DNA of 64,000 nt from Onthophagus taurus (lineage: Eukaryota; Arthropoda; Insecta; Coleoptera; Scarabaeidae): assembly GCF_036711975.1 (NCBI RefSeq), contig NW_027248941.1:3162001-3226000 (forward strand). The letters run 5' to 3'. The notes beneath the pieces are model-generated. The model saw only the letters and a list, made by a program, of their open reading frames with translations, was not told the origin of the DNA and did not search any database. This document shows, in pieces, positions 1 through 64,000 of this stretch. How positions within the stretch are numbered: the first letter of the stretch is position 1; every line of letters starts with the position of its first letter. The position numbers and the translations under genes are program-made.

Positions 1-608
1 TTGTTGAAATTCGAGTGATTTTCTGTACATTCATTAATAAAATTATAGCGCACAAATAAAACCACATTTCTTTCGTTTGGTACCTTAAAAACAATTAACA
101 TTAAAAAATTGAAGCAATTAATTTTTTTTTTATTCTAACCTAAAAACGTAATTTTGACGTTTAGAATGACGTTTAGTTGACATTTAAATTAGGTTATTAA
201 GAACAATGATAAAAACGATCAAAATCATGGTGAAAATTATGCAAATTGTGGGGAAATTCATAAAGGTGATGATGGTAATAATAAAATTGAAGAAGATAAG
301 TTAATAGCTGAGGAAAGAGAGGATTGTAGATATGGGATTTTGTTAAATTCAATTTAAGGCGTGCTTGTTACCATTGTCTTTAATCTTTTGAAAGCGGTTT
401 TTTAAAATTGTTGAAATTCGAGTGATTTTTCTGTACATTCATTAATAAAATTATAGTGCACAAATAAAACCACTTATTTCTTTCGTTTACTACCTTAAAA
501 ACCATCATAATATTAAACAATTAATTTTTTTTTTAATTCTAACCTAAAAACGTCATTTTGACATTTGGCATTTAAAATGACGTTTAGTTGACATTTAAAT
601 TAGGTTAT
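1..608. repeat. Pair of ~200-bp direct repeats in a Pgk intron
   Basis: Positions 1-197 and 408-608 are about 85-90% alike by eye. Both begin ttgttgaaattcgagtg and end gacatttaaattaggttat. The left copy may extend beyond the window. The 210 bp between them hold a plus-strand open stretch (193-357, 55 codons, rich in Asp, Glu, Asn and Lys) preceded by an AG and closed by TAA. It could be a 3' exon of an unseen plus-strand gene or chance. There are no inverted ends or target-site duplications, so this looks like a local tandem duplication and not a transposon. Confidence 0.7.
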
Positions 609-640
609 GTAATTACTTGTTATATTAAAAAATGACCTAC

Positions 641-1700
641 CTTCATCCCTTTAGCTTCCTTTAAGAACGTATAAGCCATCCCCCCACCGATAATCATCTC
701 ATTAACTTTATCCAACAAATTTTCAATCAATAAAATTTTATCGGCAACTTTAGCCCCACCCAAAATCGCCAAAAACGGCTTTACAGGTTTATCGAGGGCT
801 TTCGAGAAGTATTCCAACTCCTTTTTTAAAAGAAATCCAGCAGCTCGGACATCAAAACCTTCCCCGACCATGCTCGAATGGGCCCTATGAGCCGTTCCGA
901 AAGCGTCATTAACATAGATATCGCCCAATTTCCTCAAACTCTGCCGGAATTCTTTTACTTTTGCAGGATCCGCCTTCACTTTATGACCGCTATCATCCTT
1001 TCCCTTTCCCGTCTCTTCCTTATAGAAGCGAAGATTTTCCAAGAGAATGATCGAACCTGGTTTGGGATCGGCGCAAGCCGCTTCGACTTCAGGACCAACG
1101 CAATCATGAAGAAAAGTTACTTCTCTAAAAATTAATTATTAAAAATATAATTTTATTAAATCAAATTGGTTTTTACCGATTATGTTTCTTCAGGACATTA
1201 TTAAGCTCATCAGCAACTGGTTTTAAAGTAAACTTTGGGTTTTTTTGTCCGTTTGGGCGCCCCATATGAGACATTAAAACGATGCTTTTTGCATCGCCTT
1301 TAATTGCATGCTCTATCGTTGCTAACGCAGCCGTTATACGTTGAGTATTTGTGATTTTTCCATCTTTCATGGGGACATTGAAATCAACCCTAATCAAACA
1401 AAAATTAATTAATTTTAAAAATTGTTAGTTAATATGGTTGCCTAATTAAAGTTTGAAAAGTTTTAAAATATTTAAAACCACCTCAAATTACAATGTTTTT
1501 ACAAAATCACAAGTTATCTTAGTAAAATCAACGTCAAAAAAAAACAAATGAATGATACGTCATATTAAATTAAAAATCGAAAATAATGAAAAATAATCTG
1601 AGTAACTTGGAGATTAAGAATTAATGAAAATAGGGGTTGCTTACCGCATGAGAACGCGTTTACCGGCCAGAGAGACTTTGTCGATGGTCAACTTATTCAT
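641..1700 (-). CDS. Pgk: Phosphoglycerate kinase, N-terminal part (gene continues off the left edge)
   Basis: Glycolytic enzyme that transfers phosphate from 1,3-bisphosphoglycerate to ADP in the cytosol. Three exons are visible on the minus strand: 1645-1700, 1177-1389 and 641-1124. They sum to 753 nt, exactly 251 codons of a family usually near 415 residues. The start reads [19 protein letters not shown]. Family motifs follow in order: VDFNVP, the basic-patch [21 protein letters not shown], and the nucleotide-site segment GGAKVADK. The last visible exon ends with a clean donor (GATGAAG then GTAGGT), so the C-terminal nucleotide-binding half lies to the left of the window. Nothing looks broken. 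The next intron (1-640) holds a direct repeat described separately. Confidence 0.96.
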
Positions 1701-2280
1701 TTTGAATTTCTTGAACTGATTAAATTTTGTTTAAACCGAAAAAAACGAAGCGATTTTGTCTTAATCAAGTTGATGACTACCGTGACTACCATGCAATGTC
1801 AATTAGAGGACGCCGACTGTCACTTTTAAATCGTAAAACAATGGCCGTTTGCACCAAATGTCATAAAATCAAATAATCTAATCAACTAAAATTACGAAAT
1901 TCCTTTATAAATTTACTTTTTAATCGATTAATATCTAATATATCAATAAGACTTTGATAATGAATAATAAAAATTAATAAAATCTAATTAAAATAGGTTT
2001 TAGGTCATTTAAATTTTTAGCCATCTCGCGGAATTTATTCGCAAAATAAAAATGTATTAAACTTAAAAACTAATTTTAATTTTAGACGTAATTAAAAGTT
2101 TTAATAAAATGAGTCTAAATTAATTTTAATTTTTTTAATTATTAAGTGATACTAGTATTATTGATAATAGTATAAAATTTGTGGTTAAAAAAAAAAGAGG
2201 TTATGTTTAATAAACATTAATTAATAGCTATTTAAAAAATGATTTATTTAAAAAAAATATATTTAATACATAAAATAAGT
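1701..2280. other. Intergenic: Pgk upstream region and 3' flank of PEP-synthase-like gene A
   Basis: No coding segment seen. The stretch next to 1700 should hold the Pgk 5' UTR and promoter. A good copy of the recurrent word GAGGTTATGTTT lies at 2197-2208. The rest is AT-rich simple sequence. Confidence 0.5.
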
Positions 2281-5200
2281 TTATTCAACTAATTCAATAA
2301 CCCCAGTTTTACCATCTAATAAAATTTTATCCCCCGTTTTAAAATATTTGGTTGCGTTTTGTGCCCCAACAACGCACGGAAGTCCATATTCACGAGCAAC
2401 GACAGCACCTATTCAATAAATCGAGTTAATTATTTAACTTTAAAGCGATTTATTTTAATTTACCGTGTGATATTAATCCTCCGATTTCTGTGACAACCCC
2501 AGAAAGAATTGGAAAATATGGAGACCATGCTATATCTGTGCTAAAAGTGATCAAAATATCTCCGGATTGCACCAAATTAATCTCCTTAATATCGGTTATA
2601 ACGCAAGCTCGCCCAACGATGTTTCCTTTACAAACTGGTGTTCCATGAATTTTTAAATTATTCTCTGTTCGTTTAAATGCAACAGATTGTTGTTCTGGAA
2701 TTGGAACACCGTAAATTAATTCAGGGAAATGAAGCGAGTTCCATTTTTCGTACAGTTTCCTTCTTCTTATTGCCCTAAATTAATAAAAATTATAAAGTGA
2801 ACGTTTTAATGGGTTAAAAGTGGTTACTTTGAGACTAAAATTGGATTTCGTTCTTTAATATGATCTCGTAACTCCTCGATTGTGAAGAAAAAGACTACAT
2901 CATGAGCAGGAATTAAGCTTTCTTTAACCATAGCTTTCCCAAGTTCGTTAAAAACGAGGCGAAATTTATGGATGGTTTTGATAAAAACAGATTTTGTTGT
3001 TTCTCGGTGAGCTACAGCTTTGCGACACTTTTTTACAATGAATTTTAAAATTTTTCTATAACAATAATTAATGAATTATTTAAAAAACAATTTTTAGTCA
3101 CGTTTTTAATCGTTTACTTAGTTATATTTTTCGAAGGAGAGATTAAAGCAGATATTGTTTCATCTACGGTTAACCCAACAGCTTTTTTTGTTGTCGTTTC
3201 ACTCAGACAGTTCGATTGAATCATTGAAATCACAATTTCCGGTTTCATCCCCCAAGTATTTTCGTACAACTCAAACTAAAATTACAAATTAATTAAATAA
3301 ATAAATTATAACCTCTAAAATTTATTACTTCTCTAAAAGCTCTATGTCCGTGAAGTGTCAAAAACTTTTCCAACCTCACTTTACAACTTGGCATTTTCTC
3401 TTCTAACCATTTCATCCCCTCCTCCGGTTTTAACCGAGCAAATTCCTCCCCGAAACCTTCTTTTCTAATCTCCACAGCGATTCCTTCTAAAATAATGGGA
3501 ATTTCCGCTGATTCCACTCCGGAATTCGTAGCTAAAAGGAGTGCGATATCGTGGTAATGGTCATTGTTAAAATCGTTGTGCTTCTCGGCCAAAACTATCA
3601 TTGCAATCATTTGATATACGATGCTTGATTGGGTGACATGTAAATGGTACTCCGATGCCACCGCTACACTTTGAAGGTTAAAATCGATTTTATCAAGAAT
3701 CGATTTCGCCGAATCTGACGATTTCAATTTTATATTCCATATTTGATTGAACTCGATTGCCTTTTTAACGACGAAATCGTTCTCGAAAATTGTATGGAAT
3801 TGTTCGTAATACAACGACATCGTTTGGTAAAAATTCATTTTTCCGTGACGTTTCAACGCGGTCTTTAAAATTTTTTCATTTAACACCAGGTGACCAAAAA
3901 TTGCTAAATCCGATACTCTATTTTCCATTAAAATTTTTCCTTTTACTCGATTATACATAAACTAAAAAGAAATAATTTTTTATAGGTTATGTTAATTACC
4001 AATTTAGGTTATGTTGATTTTTAATTTAAAACTTACGTTTAAAACATTTAAAAATATAACATGGGAATTAATTGGAAGTCCTTTACGATAAAAATCTTGA
4101 TATTCCCCTTTATAAGCACTCATTTGCATCAAAACATCGATTACGTGCATAGTAATTGATTGGGTAAGCGGTGAAACAGCTCCTTTTATAACTTCCCCTA
4201 CGTTCGCCCGAGAGTATAAGTTATCTTTGGAAAAAACGGGAGTGTCAAATTCGTGTTGGAGTTCCCATTCATTCCAAGTATTTAACGTTGTTATCGGCCT
4301 TGATTGAAGAATAAATAACTCACCCTAAACAAAAAAATTAGTTTAAAAAATTTTAACGGGTGAAAAAATAATTACATTATAAAAGGCCCACTCGATGTCT
4401 CGAGGATTTCCAAATGCCCTCTCTAAGAAAACTCCGATTTTTCCCAATTTTAACGCTTGATTTTCGTCTAAACTTAATTCTTGAGCCAATTTTTCATCAA
4501 CCTCCTTCTCTTCCGTGTCTTTATCTTGCACTTCACTCAAAGTGATTTGAGTTTTTTTTGTTCCAACAGTACTCGCAAGCACTTTCACATTACCTTTAAT
4601 ACTTTTCGCCAAAATAATCGTATCTGGGTCGCAAGAAGCAGAAACAACACTCTTAAAAGTAAATTAAAAGTATTAATTTTAAGGTTAAATTTTCTTTTCG
4701 TTTAAAATTATTTTAATAAAATTAAACATATTACTTTCATTTACCTCCCCCAATCCATAATTTGATGTAATAACCATTTGGGATGGATCCCCTGTTGCTG
4801 GGTGTGAAGTAAATAAGACGCCAGCACATTCAGAGGGGATCATTTTTTGTACAACAACTGCAATATCAGAGTTAATTAATAAACCATGTTGCCTAAAATA
4901 ATTCTTTTTGTTAAATCAATGACTTAAGTGTTATTAAAGATTTTACCGCCGGTATTCGACGCTTTGATAAGTAAATAAAGACCCCCAACACCCACAAATA
5001 GCTTTAATAACATCACCAGTTGTTTTGCAACCTAAAAAGGTGGCGTTTTGGCCGGCAGCTGATAATTCATCAGAATCCTCCCCGATTCCTGACGATCGAA
5101 CCGCCCAACTCCACTCCGCGCTACCTTTTGAGCTAAATTCGTCTTTTATTTCTTTGATTTCATCCTCTAAAATTTTGGTTAATTCCGGGGATATTCTGGC

Positions 5201-7163
5201 GTCCTTAAATAATTCAACGGTACTAAAACAAATACAAAGATAACGAAAAGTATATAAAAAGCACCTTTTTACTTGCTTTTTACAAACATCCTCTGGGTTC
5301 CCTTCGATTACCCCACAACAAACCTCCTCTAACGTTTTAATACTCTCTGTCAAATTAAGATTTTCCGCTAAAAATTTTCGAAAACACGTTGTTGTTACAA
5401 CGAAACCCGGTGGTACTGTGAATTCGTTTGAAATGATCGTCGATAATAAAGCTAACGAATTTCCTTTTCCACCAGTTAAAGCCCCATCGAGGCATTCAAC
5501 ACTCATTAATGATCGTACCAAAATTTCTTGAGGGTTTTTAACCGATTTGGGTGCTAAAAGCGGTTCGGGGAGTGACAAATCTTGCCCGTTTTGGCGATAC
5601 CAAAAGCGAACGAATCCTTTTACTTGATCCGAATTTAAGTCACACTCAATGTTTGTTGATTTTACAACATAACCTCTCTCAGCGTTGTTTTGAGTTGTTG
5701 AAGTTTTATTTGTATTTAAATGGGAGACACATTTAAACGTTTTATTATTAACTAAAGTAAAGAAAATTAATAAAAATTATGTAATTAATTAAAAAGTAAT
5801 AACCTTTAAAATGAATTGTAAACACATTTGGAATTTCCATGTTATCGGCTAAATGTTCTAAGGAGACATCACTAGAGGTTATACTCATTACTTCTCCGTT
5901 ATTTAAAAGAACCGTTCCATATCTTAATCTATAAGAAAAAAAATATTTGAAGAAAATGAGGTTATGTTTTTATAATTTTGAGGTTAGGTTGTTCTTATTT
6001 ACTGTGTAGCTCCTATTCGATAACTTTTAGCGCCGACACAAAACACAGTCCCATCATGTGAAACTCCAAAAACGTGGAAATCTCTTTTTAGCGTTAAACA
6101 ATCGCTTGGGCCCCATATTCTTCTCCTCCAACTTGGCAAATATAAATACAAATCGTCTCCTAAAGATGTGGCCGATAAATGACCCTGTAGTACGCCATAC
6201 TGTTCAAATCCGCATTCACTTCCTCTTTAAACCAAACATTAATTAAAAGGAGATTAAGATTAAAATTTTTGTCTCTTATTTACAACATTCTAATCCATTC
6301 CCCATCTTTCCACGGCTCCCTAGCTACAGCATCAGATAACAAATCTGGGCTAACACCATGGGGATAATAAACCGGCTCAGAACCTGCGTTCCAACTAAAC
6401 AAAAATTAAAATAATACAATTAATTTATAAATTAACTTACAAAAATCGAAAATTAACATATTCCAACTCTGGTTTCGACATTTTAAATGAACTACATCTC
6501 ATAATTCCATTGTAAGTAATCCTTAATCGTCTCAGAGGGTTTAAAATTTCAATGTTTAACCCGGCCCCTCTCCAGCAGCGCGAATTTACACTTTTAATTT
6601 CAATTAGAGGTTCATCTATAATGAAAAAGTTAGGTAGTTAAGTATGTATTTCTGAGTTATTGTATTTACTTGGTAATTTATAAATTTTTCCGCATTTACT
6701 TCGAAACTCAATGGAAACATCCATGTGTAATGTGTGTTTAAAGTTGAGGATGATGGATAGAACATTTCCATCGGTATCAGCACCATAAATGATGTAGTTA
6801 TCGGATTCCTTAAACAATAAATTGATAAATAAAAATACATAACCTTTAGTAACATAATTTGTGTTTATTTACATATTTAGTTGAATTTTTTTGTGGTAAT
6901 TCTTGATCTAACTCAGATAAACGTTTAATAACGTATTTATATTCGTCTTGTAATCGCTTAATAGATGGGGCTGCGAAAATCTTTTTGACGTTATAATACC
7001 AAGCTAAAAAAAAAAATGTTTCAATTATAAAATGAAAATTGACGTTTTAAAACTTACTCGGTCGATTATAATAAGATATCCTCCTTTTTCCAAAAATAAT
7101 TACATACAAAATTAAAGGCGTCACGAAAAGTGATAAATAATAAGCTAAATAAAGAAAATCCAT
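2281..7163 (-). CDS. PEP synthase / rifampicin phosphotransferase-like protein, tandem copy A
   Basis: Large multidomain phosphotransferase of the PEP-synthase/PPDK superfamily. I resolve 17 exons whose coding lengths sum to 3942 nt, giving 1313 residues. In order: an N-terminal membrane anchor (about residues 4-24, start MDFLYLAYYLSLFV), an insect-type N-terminal region of about 380 residues that I do not recognise, an ATP-grasp domain (glycine loop GGKGNSL near 430, AVRSSGIGEDSDELSAAGQN near 541, then VQKMIPSECAGVLFT and the closing LQSRPIT), a central helical region, and the C-terminal swivelling domain with the phosphorylatable His in TEIGGLISHG near 1271. All catalytic landmarks of bacterial PEP synthase and rifampicin phosphotransferase are present. 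The domain order suits ATP-dependent phosphoryl transfer through a phospho-His, but the substrate in insects is unknown to me. Copy B lies 380 bp upstream in the same direction. Confidence 0.9.
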
Positions 7164-7543
7164 TGCATAATTGTAAGTAAATCACGCCGTAACACCAACG
7201 TTTAATTGTTGGCAGGTGTGCAAAGTACTACTAGACCTTCAATCATGTTTGTTAAAGGCTCTCGTAGAAATCTCATTCATTCTTATCAGATTAAGTAATC
7301 TCAATAATTTTTTTTGATTTGTCGATAAAATCTAAGATTAAATTTTCGTGTTTTCACGTATAAATTCTACAACGCTAAAGTTATAATGAAATATACGCGA
7401 CCTTTTCGACCTTAATTTATCTCTACAATTGAACTATTCTCGATTACATAACTTTAAAAACTTTTCAATTAAGGACAAAAATAAAAAAAATTAAACTTAC
7501 TAATTCACATTTATTAAAAATATTAATACTTAACCCCTCATTT
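7164..7543. other. Spacer between the two PEP-synthase-like genes
   Basis: Separates the start of copy A from the stop of copy B on the same strand. It must hold the promoter and 5' UTR of A and the 3' UTR of B. No ORF and no repeat were recognised; the sequence is AT-rich. Confidence 0.5.
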
Positions 7544-10500
7544 TCACTCAATAAGTTGTAATTCCCCGGTTTTTCCATTAAGCACAACCAAATCGCCTGT
7601 TTTGAATGTTTTAGCAGCTCCTTGAGCTCCTACAATACACGGTAAACCGTATTCTCTCGCAACAACAGCTCCGTGTGAAAGCAACCCTCCAATTTCGGTT
7701 ACAACCCCAGATAACATTGGAAAATATGGGGTCCAACCTACATCGGTGCAATATGTTATTAAAACGTCGCCTAAAACAAATAAAATTAACCCATTCAATG
7801 CGAATAATATTAAGTAAGCACTTAATGTGTTGAATTAATTCTAGTTTTAGTTTAGTATTTTTTTAAATTTTAGTTTGATATTTATATTAAATAATTAAAT
7901 ATTTGGAGACGATGTCGATAGATGTCGTCAACGATGACAGCGTAGATCGCGTTTGAACCTAGTAATTTACGTTGGTACCATTGCATTTATGGGAACTGTC
8001 ATTAATTTTGATAACAAAAATAATTAATAACAATCAATAATTAATATTTCTTACCTGGTTGTAATTGAGAACACTCCTTTAAATCAACAACGACACAAGC
8101 TCGACCTTTCACAATTCCGGTACAAACAGGAGTTCCTTTAATTTGCACTAAATCCCCAGATTTTCTCTCAATAAAAACATTATTTTCAGTTCCATCCCGA
8201 TCTGGGGTTGGAAAACCAATGTTTATGTCGGAAAATTGCATTTTGTCCCATTGTTTAAATAATCTTCGTCGTCGAAGGGCTCTAAAAATTTTTTTTGTTA
8301 ATTATTAATTAAATTAAGTTAAAATAAATGACTTTGAAATTAAAATGGGATCTCTCATTTCAATAACCTCCCCCAATTCGCTTTGGGTCAAATAATACAT
8401 TAATTCAGGTTCCGGAATGAATCCTTGTGCGACCAAACGTTCTGATAACACCTTATAACCTTTTCGGAACTTCCCCAAACATCGTATAAATTGCGATTTA
8501 GTTAGTTCTTTTAGGACGATGGAGTCACGGAGTTTTTGTATCAAAAATTTTAAAATTTTCCTTAAATTAATTAGTATATTAAAAAATTTATTGATAAGTT
8601 TTATTGATAGTTTTCTTTTTACTTTTTTCTTTTAGTTAAAGGTGTCAATAATTTTTCCACAGTTTCATTTACATCCATTCCTTCAACCATTTTCGTCGTT
8701 GCCTCAGTGCGACAATTCGCTTGGATCATTTCTAAAATTGGAGTTGGATCTTCGATCCACGGTTTCGAAGCAAACTCATACTAAAATGTAATTCTTTAAT
8801 TAAGTTTACGATTCAACCAATTTTTGCTTTCACCTCAGAAAATAATCGGTGTCCATGTACTTGCAAAAATCGTTCGAAAACGTTTGCAGCTTCACCACAA
8901 TTATTTTTCATCCAATCGATAGCATTTTTGGAGTTAATTTTAATAAATTCCTCACTTTTCCCCGCTTTTCTTATTAAATCGGAGATTTTCTGCAAAATCA
9001 CCGGCAATTCCACAGTTTCAACTCCACCTTTTGTTTTTAAAACCAAAGCGATATCATGGTAGTGATCCGGAGTAAATTCCGATTGGCCCCCGGTCAAAAT
9101 CGTGACACATAACATATTATAAATCGTGTTTGTGAAGTTAACATTAACATAACAAGTCATCATTTTCTCAAAAACATGAAAAGATGAGGACAGTTTGTCG
9201 AAAATTTCTTTGGGGGTCTCATTTTCTTTGAAGGTTATGTCCCATTTTCGATTAATTTCAATCGCTTTATTTAAACGATCCCGCCTAAAGAAGGCTTTAT
9301 TAAATAAAGTAACGCGAGTTATTAACTTGTTTAACCCCACATTATAACCATGTCTTCGTACACATTCCTTATGAATTTTTTCATCCATAAATGGATGTCC
9401 CAACATTGCTAACTCAGAAACGCGGATTTCCACATCAATTTTCTTCGGCACATTTTTATATAAAGTCTAAAATAAATAAATAAAATGTTATAAGTATTAA
9501 CAAAAAATCAGAACTTTCAGTTTTTTTAAGAGGTTAGGTTAAAGCATTTCGCTTTAAGGACATCTCTTATTAGTTGACTAAATACGGCTACGTATATTAG
9601 CTTACCTATCCTACAAAATGACAAAAATGCTTTAACCTAACTGAATCTAACCTCTATACCTAAGTTTAATTTCGTGGAGTTTTTTAACACTTACATTCAA
9701 AACATTAAGAAATCCATAATGCATAAATGTAGGGCACCCCATTAAAACGTACGGATTAGTTTCACCCATCATCTCCTTTTGAATTAATTTATCCATGGTG
9801 TGCAACGTCGTCGATTGAGTTAAAGGCGTTATGGCTCCTTTCATAACCTCACCAATGTTCACTCTTGTAAAAACTTCATCATCAGAAAATACCGGAGTAT
9901 CAAATTCATGCAATAACTCAAAATCGCTCCAATTCGTTAATGTTGTTACGGGTCGTGATTGTAAAAGATATAATTTATTCTAAAATAAAATTATTAATTA
10001 AATAATTAGTATTTTCTTAACTAACCTTATAAAAAGCCCATTCGACATCTCGAGGATTCCCGAATTCATCCTCAAGAAGAACGCCCAACTCCCCCAAAAT
10101 CACCGCTTGCTCTTCGCTTAAACTCATTCTTTTCGCATCATCTTCATTAACACCTTTTTCTTCAACCCCTCCAGTGTCGTCATTCCCCAAAGTAATTTGA
10201 ATTTTCTTACCCCCAATTGTACAACTTTTAATTGAAATTAACCCGTGATATGTCCGCCTTAATATTATCGTATCCGGATCAGCTGAAGCGGAAACAACGC
10301 TCTAAAAAAAAACTCTAATAATAAAACAACCATTTAATTGAGATTAATTGTAATAATTAACCTCCCCCAATCCGAAATTTGAAGTTATAATCATCTCAGA
10401 TGGATCACCGGAAGTTGGATGACAAGTAAAAAGAACTCCAGCACAATCAGCCGGGACCGTTTTTTGCACAACCACCGCCATCTCAGCACTAACCGGTAAA

Positions 10501-13060
10501 CCATGTTGGCTAAAATGACAAAATTTAATTTTTTCTCCACAAACGAAATTCTTCTTACATCCGATATTGAACGCTGTGAAATTGAAACAGCGAACCCCAA
10601 CATTTACGAACTGCGCTTAAAACATCGGCATCTCTACATCCTAAATAAGTTGAATTTTGTCCGGCCGTTGACAATTCTTCGGAATCCTCTCCGATTCCCG
10701 AAGAACGAACAGCCCACTTCCAATTTTTCTCATCCGAATTAATTTCATCGTTTAAATTTTTTATTTCTTCCTCAACTGTCTTTACTAAACCATCAAAAAC
10801 GGGCTCATTCGAAAAAATTTCAACCACATCCGCGCAAACATCCTCAATTTTTAGGTTAGATTTGCCATAACATGCAACTTCAAGTCGGTTAATCGCTTGT
10901 TTTAATCGTTGCGAGGATGATAATTGTTGGTTAAAAGCCGAAACTGTTATTACAAAACCGGATGGGACCTTAAACTATAAAAAAAAATTTATTAATAATT
11001 ATTATAATGTAATAAAATAAATTAACATACGAAATTTGAGGTTATGTTTGACAATAACCCTAAAGAATTTCCTTTCCCTCCTGTTAACGATAAATCCAAA
11101 CACTCCGACGAGTTTAATCGACATATTAAAACGTTTTCTGGGTTTTGTGCGGATTTTTGGGTTAAAAATGGTTTCGGAAGGGGTTTTAATGCTCCATTTG
11201 GGCTCGATTTGAAAAAGTTGGTTAAAACGACGACTTCGTTTCTATCGAAATGTCCCTTTGAAATAAAATGCGTTTCTTTCCAACCTAATTTTCCGGACGA
11301 TTTTATTTCGATTCGAGGTGATTTTTCCGATGAAATCGTCCCAGAAAACTTCTTTCTGTTAGCTATACGAGAACATTTAAAATTAATTGCTTACTTCATA
11401 AATGTTAGTGATATTAATTAACTTTAAAAGAATTTAATTTATTGTAATGTTAATAAAACAATTAATTAATTTAACGATTTGTATCGATTATTAATTAATT
11501 TTAATACATTTAAAAGGAAATTACAACATTTTTGAGGGATATTTCATTTTTTCTGTTGGTAATAAATTTCATTAAAACTTAAAAACGGCCACGTCTCCCA
11601 GAAAAGGTAGGTTGTAATTCAAACTTTAAATTATTTTAATCGAATAGAGACGTTTTCCGACTAATTTTTTTCGATTTATATATTTAAACTTATTTTTAAT
11701 AGATTTAAAAAATTATTTTTTTGGGTTGGCAATAAATGTTGTTAAAAATGGTAGCGTCTCTTTCAAATTGACATAAATTAACCCCAAAACGCCCCTGTCA
11801 AAATTGACGGCTAGTATGTCAATAATTGTTAATTTCTTACCTCCTATTCGAATAACACCATTAATTTTCTCTTTATTTCCTTCGATTTTCCCAAAACGCA
11901 CGTGCGAATCATTGATTGGTCTTGACTGCCCGTTACTTAACAAAATAAATCCTTGTTCTAAAAGAATATCTTGTTCGCTCCCATTAATTATTCGATTATC
12001 GACGAAAAATAGTGTTCCATTTTTGCAAACCCCAAAGCTCGAGGTGCTCTCTTTCGTCGAAATCGACTCTGAACTCCCCCAATATCGCGTTCTGTAACTA
12101 GGCATTTTAAAGGTTATTTCTTCGGGGTAATTTTCGCCTTTTAAGAATCCGGTTAAACATCCAAATTGTTCGTAACCGTTTATGGATAACCTAAAAAGTT
12201 TTCAAAATTAATTTATGGATTAAAATTTTTTAAAATTAATTTACAGGTGTTTCAACCAATTGCTGTCTTTCCAAGTTCTTTTTTGAATCATTTTAATCAA
12301 GACGTCTTTTTGGAAATGTTGTGGGTAATGAAATGGAATACTTCCAGCAGTCCAACTAAAGAAAATAATATTAATGTTTACATTATTTTTTTTTATAAGT
12401 TTGTATCATTACATAAAATTAAATTGAATATGTTCTAAATCATTTTGATCGTTTTTTGGGGGAAATTTATTCTTTAAGATTCCATTAAAAATGATTCTAA
12501 GTCTTGTGTAAGGTTTTAAAACTTGAATAGAGAGCGCGTTTGCTTTCCATTGACGCGATTGGATGCTACAAATCAACGTTTCCTCATCATTTGGAAAAAC
12601 GTAAACTTTCCCATTATTTAATCGAAACTCGATCATTGTTTCAGCGTGCAAAGTGTTTTTAATGATCATTTTAATGATAATTGAGTTCCCTTTTTGATCC
12701 AAACCATAAATTGTGAGCGAATCGTTTTTCTAAAATTTCAAAAGATAAAATGAATTTTAAATTGCAATAATTTTATTTAAACATTTTTTTTATTCTTTTA
12801 CTTTTGATGAAGATAAAGTTTTGGGTTGTTCTTGTTGGACCTCCGGCTGATTTCTAAGCTCCTCATCTCGGGCGTCTTTAATTTCTTGCAGTGTTACGGA
12901 GGCGTTTAATTTTTTAATTATGGGGTAAAAAACTAAAAATTAAAATTTCTTTTAAAACCTTTGAGGCGTCTCGTTTAAATTTACCTTTAAAAACTTTCTT
13001 TCGGCTTCGATTCAAGAAATAAATTAACCCCAAAAACACCAAAACGATTAAAACACTCAT
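7544..13060 (-). CDS. PEP synthase / rifampicin phosphotransferase-like protein, tandem copy B
   Basis: Paralogue of copy A with the same domain plan. It starts MSVLIVLVFLGLIYF (a membrane anchor), spliced over a 52-bp intron to VFYPIIKKLNAS. The shared N-terminal region follows at about 11840-12920. The ATP-grasp domain carries LTGGKGNSLGLLSN (about 11060-11090), AVRSSGIGEDSEELSTAGQN (about 10690) and VVQKTVPADCAGVLFT. The swivelling domain ends with TEIGGLLSHGAVVAREYG at about 7680 and a stop at 7544-7546. About 17 exons; I did not fix every junction, but the exons I joined keep frame and I saw no disabling change. Protein identity to A looks moderate, so the duplication is not recent. Intron positions differ near the C-terminus: B has an intron between QPG and DVLITY and none in SHG-AVV, the reverse of A. 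An antisense ORF at 11044-11421 is only the shadow of the GGKG exon. Confidence 0.87.
9529..9656. repeat. Short inverted-repeat element in an intron of PEP-synthase-like copy B
   Basis: The left arm at about 9529-9549 (agaggttaggttaaagcatt) is mirrored by aaatgctttaacctaac and then taacctct at about 9626-9656. The core arm TTAGGTTAAAGCATTT is perfect. The roughly 90-bp interior is not coding. It looks like a tiny foldback or MITE-like unit; no target-site duplication was evident. Confidence 0.5.
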
Positions 13061-15602
13061 TGCTTTAGTTATAGAATACGAATGACTATTACATAAAATG
13101 ATAAGAATCGAATGCGTTTCAGGATGACTTAATAAAAATGTTTGTAGCAATTCACTTTTATTATCTGATATTTTTAAAATTTTACAATGATTATCAGCTT
13201 AGAAACATATAGAGATAAATAAATATCTATCATCAAGAATTTTCCACGATTAAAATAGAAAGAAATCAATTAATAAATATATTCGAAATATTCGTGGTCA
13301 TTTAAAGTAGGAAATAAATGTTAAAGTGTTATCAAAACGATTCGAAACATGTTTATTATTTACTCTTGAAGTTTTGATAACCAGAAATAGAATCTAATGC
13401 TTTCCTAGAAAATAATAATAAAATTAACCAAATCTTTGATGGAACGGCAATTGCCTTGAGAACATTTTGACACTTGTACGAATAATATCTTTGTAAAATT
13501 GATTTTAACTTATTTTGAATTAATTTAAAAAAAAATTTATTAAATTTTTTTGTAAAAAGCTTTATTGATTTAGTTTATTTTTATATATATTTATATGTAT
13601 TTTTCTATGATTAAAATTGATCAACTGATGACACTTAAAGGTGTCATTTTCATATACTTAATTAGGACTTCTTTAAATAATTGTTGTTAGTTTAAAACTT
13701 GTTGTTAGATTTTAGCGTAATAAATTTTATTGAAATTTGAAAAAGACAGCTCTGGAGATTTGAAGCATGTAAATACATACGTTCTAACTTTATTATTTGA
13801 ACGCATTTTCAGCGATTTATTAATTCATCGAAAATATTTTAAAATTATTCTAAGCGCGAATTGACAAAATTTTGGCAATTCTGTCATCGATTATTTTAGA
13901 GGTTAATTTTCATTGCATCTGTCACATTTTGTGATAACCTCATTTTGTTATTTTTAATATTTTTTATTTAATCTGATTTAAAATATTCTTTAAAATATTT
14001 TAAGTGATTCTATTGTTTGCGAAATCGGATAGAATTACACATCGCGGAAAGAGAGAGTCGTGAGACCTGAAACACTACCCACAAAACGAGAGAACAGGTG
14101 TGTCTCTTTGAAAACGGCAGCAGTTGAGTCGAGTCCAAGTTGAATTTCTTCTCTACTCTACAACTAGTAGTTCTCTCAGTGTCGGAGAGAAGAAGAAAAA
14201 GAGAAGCGTACGTTGAGCAGGGCTCAGTTTCTCAGATCTCGAGAGTTAATCGAGTCGCGAACACGCTTTGAAGTGATTCTTAATTTTTAATTTACATACT
14301 TCCGGGAACAAAAAGAATAAGTGAAGCGAAAAAGAAAAGAAAAAATTTTTTAAAATGGATTGTTTTAATGATATTGAGGATTTTTATATAGTTTATGAAC
14401 AAACTTAATTTTTTAAAGGTGATTTTTCGTGAATTTTTTTCTTTGCAAAGTTGGTAAGGCATTTTTTTTATAATTATTTACGATTTTTCGGTTTTGAAAT
14501 TGTTTTCGTTCGAATTTCATTGACATTATGTTACGTAAGTTTCGCTTTGAAATCCTACGACTCCCGGGGGGGGCCCTTCCTCCACCTCCTTCACTCCGAA
14601 CGAGTAATAATTGTGATTTTGCGGCCAGCTGCTTCTCTCTGCTCGATCGGTTTCTCGAAGGTGAACTAGTATGGAAATGATCGTTTTCTATTGCGGAGGA
14701 ATTTTAACAATTTTTCGCTTTAAATTATTAAATTATTTTTTTTAATAGTAATTTAATCAAAAATCCCATTCCAACAGGGACGAAACGCAGCTTAAGTAAA
14801 CTAAAACCTAAAGAACTTTTTATATTAAAGAACGGTTAACCCAACTTGTTGTTTTCTTAGTTCTTTATTTTCCAAGAAATCGTTCTCGTCTCTTTAAAAC
14901 CCGGAAATGTCGCCGAGATAATTGCTTTTTCGAGAAGAACTTCTCAGTTTCGATCGTAAAGCTGTTTTATGCGTTGCCGCAAATCCTTAACTTTAATAGT
15001 TTTCTCAAATATTATTACCAAGGAACCAAAATAGATCGATTTTATCACTTTTGCAGGAAATTCTTTGGATTTATCGCGATTATTATTAACTAAAAATAAT
15101 TTTGTTATTCAAATAGTGACGTTTAATTTGTTGTTTCGAGCGCCACCTCTGATTCGTTAGCGACAACTTTAATCGAAAATGTCAAATTTTTGAGCTATCA
15201 AAAAATACCAATCAAAATTAATATCGTATTTATAATTTCTAATAATTAAAACATAATTAATTTTAAATTTAAATCGCTTTTATGAAATTAAAACATTTTT
15301 AATAAATTTTTATTTTTTAAAAGTTTATTTTTGTCATAGCGTTTAGCGTTGGCGTGAAGTTGAATTTTGAAACATAACCTCAAATTGCTTTTATTACATT
15401 TATTATTTATCACATATATTATATTTCTTATACGAAGAAAATGTTAAATTAAAAGCACCTGTTCTTTTTAAAAGGAGAAGGGGGCGTTGGCCTTGAATAA
15501 CTGTTCATCATGGTTTTAAAACGGATCCTTTAAATCCTTATTTTTTCGTATTTCTCGTTTTAAACGTTACTTTTTATTCCAGATCACAAAATATAAATAA
15601 CC
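13061..15602. other. Intergenic region with probable 5' non-coding exon(s) of the DAN-like gene
   Basis: No coding region found in 2.5 kb. From about 14030 to 14660 the sequence becomes purine- and GC-richer, with GAGAGAG stretches, CTCAGT initiator-like words, a G8 run near 14570 and a donor-like GAAGGTGAAC at about 14657. This fits a non-coding first exon of the downstream gene, whose first coding exon begins after an acceptor at about 15582 (TTATTCCAG). An AACATAACCTCAAAT word sits at 15371-15385. The 13061-14030 part is plain AT-rich sequence. Confidence 0.4.
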
Positions 15603-16942
15603 ATGAACACGCATTATCAAACTTTTTTAACTTGCTTCCTCTCAATAATCTCCGTTTCATTAACCGAAAGAGAACACAAGGTAAAAAAAATAACGGTAAA
15701 CTTAGTATTTTGGTTATTTATGTATTTTTTGAAGGTACATAACATTGTGTTGTACCCGGAGAAACATTCTTGGTGTAAAACGACGAAAATCGAACAAATC
15801 GTGACAATGCCCGGTTACGAACCGATGACGATCGAGAATAACGTTTGCGTTGGGGCCTGTTACAGCTATTCGATACCTAGAACTCAGCCCGCTGAGCCTG
15901 GGGAATTAATCGGACCATATTGTGACAGCTGCCAACCTGCTAAATCAGATTGTTATCATGTAAAATAATTCTATTTATTAGGACCCACTTTTACCCATCT
16001 TTTTAAGTTGGTAAAAGTGTGTCTAAATCATTTTAATTAATTGTCATTTTATTTTTTTAGGTTACATTAAAAGCAGACAATAAAAATTCAGGTCCACCAA
16101 CAGCAAAAAAATACGTTCAAATAATAACAAATTGTAGCTGTCAATCATGTTCGAAAATGCAAGAAACCGATTGCGAAGTTTTGGAAGAAAAAACTTCGGA
16201 GCTTCCATCAGATTTATTTAGTACACCGATCGATGGAAATTTCACTTTATTAAATTCAACTGTAAAACATAAAATAAGCGAGGACGTTCCCGAATTATTA
16301 AACATCGATCAATTAAATGTAACATCACCGAATTTAGAGCCGTTAAACGAAGATGTTAACGCTGTTTTGCGCAAAAAATTAATTCAATCTTTATCGGTAA
16401 CGATTAAAAATTTCGATTTGACAACAATCGATGATTTAAAAAAAGAACAGGTTTTAAAACAGCTTATTTTTGCGTTGGAAGATGGGAAAAATAAGTTTTC
16501 TGATGATAATTTGTTGGCGTTGTTTACATCGGCGAGTACGGAACATGTTGATTTAAAAAAAATTAAAGATATTCTGTTTATAGTGAAGGAACAAAGAGAA
16601 TTGTTGGAGAAGCATCGAAATTTTGGGATTTTAGGAAATTTCGTGCCAATTATTAACGATAATAATAATAATAAAATTAAGCAAAGTGAAAATTTTGGCG
16701 GGTTAAAAAATTTGAATCTTTATAAAGGGGGTCATTTAGGGTTGGGGATTCAACAGCAATCGGTTGAGACTAACTTTATTCCGGAATCGAGTCATAAACA
16801 CCATCATTATATAGGTGAGGTTATACAAAACGTTGGGGTTAATCCGGGACATCTTAGTAAGGGTCCACATGGTTCTTTGGTGGTCGTCCCCCAAGTTAAA
16901 GTTAAAAAGAATGAGGAGGGGTTGATTATGCAATACGAATAA
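15603..16942 (+). CDS. DAN/NBL1-type secreted cystine-knot protein
   Basis: Probable secreted antagonist of the DAN family, which in vertebrates binds BMP ligands. Exons 15603-15680, 15735-15959 and 16061-16942 sum to 1185 nt (394 residues). Residues 1-20 (MNTHYQTFLTCFLSIISVSL) look like a signal peptide. The cystine-knot domain spans about 40-130: SWCKTTK, then NVCVGACYSYSIPRT, YCDSCQPAKSDCYH, and the closing ITNCSCQSCSKMQETDC. The remaining 264 residues have no recognised domain and include a histidine-containing, glycine-rich tail (SSHKHHHYIG); vertebrate NBL1 is only about 180 residues. The first coding intron is 54 nt, a multiple of three with no stop, so retention would insert 18 mostly hydrophobic residues after the signal peptide. 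Confidence 0.85.
15981..16022. repeat. Small hairpin in the second coding intron of the DAN-like gene
   Basis: CACTTTTACC is followed about 13 nt later by its exact complement GGTAAAAGTG, just downstream of the donor at 15960. The function is unknown and it may be chance in AT-rich intron sequence. Confidence 0.35.
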
Positions 16943-17629
16943 TTTAATTTATTTATAACAAACAGATTTCTTGTATATTTTCTTTGTTAATTATTAAAAG
17001 AACACAATTATACAGCAAATACCAATTTACTGTGTAGAAAGTTAATTTCTTTTGTTAAAAAGGGTTTAAGGGTTAAGGCACAGCTTAATTGATGGTGTAA
17101 AATAAATTATTATTTAAAGTAGGGCTGTGTGAAATCTGTATTAGTCACTAAACAAAATAATCTTGTTAATAATATTATCTTTTCTATTTCTTGTTATTTT
17201 TTAAGTAATATATAATTAAATAAAATAATTAATTATTTAGTAATTTATTTCAATCTGTCAAAACAAAACAAGTAAGGTTATGTTCTCTCTAATATAGATT
17301 TTAAATGTTGACAATGACAATCTAATCCAATTCACTTTGGATTAGACAAATCCAAAGCGAAATTATAAAGAATACTCCATCTTTGTCATACCAACAGCGC
17401 ATTATGACATCTTGTCACACAAAAAAATGGGTACCATCCTTTGATTATATGTAATATTATTATATATAATCAAAGATACCATCTCATCATTTTAAAACGT
17501 TAATTCACGTTAATTTCAGCAATAAACAAACATAACCCAAAAGCTTTTTGAGAATATTTAGGAATTAAATAGTAAATAAAAAACGATTTACTATAAATGA
17601 TAAAAAAACAATAAATATATTATTAAAAT
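16943..17629. other. Convergent intergenic region between the DAN-like gene and NAPRT
   Basis: Holds the two 3' UTRs. It contains several AATAAA-type words and, at about 17415-17482, an AT-rich near-palindrome whose arms read ggtaccatcctttgattata and tataatcaaagataccatc. A GTTATGTTCTC word lies near 17276. No coding segment seen. Confidence 0.45.
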
Positions 17630-19327
17630 CTACATTAATTCTCCAATTGGAGCATTCTCCATCCACAATTGATGTAAATAAGTGTACAAAGCATCCGAAA
17701 CTGAGACTTTATACGGAGTCGGATTTAAATTCCTTTTAATATCACATCGAAGCGTTTTCAACGATGCTTGCACTTTTTTTCGAATTTCTTCTAAACTTTG
17801 TAACTTTCCAACTACTTTTCCGTTTTCCCAATAAACGCTATGGAGATTCTCAACCCTCGATGGAATAACATAGGCTCTTTTTGATTCTTCGAAAGGATGA
17901 CGACACAAAACTCTTTCATTAACACTAGGCGGTGCTTCATCGGCGTTTTGTAACAAATCAATTAATGCGTCACCTTTCGCGCTAAATAACCTGTAAGCAC
18001 TTTTTCGCCCGGGGATTGTAATTTTTCCAACATCTTGAGTTAATTTCATTCTGGGCTGATTGTTTAATTCGACTAATTTGTAAATACCACCCATTGCGGG
18101 TTGTTTTTGGCAAGTAACTAAATGAGTTCCGATTGCAAAACAATCAATGTTATGGCCTTGCTCGTTTAAACTTAAAATCGTATCATCGTTTAAATCGTTT
18201 GATACAATAATCATTAAAGATTCAAAAAAGGTTAGATTAAATTTCTTTGATATATCAACAAAAGATTGTCTTGCAACTCTAGATAAATACGCTAAATCCC
18301 CGGAATCTATTCGAACCCCAACAGCTTGATACCCCAAATCGTTTAATCCTAAAGCTACAGCTGAAAAATTAATTAACCCACTTCTTTTAACATCATACGT
18401 ATCAATGAGTGCAACAAAATTATTTGGAAAAGCTTGAGCATAAGACACAAACGCTGCTAATTCACCGTTACTCGCTTCGGCTTCTAAAACTTTATAAACA
18501 CTAACCAATTTAGATCGATACCCCAAACTTAATCCTAAAAGATTCATTTTTTCTCCATTAATTGAGGTTAAGTAAGGATTTTTGACATCCTTTAAATCTG
18601 TGAATGAGGTTATGTAAGCGTGGGCGTGAGTCCCTTTTACCGGGATGTTAAATAATTTCCCCGCTAAAACGTTACTAGTCCCATCGAAACCACCGATGTA
18701 AGCATATTTCGAAGCGGTAAGACCCCCATCGGGTCCCTGGGCTCTCCGAAGCCCAAATTCCAATAAAATTTTATCACCGGCTACGATTCGGTGTCTTGCA
18801 GCATTTGTTGCAACCAAAGAAGCAAAGTTAATTAGTGTTAATAAAGTTGTTTCAAGTAATTGGACGACAATTAAGGGACCTAAAACATAATTAATAAATT
18901 TTAATTAATATCAATAAATATTTTGATATTAGCCTTCAACAATTAATAAAGGGACCCTTGGAAAACATACACTCCCCTCTTCTAATCCATAAATAACAAC
19001 ATCATTCGCATTTATCCCCGAGAGATATTCAAAGAACTCCTTTTCGATCGTTTCGGGAAGGGCGCTTTTTAAATATTTCAAATCGCTCTGGGAATATCGG
19101 AAGTCTTTGACGAAAGATATCGCGTCTCCGAGACCGGCGAAAATTGTAAATTCGCCGTGAAACGGATTCTTGCGAAAATAGAGGTCGAAGACAGCGACGT
19201 CTCGGTGTTTTCCCGATTTCCAATAAGCGTAAGCCATCGTTATCTGGTACAAATCGGTCAATAACGGTTGAACTATAGTGTTTTTAGTGGAATGATCTCC
19301 TATCTTTATAGGATTATTTGTAGTCAT
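17630..19327 (-). CDS. NAPRT: Nicotinate phosphoribosyltransferase
   Basis: First enzyme of the Preiss-Handler route to NAD: nicotinate plus PRPP gives nicotinate mononucleotide, in the cytosol. Two exons, 18934-19327 and 17630-18879, sum to 1644 nt (547 residues, about the animal length). Recognisable segments are [20 protein letters not shown], the [10 protein letters not shown] stretch, [18 protein letters not shown], the [10 protein letters not shown] loop, [13 protein letters not shown] and [11 protein letters not shown]. The single 54-bp intron uses a GC donor (GAAG then GCTAATATC) with an AG acceptor. Only this junction gives the expected [13 protein letters not shown] and keeps frame; the nearby GT gives a stop. 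The gene is divergent from the RNF207-like gene 650 bp away. Confidence 0.96.
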
Positions 19328-19980
19328 TTTTGTGTATTCAATTTAAGTGAGGTTACGTTAATTTTGAACACAGATTTTAACGGAACTGTTGGGGTTGGGA
19401 GTGAAGTTGCAGCGATACCAACTTAAATTATTTTTTGAAGTAAATGTTACTAAAATTTTGGATTAATTACTCATTTAATTAATTTAGATTAATTAGATAT
19501 ACTACAAAACATTTTCTTTCTATATTTCTAATCAGCTATAATAACCTGTAAATACCCATTAATTACTACCATCTCCTCCTCCGCTTAAACTTGAATTATT
19601 TATCAAGCTTGATCCATTTCTTTTCGAGCTAAGTCAAGGTCGCTTGCGGCCGAGGCAGTACGATCATAGTACAATTATTTAAATCGTACCATTTCTGAAA
19701 TGAAAATCAAAGTTTATTGACCTTATTGACCCCACACCCTCGCTCTGTGCAGAAAATCTAGGTCAAAGGTGATTCAAGACATGCGCACCGATAAAGGGCG
19801 GTTTTCCTTTCTCCATAAACAACACCCACACCGCATTATCACCGCATTTAAAGAAGAAGAGGTGCGAAATTACAAATTTTTAATTAGAAATTATCTATTT
19901 CTTAGGGTGAGCTGATTCAAATTTTAAAACAACATTTTAATTTTATTTTTTTTTTAATAAATAGAAAAATACGTAAAGTT
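19328..19980. promoter_or_regulatory. Divergent promoter region NAPRT / RNF207-like
   Basis: 653 bp between two head-to-head start codons. A GAGGTTACGTT word lies 22 bp upstream of the NAPRT start (19349-19359). The middle (about 19600-19860) is less AT-rich. No coding segment or repeat found. Confidence 0.45.
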
Positions 19981-22900
19981 ATGGATCCCCCTGGGCCAGA
20001 AATGTTCGATTTTCCCAATAACAACCCGTTATTGTGCCCGATTTGCCACGATTATTTCACAGAGCCTTGCATTTTAAATTGTTACCACACGTTTTGCTCG
20101 AGGTGTTTACGCGGGAGAGAACAAGATAGGAAATTGATTTGTCCTTATTGCAGGTGATTAAATTAATTTTATTTATTACTTAATCTTGCTTGATACCTAT
20201 GTTGTGGATTAAGGCAACCAACATTGATAAAGGATGGCTTAATGTTACCACCCCCAGACACCCTTATGCGTCAACTCATCGATATTGCTAATAGTGAGAA
20301 CCCTCCTTGTTCCAATTGCGATAAACGCGATCGAGCAAGCATGTATCATTGTAATACTTGTGGTGAGAATAAGAAATTGATTAAAATTAAAAATTGAAGT
20401 TATAATTGCGTACTTTGTAATATAGGGCAAGCTCTTTGCTCAAATTGCCGCGACAATACCCATCGGGCTAAAATGTTTTCTGCGCACGAAGTTGTTCATA
20501 TGTCAAAATGCACCAAAGAACCAAAAAGGGTGAGACTACTCTAAAAAATTAAATATTTAATTAAAAAAGAATCATTTTTAGTGCCCCCAACATACCGAAC
20601 CCTACATAATGTACTCCCCCCTTCAAAACACAATGCTTTGTGTGAACTGCTTCCGAGACACCCCTCCCGAAGTCCGATCTCAATGCCTTGACATCGACAC
20701 AGCCCATCTCCAATCAACCAAGCATTTATCACGCGCCCAAAACGCAATAACCGACCTCCAAACGTCAGTTCGCGACTCAATTTTAGCCCTAAAATCGTTA
20801 ATGGATGAGTTACGGAGGAATATGGACTCGGAAAAACATACGATTAACACATTTTGTCAGGGTATGCAAGAGGCTATGGCCAAAACTCACGCCGCTATGA
20901 TCATGGAGGTTCAGCGACAATTTGAGAGTAAAGATCGAGTGTATCGGGGGCAATTACTACTTTTAGGATCGGTTATGCCCGTTTTGCAGCTCCACCTAGT
21001 GCTGTGTGCGACTTTTACAGCCGCTGCGAACAAATATCAATTTTTGGAGTTATGCCCGGCGTTAATTGAGCGATTAGGTCAAGTGGGACAACTTAGCCAA
21101 CCTGTAAGGTAATTTAAGAAACACGATAAGGTTATCTCAAAAAATTTAGTACAAATTAACCTCAAATATAATTGTCAACTTTTTAGTGTCATTTTCTGAT
21201 TTTTTAGTAACATTTTCCGTCGTTAGAAAATTATTAAAAATACTTATTAAGTTATTTGTCAATTTTGCCAAAGTGTTTGCGGGTTAATTTATTACACAGT
21301 TATTTGAAAAGGTCTTGATTCAGATTATAATATACATATTTACATCTTTAAATTTGACCAATTGAATATACATATTTTAATATTTATTACCAGCCCTAAG
21401 AAATAAAATAAATCAATGAAAACTTTCAGAAGAAAAAATGTAATAAATTTTTTTCTAATTTGTTACTCATTATTTTATTTATTACATTATCTTTTTAGAT
21501 CTTTGCAAAGTTCCTCAATCAAAACCAATTATCGTAGCGAATTTGCTCAAAGTTTGGAGCCATGGATTGGGCCTCAAGCTGTGTCCCAACATGTTGCCGA
21601 AATAGCTGGTGATTATTAATTTATTTTTAGAAATTTCGGTTAAATTTTTTTTTTTAGCCACCTCAAGATCTTTTCCTGAGCCACCACCAACAACAAAAAA
21701 GCAACAAAACTTGTTAAAAACAAAAGTTTTGGAAGCCGAAACGTCGTTTGCAACTCATTGTAGATCGTTTGAGTCGCAAATTCGCGATTTAAATCAACAA
21801 TTTAATACGGTTAAAGATAAAGTTACCGAACTTCACAAAGATATCACGGCGATTCGTAAAGCTCAAACACCGCCGTTGATAAATCGTTATGAATTGTTAA
21901 GTAGAGAATGTAATATTTTAGAGACAAGCTTAGAGAGGCAACAAGAAGATTTGGAGAAGATGGGGATGGTGTTTGAAGCGGCGTGGGAAGAACAACTTTG
22001 GAGAATTCGGGTTGAACAAGAAGTCTTTTCGTGCCAAAAAGCTGATGTGATGATGTTAAGGAACGAATTGAAACGATTAAGCGAGGTTAAAAATGAAATG
22101 GAGGTTTTCGTTAAAAGTTTCGGTCAATTTGATGTTAGAAAATCGGTCATAAACGACGAAATCGATTTAAATCTACAAAGTTTTTTGGATCATTTCGGTA
22201 GGATTCATCAAAGTTTGAATCAACACCAATCGGAACAAAATTTGGGGAAAATCCCTCGCTCGAGGAGTCGCGTTTTGGGGCAATTCTTCGATAAAGTTCG
22301 ACCGAATTCCAGCGTTGGATGCCACGAAAGGGAGCGGAGTAAATCGGCGGGGCAAACCGACAAAATTGGGAAAATAAAAAAACCCCAACAAGTTAACATG
22401 GAACGCTTAGAAACACAAATTAAGGAGAAACTACAAGATTTTATCTGCCAAAAACAATTAGCCTCGAAATCCGATACAGAAACCGAGCACAAGTTGATAC
22501 AAAACAAAAAAATTTTATACAAAAAAATTAATAAGAGTTGCGATCGAATTAATTTAACACAACCTAACCTTAAAATCGATACGAAAGCGTTGATTCACGG
22601 CGAAAATCGCGACACTCAAAAGAATATTCAAATGTCACAGCCTAACCTAAAAAGTATTCACACAAAAACAACCGAATCTAACCTTAAAAGTACCCAAAAA
22701 AACCTTCAACAACAAAAAACCCCATCGAAATCGCCGAGAAAACCGAAAATTTATCCGTATTCCGATGGCGAAGACAACGTTTTTTACTCATTAAACGACT
22801 CCGCCGATTCGATGTCAACGTCTAGTCGAAGATCTTCGTTGGAAACGCCAGATAAGACATTGGTCGTTGTGATAAATAGAAGAAATAAAAATTTAACTTT

Positions 22901-23189
22901 AGCTCAAAAACAGAGAAGTTGGGAAACTTTCCCGCCAAAACGTAAACACCACCATGTTTGCCATAAATTATCAGCTCCAGGAGGTGGCGGAACGACTAGT
23001 GCTGGAATGAGTAGTGGGGGATTATGCTCAGGGGGAGGTTTAAGTGGCGGGGGGCCGTTAAGAAAAACGGACAGTTTTGAAGGGCACGAAGAAGCTGTTA
23101 AAAGCTTAGTGGCCGCTGTGCAAGAAACGCGGAGAAAACCTAAATTAGCTGGAGGAAGCGGGGGTGGGGGAGGAGGTGCTGGCAATTGA
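19981..23189 (+). CDS. RING finger / B-box protein, RNF207-like
   Basis: Probable TRIM-like E3 ubiquitin ligase. Exons 19981-20153, 20214-20362, 20426-20529, 20582-21108, 21499-21608 and 21658-23189 sum to 2595 nt (864 residues). A C3HC4 RING occupies residues 19-57 (CPICHDYF, CILNCYHTFCSRC, CPYC). Cysteine/histidine pairs at about 85-145 (CSNCDKRDRASMYHCNTCG, CSNCRDNTH, CPQHTEP) form B-box-type zinc sites. Long coiled coil follows, with a 526-codon last exon whose first half is heptad-rich and whose tail is low-complexity and ends in glycine runs. The RING, B-box, C-terminal BBC coiled-coil layout and the CPQHTEPY segment suggest RNF207, known in vertebrates for acting on cardiac potassium channels. 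Other TRIM-like proteins are the alternative. Confidence 0.8.
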
Positions 23190-24230
23190 TGGATATTTAT
23201 AGGTTATTATAGTTGGTTAGAAATATAGAAAAAAAATGTTTTGTAGTAATATTAGATTAATTAAATAAAAAAAACGAATTAATCTCCAATATTAGTAACT
23301 TTTACTTCAAAAAATAGCTTACGTTTGTATCGCTTTAACTTCACCCCCAAAGAATTCCGTCAAAGTAAACTCACTTAAATTTAATACACAAAAATGACTA
23401 CATACAAAAACTTTTTTAGTATTGCTTTAGTTTGATGAAAGTTACAAATAAATAAATTAAAAAAATTATAAAGCGACATCTATTATCCAATAGGATTACT
23501 CGGCACAAATTGTAAGCAGAAATTTACCTCCTCAGTATTATGTGATCCTAATACAAAATGCGAAAAATTCAACGTCAAGTTGTTTCAAGATTTGACGACG
23601 ATCTTGTAGAAAGGGAAATTGCTTTTACGTTTTAACGATTCGTCATATTATTCTGCAATAGATGTCTGTAGATGTCAATAGATGAATTACAAATTATAAA
23701 AAAAAATATACTTCGATAATAATTATTTATGTACCAAGTCAGCAGTGTCTGAAGAATTGAATTTAAATAGGAACAAATAAAGAAATATTATTAACCTCAA
23801 TCTAACTTTAATAATAATTTTTTATTTTTCTTTAACCCAAATAATCTTGATATTATTCAAATGGGTGGCTTCGTTTCTTTCTAGTTACTTGTACTCATCA
23901 TTATTGTGCTTATCTTAATTTCTTAATCATAATAATCGTTTAGAAAACATTTGATTTGATACAACTTGATATTATTTAACATCAATATATTGAGTTTTAT
24001 TTTAGTTGAGATTAAACAACAAAAGTAGGTTAAAAAAACTTTCAATAATTATAATAACAATACTTTATTTTTCGTATTTAAATTTATATATAAACAAATA
24101 GTAAATAAACGGATTAATCATGCAATATAAATAATAGAATATTCTTATAAAAAATATTTTTTCTCCGATCAATTTAATTTAACACATTTTCGACTTATTA
24201 TAGGTTATGAAATTAACAAAATATTTAAAT
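23190..24230. other. Convergent intergenic region RNF207-like / FAM21
   Basis: Two 3' flanks. AATAAA-type words near 23261 and 23450 could serve the RNF207-like transcript. No coding segment or recognisable element seen. Confidence 0.45.
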
Positions 24231-27200
24231 TCACCTTTCAAAGGCATTTAACGGATCATCTTGAGTAACCCGAACGTTTTCCAACTTTTTTACACTTGAA
24301 ATCACAGCTTTCCTTATCATTGATGACTCACCCATTGATTTATAAACTTTACTTTCATCCTTCTTTGATTGATTTATATTTGTGAAAAACACCTCGTCAT
24401 CGTCATCATCAAAAAGACTGGATTTAGACGTGTTGGGATTAATTTTTGGTAATTTAAATTTTTGTTCAAGAAAAAGATCCGACTCAAATTCGGTTGTTGT
24501 GGTTTTCGTATTAAATAAATCGTTTTTTTGTGCATCCTCTTCTTCAATTTCGCTGTTATTCGGTGTGGAAAATTCTATACAAGATTTACGGATTGCTTCT
24601 CGGCCTTTCTTAGTTGATGGTCTTCGACGAACAGGAATTCTAACTCTCGACTAATTAATTTAATTAAAAATAATTTTTAAAATTAATTAATTAAAATCTT
24701 ACTTTCGTTATGCTTTGTAATACTTGAATTTGTTCCTCTTCAATATTCGATGAAAATTCTTCATCATTTTTGATGATTTTAGAGTTATCTCCTTCACTTT
24801 TTAATCCAAATCTTGGTAAAACAACCGGTTTTTCTTTATTTTCATCTTTTAAATTGTTTATTGATGACACGTCGAAAGAACTTTTCGATTTTTGCGATGA
24901 TAAGTTCGATTTAAAAGCTGGGGTAGCGCCCGGGAGCAAAGCTTTGACGTTTATGTTGAGGTTATGTTTTAATTTACCAGGTGATGCTAAAAATGTTTTT
25001 AAACGTTCCGAATCATTTCATTTTAAGAGCTTAATTTCAAATTAATTTTAGATTAAAAAAATACCTTTATAACTCGATGTTGATGATTTAATTATTTCAT
25101 TTTCCGTCATTTTTTTAAATAACTTAAAATGAAATGTGTTGAATACATCAATAAAAAATAAAATGATTTGTTATCAAAGATAATTTATCTGCGTTTGATA
25201 AAAGAGAAAGTTTGATTAGATAAAGTTTTATTTGTAGTTATGAAATTATTTATTATTAAAATTTAAAAAAAAATTTTGAAAAACTTAACCTAACTCCCAA
25301 ACCATTAAATGTCAACTTGACACCACTTGACACTTAAACGTCAAAAATTGACACCTAACCATTAAAAACTTACTTATTTCCGCATCTTTAATACTTTCTT
25401 CTTTAGTATTAATTAAATTTTCATCTAAACTCCCTTTTGACACCCCCAAAACACCACCAACCCTTTCACCCTCAAACTCCTCCAAATTTTCCTCAAACCG
25501 AACCGATTTTTTGTTATCGTAGTTCTCGTTGTCCACTTTTGGGATGACATCGAAACATTGGTTTTTCAAGGTAATATTGGTATCGATGAAAAGAGACGGA
25601 GGTTCATCATCGAAAATGCTGGATTGGTGTGTTTCAAAACGATTTTTTGAGGACTCCTCATCATTATTAACGAAATATGAATAAGTTTCATCGCTTGTTT
25701 CATCAAACGGTTCATCAAAAATATTTTTCGTTGTGGGAATATCATCGAAAATGTTTGTTATTGAGGGGATATTGTTGAATGTTGATGGTGTATCATTAAA
25801 TATTGATTCTGGTTCATTAAAAATTGATGGTGGCTCATCGAAAAATGATGGTGTCTCATTAATTTCAACAGAATTAGATTGTATAACCTTAAAAAAAAAA
25901 TTTGAACTTATTTTATTTGGCACAAATGATTAAATTAACCTTTATTTCATCATCTTTTTTAGAATTTTCATCTTCTAATTCATTTACTTCTTTAGATTCA
26001 GATTCCATGACCTCCATTAAATTTTCTTTTACTATATCTTTTGAAAACTCTTCGGATTCATTCTCAGTTTTCATTACTACTTTCTTTAAGTCATTATTAT
26101 TTGCAACCGAACCTGAAAATAAATCATTTTTGTCTTCCTCATCTGAATCATCATCAAAAAGGCCCTTAACTTTCTCTTTTTGTTTATTAACCACTTCATT
26201 TCTATCAAGTTCGATTTCTTTTTTATCAAGTTTCTCTTCATGAATTAATTTTTTTGTAAAAATTTTTGGTTTTGTATAAAATAAATCATCGGAATCCGAA
26301 TCGGAAAATAAATTTGATACTGCATTCTTATCTTCTTTCTTATTCTCAATATTTTTGTTATTATTCAAAAAATCTTCTTTCGAATTAAATAAGTCGTTAT
26401 CTCTCGACTCAAAAAGGACGTCTTTTTCTTTCGAACCAAACAAATCGTTTCGTTCCGATTCAATATTTTCATTAAAAATATTAAAATCTTCTTCATTATC
26501 GAATAAATCATCCTTTAAACTCTTTTTTGGCTCAATTTTAGTCTCAAAAATATCTTCATCATCAGTTAAATCATCAAATAAGCTTTGTTTCTTGTAGTGA
26601 TCTTTTTTAACTTGTAGTGATTTCTTTGGAACAAATAATTTATCATCATCATCATCATTGAATAAATCCTCTTTTTTATTCTCAATAATTTTTTTATTAT
26701 ACTCTTCGTTTTTAGTTGAGTCAACAATTTGTGTTGATTTCTTGGGAGTATCATCATTATTAGATAATTTTTTAATCGAATTTTCTCCCCAAAAACCCAC
26801 GTCATCCTCTAAATCATCAAACAAATCGTTTCCGCTTGAAAATATCCCCTTTGGGGATTTTTCCGGAAAGAATTTATCATCATCCATTGGAGGTGGTTCA
26901 TTTGAAAATAATTTTCCTTAAAAAAGATTGATTTATTAATAATACGAGTAAAGAACAAAATTAATTTTTAACCCACCATAATCCCTTGTTACTTTTTGAA
27001 TGGGCCTTTTATTAACTTCACTATTACAAAATTCATTTTGATTTTCGATAACCCAATTTTTATTATTTTCATTTTTATCCCCATTAGATATAACATTTCC
27101 TAATTTTTCTGCTAATTGTTCTGCAAAACTAACCTCGGTAATGTTAATTTCTTTTGGGACTATTGCTTCATCATCGGTTTTACTTTCGCTATTATTACCA

Positions 27201-27911
27201 CTATTAATTTTATCTTCATTATCACTTTCCGAGTCATTCGAATACCTCTCAGAAATTTGTTCTTCGTCTGATTCGCTATCGGAATCTAAAATACCAACGT
27301 GAGGGGTTTTGTACCATTCTTGGGTGCCTATTACATAGGGTAATGGTCGATTAATGTAAGGATCTTTAGCTTGTAAAATAAATCCGGGAATTTCATCGTC
27401 GTCCTCATCGGAATCGCTTTCAATTGGAACATTAATTCGGTCGTAATATTTCGAGATGATTTCTAATCCTTTTTTTGCAGCGACTTTAAGATCTTCATTA
27501 TTATTTGTTTGTTCGACATTTTTGTCTTCAATTAAAGGTTTGTTTTGATTCTCGTCTAAGATAGTTTCATCTTCTTCATAAACCCGACTTTCAATAAATT
27601 GGGTATTACTTAAACTCGAAAATTCATTTCGAGATAAATGTAAATTTATTGATGTTTCGTCGAGATTTTTCGATAATTTCTTGAGATTTTCGTCGATTTT
27701 TTGGGTTGATTCGAAGATTATCTAAAAATTTTTTTTCAGGTTATGTTTTTTTGTTGTTGTGATTTTTGATTTGGGATACCTCGGAAAATGCTTGTAGATG
27801 TGTTAATAGGTTTATATCGGATTCTAAGCTCCAATTTGGGGCATTTTCGGCGATTTGACTACAATTCCAAACGATTTTATTGGGGGTTCCTGCTTCATTT
27901 GACATTTTCAT
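24231..27911 (-). CDS. FAM21: WASH complex subunit 2 (FAM21)
   Basis: Tail-bearing subunit of the endosomal WASH actin-nucleating complex, which links it to retromer. The start reads MKMSNEAGTPNKIVWNCSQ (ATG at 27909-27911). The N-terminal globular head includes NWSLESDINLLTHLQAFSE and, in the 27000-27720 exon, DPYINRPLPYVIGTQEW, which marks the family. A very long acidic tail follows (24231-26930). It is rich in LFa-type motifs, i.e. Leu-Phe then acidic residues (NDLFDDLEDD, SLFDDLTDDEDIF, DDLFDNEED, SNLFSDSDSDDLF). The protein ends DDPLNAFER, matching the DPLNAF close of vertebrate FAM21. About nine exons; not every junction was fixed. A section encoded at about 25690-25860 repeats an Ile-Phe-(Asn/Asp) unit. 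Confidence 0.9.
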
Positions 27912-29553
27912 ACGGTAAAAAAATTTGACAGATTGTAAGGGAAATATCTTTCAAGGCTTTCAAGGTCAATTAAAAAATAAATTATTTTTCATTAATAATA
28001 ATTAAATTTAAAATAATAATGTTTATATTAGGAAATGTTAATTTTAAATACATGATTTAATTTTTAATGAATAACATATGTAAATTAATTTAAAGAAAGC
28101 TGCTATACCGACATTGTTTATAACCTCTCAAAAAATTTAAACAATAAATCTTTTTATTATTATTTAAATAAATAGTTTGCGTTTTTAAGGAGATAAAAAG
28201 TGAAATGATTATTTTTAGATATCAATTTAAATATTTTTTCCCACTTAAATATTATTACAAAGTTTGTTATTTTTCATGATCTATTTTTAACGAGATTTCG
28301 TGGGGTCTTTGTGACGTCGAAGAAAATTATAAATAATTTAGAAATTAGAACGAGACTTCGAGAAAACCGCTCATGTTTTAAAACATTTTTAATCGATTTT
28401 AAAAATAAATCGAGAAAAAAATTTTTTTTGAGGTTATGTTATCGCCATCAACAATAACAAAACGAGAAGAAAAAAATCATAGCCCCGAATAAAATCGATA
28501 GATAAATTGCAAAGAAGTAAAAAAGAAAGAAAAAAATAGAGGGGCTTACACAGAATATAAAGATCAACTTGCAAATGGCGTATACTAAATATAAATATTA
28601 TTATATTTAGATCGTGTACCGCGTTTTCCGGCGTTTTTTTAACCGTTTTTGCTTAAACACACCGGTTTATAACAAAAAAAAGAGTTAAAATAAAAGTTGC
28701 AGAAACTTAATTTAGTGAAAGTGTCGTTTTTGTGTTAATTTTAACCCACGAAAGCGAAGGAATAAAGCAAAAATAATAAAACTAAAAGGGAATTTTAGGA
28801 TAGAAGAGAATCACCCCCTACATTCGAGTCGGTTAAATCGTTCCGTTTCGAACTAAACCACGACATACGTTACACAATCTTAGGTACGTCTGTTGCGCAT
28901 TCTTATACGGAGACTTATTTGAAGACTTAGGTCTTAGATTATAACCTAAAATTGCCGTATAATTATTTAACCAAAGCTTTACATTGTGCAAAAGTTGCTA
29001 TTGATTTTTACGGCGCGTGAAAACTGAACGTTTTAAGGTATCAAAAAAAGCGTGAGGGAAAAAGGATGACCTAAACGAACGTTAACGGATTCATTTCGAG
29101 GTTAGTTTGTTATTAAACGATAAAGCGTGCGTCTATAAATATATTATTTATGATATTTTTCATTCGCGTTCACGTTAAAATTAGGGGTTAACAACATGGC
29201 CGATGTTTGCGTCCCGTTTTTTGTTTAATTTTATCAAAGCTTAGCTCGTTCAATTTTATTTTTATAAATAATTTTCTTATTTATCATCTCCGACTCAATT
29301 TTTTTTAAATTAATTAATAATAAAATAAATTAATCGTCGAAAAATTTAAATAATCAACCCGAATTAACGCTGTTTTAATTCATAATTTCTCGATTTTCCC
29401 AAATATAATATTGAGGTTATGTTGTTGTGATAAAATTTTTTTTATCAAGATACCAAAACAAAAACAAAATAATCGCGCGAAATTTAAATTATTTTTTAAA
29501 TTTATTGTAATTGAATTAATTTTATTTTTAGGGATAACAAATTTTTCGTAATA
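27912..29553. promoter_or_regulatory. Divergent promoter region FAM21 / BTB-Psq factor with long 5' leader
   Basis: No coding segment in 1.64 kb. Copies of TGAGGTTATGTT lie at about 28429-28440 and 29411-29423. An acceptor at 29526-29532 (TATTTTTAG) just before the BTB start codon shows that the BTB transcript has at least one non-coding upstream exon. A TATA-like ACTAAATATAAATATT followed by a less AT-rich stretch at about 28580-29110 is a candidate transcription start area. Confidence 0.45.
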
Positions 29554-30918
29554 ATGGTAACCACACCGCCGCAACAATTTTGCGTCCGATGGAACAGCTA
29601 TCAAACAAATCTACAAAATGCCTTCCCAAAGTTATTAGTATCGGAGCATTTCGTCGATGTTACGTTAGCTTGTGAAAATGATATGCTCAAGTGCCACAAA
29701 GTTGTATTATCAGCTTGTTCGACATACTTTGAAAAGCTTTTACTGGATAATCCGTGTCAACACCCAATAATTTTCATGAAAGATATGAAGTAATAAGTAC
29801 AACAATTTTTTTTTTTTTTTGGTTTGTATTAATTCATTTTTAATTATTATAGATTCCACGAAATGCAATCATTGGTCGATTTTATGTATAAAGGCGAAGT
29901 GAACGTGACCCAAGATGATTTACCTTCGTTATTAAAATCAGCGGAAGCCCTACAAATTCGTGGATTGTGCGGATCCGATCAATTAATTAATTCGGCTAAT
30001 TTTCCGTGTTTAAAGTTACCATCAACACCTACGACGCCAAAATCTGAAATATTAAACGGAAAAGATTCAGCCCCACAAAAAACGTCGACTCCAATTCAAA
30101 TAAAATCGGACACGCAACAACAGCAACAATCGCAGCAACAATTGGGGAAAATAAATGTTAAAAAAGAGTTGATGGAACAACAACAACTTCAGCTACAACA
30201 ACAACAAGATAATCAAGAAGGGAATCCGTCGTCTTCGGATTGCGATTCCAACGAGTTGCCGGTTCAGAAGGACCACGAATATGTTAAAGAGGAAATCGAT
30301 CCTTTCTACGAGGGCGAAACGGAGATTATGGATACGTTTTTAGAGGAGGAAAGCGGCAGTATTAATGCAACGGGTGTTGAGGATGCGGATAAAACGGAAT
30401 TTGCGATAGCTAACGTTTCTTGCCAATACGATGGAACTCCAGGTAAATGAATCTTAATTAATAACCTAAAGTTGATAACCAAAGAAAATATATAATGTAT
30501 AGGTTAAAGTAGTCCTTAACCAATACAAATAGGTGGTTCATCGTAAGGTGCTTAACTTAAATTTGTTTTTTTTTTTGTTTATTTAGGTTCAGCAAGTAGA
30601 CGTGTAAGACGATCGGATGAAGAACTACGAAGGGCGGCTGAGTGTATAACGCGCGGACAAACTTTCCAAACGGTCAGCGATCAATTCAACATCCCAATAT
30701 CGACGATTCGATTTTACATGGCTCGGAAAGGCATTTTGCCGCGCCGCAAACGGGGCAGATCTTGCGCGGGTCCAACGATCGGCGGAAGCGGAAGTGGACC
30801 CCCGATCGCGATCGCCCCCAATTACGGAAACTCCGGTAATACCAGCCCGATCGGACCCCCATTTCACATAGTACACTATAAGTTACCTCCTTTGGGCGTA
30901 AGCCCAAAACTCAAGTAA
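29554..30918 (+). CDS. BTB/POZ transcription factor with Pipsqueak-type helix-turn-helix
   Basis: Nuclear DNA-binding protein of the insect BTB family (bric-a-brac, lola, tramtrack and relatives). Exons 29554-29789, 29853-30442 and 30587-30918 sum to 1158 nt (385 residues). Residues 1-120 are a canonical insect BTB domain: QFCVRWNSYQTNLQNAF, HFVDVTLACEN, CHKVVLSACSTYFEKLL, LVDFMYKGEVNV, ALQIRGLCG. A glutamine-rich and acidic linker follows. The last exon holds a Psq-like HTH (RRSDEELRRAAECITRGQTF, ISTIRFYMARKGILPRR) and a glycine/proline tail. The HTH-plus-BTB pairing excludes zinc-finger members such as broad, but I cannot name the orthologue. BTB genes often splice alternative 3' exons; none other was seen here. 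Confidence 0.9.
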
Positions 30919-32130
30919 CTTAAGAATCACAAGAAAAAGGAACTTTTTTTTTATTTTTTTTTTTAAGTTTTAAAGCAGACTGATTTTTTGATTATTCTTT
31001 TTTATTTCGATTTATTTTGATTTGTAGAAAAAAAAACGATTTTTTTCTTTTTAATAATTTTAAAGAATCGATAGGTTTTAAGTGGAATAGATCTCAAATA
31101 AGCGATTTTTTTGAATGCTTTTTAAAAATATTGAATTAACAAGACGTAAAACACCACGAGATATAGAAATTCGGTGCCAGAAAACGAACAATCTCTAAGA
31201 CAAAAAAAATTAATAAATAAATTAATCCAAGAAAATTATGCGGATTATATTCTATATACAATTAAAAAAATAAGTCAGTAACCAGTGAATAAAATAAAAT
31301 AACATAAAGAAAGGGTCTTGTAGCAATTAAGGTCGGATGTTGCGTTTAGAATTTAGATGATAATGAAAGAAACTTTTGAGGATGAAAAAATAAAAATAAA
31401 ATAAAAACATTTTTGTGTATATCAGTATCATTAGAAAGTAAAAAAGAAAAAAAACTTAGGTTAATTTCGAAAGAAAAAAGTATGAATTAGAATTTTTTTC
31501 TTTTTTAAGTTTAGCGATTTAGATATTGAGGCGATTTAGGTTTTTAATTAAATGTGTTCATTGTGTGCTCCCTCGCCACCCCATTTTTTTAAAAATATAC
31601 TTACAAAAAGGCAAAAAAAATCAATCTAACCTAATCATAATCATTATTTAAGTGCGAATGATCATCACACGTACATCATCACGATTATTTATTACCCCAC
31701 ACATCAAAATGTTTTTTTCATTGCAATATCATTGGAATCGAGAGTAGATAATAAGCGAATTAGGTTGTTTTTCTTTTAATTATTAATTAGTATTATTTTT
31801 TTGTATTAAAAGAAACTTTTTCGTTGTAAACCAGCAAAACTCACACCACAACAGCAACAATAATGTAAAGAAAATGATATAAAATGAATTAAAAAAGAAA
31901 GAAATAAGTAAGAAAAAAATTAATGTAAAGTGCCATTCTACTATATTTTTCTAGTACATAGAAAAAAAATAATAATACAGACCGCTTAAACGTGACTTGT
32001 ACGTAGATATTGTATACAGTATTCTGTCGTATAAATATATACAATTATATAGAAATCAAACATTTTTTTTTAAACACCTCTCTATTCACGTCATCATCAT
32101 AACATACATTATCTCAATTTTGTCCCAAAA
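30919..32130. other. 3' UTR of the BTB-Psq gene and flank of TMX2
   Basis: AT-rich, with long A and T runs and several AATAAA words (for example about 31390-31410), consistent with a long 3' UTR. No coding segment and no repeat family recognised. TMX2 ends convergently at 32131. Confidence 0.45.
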
Positions 32131-33024
32131 TTAGTCCGATTTTAAATGTTTCTTCGATTTCAACCCAACTTTACAAGAATCAAACAAATTTTTAATATCG
32201 AAAGCTCCCCGAACGGTCTCTTCACTAAAATTAAACTTGACCACTTTATTTTTAGCATCAATCAAAGGCCTCCGTTCACTTTCTTCCCCATCCCGAAACA
32301 AAATCAACGTGGGAAGTTGCTTACTAAGACTTCCATCATTAATGCGATACTTCCTTGCAGCCTCCGGGAACCTCCCAACATCCAATTTTCCAAATTTAAG
32401 ATTATCCAAACTAAACTTGTAACTTAATTCAGAATAAATCGGTGCAAAATCAATACAACTCGGGCTCCAAACCGTGTAAAATTCAATCAACCAAATGGTG
32501 TTTTTATCTTTTAATTCGTCTTCCAACGATTTTAGATCGCGAAAATAAATGACTCGGTTTGGTCCGGAATACGTTGGTTCAGGTAATATCAACGCGGTAA
32601 CTACAATTAATATGTCAATATTTTCATTGATGTTATTTTTTAAACTTACAAATAAAAACAACTCCATAAATAATCCCCATAACGAAATCGGCGTAAAACC
32701 ACAAAATTAAATTAGCGATTTTTGTGTAAATAAAACTTGCCGATAAGTAACTTATCATGTTAACTCGACCTGATTTACGAGTCCTTAATGTAATTACAAT
32801 CAAAAGGAAGAATAATATTTCGGTTTCTCTCTAAAAATGATTTGTATGAATAGAAGTCATAAAGGGTAACATAACCTCACCCCATCCAATTCGCACTCCT
32901 CCGCTTGAAATAAATACTCGCATAACACCGGAATCTTTTTTGAGATCAAATAAGAAAGGCTTAAAGCGATGTTAATTAAATAATATGGGCGTAAAACTTG
33001 GATTAAATCGCTTTTTAGCGACAT
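32131..33024 (-). CDS. TMX2: Thioredoxin-related transmembrane protein 2
   Basis: ER membrane thioredoxin-fold protein. Exons 32881-33024, 32650-32830 and 32131-32600 sum to 795 nt (264 residues). Hydrophobic segments lie near residues 14-30, 52-65 and 85-105 (EILFFLLIVIT, LILWFYADFVMGIIYGVVF). The thioredoxin domain follows (IEFYTVWSPSCIDFAPIYSE, KFGKLDVGRFPEAARKYRI, QLPTLILF). The active-site motif is SPSC, with one cysteine, where vertebrate TMX2 has SNDC, so it cannot form the usual CXXC disulphide. The C-terminus is lysine-rich (LKSKKHLKSD), compatible with ER retention. Confidence 0.93.
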
Positions 33025-33254
33025 TTCTAGATTTTCTTATTTCTAAGTTAGATTTGGTTAGATTAGTTTTGATGGATTTTAATTGAGGTTAGAGCGCCAT
33101 CTATGATTGAGTTGCTAACTTCCATTTAATTAATTTCTTAACAACGAGTAATGTTAAAATTAATTAAATTCAATTCACCTAACTCAAATCAAAAAAAGGT
33201 AAGTTTGATTTAATTAATATTTATTAAACATTACCTACAAAAATTATTTTAAAC

Positions 33255-34273
33255 CTATACAAACGAAAACTTTTTTTTCATATAAATCTTATTTAAAACA
33301 TCCAAAGCTGCGGTATTCTTTGCAACTTCAACATTCTCTCCAAACCCAATACCCAATAATTTTTTTTCCGAAAATAACCCAACCTGATAATTTGCTAAAA
33401 TTGTGTTAATTCCTGATTGATTGCATAATCTCGGTTCGATTTGTTCGTTTTTAAGGAGATCTTTTAAAAATAAGTACGGATTTTCTAAATTCCATATATC
33501 GAATAATTCTTTTCCCCTTAATTGGGCAATTAAGAAGTCATTAAGAAATTTTTGTGTTGTTTCCAAGCCGGATGATTTTTCCAAAGCGGCGATAATAGCG
33601 CAAAAAGTGTTTGAAAGAGTTTTAACTTCAATCGGAAATTCCTGAAATACAAAAATTAATATTTTTCAATAAATAAAAATCATAACCTCACTTTAGTTAA
33701 AACAATATCCTTCAATCCAATTGCGACGGCAACTTCTGCCAAAATTTTTTCCCTTGTTAAATAATCTTTCAAAACTTTCACAATAACATCAGGATAACTT
33801 TTATTAAACTCTTTGTATAAAAAGTTGTTGATAATATCTTTTCCGTTTAGAATCATCTCGGAATTATCCTCTAATTGGAGATTTTCATTTTCGTTTTTAT
33901 CTCGAGCATACTCCTTTTGGATTAAAGCTTTTTTGAGGAGGTTTTGGTGAAAATCCTCCCCCAATCGTTTCCCAAAGGCGAATAATTCCGCTTCATAATT
34001 CCATTCCAAGTGGTTTGAACGAGGTTCAGGTTTTTCTGGGCCACATTTATCTTTACGCCTTTGCAATTCTCGTAGCGTTGGGGCAACCCAACGTTTTATT
34101 TCACGAGATTGGGCTTGAATTCATATATAAAAATAATTAATATTGACAAAAACAATGAGGAGGTCATAATTTATCTATTTTAATTGGAAAGTTGAATTCT
34201 CACCTGATTGGGTTGAATTGGTAGACTTTAAGGTCAATTTAAATAAATTAATTAATTGGATTGATTTTAACAT
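33255..34273 (-). CDS. mRpL44: Mitochondrial large ribosomal subunit protein L44
   Basis: Mitoribosome component with an RNase III-like fold followed by a dsRNA-binding domain. Exons 34204-34273, 33692-34113 and 33255-33641 sum to 879 nt (292 residues). The first exon encodes a short basic, hydrophobic leader (MLKSIQLINLFKLTLKSTNS) fitting mitochondrial import. IKRWVAPTLRELQRRKDKCG and NHLEWNYEAELFAFGKRL mark the family. The C-terminal part (GINTILANYQVGLFSEKKLL, AKNTAALDVLNKIY) is the dsRBD. A TTAGGTTATGT word sits about 50 bp upstream of the start. The next minus-strand gene, Ufd1, ends about 220 bp upstream. Confidence 0.93.
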
Positions 34274-34493
34274 TTTGTAATCTTAAAAGTCGATAATCAT
34301 CCCTATAATTTTGCGGTTATTTGTTAGGTTATGTCAATTTGTGGCAATATGGTAGCCATCTGGTGCCAAAAAGCTAAATTAAATTGATTTAGTCTTTTTT
34401 TAAGTTAATAGATGTCGCCGAAACAATTATTTTATTACTAATCTTATCATTCAATACAAATTCATAATCATTATTCACATACATTTAATTATT

Positions 34494-35607
34494 TTAATCT
34501 CGACTTTTTTTTAAAGTAAACCCAGTTCCACTGAAAGCCCTAAATTCCTCCCCAGCATCCGTCTCTTTACTGGATGAAGGTCGTTCATTAATTCTCCTAA
34601 TGAACCTCAAAGACCCCACTTGGTAATCGTAATCAGGAATTCCTCTAATGTAAGTTGGTTTAGCCGTTGGAACATCATTCGAAGTAGAATCTTTTCGTTT
34701 CTTTCCATCTAACCGATTACCTTGACCACGGAAAGCTACAAAACCTGAAGGTTCCGGCATTAAATCAGCTGGATCCACAGCCATCTCCTCTTCCTCAACT
34801 TTTTTTGTATGTTCTTGCTCTTTATAACCAACGGGCGGGGCAAATTCCACCTTAAAAATTATTATTTATTAAAGCACACCTTTGATCATACAAAACTTAC
34901 ATTCATATCACATTCTATGATACTTATTGCTTCTAAAGGTTTCGTTTCAAGAACTCTTAGTTCGTAAACTTTTTGGTTATATTTAACTGCAATTACATCA
35001 CCCGTTGTTAAACATGCAAAGGTTCTTAGGCAATTTTCTAAGACAGCTTTAGGATTGGTTATGTCAAGGAAATCTGCAGAAAGTGGCTGGAATTTTGAAA
35101 ATGTTCCAACAGGTAAGGAAACGCTTTCGATTGTGATAAAATCTCCTTCTTCTAACACCAAGTTATGCATCATCTTCAATGAGAAATAACGACATTAAAA
35201 ATCTCGCTAAGCTTAAAGAACTCACCCATAACGGTAAATAAACATTCCCTTCATCGGCTACAAACTCCAAGACACCACAATGAGTCTTACAATTCGTCCG
35301 CTTATTGGTTATTTTAAATAACATTGGATAATTAATGTTTAATCGTGTTAGTTGTTCCAATGCGGATGGAGGCATTATAACTTAATATACAAACATTAAG
35401 ATTTTGAATATAATTCAATTAAACACTTACTTTTCCCTCCTCGTTCAACATCTTGCCGTTCATTACCCGGTAGCATTGCCACTGAGTAACACTTATAAGT
35501 TGTATGAAACGGTCGCGGAACCTCGGGGAACATATTAAATCCAAATTGAAACTAAAAAAAAAAAAATTATACTAAAAATATTTTATCTCATTTATAATAA
35601 TTACCAT
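34494..35607 (-). CDS. Ufd1: Ubiquitin recognition factor in ER-associated degradation 1 (Ufd1)
   Basis: Cofactor of the p97/VCP segregase with Npl4; it binds ubiquitin chains during ER-associated degradation. Exons 35605-35607, 35431-35551, 35226-35380, 34901-35173 and 34494-34850 sum to 909 nt (302 residues). Segments are [106 protein letters not shown] and the C-terminal p97-interacting part ([18 protein letters not shown]). The first coding exon contributes only the ATG, then a 53-bp intron. No in-frame ATG lies just inside exon 2 before FQFGFN, so this splice supplies the start; the Met in FGFNM is a possible alternative. Confidence 0.95.
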
Positions 35608-35803
35608 TTTCTATTTAATTTTATGTTATAACGCAAAATTTTTCATCAATATAAATAAAATTGTTAGTATCACCTTTCTTGACAGATAATTATTTTGACA
35701 TTCGACATATTATTACGCGTGAAGTTGGTTACAAAAGAAAGTTTCGACTGACACAATGAAAAAAAATTATTTATTTTTAATTTAATAAAAAAATAACAAA
35801 TTC

Positions 35804-37069
35804 CTATAAATTCTTTTTATTATTATCACCACAAACCACATCCATAACAACACCCATTACATCAGAACAAAACTTTTCCCACCCAAACTTTTTTTGTAGC
35901 CGGTTTAAACCTTCTCTCCCCATTTCGGTCCTTTTCGCATCATCCCCCAAAACTTTTAACATAGCTCCAGAAAAACCTTCATCTGTAGCTTCACATAAAT
36001 ACCCAGTAACATTATTTTCGACAGTTTCCTTCGGCCCCCCACTATTACATGCTATCACAACTTTCCCAGCAGCCATTGCTTCCAATGGAACAATTCCGAA
36101 ATGCTCGTTAATCGGTGTGTAAAGTAAACAATCACAAGAAACTAATAATTTAGATTTTAAATCATCCGAAGGTGACTTTAAAAAGGTTATATTAGATTCT
36201 AACCTCAATTTTTGAGTTAATTCCATTAATTTGTTGAAATAAATTTTATTTATCGTCGAATTTGGATCATAACCTCCAGCGATGATTAAATGGAATGGTT
36301 TTTGGGTGTTTTTTTTGAGGTTATATAAACCTTCTATTGATAATTCGAGTTTTTTCGCTGGATGAAATCGATTTATTGATAAAAACAAAGTGGAATTATC
36401 TACCATATTTGTTTTTAATAAATCGTTAAGTTCTTGGATTGATTTCTTTTTAATTTTTTTTAAATTATTTAGAAACAAGTTTGATATAGTGGGATAAACA
36501 ATCTTTAAATCCTTCTTAACCCCAGAAAAAGTCCTGTGAAACACTTCACTTGTATAGTTACTGTTGACTAAAATAACATCAGACATTTCCGTCCCTTTTC
36601 GTTCAATAAAATCTATGGGTTTTCGATACAAACGCTTCAAAACTCCTCCAGGAGTACTTCCAAGTAAATCGGGGTGATGGCAATAATAAATAACCCTCTT
36701 ATTAGTGAATTTCTTTAAAAATGGAACTGCCATTGGGATTTGATCAACAATAAAGGCATCTGATTCATCCACATACTTAAAGAAGATTACATAAATTAAT
36801 GCAAGATACATCATTCTAATGTAAGCACAAAGCGCTTGGAAATAACCAAAAATACTCCTTGGAATCCAATCCCCAATTACCGTAACAGGATATTTATCAG
36901 CTTTTAATTCTTCAAAAGCGTGGTTTTTATTGAAATGATTCGTTATGAAGCTCACTTCCATTCCTTGATCAGACAGAGCTATCGCTAAATCCAAAACCAA
37001 TCTTTCTGCACCACCAATTCCCAAATCAGGGTGGAAAAATGCTACTTTTAAACTTTTTACCTTCACCAT
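35804..37069 (-). CDS. Alg2: Alpha-1,3/1,6-mannosyltransferase ALG2
   Basis: Adds the second and third mannoses to the dolichol-linked N-glycan precursor on the cytosolic face of the ER. It is one uninterrupted exon of 421 residues, close to the family length. The N-terminus VAFFHPDLGIGGAERLVLDL is the GT4 donor-fold start typical of ALG2. A hydrophobic stretch (YFQALCAYIRMMYLALIYVI) at about 95-115 may be membrane-associated. IYYCHHPDLL, SINRFHPAKKLELSIEGL and the EX7E motif EHFGIVPLEAMAAGK follow. The start codon lies 42 bp from an ATAACCTCAAAA word. It is head-to-head with unc-45, with 385 bp between start codons. Confidence 0.96.
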   Translation of the reverse strand: MVKVKSLKVAFFHPDLGIGGAERLVLDLAIALSDQGMEVSFITNHFNKNHAFEELKADKYPVTVIGDWIPRSIFGYFQALCAYIRMMYLALIYVIFFKYVDESDAFIVDQIPMAVPFLKKFTNKRVIYYCHHPDLLGSTPGGVLKRLYRKPIDFIERKGTEMSDVILVNSNYTSEVFHRTFSGVKKDLKIVYPTISNLFLNNLKKIKKKSIQELNDLLKTNMVDNSTLFLSINRFHPAKKLELSIEGLYNLKKNTQKPFHLIIAGGYDPNSTINKIYFNKLMELTQKLRLESNITFLKSPSDDLKSKLLVSCDCLLYTPINEHFGIVPLEAMAAGKVVIACNSGGPKETVENNVTGYLCEATDEGFSGAMLKVLGDDAKRTEMGREGLNRLQKKFGWEKFCSDVMGVVMDVVCGDNNKKNL

Positions 37070-37454
37070 TTTCTTTTATTATAAAAAAATAATTAAGTTT
37101 CCATAAAAAAATAACCTCAAAATGTTTTTCTTTGACAGTGACGTTTCTATTTTATTATCAATGTCGATAAATAAGGTATTTTTAAAAAAAATTGCGCCAT
37201 CTTACAGGAAATTTTTTATTTAACACCTCTAAACGTAAATAAAAACCCGATTTAGAAATTTATAAATAAATCTCCCGGTTTTAGAACGTTCTCGAACTCC
37301 ACGCCGTAGTATTTATTTTCAGGGTATAAAACGCACCCAATTTGTATACTTAACCTCATTTATTAATGATTGGTTGGTGCCCACCCACCGACAACATAAC
37401 CTCAAAGATAGTTACAAAATCTCTTTAACAAAAGGTAAGAAACCATTTCGAACC
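37070..37454. promoter_or_regulatory. Bidirectional promoter region Alg2 / unc-45
   Basis: 385 bp separate the two start codons. It carries two copies of the recurrent word (ATAACCTCAAAA at 37111-37122 and AACATAACCTCAAA at 37393-37406). GTTCTCGAACTCC near 37290, with GAAC-type half sites, resembles a weak heat-shock element, which would suit a chaperone such as UNC-45; this is a guess. An upstream in-frame ATG at 37374 could extend unc-45 by 27 residues. Confidence 0.45.
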
Positions 37455-40414
37455 ATGTCGAAGGATTCAAATAGTTTAAAAGAAAAAGGAAACTCGGCTT
37501 TTAAATTAGAAAATTACCCGGAAGCTCTAAATTATTATTTGGAAGCGATCGAACTTTCCGATGACCCAAAAAACACTGCAGTTTATCATAAAAACGCTGC
37601 AGCTGCCTATTTGAAGCTAAATGAAAACGAAAATGCTTTGGAATCGTGTAATAAAAGTTTAGAAATAACTCCGAACGATCCGAAAGCTTTATTCCGGAAA
37701 GTCCAAGCTTTAGAAAATTTACAACGTTTTGAGGAAGCTTATAAAGATGCTCGGCAAATATTAGTCATAGAACCAGGAAATAAATTTATCCAACCCGTTT
37801 TGGAGCGTTTACATCATATAGTTCAAGAAAGGATGCAATTAAACGCTCAAATTTCAACAAAAATCGATGCAATGAAAAATATTCTATTCGACGTATCGGG
37901 AGATAAAGAAAAAAGGGAGGTTGCGGTAAATAACCTTTTAGTTTTAGCCCGCGAGAATGCAGGGGCCGAGTTTATTTTGAGTTCAGAGATTGTAGTCGAA
38001 CTTAAAAAATTATTAAAAGTCGAAAAAAATAAAGAAATTTCGGTCGCTGTTATTCGAATAATCGGAGAACTTTGCAAATCATCCCCGGAAAGGACCAAAA
38101 AAGTTTTAAAAATCGTCGGGATCCCGTGGTTTCTAGAATTAATCGATTCAAATTGCGAACAACAAGTTAACTCGGCACAATATTGCATGCAAGTCATTCT
38201 AAATACTTATTCCGGAATGGAAACTAAACCGGATACGAAACCGGACCCGGAACTTTGCAAAAAACACAAACTTGAAATCCACACTTTACTGTCATGTTTG
38301 GTTTATTCGGTCAATAACGTATCGATATCCGGGATAGCTCGAGATGCAATTATTGAGTTGTTGATGAAAAATATTCACTATAACCAATTAAACTGGGCCG
38401 AACAATTGGTGGATATCGGAGGGGTGCAACGACTGTTGGAGTGCGCAAGTGAGTTAGCCGAATACAAATACGAAAGCGCGATGAACATAACCCCATCAAC
38501 CCAAACGATAACCGCAGTTTGTTTATCAAGAATCTACGAAAATATGTATTACGACGAGTTAAAGGAACGATTTATGAATAAAATCGACGAATTTATACGC
38601 GAAAAGTTATTAGCACCCGATATTGAGTCAAAAGTGCGCGCAACGGTCGCTATAACAACACTTTTAAGAGGTCCAATTGATGTCGGAAATGCCGTCATTG
38701 GAAGAGACGGAATTATCGAGATGGTGCTGGTTATGGCAAACACCGAGGATCCTTTACAACAAAAAGTAGCTTGCGAATGTATCGTAGCAGCGGCTAGTAA
38801 AGCCGATAAAGCGAAAGCAATCATCACTCAAGGAATCGGAATATTAAAAAAATTGTATAAAACGGGAAATGATGCGGTTAGAATCCGAGCTTTAGTTGGG
38901 TTATGCAAACTGGGGAGTTCCGGGGGAACGGACGCTTCGAAACGACCTTTTGATGAAGGCTCCAATTTAAAATTAGCGCAAGCTTGCAGGAAATTTTTGA
39001 TGCATCCCGGAAAGGACAACGATTTAAGGAAATGGGCTGCCGAGGGGCTATCATATTTAACGTTGGATGCAGAGGTAAATATATTTTCCTCCCGATAAAC
39101 TATCTATAGTAATACAGTTACTATGGTTAGAGCCGTTTTAAGCGCTCTCATTGGCTGGTAAAAGGTGGTAAAAGAGGGCCTTAGCCAATGAGAGATAACC
39201 TTAAATTAATTTATTTTTTGTTTTAGGTGAAAGAACAGCTTTCCGAGGACCGCCAAGCTTTATTAAGCCTCATTGAATTAGCAAAAACCGGCGACCAATC
39301 AGTCCTTTACGGTGTAATAACAACCCTTGTAAACCTTTGTAACGCTTACGAAAAACAGGAAATTCTCCCGGAAATGCTTGAACTCGCTAAATTTGCAAAG
39401 CAACACATCCCCGAAGAGCACGAATTCGATGATCCCGATTTTATATCGAAAAGAATTCAAACTCTCGGTGAAATTGGAGTCACAACGGCCCTCGTGGCAC
39501 TCTCAAAAACGGAAAGTGATAACTCAAAAGAATTAATATCGCGAGTTTTTAATGCTTTATGTAGCGAGGAATCGCTTCGCGGTGGGATAATCCAACAAGG
39601 TGGGGTTAAAGTCCTTCTTAAGTTGAGTTTAAACGGAACTGAGAGGGGGAAAAAGCATGCGAGTCAATCTTTAGCGAGGATTGCGATCACAAATAACCCG
39701 GAAGTTGCGTTTCCCGGTCAAAGATCGTTAGAGGTTATCCGGCCTTTATTAAATTTGTTACACCCCGATTGTACGGCTTTAGAAAATTTTGAGGCTTTAA
39801 TGGGGTTATGTAACATTGCGCAAATTGATGAATCAGCGCGGAAAAGAATTCTAAAAGAAGGGGGTTTCTCGAAAATCGAACACTACATATATGAGGATCA
39901 TTTAATGCTGTGCCGAGCTGCGACTCAATGCATTACAAATCTCACTTTATCGCCCGACGTCGTTAAAATCTACGAAGGCGACAACGACAAAATCAAATTA
40001 TTAGTTGCGCTTTGCGGGGATCACGACACCGACACAACTTTAGCAGCTTCCGGAGCTTTAGCCATTTTAACGTCGTCAAGCGAAAAGTGCTGTTCGAAAA
40101 TCTACGATTTAAAATCCTGGTTGGACGGAATTCACTGTTTATTAGGAAATACAAATAAAGATGTGCAATACCGAGGGGTTGTTGTTATTAATAATATGAT
40201 ATCGTCGAGTAGAGAAGTCGCCGAGAAACTCATTGAAACGGATATTTTAGAAATATTGATGGCATTAATGAAAATTGATGAAAATGGAATGGAAATGATT
40301 AAGAAAACGGCTGAAGAAGCATTACGAGGCGCCGAAAAATGGGGGATTATTAAAAAACCCGAACAATTTGATCCATTTGTACCTCCGATTGAGAGTAATG
40401 GAATTCAAGAATAA
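37455..40414 (+). CDS. unc-45: Myosin co-chaperone UNC-45
   Basis: UCS-domain chaperone that folds myosin heads and binds Hsp90 through TPRs. Exons 37455-39074 and 39227-40414 give 2808 nt (935 residues), the usual length. I chose MSKDSNSLKEKGN as start because TPR1 begins directly after. Three TPRs occupy about residues 7-115 (KGNSAFKLENYPEALNYYLE, VYHKNAAAAYLKLNENENAL, ALFRKVQALENLQRFEEAYK). The armadillo-rich central and UCS domains fill the rest, with EALMGLCNIAQIDESARKRI and RAATQCITNLTLSPDVV in the UCS part. The 152-bp intron contains a hairpin noted separately. Confidence 0.97.
39145..39194. repeat. Hairpin in the unc-45 intron
   Basis: CTCTCATTGGCT at 39145-39156 is exactly complementary to AGCCAATGAGAG at 39183-39194, with a 26-nt loop. 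This 12-bp perfect stem may be a remnant of a small foldback element or chance. Confidence 0.45.
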
Positions 40415-41158
40415 TTATTATTAATAAAATAACTTGTTTTTAATTAAAAACAATAATATATTTGTATCTTTTAAAGATATTGTTTTGATACAACCTAACC
40501 TCACTTTTTTTAACCCACATTATAAGCAAAAATGTCTTTAATTACTTAATTAATGTATATCAAATAAAACGAAATCACCGTTAAATATCGAAAAATCACC
40601 TAAAACTTTCAAGGTTATTCTATAAATATATATTTTTTTATGTAAAAGTAAGGTTAGGTTACACCGTCTAAATTTAAAACTTCAAAGTAAAAAAAAATAA
40701 TTATCACTAACCTGTGGGTAACGTCTTCGGGACATTGTATTAAATCCAAATTACTCGTTACAACTCGAAATTAAACCTGAAACACACAAAAAAATTGACT
40801 TTTATATGAAACAAAACAGCACTAAGTTTTAAAACTGTTTTGTAATGTTGGTAATAAAATTATCACCAACATTGAAATAAAAAAAAACCTAACCTATTAA
40901 ATTACACCGCTTAAATCAGTTTCGATGAATAAAAATTAAAAAATAATTACAATAACTTATTATATACTAACCTTATTGATGATAACGTTTTCGCAAGCCT
41001 AAAATTCTTATTTAACTATAAATTAGACCTTAAACACAATAAATAAATAAAAAATTTTTAGTAAATAAGTTAAAGTAAATTTAACTCTAGCGCCATAACG
41101 TTAAAGAACATTTCACTTTAGCGCCGTATTATTTGCAACGTTTGAAGAAAAATTACTA
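40415..41158. other. Intergenic region, unc-45 3' flank
   Basis: AT-rich, with no convincing coding region. It contains AACCTAACCT words, a near-palindrome at about 40843-40872 (arms aatgttggtaat and atcaccaacatt) and, on the minus strand, two exon-like blocks with good splice signals (about 40703-40770 and 40972-41000) that I could not join to any gene. Confidence 0.4.
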
Positions 41159-41364
41159 TGTTTTATTCGGAAGAGAAGCAGTTTCGTTTGTGGCTGGTCC
41201 GTCATTGCCGGACTTACTTCGTTCATCCGGCAAACTGTCGAACACGCTACAATTTTAACGGCTCATCTGTCATTAGTCATTAGCGACTCACTGCGTTCGT
41301 CGCTAAACGACAGACCACACCATAAAAAACACTGCTTCTTGCTGCTTCTCTTCCATATAAAACA
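41159..41364. mobile_element. Foldback / MITE-like inverted-repeat element upstream of pasha
   Basis: The outer arms GTTTTATTCGGAAGAGAAGC (from 41161) and, on the other strand, the same word ending at about 41363 form a near-perfect inverted repeat of about 22 bp. Inside it, GTGGCTGGTCCGTCATTGC is partly mirrored by GCTAAACGACAGACCACAC, so the whole 206 bp can fold into a long imperfect hairpin. It is clearly less AT-rich than its flanks and non-coding. A short TA-type duplication is possible at the ends but not certain. It fits a non-autonomous DNA element. Confidence 0.6.
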
Positions 41365-41810
41365 ATATACTATTATAACAAATGAATCACCAACTAATAT
41401 TTAAAATTGTTTTGGCGATAATAAAGAAAACTTTTTAAAAGATTATTACCAACATCACAAAAAAAACTTTGTTCAGAACTTTATTAGATATTTGATTTTA
41501 ATTTTATAAATTCTTAAAAGTTAAGTTTACCACTGTATAAAATAAATCGAATAAATAAATTTTAGTAAATTTCAAACGTAATTAATAAAAAAAACAGATT
41601 ACAATTTTTTAACCTAAACCTGTCAAAATCGACCGCTTTTGAAGCTTCAGATCACTTCGTATCAACTCAAAATCGAATAAATACAAAAAATATTTAATTT
41701 TAGCCCGGTTTTTGTGCGGTTCTAGCTAAAAAGCATTCCAATTTTTCAAATTAAACAAGTTGAAATGCTCTTTTAATTCGTAACCGCTCGAAAACATCCC
41801 GAGGTCAACC

Positions 41811-41825
41811 AACATAACCTCAAAA
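41811..41825 (-). promoter_or_regulatory. Recurrent TTGAGGTTATGTT word at the pasha start
   Basis: AACATAACCTCAAAA ends 18 bp before the pasha ATG. The same word recurs near the starts of Alg2, unc-45, NAPRT, mRpL44, Sas-4, BOP1, DJ-1 and the acyl-CoA dehydrogenase in this window. It is a candidate core-promoter or 5' UTR motif; the function is inferred from position only. Confidence 0.4.
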
Positions 41826-41843
41826 TAACTAAAAAGGATTAAA

Positions 41844-43727
41844 ATGGAAAATCCGTCCACTTCAAACGGGGAATCTTCAAAATGCCCCATATCAAATAAA
41901 GAAGTCAACGATGAATTTAATGACGATAATGTTGAGGTTAGAAAATTTCATGTTTTGGATGAAATCGAGAATGAATCGGATGATAGAGAATCGGAAGATA
42001 CTGACACGGATGTTCCTGAAGAAGAAATTGAGCAAATGTTAGATGAAGCACTTAGAGGGAAGAAACGAAAAGCCGGTCATTTAGATGGTGACATCAAGCC
42101 GTTTGAGCAAAAAGAAAAAATTATATTAATTGAGAAAGGTCATAACCATTTTGAGGTACTTCCTGAAGGTTGGATTCAAGTGACACATAATAGCGGGATG
42201 CATTTATATTTACACAAATCGTCGAGGGTTTGTACATTGTCAAGGCCATATTTTTTAGGACCTGGCAGTGCTCGGGTAAAGAGAAAATTAAGAATTGTTA
42301 AGTTTTTTTTGAGGTTATCTTTTTAGAAACATCAAGTACCGTTAAACGCGATTCCATGCCTTAATTATAAACGGGCCTTAGATGAGGAGGCGGAACAACA
42401 AAAAAAGAAATCGCAAAATGATTTACCCAACGCTAAAATCGAAACGATTCTAGAAAATATTAAAACACAAAATTTAAGTCCCGAACAATTAAGGCAGTAT
42501 TGCGAGAAATTGTTTCAATTTAAAGCGATTAATGTGATGAGGTTTAAATCATGGAGCGAAAGGCGGCAATATAGTAAAAAAAAGAAACAAGAGAAGCATT
42601 TGCAACGGCCTACTTTGCCCGATGGTTAAATGTTTATTACCAAAATTAAAATTTGTGTTTAATTAATTTATTGCAGGGACTAAGTTGATTACTTTTCCAA
42701 TTCAAGAAGACGGAGAAACAAACGGTCAAAATTCAAAAAAAGAATGGATTATGAATCCGAATGGCAAATCGTACGTTTGTATTTTACACGAATATGTTCA
42801 ACATGCTTTAAAAAAACAACCTACTTATAAGTTTACAGAATTAGGTATAAAAAATTGTAGAGAATAGGTTAAGTTGTAACCGGAGGTGTAACAATAATTA
42901 TTTTGATGATTCTTAGAGAACGCAGCTACACCTTATGCAGCTACTGTTTCCATAAATGATATGCAATATGGAGTAGGTTATGGAACAAGTAAAAAACAAG
43001 CTAAATCAGAGGCGGCTCGAGTTACTTTAGAAATTTTAATTCCTGAGATGAGATCAAAAATAACAGCCGATACGAAAACTGGCGGATCAAGTACGAGTAA
43101 ATCTCAAGATCAAGATTTATCAGTAAATAAATGATTAATAAAACTTAACTAATCAAATTTAATTAATGTATTAATTTTTAGTTCTTTGATACGATAAAAA
43201 TCGAAGATCCGAGAGTAGCTGAGTTTTGTGCCAAAACCACGGAACCTTCACCTCACGATATTCTATTAACATGTTTACAAAGAAATTTTGGATTGGGTGA
43301 AATGAAAATAAGTTACGAAGGGCATACATTAAAACACCAAAAAAACGAATTTATGATGACAGTCGGAAAACACACCGCAACCGTAATCTGCAAAAACAAG
43401 CGCGATGGCAAGCAAAGGGCATCTCAAGCAATCTTACAAGCTCTACACCCACATATAACCTCGTGGGGTTCGCTTTTGAGGCTGTACGGAAATCGTTCGG
43501 TAAAAAGTTTTAAAGAAAAAAAATTGGAGGAACAAGAAATTACTTTGTTACAAAGCAAAGCTGCCGTTAATTCACCGAACTTTGCAATTTTAGATAAATT
43601 AAAGTTAGAATTGAGAAAATTGAAGACGAAAAGGGACGCAATTAAACCAATCGGAGTTTTCGTTCCCAATGAAAATGAGAAATTGCCGATATTGTCGTCG
43701 TCTAATTTAAAAGGGGTTGATCTGTAA
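41844..43727 (+). CDS. pasha: Pasha / DGCR8, microprocessor subunit
   Basis: RNA-binding partner of Drosha in primary microRNA cleavage, nuclear. Exons 41844-42275, 42327-42624, 42677-42844, 42917-43122 and 43182-43727 sum to 1650 nt (549 residues). An acidic N-terminus is followed by the haem-binding/WW-like region (LPEGWIQVTHNSGMHLYLHK and, across a splice, NAIPCLNYKR with the Pro-Cys haem-ligand pair). Two dsRNA-binding domains come next (about residues 260-350 and 395-475: YVCILHEYVQHALKKQPTYK, GTSKKQAKSEAARVTLEIL; TVICKNKRDGKQRASQAIL). A C-terminal basic helix (FAILDKLKLELRKLKTKRD) is the expected Drosha-binding tail. Introns are 50-75 bp. The gene is complete and intact. Confidence 0.97.
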
Positions 43728-44096
43728 TTTATTATTTTATTGTAATCGCAAATTATGTCGTAATTTAAACTTAATGAAATTGAATAAAAATTTTTAAAAA
43801 ACGTCAATGTGTAAAAAAAAAAAAAACCGTGTTTATTGAGTAATTCTCCGTGAGATGGCGCAAGTTTGTTCACCTATAAAATATTAAAAAATAATTTCAT
43901 TTTATTGAATAAATAATCATAAAATAATAATTTTAATAAAAATGTAATTTTAAACTATTTTTTTATGAAATTAATTTAATTTTACTAAACATTTTTAGAG
44001 GACGTCATTTTTAAAAACGTCAAGGCGTCTATAAACATAACCTAAAAATTTCTTATATTTTTTTAGTTTAAACAATTAATTTTAAGTTTTAATTAA
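43728..44096. other. Spacer between pasha and Sas-4
   Basis: AATAAAAATT at about 43783 is a likely pasha polyadenylation signal. An AACATAACCTAAAA word at 44034-44048 precedes Sas-4. Nothing else seen. Confidence 0.45.
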
Positions 44097-47000
44097 TTGT
44101 ATACTTTAAATGTAGAAATGAACTCGAATATATTGGCGAGATTAGAAGAATTAAAGAAATGGCAATCTAAACAACAGGAACGACTGCAAACTTCACGAAA
44201 AGTTTCTCAATTCGAAGATGACTTGAAAGAAATTGAGTCGATTTCGATACAAGAGACCCCAATTGGGACGAGGTTGCAAAAAAGTACTCAAAAATCAATT
44301 GAATCGAATCAACATCGAAACTGTAATGAATCCATGGATTCTCCGATTATAATTGATGAACAACATGATAAAAGAAAACCTAAACGGGAGTTTTTAAAAC
44401 GCGGTTCTGGTTTGGTTAGGTATAAAATGACTCAAGAAGACTCAAAAAAACCTTATGGTAAAAAAATTAGTATTCAAAAAAATAAAAAATGTGAAATTAA
44501 GAATGACGATGATATGGAATTGGAGAGAAATATAGATATTCATCATCAAAACATTGAGGAGGTTGTAAAATGTGATAAAAATATAGCTTCTCCTTTAAAA
44601 TTACCTTCCGATTATGAGATTAAATTAGATGACGAAATGAATTCATTAAAAATAGCCGAAGATATATTAATAAAACAAACTATTTTGAATATAAATGAAA
44701 TCGCTGGTGTTAAAATGATCAATACAAATGAAGATGATATTAATCCATTGAGAAATAATCACAATCAGTGTGAAGTTAGTGATGAAACTCTTTTAAATGA
44801 ACGAGAATTATTGATTTTTGAAGCTTTAGAAGAAAAGATATTGAATTCTAGTTTTAGTTCGACAAATTCGAGCATCTTAAAAATTTTGTCGAGTACTCCA
44901 AATAAATTAAAAAGTTTAAAAAATGAAAGAGATGATAAAATCGATCAATTTGAGAAAGAAATTATTGAGGAATCATCCTTTTGTTCGAGTTTAAGCTCTG
45001 AAACATCACAAAAAAGTGAATTGGAAACTGAAAATGAAACAAAAAGTGTTTGTTGTGAAGATGAATCCAGAACTATTTCGACTTCAGATTCAAAGGGTGA
45101 GGAATCAACGCTTGAAGATGAGACGTCTTGGAATGAAATAACATTATCCGAAAATAAAATTGAGGGAAGCAATGGTAATAATGATGAGATTTTAATGAAA
45201 AAATTGAAAATATTGGACGAGGAAATCGAAAAGTTTCGCCGGGAAAACGCTACTTTGCAACAGAAACGATTTGAAATTGATCGAGAATTGGGGAAATTAG
45301 GAAAGGATAAGAGGATGTTTGAAAAATATGTTTTAGAAGAGAAAGTTAAGGTTGAGTTTTATTTGGAAGAGGAGAAAAAAGCCTTTGCTAAAGAAAAATT
45401 GATGTTTGAACGGTAAAAAATGTTATGTAGAAACTGTCAAATATCAGAAACCAACATCCAAGGTCTATAGAACATAAGGTTACCTAATTCCCTATGCCTC
45501 TGTAGTATCGATTATTACCCCGTAGATTGACGTCACTGGTTCGATACAGTCAGAGTAAAGAGTTGAGTAAAAGATAGCCTATACTGTGGTACAGTCTATA
45601 TAAAATATTTAAACCTCGCATGGTGTTGTGTTGTTCATAGCATCAGCTACGTCACTGACCCACCTTGCCTCTCAGAGCAGGAGAATCGGCATTGGGTAAC
45701 CTTACGTTCTATAGACCTTGACCAACATCAACAAAGTTATAACCTAAATGTGAATGTCAAAAAATATTTTAATATTTTTTCTTTATTTCTTAGTTATGTA
45801 AAAGATGTTCAATCTCGGACGAATCGAAAAGAACGAGAGGAAATTATTCAATTAAAGGATGAATTGGCCACAGTAAAAGAAGCAGCTAAATTAAAGGATC
45901 GTCGAAATGCAACGTCTCAAGCTCGATTACGGAATCAATTAAAGAACTATGAAAAAGATATTGGAAGATTAAAAGATGAAATTGATACGTTAAGAAAGCA
46001 AAATGCGAAAATTATTAACGAACAAAGAATGGGCACTACCTTGAGGAAAAAAACTGAAAGTAAAGTTTTACAAGAAATCAATAAAAATTTATCGAAATTG
46101 GCAAAAGAAAATAAAGTAGTTATTCAAGAAAAAGAAGAAAATAATAATCAAAATAATAAGGAAATTTGTTCCGAGAGGATTATTGTTGAAACTCCTGAGG
46201 ATTTAGATAGAAAAGCGAGAGAATTAGTCGATGAGAATTTATTGAAAACTTATGAGGAAGTTTTCGGTAACCATAACGAATTAAATGAATCAAAAAATAA
46301 CTCAATTAAAGATGAATCAAAAAACGTATCAAAAAATGATTCGCTAAAATCAACAAAAACTGAAAGAATTCTTGACGATGGTTCAAAAGAAACAAAATAC
46401 TCCAACGGAAACATCAAAACCATCTCAGCCGACGGAAATTTAGTAACAATGAATTATTTTAATGGGGATCAAAAAGAAATTAATAACATAAATGGAACTG
46501 TAAAATATTTTTATGCGGAAAATGAGAGTATGCATACAACTTTTCCAGATGGAACTGAAATTATCGAATTTAAAGAGTAAGAATCATAATTTTCATTATT
46601 TTTATTATTAATTTATTTGTTGACCGATGTTCGACCTTTGTGGTTCTCACATGGTATTAAGATGTGTGTTATGGCCAATATTTAAGATTTTTCGCTGTTT
46701 CTACTACAATTTAAATTTAAGCCCTGAAGAAGTTTAATTTTAATTAAATTCACTTTTAATTATTAATTTTAATAATTATTTTTTTATCAATATAATTTAG
46801 TGGTCAAATTGAAACGAAAAGATCCGATGGAAGTTACGAAATAAAACATCCCGATGGAATCGTGAAAGTAACCCGACCGGATAAGTCGGAAGACTTAAGT
46901 TACCCCGATGGAATGAGAGTGAATATTAGTTGCGATGGTGATAAAGAAATTATGTTTGCAAACGGACAAAAAGAAATTCATACCAAGGATCACATGGTAT

Positions 47001-47186
47001 TTATAAATTTTAATCAATAATTAGCTAACTTAACTTACTTGGTTTTAGAGGAGAGAATATTTAGATGGAACTGTTAAGATTATATACCCAGATGGAATTC
47101 AAGAGACGAGATATAGTAACGGAAGGATTCGAATTAAGGACAAAAATGGAAAATTATTGTTGGATTCACATGAAGGAAATACTTAA
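44097..47186 (+). CDS. Sas-4: Centriole duplication protein Sas-4 (CENPJ/CPAP)
   Basis: Centriolar scaffold that controls centriole length. Exons 44097-45412, 45794-46576, 46801-46996 and 47049-47186 sum to 2433 nt (810 residues). The start may be [13 protein letters not shown] or, seven codons in, [20 protein letters not shown], which begins like other Sas-4 proteins. A charged, low-complexity middle is followed by strong coiled coil (about residues 370-570). The C-terminal TCP10/G-box domain has repeated beta-hairpin units ([73 protein letters not shown]). That domain binds STIL/Ana2. Intron 1 contains a transposable element (45459-45720). Confidence 0.93.
45459..45720. mobile_element. Non-autonomous DNA transposon (MITE) in Sas-4 intron 1
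   Basis: A 262-bp unit with terminal inverted repeats: CAAGGTCTATAGAACATAAG at the left, and the same word (G for A at one position) on the other strand at the right. Similarity continues for about 26-30 bp. It is flanked by a perfect 9-bp direct repeat ACCAACATC (45450-45458 and 45721-45729), an evident target-site duplication. It has no coding capacity. A 9-bp duplication suits Mutator-like elements; if one base is chance, 8 bp would suit hAT, whose ends often read CA...TG. The perfect duplication implies fairly recent insertion. Confidence 0.88.
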
Positions 47187-47531
47187 TGATTTTATTAACT
47201 GTTTTTCAATTCAAATAAAAATAATTTTAGCAATTTGACATTGACATTTAGTGATTTTACTTTTTTAAACTATATTTCTCAATTTAAGTTTTTTTGGGCT
47301 AAAATCTTTATGGCCATTATATTAAATATTGAATACAAGTATAATTGTTGTTTAATACGAAAATAAGTAAAAAACTTACCTATTTTATGAAAATTCACTT
47401 TAAGAATTCAAAGGAACTCAACAAAATAACCTCAAATGTCAAACAGTTATTGGAAATTGACTTTTAAATAAAACTTAATTAAATTTTAAAAAAATTTATT
47501 TTGTAGAATTATTTAATCTAAATCAATTTAT
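47187..47531. other. Convergent spacer Sas-4 / BOP1
   Basis: Two 3' flanks. AATAACCTCAAA lies at 47425-47436. An AAATAAAAATAA word near 47214 may be the Sas-4 polyadenylation signal. No coding segment. Confidence 0.4.
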
Positions 47532-49838
47532 TTAATTAGTATACAATTTAATTGTGCCGTCAGCCCCAGAACTGAAAACCCATGGTTGTAACGGATGAAA
47601 TTTAACAGAAAAAATTCCAAAATCATTAAAAGGATCGTGATCTTGAAACCTCTTTAACGGAACAATTAAAGGATTCTTCAATAAATCGTTATAAACCATT
47701 CCGTGTGATATGATTAAACTCCTATCGTCCGATCCTGACGCGAATAATGGATATCGTTTGTGGAAAGCAACTCCTCGGACAGCAGTTCCATGTAAACGTA
47801 ACGTCTGATAAGGCTTTGTACTTAAATCCAAATCGAACCACAATATTTTCCTGTCGTACGTCGCAACTAATAGGTTATCACCACCTGGGTGGATATCCAT
47901 CGTGGAAACCCACCTCGAATTTGTTAACAGTTTTTTGATTAATTGTTGTTTAAGTAAATCATAAACTCGCACATGTTTTTGTGTGGCAACAAATAAAAGT
48001 GGTTTAATGGGGTGGAATAAAACTGATTGAATGAGCCCTTTCGACTTTGAAAATGGTAATTGCGACCGTCTTTTCGATAATTGCGAGATTAAAACAGAAC
48101 GATTTTGTCCATCAGGCATAACGGAAGCGAAATAATCACCTTTTCCATGCCAACTTACTTGCGTTATCTCTTTAAAATGATTTAATATAATTCTAAATCC
48201 GTTTAAGTAATCGCTTTCATCGATTTCATTAATCCATTGAACGGATGTTGTGATTCGTTCACTTTGAATCGTTGTTTCTTGATTAAATTCTTTTAAAATA
48301 GAGTCGGTTTTCGATGAGATTAAAAAATCTCCTACATTTGGGTTTATCAATAAAACCCGATTATTTGAGGCCACTAAAATTAGAGATATTGATTGATTTG
48401 GGCACCATTCAATTGAACGGATGATTCCTTTTGTGTTAAACGTTTTCAAACATCTTCCGGTGTTTACTTCCCAAATTTTTACTGTTTCATCGTCAGAACC
48501 AGAAGCTAAATATTGTCCAGTTTTATCTAAAGTTATACAACGAACCATATCACTGTGACCTTTGTATTCTATTGAGAGAACTGTTGGGAATGGTTGTAAA
48601 TCTCTTGGCGATGGGAGTTTGGGTACTAAAGCTTCCGGTTCAATTGTTAATTTCATTTTTATAGCTCGAGGGCATAAATATAAATCTAAGCAACGTAAGA
48701 AACGTTCTTTTATATACCTAGAGTACGCGGGAACTTTGCGTAAAGATTCATATTTTTGTGGTAAAAAGTGTAATTTCCTTTCAATTGGATTACTTTTTTG
48801 TTTATTCCATTTCTTCAATTCTCTCTCGTCAAACAAATACTCTGAAGGTGGGTTATAACTTTCAGCATGACCTGGAAGTAACCGTTTTGGGGCTTTAATA
48901 TGTTTATGAATACGCCGCATCTCTTCCGGTTGATCATCAGTACCCCACAACATATAAAAGTGTGGTTCTTTCTTCGCCCGTAACTTTTCCTCCTCTTCCC
49001 TAGTTTTAATCCATCCCATTTTTAATGCGTGAACCAATTTTGCAACTTTTCTTGCTTCATTTTTACTTGGCAAAAAGGATCGTTTGTGTTCGGGGAATTT
49101 TCTAACGGGCATTTCCATTACTTCGGAAGTGAACCATTCGATCCAAGGGGCATATTCTTCGAAATTTTCATCGGGAATCTTCCCGCCGTGTATTCTCTTT
49201 ATTAAATTAATATCTTGGTCGGTTAAAACAACATCTTGACCCGTTTGTGGGTCTTTGACTGTTCGCCAAAAATTGGGATCTTCAATTCGCTTTAAAAAAT
49301 TATCAATGTTATCCCCCGTTTCCGGTTTTATAATTTGTTTTCCATCCCAATCATAACCGAAATGTTTATAATCATTGTACCAATTTTTTGGAACATTTCC
49401 GATTGTATTACGGATATCTTCTTCATCGGAAGTATCATAATCTTCGTATTCATTTTTTTTTGATTTAATTTTTGTCGGTTTTAATTTATTTTCAGTGAAT
49501 TCTTTTGTTGATTCTTGATTTTCTTTGATTTCCTCATCATTTTCGTTATCTCCATCATCTTCATCCTCACTGCCATCATTTTCATCATAATCACTCTCTT
49601 CTTCTTCATTGAAATCATCTGATTCTTCTGCGGATGTTGCCTCCTCATCGGTTTCAAAATCTTCTTCATCTTCTTCATAACTTTCAGAATCATTACTATC
49701 CAATTCATTCATTTCGTTGAGTAAATCATTGTCCTATTTAGAGTTAAAATCAAACTAATTACATTTCTCGTTATTTATAATAAAACTTACGCTTTCTTTA
49801 ATTTCTGGAGGTTTGGGTGGATTTACTTTTCTTTTCAT
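47532..49838 (-). CDS. BOP1: Ribosome biogenesis protein BOP1
   Basis: WD40 subunit of the PeBoW complex (Pes1-Bop1-WDR12), needed for 28S/5.8S rRNA maturation in the nucleolus. Exons 49791-49838 and 47532-49733 give 2250 nt (749 residues). Exon 1 encodes only MKRKVNPPKPPEIKES. A long Asp/Glu/Ser tract follows at about residues 20-85. The family-specific BOP1NT region comes next (IGNVPKNWYNDYKHFGYDWD, FPEHKRSFLPSKNEARKVAK, LLPGHAESYNPPSEYLFDE, FLRCLDLYLCPRAIKMKL). WD40 repeats fill the C-terminal 350 residues (GQYLASGSDDETVKIWEVNT, PLFASGSDDRSLI, PWVFSSGADGTIKLYTN). Confidence 0.97.
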
Positions 49839-50150
49839 GATCGATTTATTTCTAAAATTAAGCAATAGCGGTATTTTTTGAATATAGTCTATTATGAACG
49901 CATGTGGTTGTTGTTTTGAGGTTATGTGGATTTGGGGATTTTTATTTTTCCAAAAATTAAAAAAAATTATTTAATTAAATTAATTAAACTTTTTTTAAAA
50001 TAATCTTATAAAATTAATTTTTTTATCAATTTATTTATACAATTATAAATATAGGTATAACAATTAAGAATAACAGTATTTTTGTGGTGATTTTAATTTT
50101 TTGAAAGTTGGTCATCACTAAAAGTGACATTTAAGGTTATTACGTTTTGA
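49839..50150. promoter_or_regulatory. Bidirectional promoter region BOP1 / DJ-1
   Basis: 312 bp separate two divergent start codons. TTTTGAGGTTATGT lies at 49914-49927, 76 bp upstream of BOP1. The rest is A/T runs. No other feature seen. Confidence 0.45.
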
Positions 50151-50933
50151 ATGTTTTCAATCGCTTTAAAACTTACAAATAATCGCCTTTTCGACCAATT
50201 TAAATTGAAAACATCCACCAGTTTATTAAATCGGGTATTAGAAATGTCCAAGTGTCCCATTCCTCCGAAAACAGCCTTAGTTTTTTTGGCTGAAGGAGCC
50301 GAAGAAATGGAATTTGTTATCGCTGCTGACGTTCTTCGTAGAGCCGGGGTAATACCTTTTAATTCCTTTATTCAACTGAAAATAAAACGGTCATTATTAA
50401 AAAGATTGGAGTAACAGTAGCCGGCATTCCCGATAACTGCCCAATACTCTGTAGTCGTGACATTGTGATTAAACCCGATATTGGGATAGCTGAAGCTTTA
50501 AAAAAGGACTATGATGCGTTGGTTTTACCTGGGGGATTAGGTGGATCCAAAGCGCTTTCTTGTTCTTTGGAAGTTGGAAAAATGCTTAAAAAGCAAGAAG
50601 AAAGAGGAGATGTTATCGCTGCGATTTGCGCAGGTTAAATTTGATTTATAGTAATACAAAAAAATAATTATGCCAAGCATTTTAGCCCCAACAGCTTTAA
50701 AAGCACACAGCATCGCATTAGGAAAAAGAATCACGTCTTATCCGACAGTTAAAGAGCAACTGATCGAAGGTGGTTTGTATTCTTATTTAGAAGATAAAGT
50801 GGTAGTTGATTCGAATGTTATAACAAGTAGAGGACCTGGTACCGCTTATGATTTTGCTTTGGCAATTGTTGAGAAATTAGTTGGAAAAGAAAAAGCAAGC
50901 GAAGTTGCTAGAGCAATGTTAATTAAATATTAA
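50151..50933 (+). CDS. dj-1beta: Protein DJ-1 (PARK7 homologue)
   Basis: Redox-sensing DJ-1/PfpI-fold protein with protective roles against oxidative stress. Exons 50151-50348, 50405-50633 and 50686-50933 sum to 675 nt (224 residues). Landmarks are LAEGAEEMEFVIAADVLRRAG (with the conserved Glu), GIPDNCPILCSRD, LVLPGGLGGSKAL, the reactive-cysteine loop AAICAGPTAL and ITSRGPGTAYDFALAIVE. Animal DJ-1 is about 190 residues. The extra 31 residues before MSKCPIPPKT are basic and amphipathic with no acidic residue in the first 14, resembling a mitochondrial presequence. Translation could start at either methionine. Confidence 0.95.
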
Positions 50934-51016
50934 CAATAAAATTGAGGTTATGTTAAAAAATTTTGACAGATGTCAAATTATTTATTACATATAAAAATAG
51001 ATTTTTTTCAATATAT

Positions 51017-52331
51017 TTATGAATATTCTTTGAGTAAATTTCCTGCGATAACTAATTTCTGTATTTCTGATGTTCCTTCATAAATTTCCGTGATTCTAGC
51101 ATCCCTATAAAACCGTTCAGCAGGCATCTCGGAAACATATCCCATTCCACCTAAAATCTGTATACATTGATGGCTTAAAAATGTTGCTGCTTCGCTCGCA
51201 GCTAATTTAGCCATAGCTGCTTCTTTTGTGTACGGTTTTTTGTTATCTTTTAACCAAGCGGCTCTCCATGTTAATAATCGAGCTGAGTCTAATTGTAGAG
51301 CCATTTCCGCTAATTTATTTTGAATCGTTTGTAATTTAGTTAAGGGCTTTCCAAATGCTAACCTTTTATTTGCGTATTCGATGGCAACTTCTAACGAGGC
51401 TTGCGCAATACCTAAAGCCTGCGAGGCAATTCCAATTCGACCCGAATCTAACGTCATCATTGCAATTTTAAAACCCATTCCGGGTTGGCCTAATAAATTT
51501 TCTTTCGGGATCGAACAATCTTCGAAAATTAACGAGCAAGTACTTGAACCTCTTATTCCCAATTTATCTTCTTTTTTACCCAAATCTAATCCCGGAGTCG
51601 GCTTCGAGGTTATTATAGCGGAAATACCTTTATGTTTCATTGATTTATCAGTTGTTGCAAATACAACTGACGCTTCACTCTCATATCCATTGGTTATCCA
51701 GGCTTTCGTTCCATTCAAAATGTATGAGTCTCCTTTTAACGTTGCTGTTGTTGATGCTGCACCCGCATCGGAACCATTTCCAGGTTCTGATAAAGCAAAA
51801 CAACCAACCTTTTCACCCGTAGTAAATGGGGTTATGTATTTTTGTTTTTGTGAATCGTTTCCGAAATGTAAAATAGGACCAAGATAAAGGGAATTATTTA
51901 CTGACATTATAACACCGCAACTTGCACATCTAAAATTTAATTAATTAAAAAATTAATTAATTTATTTATTGTTGGTTACCCCCTTGAAATTTCTTCCATG
52001 GCTATAGCGTATGCTAAATAATCTAAACCGGTTCCTCCGTAACTTTCAGGAACTTCAACTGCCATCAATCCGAGTTCACCCATTGTTTTAATTTGTTCTT
52101 TCGGGTATAAATGTTCCTTATCGATTTTTGAAGCTATCGGTTTTAATTCGCCCTCTGCGAAATCCCTGCATGATTTTTGTAGCATTTGGTGGGTTTCCGG
52201 AAGGGAATTTAATGAAGCAATTGTTCGTTTAATTAAATTTGAACCTAAAAATATCATTTATATAATTAGAAATTTTTTTTTTGAGATCTTTTGTTACCTA
52301 AAAACGGTCTAAAATTTCTTAATAAAGCCAT
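51017..52331 (-). CDS. ACADS: Short-chain acyl-CoA dehydrogenase, mitochondrial
   Basis: Flavoenzyme of fatty-acid beta-oxidation that introduces the 2,3-double bond in C4-C6 acyl-CoA. Exons 52298-52331, 51980-52244 and 51017-51929 sum to 1212 nt (403 residues, the usual length). The leader [20 protein letters not shown] is basic and fits mitochondrial import. [19 protein letters not shown] is the FAD/substrate signature. [37 protein letters not shown] and [18 protein letters not shown] follow. The catalytic glutamate lies in [20 protein letters not shown]. It corresponds to Drosophila Arc42-type SCAD. Divergent from the MEAK7-like gene. Confidence 0.96.
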
Positions 52332-52840
52332 AATTATTAATTATTTTAATTATATTGTTACCCTTTGATATTTATGAACTTTGTACTTTGTTATTGTAAT
52401 ATGATTGTAATTGAGGTTATGTCATTTATTTTTATTTTTTATCAATTTAATTTTTAAATTTTATATTCAATTTTTATTGTTATTGTTACATTAATCCTTT
52501 TTTTATATATGGAAATTATTTTAATAATTATCTGCTTTAAGTTAGCAACATATGATTAAATTAGTACAAATGTTTATTTGGTTAAATTCTAATTAGCACA
52601 AATTATCATTAATTTTGAAATATTCCTTTCGCGCAACAGGTGGCGTAAACTGAAAAAGTGTCATGTGTCAAAAAAAAATCTGTCATCAGTCGCTCGCTGA
52701 CCCTTCACCTCGTCAGTGTTTCAAACGTAATTTTTTTTCTTTTTAGTTTTTAAGACCACACGGATTCTTCCGTATTTTCTTAAAAAAATGCGACCCCTTT
52801 AGCGAATAAGACCACCATCATCGCCCATTTGGAGAATAAG
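52332..52840. promoter_or_regulatory. Divergent promoter region ACADS / MEAK7-like
   Basis: 509 bp between start codons. TTGAGGTTATGT lies at 52411-52422, 80 bp upstream of ACADS. A less AT-rich block at about 52630-52840 probably holds the 5' UTR of the plus-strand gene. No ORF or repeat seen. Confidence 0.45.
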
Positions 52841-55237
52841 ATGGGGAACCACGCGTCGTCGAATGGGGCTAGTTTGAAACGGGGCGGTGCGTTCACGATC
52901 GGTTCAAGTACTCAAAGGGAACGAAAAAAAAGTTTGGCTAAATCGGAAAATAGTACGGGTGGAGGTGGTACAACTAGCGGAGATGAAATAGAATCGGTTC
53001 CAACGATTATGTCTCCGGTTGAAAAACTCGCAAAGGTATTTTTATAATTACGTTAAAAGGAATCAAATAAATATGTTGCGAATTTAAACAAAATGAAAAC
53101 AATAGAATGTTAGGTTTAGTGTGAAGTTAGGAAAAGTTTTTTAATCTTATCTAAATAAAATATTTCGCGTGATCTCATAAAAAAGGGATTTTAAACCTTT
53201 TTTAGATTTAATTTTTTGTAAAGAAAAATCGTTGCTTATTCATCATGACTTGATACGCGTGATTAAATTTTTATTAATATTACAATTTGATTTCAACATA
53301 ACCTCAATATAAAACCAAAATGAATGTTTTTTTAATTTTTAGGTTAATTAATTTTTTTATTTTTAGATCTTGACTGAGAAATCAAAAGAAGATGAAGGTG
53401 TGAACGGTGTGAGCCTATCAACATTTACCGTAAATTTATAATTTAATTTTTAATTTATTGAACCTAAAACAAATTTTTCTTTCAAAAATCTGGCTTTTCG
53501 CCTTCTTTTCAACAATCGAATAAAACAGCTTTATTTGTTTCCTCGATATCAACTTTTGGCTGAGAAGCTCTTCAATCATTTTCATCGGCAATCAAACAGT
53601 TTACGATCTTATATTACAACCAGTGATTTTAAAATGCAAACGGAAAAATTTCTCGCTGTAAGTATTAAATCGGTTCCAAAAAAAATTTATTATAATTTTT
53701 TTTAATTAGATACTGGATGACGCTTCAGCAATTGATATAATCGTCCGAATGTATTCTGTTTATGATGCAACGAAAGAAAACGCGTTTGTTACACCCGAAT
53801 CGTTACGAAGTCTTCTGATGTGCTCTTATCATATAGCAATGGACCATTACAGTGAAGGTCCACAAATGTGCCTCTTAATAAATAAGACGTTAAAAGCAGT
53901 CGTTGATAGTTGTTTTCATTCGAAAACGCAACTTTCAATGCAGTTTGTGTCACATTGGTTGGCGGCGAATACCCCTAGATTATTGCTGCCAATTCATCGG
54001 TATTGCGTGCATTGTTTAGCAACTTCTTATCGTACTTTGGAAATTGATGGACCTCCTCTAGCGGCAGGTAAAACAATTTAATTTGTGAACGTACTCAAAT
54101 TAATTTTTCCGAACGTATCCCAAATGACATTTAACCTTGATTGTAAGGTTAATTTATCTTTTTTAATATTTGTTTAGCGAAAATGGAAAAGTTCCTTGTG
54201 GATAATAAAAGTGGTGAAGGTATTTTTGTTGTTGGGTTGTTTGTTGTGGTTTTTTTTTTGAATTTTAGTTAAGTATTGTTTTAAATTAATTCTTTGTGGT
54301 AAATTGTTTAGGGTTAGAATTAGCGACGCCGGTGTTGGATCAACCGCCGATTTTCGGGGATAAACCCCCGCACCCTCATTTACTTCAAATGAGTATGTCT
54401 TGGTTGCTAGCGGGTGCTTTAAGTCCGAATTATTCGAGACCTAGGCGGGCTAATTCACCCAGTAATAGCGGAACAGGTAAATTAATTAATTATTTTAATT
54501 ATAATTTTTTATTAATTTAATTTTTAGGTTTAGCAAGTGTAAATTTCTTAACTAAACTTTTGTTCGCGGTGCCGTCTCATTGGTTAATCCTCTATGATTC
54601 TAATGAACAAGGTTTGGGAGCTAATCGGTTCCTCCACCACGTTTTGGCTTATAAAGGACCGACGTTAATTTTAATAAAAGCTGGTGATGGGTCACTTTTT
54701 TGCATCGCTTCGTCTTGTGAGTGGAAAGAGTCCCATTTGTATTGGGGAGGAGAAGATTGCGCCGCATTTCAATTATTACCGAAGTAACAAATTATTTTAA
54801 AGTTATTTTTATTTGTTAAATTGTTTGTTTTTAGATTTTTACTCCTCGAAAAAGGTTCGAAGATGCTCTACTTAAACACAACGGTTCGGGGTTACCCGCA
54901 AGGATTGCGGGCAGGGAAAGATCCCAGAAATCCAATAATTTCCGTTGACGGAGGATTTGAAAAGGTTAGTTCATTTTATTTATGAACATTTACAAATTTG
55001 CAATGAATATTTTAGTTTGAGTTTCGTAAAATTCCACTTTCGATAAGTTGTATTGAGGTGTGGGGTTGCGGCGATCAAAGTAGCCGTGAAACGCAGTTGG
55101 ATATTAAAAAATGGCAGTTTAAAGAAGCTGAAAGGCAACAAACTGTCAAATTGAGCGCTGCTGATTGGCTGGATCATCCGGATAGGTATTTATTAGAGCT
55201 TGCTGGGCGCCCAGTTTATAACCAAAAGCAAACTTAA
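52841..55237 (+). CDS. TLDc-domain protein, EAK-7/MEAK7-like
   Basis: Nine exons (52841-53035, 53367-53429, 53529-53657, 53710-54067, 54178-54219, 54312-54476, 54528-54783, 54835-54964, 55016-55237) sum to 1560 nt (519 residues). I start at MGNHASSNGAS, not the ATG 12 nt upstream, because Met-Gly with a small residue at 6 is an N-myristoylation signal, as in MEAK7. The N-terminal half is helical (FPRYQLLAEKLFNHFHRQ). The C-terminal TLDc domain reads LLFAVPSHWLILYDSNEQG, GPTLILIKAGDGSLFCIASS, WGGEDCAAFQLLPK and IEVWGCGD, ending LDHPDRYLLELAGRP. MEAK7 is a lysosomal mTOR regulator; the family is clear but orthology is inferred from architecture. Other TLDc proteins (OXR1, NCOA7, TBC1D24) lack the myristoylation start. 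Confidence 0.82.
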
Positions 55238-55874
55238 AACGATTTAAATTAGATTTTTAAAAACTTTTTTAGCACAAAGTGCCATTTTTTGAAACAAACT
55301 TATTCCATCTTATCTTAATTACCTCTCCCCCTCCCCCCTTTTTTTACTCCCGTTATGTTTAGTCCCTGAATCCGAAACCGGATGTACTTAACAAATGAAA
55401 TATTGAGTTTAAAGTATTCTTTTTGTGTTTTTGAGTTCGTTAAGGTTCTATTTTTGACTCTTCTTGTCTTATTTCCTTTTTGTCCAATTCCCCTTTTAAT
55501 CTTAACCTAAAAAAATGTTTTTCAGAGAAAACTAAGTTTTATAATATTGTGACTGATAAATGATGATATAAATAATGAAAAAGAATTAAAAATTAAACGA
55601 AACGTGATAGAGTCGTGTACTTAGGAAACTTGTCGCGGTATTTTATTACAAAACAATTTGTTAAATTATTACTATTATTATTATTGAATTGTGAGAGAAT
55701 ATATTATTGATTTATAAAGAAAAAATATGTTTTATTTCTTTAATTTAATCTGTGTAGAGTTGTTTTAGGAAAGAAATGGGAGATATCAGCTTGGATGGAG
55801 GCGCAATATAGACGGAGGTTATATATATTTTAACAAAGTTTTGAACAAACTACTAACAATAAATCAACAATTTA
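55238..55874. other. Convergent intergenic region MEAK7-like / COQ5
   Basis: 3' UTR sequence of the TLDc gene. TATTA repeats lie near 55668-55683 and polyadenylation-like words near 55570-55590. Nothing coding seen. Confidence 0.45.
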
Positions 55875-56780
55875 TTATAATTTAAATCCTGAATGGATAG
55901 CAACAATCCCCATCGTAAGATTTTCATAAGAAACTTCTCTGAAACCAGCCTTCTCAATCAAATTTTTAAAATTTTCTTGATTAGGAAATTTTCTTATACT
56001 CTCAACTAAATACTGATAAGGTTGCCATTGACCTGCGATTAAATGCCCCATAACCGGGATAACTTGAAAACTATATAAATCGTAAAACCATTGTGCTAAA
56101 GGATACTCTAATTGCGTAAATTCGAGACACAAAAATCTTCCTCCCGGTTGTAAAACCCGATACGCTTCCTTCAAAACTTTATCGATATGCGTCACATTTC
56201 GTATTCCAAAAGCTATGGTGTACGCGTTAAAACTGTCATTTTCAAATGGTAGGTTTTCCGCATCGCCTTTTTGCCAAGTAATTAACGATGAATCATGATT
56301 AAGTCGCTTCGAACGAATTTTTCCTACATCGAGCATGTGCGAATTAATATCGCAAACTTTAACATGACATCCTTTCGCGTTTTCGGTCGATTTTACGTAA
56401 TCCAAAAACCGAAATGCAATATCACCTGTGCCACCAGCTACATCTAATAGCTTTGTATTCTTCGTTGGGTTCAATTTTTTCATAAAAATGTCTTTCCAAA
56501 TACGGTGAATGCCAATGGACATTACATCGTTCATTATATCATAATTATCAGCAACATCTTCAAAAACCTTATGTACTAAAATTAAAAAAAGTTATTTTGG
56601 TTTGCTTGGGATGTTTTGATTACCTTTATGGACTTTTTCGTTTTCTTTAACCGTTTGAAACCCAAAATGAGTCGTGTTTTTTTCCGTTTTGAGGTTATGT
56701 GTGTTCGACAATAATCTTAATGACTGTATTAAAATCACATTTGAGGGTCTTAAAAGTATTTTAAGATGATTTTTTGCCAT
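55875..56780 (-). CDS. COQ5: COQ5, ubiquinone-biosynthesis C-methyltransferase
   Basis: SAM-dependent methyltransferase (2-methoxy-6-polyprenyl-1,4-benzoquinol methylase) of the mitochondrial CoQ synthome. Exons 56624-56780 and 55875-56575 sum to 858 nt (285 residues). The leader MAKNHLKILLRPSNVILIQS is basic. HFGFQTVKENEKVHK and FEDVADNYDIMNDVMSIGIH mark the UbiE/COQ5 family. The SAM-binding motifs are LLDVAGGTGDIAFRFLDYV, GDAENLPFENDSFNAYTIAF with GIRNV, and RVLQPGGRFLCLEF. The C-terminus NLTMGIVAIHSGFKL is diagnostic. A TGAGGTTATGTG word lies inside exon 1 at about 56692. Confidence 0.96.
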
Positions 56781-56944
56781 TTTAGTTTCGTTTTAAATGA
56801 TTTTTTTAATATTCTTATTATTTATTTTTATTACGTTATTAGAGGTAACCTAAAAAAAAATGAACCCTAAAAAGAAAATTGACAGGTTATACAAAATAAA
56901 CGTGAATTTAGCTTCGATATATTTTAATTAATTTATAATTTTAT

Positions 56945-58552
56945 TTAACATTTATGTTTTTCGATGAACGATCGATAATAATAAACGTTTGTGTACATCC
57001 TGGGCGCGTTCGTTATGCAATCAGCGATTCCATAAGAAACAATTCCGATTAATTCTTTATTGGCAACCAAAGGTCCACCGGAATCGCCCTAACAAGAGAA
57101 AAAATTAATATATTAATAATTTTTATTCTTTTCGTCCAATATTATTTTTAATTCGTTCCCAATTAATAGAATGTTGGATAAACTCATTAAGTTGTTCTTC
57201 TTTTTCAAATCGACAGGTGGCGGCACAATTAAAGAAGCACGAACCGAAAAGAATCATCGCAATTCCAATCCAAGCGATAAAATAACTCCAATTGTAAGTA
57301 AATGTTGAATTTCTATCGACGATGTCATTCCAAGCCATCTTTTCGTATACAATTCCTCCGTGGAATGCCCCCATTGCAATTATAAAACTAAAAAATCCTA
57401 TTAAACTCATAATTGAGTTACAACTTAGAAATTTTGAGGTCCATTGGCAACAACAAGTGATATAAATCACCGTTAAAAGTAGAAGAATTAAGGACCACCC
57501 GATAATGAAAAAAGCCATCGTCGTTCGAGTGCAATGTAATTTTCCTAATTGTTCGATTGTCAATTCACTTTCCGGTATGTTTTTGAGGTCATAATTGATG
57601 TAATGGCAGGTTTCTTTTAAACTCGGCGGTTGTTCTTTTATAAAACACAAATAAAAAATTCCAACCTTTCTACTAAAATATTGTTGTTCGGTCGAGTTGA
57701 TTTTTCCTACGTTAACATCCACTTGGTACCAATAGGGGGTTGAAATCGACACAAAAATTATTCCTAATCCCATAAACGATGAAATTAAAGCAAGGAAAAT
57801 TACCATTCCAACTGAACAAGACATTTTTTATCGATTTAATTGAATCAGAATTTTGTATGTAAATCATAATAAGTTCTCAATGTGACATAATTTTGACATT
57901 CATACAATTTTTTTTTGGTACTTATAAAAATAAAAAACTAAATTTTCTACGGTATTTTTACCTTACAAGGTCCACTGCCATCCGTACTTTCAGCACAAAT
58001 TTGCGTTTCATCATAAAACGGGTTCTCATCTTCACATTCTTCCGAATCGATAACATTAACAATCGCGTATTTTAACTCTTTGGATACAATGCTAGTTTTG
58101 GTTTGGCCCCAACCTGAAACGATTGCTTTCGTATTCGGTTTAACCAGTTTTTGCGCGATTTTAATCGTTTTTATTCTATCGCTTTCTTGTAGAGTGTTCA
58201 TCAAACATAAAACGGCTATGTCATTACTAGCTTTATTTTCATCATAATCTGGATGTGGTATTGAACATTTTACTTGGTGAGCATGTTTAATATCGGGATT
58301 ATAAACTCCGGCGATCACTCTTAATCGTTTCGGGTCGGAACATTTTAAAACACAATGAGCTGCAGTTAAAATTTTATTTTTGCCAATTAAAGCACCACCG
58401 CAAATTGTTAAATATTTTTCTTCGATCTCACATTGAACCATCACTTGGTAAGGAAATTTTGTTATCGTTTCGGCTTTTTCTCCACCTATTATGCGTTCTT
58501 GTGGGATTGAATCAACGAAATTAAAAGAAAAAAATAGAAGTAGACGATACAT
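56945..58552 (-). CDS. Secreted trypsin-like serine protease
   Basis: S1-family protease. Exons 57962-58552 and 56945-57088 sum to 735 nt (244 residues). MYRLLLFFSFNFVDS is a signal peptide. IPQER then IIGGEKAE marks the activation cleavage site. The catalytic triad is present: His in LTAAHC, Asp in NDIAVLCL, and Ser in KGDSGGPLVANKEL, which is formed only across the splice (GGACCTTGTAAG joined to GGCGATTCC). Six or more cysteines match the usual disulphides. The residue six before the catalytic Ser, a specificity determinant, is Gly in DGSGPCKGDSGG, so elastase- or chymotrypsin-like preference is more likely than trypsin-like. The 873-bp intron holds a whole second gene on the same strand. 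Confidence 0.93.
57123..57824 (-). CDS. Four-pass claudin/PMP22-like membrane protein, nested gene
   Basis: Intronless ORF of 233 residues wholly inside the last intron of the serine protease, same strand. Four hydrophobic segments lie at about residues 5-28 (VGMVIFLALISSFMGLGIIF), 105-127, 136-158 and 180-202. The first extracellular loop has STPYWYQVDV, GIFYLCF and a cysteine pair, resembling the W-GLW-C-C pattern of claudin/PMP22/Clc-like proteins, with N-glycosylation sequons (NST, NWS). A cytosolic tail ends NNIGRKE. The stop codon lies 34 nt before the host acceptor, so the transcript must either end in host exon 2 (AATAAA on the minus strand at 57056-57061) or end within those few bases. 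Exact family membership is uncertain. Confidence 0.8.
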   Translation of the reverse strand: MSCSVGMVIFLALISSFMGLGIIFVSISTPYWYQVDVNVGKINSTEQQYFSRKVGIFYLCFIKEQPPSLKETCHYINYDLKNIPESELTIEQLGKLHCTRTTMAFFIIGWSLILLLLTVIYITCCCQWTSKFLSCNSIMSLIGFFSFIIAMGAFHGGIVYEKMAWNDIVDRNSTFTYNWSYFIAWIGIAMILFGSCFFNCAATCRFEKEEQLNEFIQHSINWERIKNNIGRKE

Positions 58553-58969
58553 TTTAATCACAAAACACACTTATTATTACTTTATACTTTTTAGTTTACG
58601 GTCTAGTATTTAAACAATTACGATGACTCATCTTTTAATTTTTTATTGCGTTTTTTTTACATGAATAATGATAACAAACAGTACTTAAGTGTACTAGAAA
58701 TAATTAAAATTCTTTCTAATAACACATACAAAACAATTCCTTTTATTTATTGTAAAAGTTTACATACAATGCGATCAAGAAAGCCGGTCCGTTAGAAACT
58801 ACTATCCCTAGCGCTTGATACCAATACTTACTGCCCTCGTCACACCGGTCATACCCTCGTACTTGTTTTAAATAGTGATGGGGAAATGGGAGGAAACTTT
58901 TAGTCCTTTTAGTTAAGTAAACACAACCTTAACAACTCATAGGCACAAAATTAAAAATGTTACTCTCAG
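58553..58969. other. Upstream flank of the serine protease before the satellite
   Basis: Probably the protease promoter and 5' UTR next to 58552, then about 300 bp of unremarkable sequence that becomes less AT-rich toward 58970. No ORF or repeat seen. Confidence 0.4.
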
Positions 58970-59518
58970 GCAGGGTTGGGTTGCGGTAGGGCAGGGTTGG
59001 GTTGCGGTAGGGCAGGGCTGGGTTGCGGTAGGGCAGGGCTGGGTTGCGGTAGGGCAGGGGTGGGTTGCGGTAGGGCAGGGCTGGGTTGCGGTAGGGCAGG
59101 GTTGGGTTGCGGTAGGGCAGGGTTGGGTTGCGGTAGGGCAGTGTTGGGTTGCGGTAGGGCAGGGTTGGGTTGCGGTAGGGCAGGGTTGGGTTGCGGTAGG
59201 GCAGGGTTGGGTTGCGGTAGGGCAGGGTTGGGTTGCGGTAGGGCAGGGTTGGGTTGCGGTAGGGCAGGGTTGGGTTGCGGTAGGGCAGGGTTGGGTTGCG
59301 GTAGGGCAGGGTTGGGTTGCGGTAGGGCAGGGTTGGGTTGCGGTAGGGCAGGGTTGGGTTGCGGTAGGGCAGGGTTGGGTTGCGGTAGGGCAGGGTTGGG
59401 TTGCGGTAGGGCAGGGCTGGGTTGCGGTAGGGCAGGGTTGGGTTGCGGTAGGGCAGGGTTGGGTTGCGGTAGGGCAGGGTTGGGTTGCGGTAGGGCAGGG
59501 TTGGGTTGCGGTAGGGCA
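58970..59518. repeat. 21-bp tandem repeat, about 26 copies
   Basis: The unit GGGTTGGGTTGCGGTAGGGC plus A (21 bp) repeats head to tail with very few changes (T/C in the first pentamer of several units, a GGGGT variant, one CAGTG). The unit parses as GGGTT, GGGTT, GCGGTA, GGGCA, i.e. four telomere-like G-rich words. It is strand-asymmetric: all G-rich on plus. Because 21 is a multiple of three and the unit has no stop, it yields long meaningless ORFs on both strands (heptads Gly-Cys-Gly-Arg-Ala-Gly-Leu and Pro-Cys-Pro-Thr-Ala-Thr-Gln). Confidence 0.97.
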
Positions 59519-59588
59519 GGGTTGGGTTGGGTTGGGTTGGGTTGGGTTGGGTTGGGTTGGGTTGGGTTGGGTTGGGTTGGGTTGGGTT
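59519..59588. repeat. (GGGTT)14 pentamer array, telomere-like
   Basis: Seventy bases of perfect GGGTT (equivalently TTGGG) directly join the 21-bp array on the left and the LINE on the right. It differs from the ancestral insect telomere repeat TTAGG by one base per unit. The lack of any error in 14 units implies recent synthesis or homogenisation. It may be telomeric, interstitial telomere-like or part of the LINE leader. Confidence 0.95.
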
Positions 59589-60146
59589 CCCCTCAGGGGC
59601 CTAGTGTGATCACTGGGTACGGGCTTAGCGAACCCGAGGTACCTGAGCTCGAGGAGCACACCTCGTTAAAAAACCGGGGTCCGCCTGGCCCGGACGGTAG
59701 TACCCTGTAGGGCACCTGCCTGGGTTACAGGTGAAGATTTTGGAAGGCCGGCAGAATTCCGGAGTTGTGTAGTCCTTGTAAGTGTGTAATAAATGTTCAG
59801 TGTAATGACCGACGCGGCTGGGGAGAATCGGGGAGTGCTTGCTGGCCAGTGGCTTGCTTCGGCTGTTGGTTTTTGCGGGCTGATGTGAGTTTACTCTGCC
59901 GAAGAGGATTCCACGTCGTGTTCAGGTGCCGGCCCCTTCGGGACCTGGGTCGGGTAGTGGGCATTGGGTGAGGAGGGTCGGGACTCCTCATCGATACGGG
60001 CGAGTGCCTACCGTCTGGTATCCGGGTAGGTTAAGCGGCGACTGGGCCTCAGGGAACTGGGGTAGGGGTCACGACCCCGAGGGTACACCCGTTCCTGGTC
60101 ATGCCGGCCCGCCCCTCTGCGCACGATGCGCCGGTAAACTGGAAGG
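59589..60146 (+). other. LINE 5' untranslated region
   Basis: About 560 bp of GC-rich leader. It begins with the near-palindrome CCCCTCAGGGG and has no ORF matching known proteins. It should contain an internal promoter, as R1-clade elements usually need one; no motif can be assigned from sequence alone. Confidence 0.6.
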
Positions 60147-61883
60147 ATGTCAACTTTAAGAAGCACAGACAAAGAGGATATGGGAAGGAAAAATGATGGA
60201 GGTAATGAAGAGAACAGAGAGAAGGTCTCACAATTGAGGAGAATGTATGGGCACAATAGGAGTAGCTCCCTAACTGGTGAAGTGAAGAAAAGGAAGGTAC
60301 ACGACACGTCCATAGAAAAAGTGGATCAAGAAGGACAGGTGTATAAAATGAGAGAAAGCCCGGAATGCTTCCTTGTGGAAGAAAGTCTGGACATGGTCAA
60401 AAAGCTAGTTAAAAACTTACAATCGTATATTGAACAAAATACGAAAAGGGAGATTAAGGAGACTACTACCAAATTGACTAGGCAAATGGACGCTCTTGAT
60501 AGGGATTCAATAAAGCAATGGCTGAAGAAACTGAGATATGAACCAGCCGAGAAAATGGTATTTGACGCGGACACGCAAACGGACAGACGGTCTAATACAT
60601 CTACCAGAGAGATGGGGACCCAAACAATTGGGGACGAAGTCGTCTATTTGGAAAGTGAGGTCGAAACCTACGAGGACTGGGAGATGATAGGGGATGCGAC
60701 CTGGGAGGAAGAATCGTTTCGGAATACCGAAATTAAGAAGGGAAGTCCGTTAAATGCAAAGGTGGGAACAGTAATGGTAGTGATTGTGGACCCTTCGGAT
60801 GAACCTATGGAGAAGGGTATTCAGGGGAAATTCAGAGAGAGATTCCCGGAATTAGGAGAGATAAATGATGAAATAGGTGTGGTCGAACAGGAATGTAAAA
60901 TAAGGATAAAGGACCAGGTGGAAAAGAGGAACAGGAAAATTATTAAGTTATTATACGATAACACGGATAGAGGTCTCTTCCAGAGAATTAAAGACCTAAG
61001 GCAAGAAACGGACGGAGTAGAATGGATTGCTATCCATAAGATGAGAAATATGGACACTACAAAATTCAGAAAGATGATAGAGAGCGTGTTCCACTCGTCA
61101 GGGACTAAGGTGATTATATACACTCCGGAATCGGAGATAGAAGCGACGAAAGGGCAACCGAAGCGGAAAACGTATGCGTTAATCGTCGAAAGTAAGGAGA
61201 AAACCTTTACGGAAACGCTAAAAGGAGTAAAGGAGACGTTAAAGAAGGAGAAGATTGGTGAGGGAATTAGAGGCATCAAGAGTACTAGAAACGGTAAGGT
61301 ACTTATTACCATAGAAAAAGATGGTGATGCAATTAATAAGATAAGTGAGGCCATAAATAGAAGCGGAGAGGAAACTAAGTGTAAAAGGATGGGTGATGAC
61401 GATACTGAGATCATTCACGTTAGAGGTATGGATGCATTGGTGAAAGAGGAAGAGATCCGCGAAGCTATTGCTGATGCCCTGGGAGGAGAGGAACATGGTT
61501 TAGAGATGGGTAAACTGAGACCGATGAAGGGAGAGATGAAGGCGATCACCATCAAGTTAGACAAAAAAGGAGCGGAAACCCTACTAAGGAAAAGACAATT
61601 GAAGATTGGCTTTATAAGTTGCGAATTGGACAAGCGAATAGAGGTACTAAAATGCTTTAAATGTTGGGGATATGGCCATACAAACAAGGATTGTAAGGGA
61701 GCAGATAGAACTAAACTGTGTTATAAATGTGGGGAAACAGACCATGGTGTGAAAGACTGCCCAAATGAAGAATCGTGCCCTATGTGCAAAGCTAAAGGAC
61801 ACAAGGCAGGATCGGGTAAGTGCAGAATATTCAAGGAAGCACTTACTATAGCTAGAAGAGCCACCCGCAAGCGCAATGTATAG
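60147..61883 (+). CDS. LINE ORF1, gag-like nucleic-acid-binding protein
   Basis: 578 residues, start MSTLRSTDKEDMGRKN. The highly charged N-terminal and central part includes coiled-coil-like stretches. The C-terminus has three zinc knuckles near residues 505-560: CFKCWGYGHTNKDC, CYKCGETDHGVKDC and CPMCKAKGHKAGSGKC. The last has six residues between His and Cys, a spacing seen in R1-clade ORF1 proteins. ORF1 of this clade binds element RNA and, in SART/TRAS, carries it to the target. The final codons overlap the start of ORF2 by 8 nt. Confidence 0.93.
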   Translation: MSTLRSTDKEDMGRKNDGGNEENREKVSQLRRMYGHNRSSSLTGEVKKRKVHDTSIEKVDQEGQVYKMRESPECFLVEESLDMVKKLVKNLQSYIEQNTKREIKETTTKLTRQMDALDRDSIKQWLKKLRYEPAEKMVFDADTQTDRRSNTSTREMGTQTIGDEVVYLESEVETYEDWEMIGDATWEEESFRNTEIKKGSPLNAKVGTVMVVIVDPSDEPMEKGIQGKFRERFPELGEINDEIGVVEQECKIRIKDQVEKRNRKIIKLLYDNTDRGLFQRIKDLRQETDGVEWIAIHKMRNMDTTKFRKMIESVFHSSGTKVIIYTPESEIEATKGQPKRKTYALIVESKEKTFTETLKGVKETLKKEKIGEGIRGIKSTRNGKVLITIEKDGDAINKISEAINRSGEETKCKRMGDDDTEIIHVRGMDALVKEEEIREAIADALGGEEHGLEMGKLRPMKGEMKAITIKLDKKGAETLLRKRQLKIGFISCELDKRIEVLKCFKCWGYGHTNKDCKGADRTKLCYKCGETDHGVKDCPNEESCPMCKAKGHKAGSGKCRIFKEALTIARRATRKRNV

Positions 61884-64000
61884 AAGCTTAGATAGGAAGA
61901 TTAAGGTTGCCCAGTTAAATTTTAATAGGGTATATGCGGCGCATGAGATGATGGAGAGGAGGGTTAAGGAGGATGGGATCCAGGTGATAATCGGCTGTGA
62001 GCAGAATAAGCGGTGCAGGACAATACAATACTGTGATAAGAACTGTGATACTTTTATTAATTTATATGGTGAATGTCTTGTGATGGATTGGCGTGCCGGG
62101 AATGGTTTTGTTTGTGTGGTGTTGCCGGATTTTATGATTGTGTCATGTTATTTCTCGCCAAATGGTAGTCGCTCAGACTTTGAAAGGCTACTCTATGACA
62201 TTGATTTGGTAACTAGGCGTATACAAAAGCCCAAAATCATTGGGGGTGATCTTAATGCCAAATCCGTTGTAATTGGCTCCTCGAACGTAAACGAAAGAGG
62301 TAGAATTCTCGAAGAGTGGCTGTCCTCTACTGGAGATATGGTTGTAATAAATGAGGGAAATATCCCGACGTTCATGGCTGCAAGAGGTGCCTCAGTAATT
62401 GATTTTACTGCAGTGTCCATCGTATTGCGGAACAAAGTGCAAGGCTGGAGGGTGGAGGAGGATGATGAAAATCTAAGTGATCATCGTACAATTAGGTTCG
62501 AAATTATAAGTGCTACCCATACAGAAGAGACTGCGGAGAAGCAGGGATGGCATGCGAACGAAATTTCGATGAAGAGATATGCCGAATTGTGTGTGGATCT
62601 ATTCAAGGAAGAAGAAACAGTATCACCCGAGAGTATGCTACAAAAGATTATAGAAAAATGTAATGTCGCATTGGTTAAAAAGAAATTAAATAGGAACTGG
62701 AAGCCAATGTACTGGTGGAACGAGGAAATTGCAAGTAGACGGAGGGAGTGTGTAAGATCAAGGAGGATGTTTACAAGATCAAGAAGAAGAAGCGATGAAA
62801 CTGAGACAAGTACATGTTGGGATACGTATAGGGAGGCTAAGAAGAGATTGAAGTTGGAAATAGAGAAGAGTAAAGAAAAAAAATGGAAGGAATTGCTATT
62901 GGAACTGAATGACAATGTATGGGGCAAAGCCTATGGTATAATCACAAGGAAATTCAATCTGAGAAAGGAAAGACAGCTTGGCGAAAGAGAGGTCAAGGAA
63001 CAAATTAGGAAATTATTCCCAAAACACGAGCTCGTGGAATGGGATGACAACGGTGGAAGGGAGATTGAGAATGCTCCGGAAGTTGAATTGGAAGAACTGA
63101 TTGATGCGGTGGGCAAGATTAGGAAGCGGAAAGCTCCAGGGCCTGACGGGATTTCACCAGAGATACTTATAGCCACAGTAACGGGTAATCAACAGGCTTT
63201 CTTGAAAATGTATAGGAATTGCCTTCAGAGTGGGATCTTTCCTGATGCGTGGAAGGTAGCAAGGCTGGTTCTGATTGAGAAGCCGAAGAAAAAGCCCGAC
63301 GACACCTCAACGTTTAGGCCGATCTGCCTGGGTAACACCATGGGAAAACTCTTCGAAATGATAATCAGAAACAGACTTCACGAAGAGATCGAAGAGAAGG
63401 GTCTTCTACATGACGATCAGTATGGTTTTCGGAAGGGCAGATCGACTATCCAAGCGATACAAAGGGTGCAAGGAATTGTAGAAGAATTAAAAAAGAAAAG
63501 CTACACGCATAGGGAATGCTGCGTATTGGTTTTGCTAGACATTGAAAACGCCTTTAACTCGGCTCCTTGGCGAGAAATGATAGATGCTTTGAAAAGAGGA
63601 GGGATTAGCGATTACCTTATAAGGATAATCCAGTCCTATTTTACCAACCGATATATTATAGCGCCAGGGGAGAAATATATCCAGATATCGAGCGGCGTTC
63701 CACAGGGTTCAATCCTGGGCCCTACGCTGTGGAATGTATACTACGACAGTGTTCTGCGAATTGAAGTAGAAGAGGGAGTAACCCTAGTGGCATATGCGGA
63801 CGACCTCGCGGTGTTAGTGAAGGGGAAGGATAGAATACAGTTAGAAGACAAAACAGCATGGGCGGTAGGAAAGGTTATCAGGAAGCTACAAGAGATGAAA
63901 CTCAAGGTAGCAACAGTAAAGACGGAGATGGTCCTCCTGCAGGGGAGAAGAAGGGTTAGAGATATAGAGGTGGAGATAGCGGGGACAGTGGTGAAGAGTG
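61876..64000 (+). CDS. LINE ORF2, endonuclease and reverse transcriptase (partial, runs off the right edge)
   Basis: Open from ATG at 61876 to the edge (708 codons visible). It begins MYRSLDRKIKVAQLNFNR. The APE-type endonuclease occupies residues 8-220 with LNFN, IIGCEQ, GGDLNAKS, VIDFTAVS and the closing SDHRTI. The reverse transcriptase follows: RKAPGPDGIS, FRPICLGNTMGKLFE, QYGFRKGRST, LLDIENAFNSAPW (motif A), SGVPQGSILGP (motif B) and VAYADDLAVLV (catalytic YADD). The thumb and any C-terminal CCHC lie beyond 64000. The ATG overlaps the ORF1 stop in ATGTATAG, suggesting translation by termination-reinitiation. No disabling change seen. Confidence 0.94.
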   Translation, partial: MYRSLDRKIKVAQLNFNRVYAAHEMMERRVKEDGIQVIIGCEQNKRCRTIQYCDKNCDTFINLYGECLVMDWRAGNGFVCVVLPDFMIVSCYFSPNGSRSDFERLLYDIDLVTRRIQKPKIIGGDLNAKSVVIGSSNVNERGRILEEWLSSTGDMVVINEGNIPTFMAARGASVIDFTAVSIVLRNKVQGWRVEEDDENLSDHRTIRFEIISATHTEETAEKQGWHANEISMKRYAELCVDLFKEEETVSPESMLQKIIEKCNVALVKKKLNRNWKPMYWWNEEIASRRRECVRSRRMFTRSRRRSDETETSTCWDTYREAKKRLKLEIEKSKEKKWKELLLELNDNVWGKAYGIITRKFNLRKERQLGEREVKEQIRKLFPKHELVEWDDNGGREIENAPEVELEELIDAVGKIRKRKAPGPDGISPEILIATVTGNQQAFLKMYRNCLQSGIFPDAWKVARLVLIEKPKKKPDDTSTFRPICLGNTMGKLFEMIIRNRLHEEIEEKGLLHDDQYGFRKGRSTIQAIQRVQGIVEELKKKSYTHRECCVLVLLDIENAFNSAPWREMIDALKRGGISDYLIRIIQSYFTNRYIIAPGEKYIQISSGVPQGSILGPTLWNVYYDSVLRIEVEEGVTLVAYADDLAVLVKGKDRIQLEDKTAWAVGKVIRKLQEMKLKVATVKTEMVLLQGRRRVRDIEVEIAGTVVKS

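What the first reader, a model, noticed from the sequence alone, without database searches (positions are those of the whole stretch)
59519..64000. Apparently intact R1-clade LINE sitting in perfect GGGTT pentamers: candidate telomere-targeted element
Fourteen error-free GGGTT units directly abut the 5' end of a LINE with two open ORFs. In the R1 clade, SART and TRAS insert specifically into TTAGG telomere repeats (established in silkworm). Here the flanking pentamer is TTGGG, and the G-rich strand is the sense strand, as I recall for SART. Either this species has a TTGGG-type telomere, or the element has shifted target specificity to a derived G-rich satellite. The telomere reading is inference.
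Basis: partly seen in the sequence, partly recalled or inferred. Interest (0 to 1): 0.78.

Follow-up and report, generated by a model that had tools for sequence, protein, structure and literature searches.

The report
Beetle jumping gene targeting TTGGG telomeres
This is a mobile element that lives inside the chromosome-end repeats of what is very probably a dung beetle and slots into them at one fixed spot, much like elements known from silkworm and flour beetle, but here the end repeat is TTGGG, which lacks a base that the silkworm element needs.

Summary
Confirmed. The 14 GGGTT units (59519-59588) abut the 5' end of a LINE with two open frames. The genome matches the Onthophagus taurus assembly Otau3.0 in size, N50 and longest scaffold, and several contigs end in TTGGG/CCCAA arrays. 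The LINE lies about 20 kb from its contig end and is followed by a poly(A) tail and 326 perfect GGGTT units. The exact 5' signature occurs 6 times in 291 Mb, all 6 within 60 kb of a contig end and directly behind 5 to 179 perfect GGGTT units. Of 20 poly(A)-to-TTGGG junctions, 18 read A(n)|GGGTT; 12 lie within 60 kb of a contig end and all 12 point to it; the opposite orientation gave none. The insertion point is TT^GGG on the G strand, the counterpart of SART1's TT^AGG. The endonuclease fold is closest to TRAS1 and R1Bm, and the 3' tail carries a covarying RNA structure. It is a SART-type telomere LINE. New here: the TTGGG target, and nine diverged groups sharing chromosome ends. SART-type insertions in beetle telomeres are already known.

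The parts
58969..59518 (+). Subtelomeric 21-bp satellite (GGCAGGGTTGGGTTGCGGTAG), 26 full units, built of telomere-like pieces; a closely similar 21-bp array lies near the left end of contig C10
   Evidence: TRF; unit count; C10 array
59519..59588 (+). (GGGTT)14, error-free telomeric repeat directly 5' of the LINE
59589..60146 (+). LINE 5' UTR, starting CCCCTCAGGGGCC directly behind the TT of a telomeric unit
   Evidence: shared start in sister copies
60147..61883 (+). ORF1, 578 aa counted from its ATG, with three C-terminal CCHC knuckles
   Evidence: open frame; Pfam zf-CCHC just under its cut-off (19.9 against 20.8 bits)
61653..61823 (+). Three CCHC motifs of ORF1 (CX2CX4HX4C, CX2CX4HX4C, CX2CX4HX6C)
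61876..64000 (+). ORF2 (986 aa; its ATG overlaps the end of ORF1 by 8 bases; continues to C16:3226836, 836 bases past the window)
61876..62530 (+). APE-type endonuclease domain of ORF2; best fold matches TRAS1 EN and R1Bm EN
63289..63936 (+). Reverse transcriptase domain (Pfam RVT_1, E 8.6e-33)

Best explanation
A SART-type (R1-clade-like) LINE of a scarab beetle, very probably Onthophagus taurus, that inserts into the host's own (TTGGG)n telomere. Proposed cycle: the ORF2 endonuclease nicks the C-rich strand opposite TT^GGG inside the array; the RT, recruited by a structured 3' UTR and a poly(A) tail, primes on the nick; the new copy lies with its sense strand on the G-rich strand and its 3' end towards the chromosome tip. 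Repeated rounds stack head-to-tail LINEs separated by telomeric repeats. Shown here: telomere motif, fixed junction phase, orientation, clustering at contig ends, open ORF1 and ORF2, EN fold, covarying 3' RNA structure. Inferred: species, nicked strand, target-primed steps, present activity, any role in keeping telomere length.
Against: The 3' junction search demands TTGGG downstream, so it shows phase and orientation, not what share of insertions hits telomeres; 8 of its 20 sites are interstitial, in short TTGGG tracts. A related family at C11:6416545 ends in poly(A) followed by TAGGTTTAC, not in an array, and two interstitial 5'-region matches on C1 have no telomeric units upstream. The window's copy has a 3' part from another family and the C6 sister copy lacks most of the 3' structure, so no copy of this exact family with a complete native 3' end was seen. 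The RT region's nearest solved chains are LINE-1 and R2; no R1-clade RT was among the hits. No data on transcription or movement.
Confidence: 0.9

Rival explanations
1. The element does not target telomeres; it was caught once in a telomere and its stacks spread by recombination and duplication between chromosome ends.
For: Clear duplications exist: two truncated copies on C16 share their first 1326 bp at 100% with the same GGGTT|ATTCGG join; C6_33161820 and C6_33130499 are 99% alike in ORF2.
Against: 12 of the 14 telomere-end ORF2 copies were compared; they form nine groups even if the 70% pair is joined, 30-56% identical between groups, so most are separate insertions. Interstitial copies with unique flanks also show A(n)|GGGTT.
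Confidence: 0.05
2. The element targets a G-rich satellite (the 21-bp or 22-bp arrays) rather than the telomere.
For: The 21-bp satellite lies next to the window's copy, and a 22-bp (GGGTTx4+GC) array next to the innermost C11 copy seen.
Against: At all 6 exact 5' ends the bases directly upstream are pure GGGTT units, 5 to 179 of them; at 4 of the 6 these follow a poly(A) run, at 2 a satellite.
Confidence: 0.03
3. The GGGTT units are a leader carried in the element's own RNA.
For: Three interstitial 5' ends found also have about 2-3 telomere-like units upstream.
Against: The unit number varies from 5 to 179, and units in the matching phase follow the 3' end.
Confidence: 0.04

Closest known systems
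SART1Bm (Bombyx mori)
   Same: [quoted passage not shown] a 3' UTR stem-loop is reported as essential (PMC5135761, passages)
   Different: Host repeat is TTGGG, not TTAGG; SART1Bm lost retrotransposition when that A was changed to C (TTGGG is not among the targets in the parts read). SART1Bm is 6.7 kb; the C6 sister copy here is 5.7 kb. The SART1Bm sequence was not on hand, so kinship was not measured
SARTTc1-7 (Tribolium castaneum)
   Same: Seven SART types in a beetle with a non-canonical telomeric pentamer, TCAGG (PMC7598501, passages)
   Different: TCAGG keeps the A; here it is replaced by G
TRAS1Bm
   Different: Inserts in the opposite orientation (PMC7265360); that orientation gave 0 matches here
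R1Bm
   Different: Targets 28S rDNA (recalled; from no call)
HeT-A/TART (Drosophila)
   Same: LINE stacks at chromosome ends
   Different: There no short telomeric repeat (PMC7265360 introduction); here copies carrying an endonuclease lie inside a short-repeat array

Membership tests
R1 clade | APE-type endonuclease most similar to R1-clade endonucleases | tested here: met
   [not shown]
R1 clade | ORF1 with three CCHC knuckles; ORF2 with EN, RT and a C-terminal CCHC (feature recalled) | tested here: met
   motifs, domains
R1 clade | RT tree groups it with named R1-clade elements | not testable with these tools
   No R1-clade RT sequence on hand; a midpoint-rooted EN tree with two reference fragments leaves TRAS1 and R1Bm outside a group of 16 rows at 82/90, too weak to lean on
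SART | Insertion inside the host's telomeric pentamer on the G-rich strand after the second T, 3' end towards the tip | tested here: met
SART | Poly(A) tail joined directly to the telomeric unit at one phase | tested here: met
   18 of 20 sites A(n)|GGGTT
SART | Structured 3' UTR | tested here: met
   11 tails, 32 pairs, 11 with changes on both sides; equivalence to the SART1 stem-loop not tested
SART | ORF2 groups with SART1Bm | not testable with these tools
   SART1Bm sequence not on hand
TRAS | Insertion in the opposite orientation (poly(A) into the C-rich strand) | tested here: not met
   0 matches of poly(A)-CCCAA
HeT-A/TART | Chromosome ends without a short telomeric repeat | tested here: not met
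   TTGGG arrays at contig ends and on both sides of copies

The most novel reading that the evidence does not exclude
When the beetle's telomere changed from TTAGG to TTGGG, several deeply separated telomere-LINE lineages followed: their endonucleases either shifted in parallel or had always read TT(A/G)GG. Then the strict need for the A seen in SART1Bm is not a property of the group, and target tracking by telomere LINEs is a repeated, testable kind of co-evolution. Three starred lineages share the chromosome ends and no poly(A) join to (TTAGG)3 was found.
Probability: 0.4. Interest if true: 0.65.

Novelty: new variant of a known kind. Interest (0 to 1): 0.52.

Why it matters
SART-type LINEs depend on reading one telomeric pentamer. 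The best-studied one, SART1Bm, failed when the A of TTAGG became C (PMC7265360). Here is a genome whose telomere lacks that A and whose ends nevertheless hold nine diverged groups of such LINEs; for eight of the nine the nearest downstream join reads A(n)|GGGTT (my assignment by position). Two copies of the window's family on different contigs are over 99.6% alike up to position 5567 with open ORF1 and ORF2. It gives a direct way to ask how an endonuclease follows a changing telomere.

Tried and rejected
Considered and set aside: fixed leader, satellite target, single capture plus duplication, TRAS-type orientation (see rivals). Telomerase: Pfam PF12009 gave no match over its cut-off (best 15 bits, E 4.18), but the control rang in 0 of 14 control genomes, so nothing follows about telomerase here. 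Rfam on 4 loci (21,102 bases) gave only two sub-threshold hits to one microRNA family, in the two sister copies. A covariance model of the 3' tail gave 21 rows over 27 held sources: 11 are the sequences that built it; of the other 10 rows two are one and the same place (L034, L103). They include tails that by position belong to the first two lineages and, more weakly, to the third.

Papers: 'SART' with 'TTGGG' gave 102 papers, of which I saw the 20 listed; two of these are on telomeres (PMC12564400; review PMC6410037, listing only). PMC12564400 reports TTGGG in a lacewing and no SART/TRAS there, and cites TTGGG in a weevil relative, a damselfly and a bee (parts 1-2 of 4 read). Lukhtanov and Pazhenkova 2023, Osanai-Futahashi and Fujiwara 2011 and Takahashi 1997 are not held; a 2025 review says SART insertions were found in most studied Coleoptera (PMC12036569, passages), so a TTGGG case may already be in print there. 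'Onthophagus taurus' with 'non-LTR' and 'telomer' gave 3 papers (listing). C6:33116859: its ORF2 stops mid-frame and runs straight into GGTTGGG; healing by new telomeric repeats and internal priming of the cDNA cannot be told apart. VIA-align and Foldseek lists are cut at 50 rows.

Dropped rows and limits: one search's 58 strings were merged to 20 sites; the pattern needs 8 A and over three TTGGG units, so further joins with only three units, at C6:33134175 and C6:27510747, are not among the 20. In the orientation count one more match within 60 kb of a contig end (C22:777607, 28% identity, on a contig whose two examined ends show no telomeric array) was left out; it also points to the end. 12 of the 14 telomere-end copies went into the tree; C1:9057 and C6:33165031 did not (not fetched whole). 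Two of the 11 tails (C10_717541, C16_3228410) are identical over their last 110 bases, so their cells count twice. 13 right contig ends were not looked at, and some stretches read N.

Full report
Observation. The window ends at the edge of a telomere. At 58969-59518 a 21-bp satellite of 26 full units is followed by exactly 14 GGGTT units (59519-59588) and then by the LINE. The array is far beyond chance: outside the satellite and the array the longest run in the window is one unit, and 200 first-order Markov windows never exceed two. ORF1 and ORF2 are open, with RVT_1 (E 8.6e-33) and Exo_endo_phos_2 (E 1.9e-16) domains in ORF2.

Which genome. The window is C16:3162001-3226000 of a 290,825,966-base genome in 33 contigs. 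C6 is 33,174,080 and C1 44,240,000 bases long. A published table gives Onthophagus taurus Otau3.0 as 290.862 Mb in 34 scaffolds, N50 33.174 Mb, longest 44.245 Mb, nine scaffolds over 10 Mb (PMC12902608, passages). Nine of contigs C1-C18 exceed 10 Mb; of the others, those whose length was printed are under 1.4 Mb. The identity is therefore inferred with good confidence. Published work lists O. taurus among species with (TTGGG)n in databases and shows the motif at chromosome ends of another scarabaeoid, Anoplotrupes stercorosus (PMC8233369, passages). The TTGGG telomere itself is thus not new.

Telomere. C1, C2, C5 and C8 begin with CCCAA arrays; C1, C6 and C7 end in TTGGG arrays; the last 2 kb of C16 are a degenerate TTGGG array that fades out before the contig stops. 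That is 8 of 53 ends looked at, all in the orientation of a telomere. Four-unit matches number 3404 forward and 3885 reverse for TTGGG; 34 for TTAGG, as short scattered tracts with 12 for the reversed control, the nearest to a contig end 4.4 kb away on C9; and none for TCAGG.

5' ends. A search with 561 bases of the 5' UTR gave 24 matches. Ten begin at base 1 or 2 of the query. All ten have telomere-like units directly upstream, eight of TTGGG type and two, both interstitial on C7, of mixed TTGGG/TTAGG type. Two more begin at bases 12-14 and have none; the other twelve are internal. An unconditional pattern for the first 17 bases occurs 6 times in the genome, 0 for the reversed control. All six lie within 60 kb of a contig end; directly upstream stand 14, 7, 5, 179, 15 and 11 perfect GGGTT units. 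The number varies, so the units are target and not leader.

3' ends. Poly(A) followed by TTGGG repeats occurs at 20 sites (58 overlapping strings against 3 for the reversed pattern). Eighteen read A(n)|GGGTT; the other two are GGATTGGG and GGTTTGGG. Twelve lie within 60 kb of a contig end, which together make up about 1.4% of the genome, and all twelve point to it. Poly(A) into CCCAA: none. Poly(A) into (TTAGG)3: none. The two junctions together give one insertion point, TT^GGG, on the G strand. For SART1Bm the published point is TT^AGG on the same strand, with poly(A) joined to AGG (PMC7265360: introduction, first of two parts of the results, discussion).

Stacking. On C16 the order is satellite, (GGGTT)14, LINE, A26, (GGGTT)326, truncated LINE, A46, about 1.5 kb of TTGGG, truncated LINE. 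On C6 the telomere starts in plain DNA near 33,114,500 and runs about 60 kb to the contig end, with nine ORF2 matches all on the plus strand. The left end of C11 is the mirror image. Of the 75 ORF2 matches listed, a lower bound, 14 with at least 34% identity lie within 60 kb of a contig end and 14 of 14 point to it.

Diversity. Twelve of these 14 ORF2 copies were compared. They form nine groups if the 70% pair is joined; between groups identity is 30-56%. A tree of 24 rows shows three starred lineages of telomere copies. Some interstitial rows lie among them. Of these, C6:27510747 ends in an A-rich tail and (GGGTT)3; C3:28333006 is followed at 28335816 by A(n)|GGGTT; C11:6293167 stands downstream of a poly(A)-(GGGTT)5 join. 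Against a strict rule, C11:6416545 ends in poly(A) then TAGGTTTAC with no array, and for C15:4812747 no poly(A)-TTGGG join was seen in 3.1 kb downstream.

3' RNA structure. Eleven 3' tails fold into one structure with 32 pairs: 97.3% of cells pair, 11 pairs have changes on both sides, and none of 500 shuffles reached any of the five measures; sliding the partners lowers pairing to 31-51%. Caveats: the tails were chosen because they end in poly(A)-TTGGG and share a visible motif, two of them are identical in their last 110 bases, and the structure was derived from them, so the slide control leans its way. A 3' UTR stem-loop is reported as essential for SART1 (PMC5135761, passages), and SART1 is classed with LINEs that need their 3' UTR (PMC4176376, passages), so the same role is plausible here.

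Oddities. The window's copy is chimeric beyond the window: it matches the C6 copy (33124641-33130332, 5692 bp) at over 99.6% up to position 5567, apart from a short in-frame difference in ORF1, and then turns into the 3' part of another LINE whose last 110 bases recur at C10:717541. The C6 copy in turn ends at ...GACAGGGGTT and A22 (L069, fetched, printed), short of the conserved 3' structure. One reading is priming at a telomere-like GGGGTT inside the RNA, as discussed for SART1Bm with short tails (PMC7265360 discussion); this is inference.

Verdict. By anatomy and insertion rule the element works like SART; the family name rests on rule and structure, since no SART sequence was on hand. It is a new variant of a known kind, with a target that lacks the base SART1Bm needs.

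Noticed in passing
window 58969-59518; C10 left end; C11:14692-15252 and 1790-1995: Two higher-order satellites (21 bp and 22 bp) that contain whole TTGGG units sit beside telomeric arrays, and one array lies between two LINEs; they look like telomere-derived subtelomeric satellites.
   Followed up: partly
C16:3227156-3228435 (L009): The 3' part of the window's LINE comes from another family: chimeric element, joined near a shared GGTATGA; the last 110 bases before the poly(A) recur at C10:717541.
   Followed up: partly
C6:33118400-33118446 (L129): A telomere LINE stops in mid ORF2 and runs straight into GGTTGGG repeats: telomere healing after erosion, or internal priming.
   Followed up: partly
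C6:33143777 and 33147145 (L111, L101): The tail nearest downstream of a third-lineage ORF2 scores highest (165 bits) with the model of first- and second-lineage tails: another mosaic, or an unseen element in between.
   Followed up: no
C16:3230066 and 3233675: Two truncated LINE copies with identical first 1326 bp and identical GGGTT join, i.e. a duplication inside the telomere.
   Followed up: no
last 2 kb of C16 (L010): The outermost array on C16 is rich in variant units (GGGTAGGG, GGGATGGG); real variants or read errors at the contig end.
   Followed up: no
C11:6416545 (L114, L126): Related LINE family with an open EN-RT region whose copy lies outside any telomeric array and ends in poly(A)23 then TAGGTTTAC; may use another target.
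   Followed up: partly
C6 and C16 copies, end of ORF2: About 250 bases spanning the end of ORF2 and the start of the 3' UTR are tandemly duplicated.
   Followed up: no
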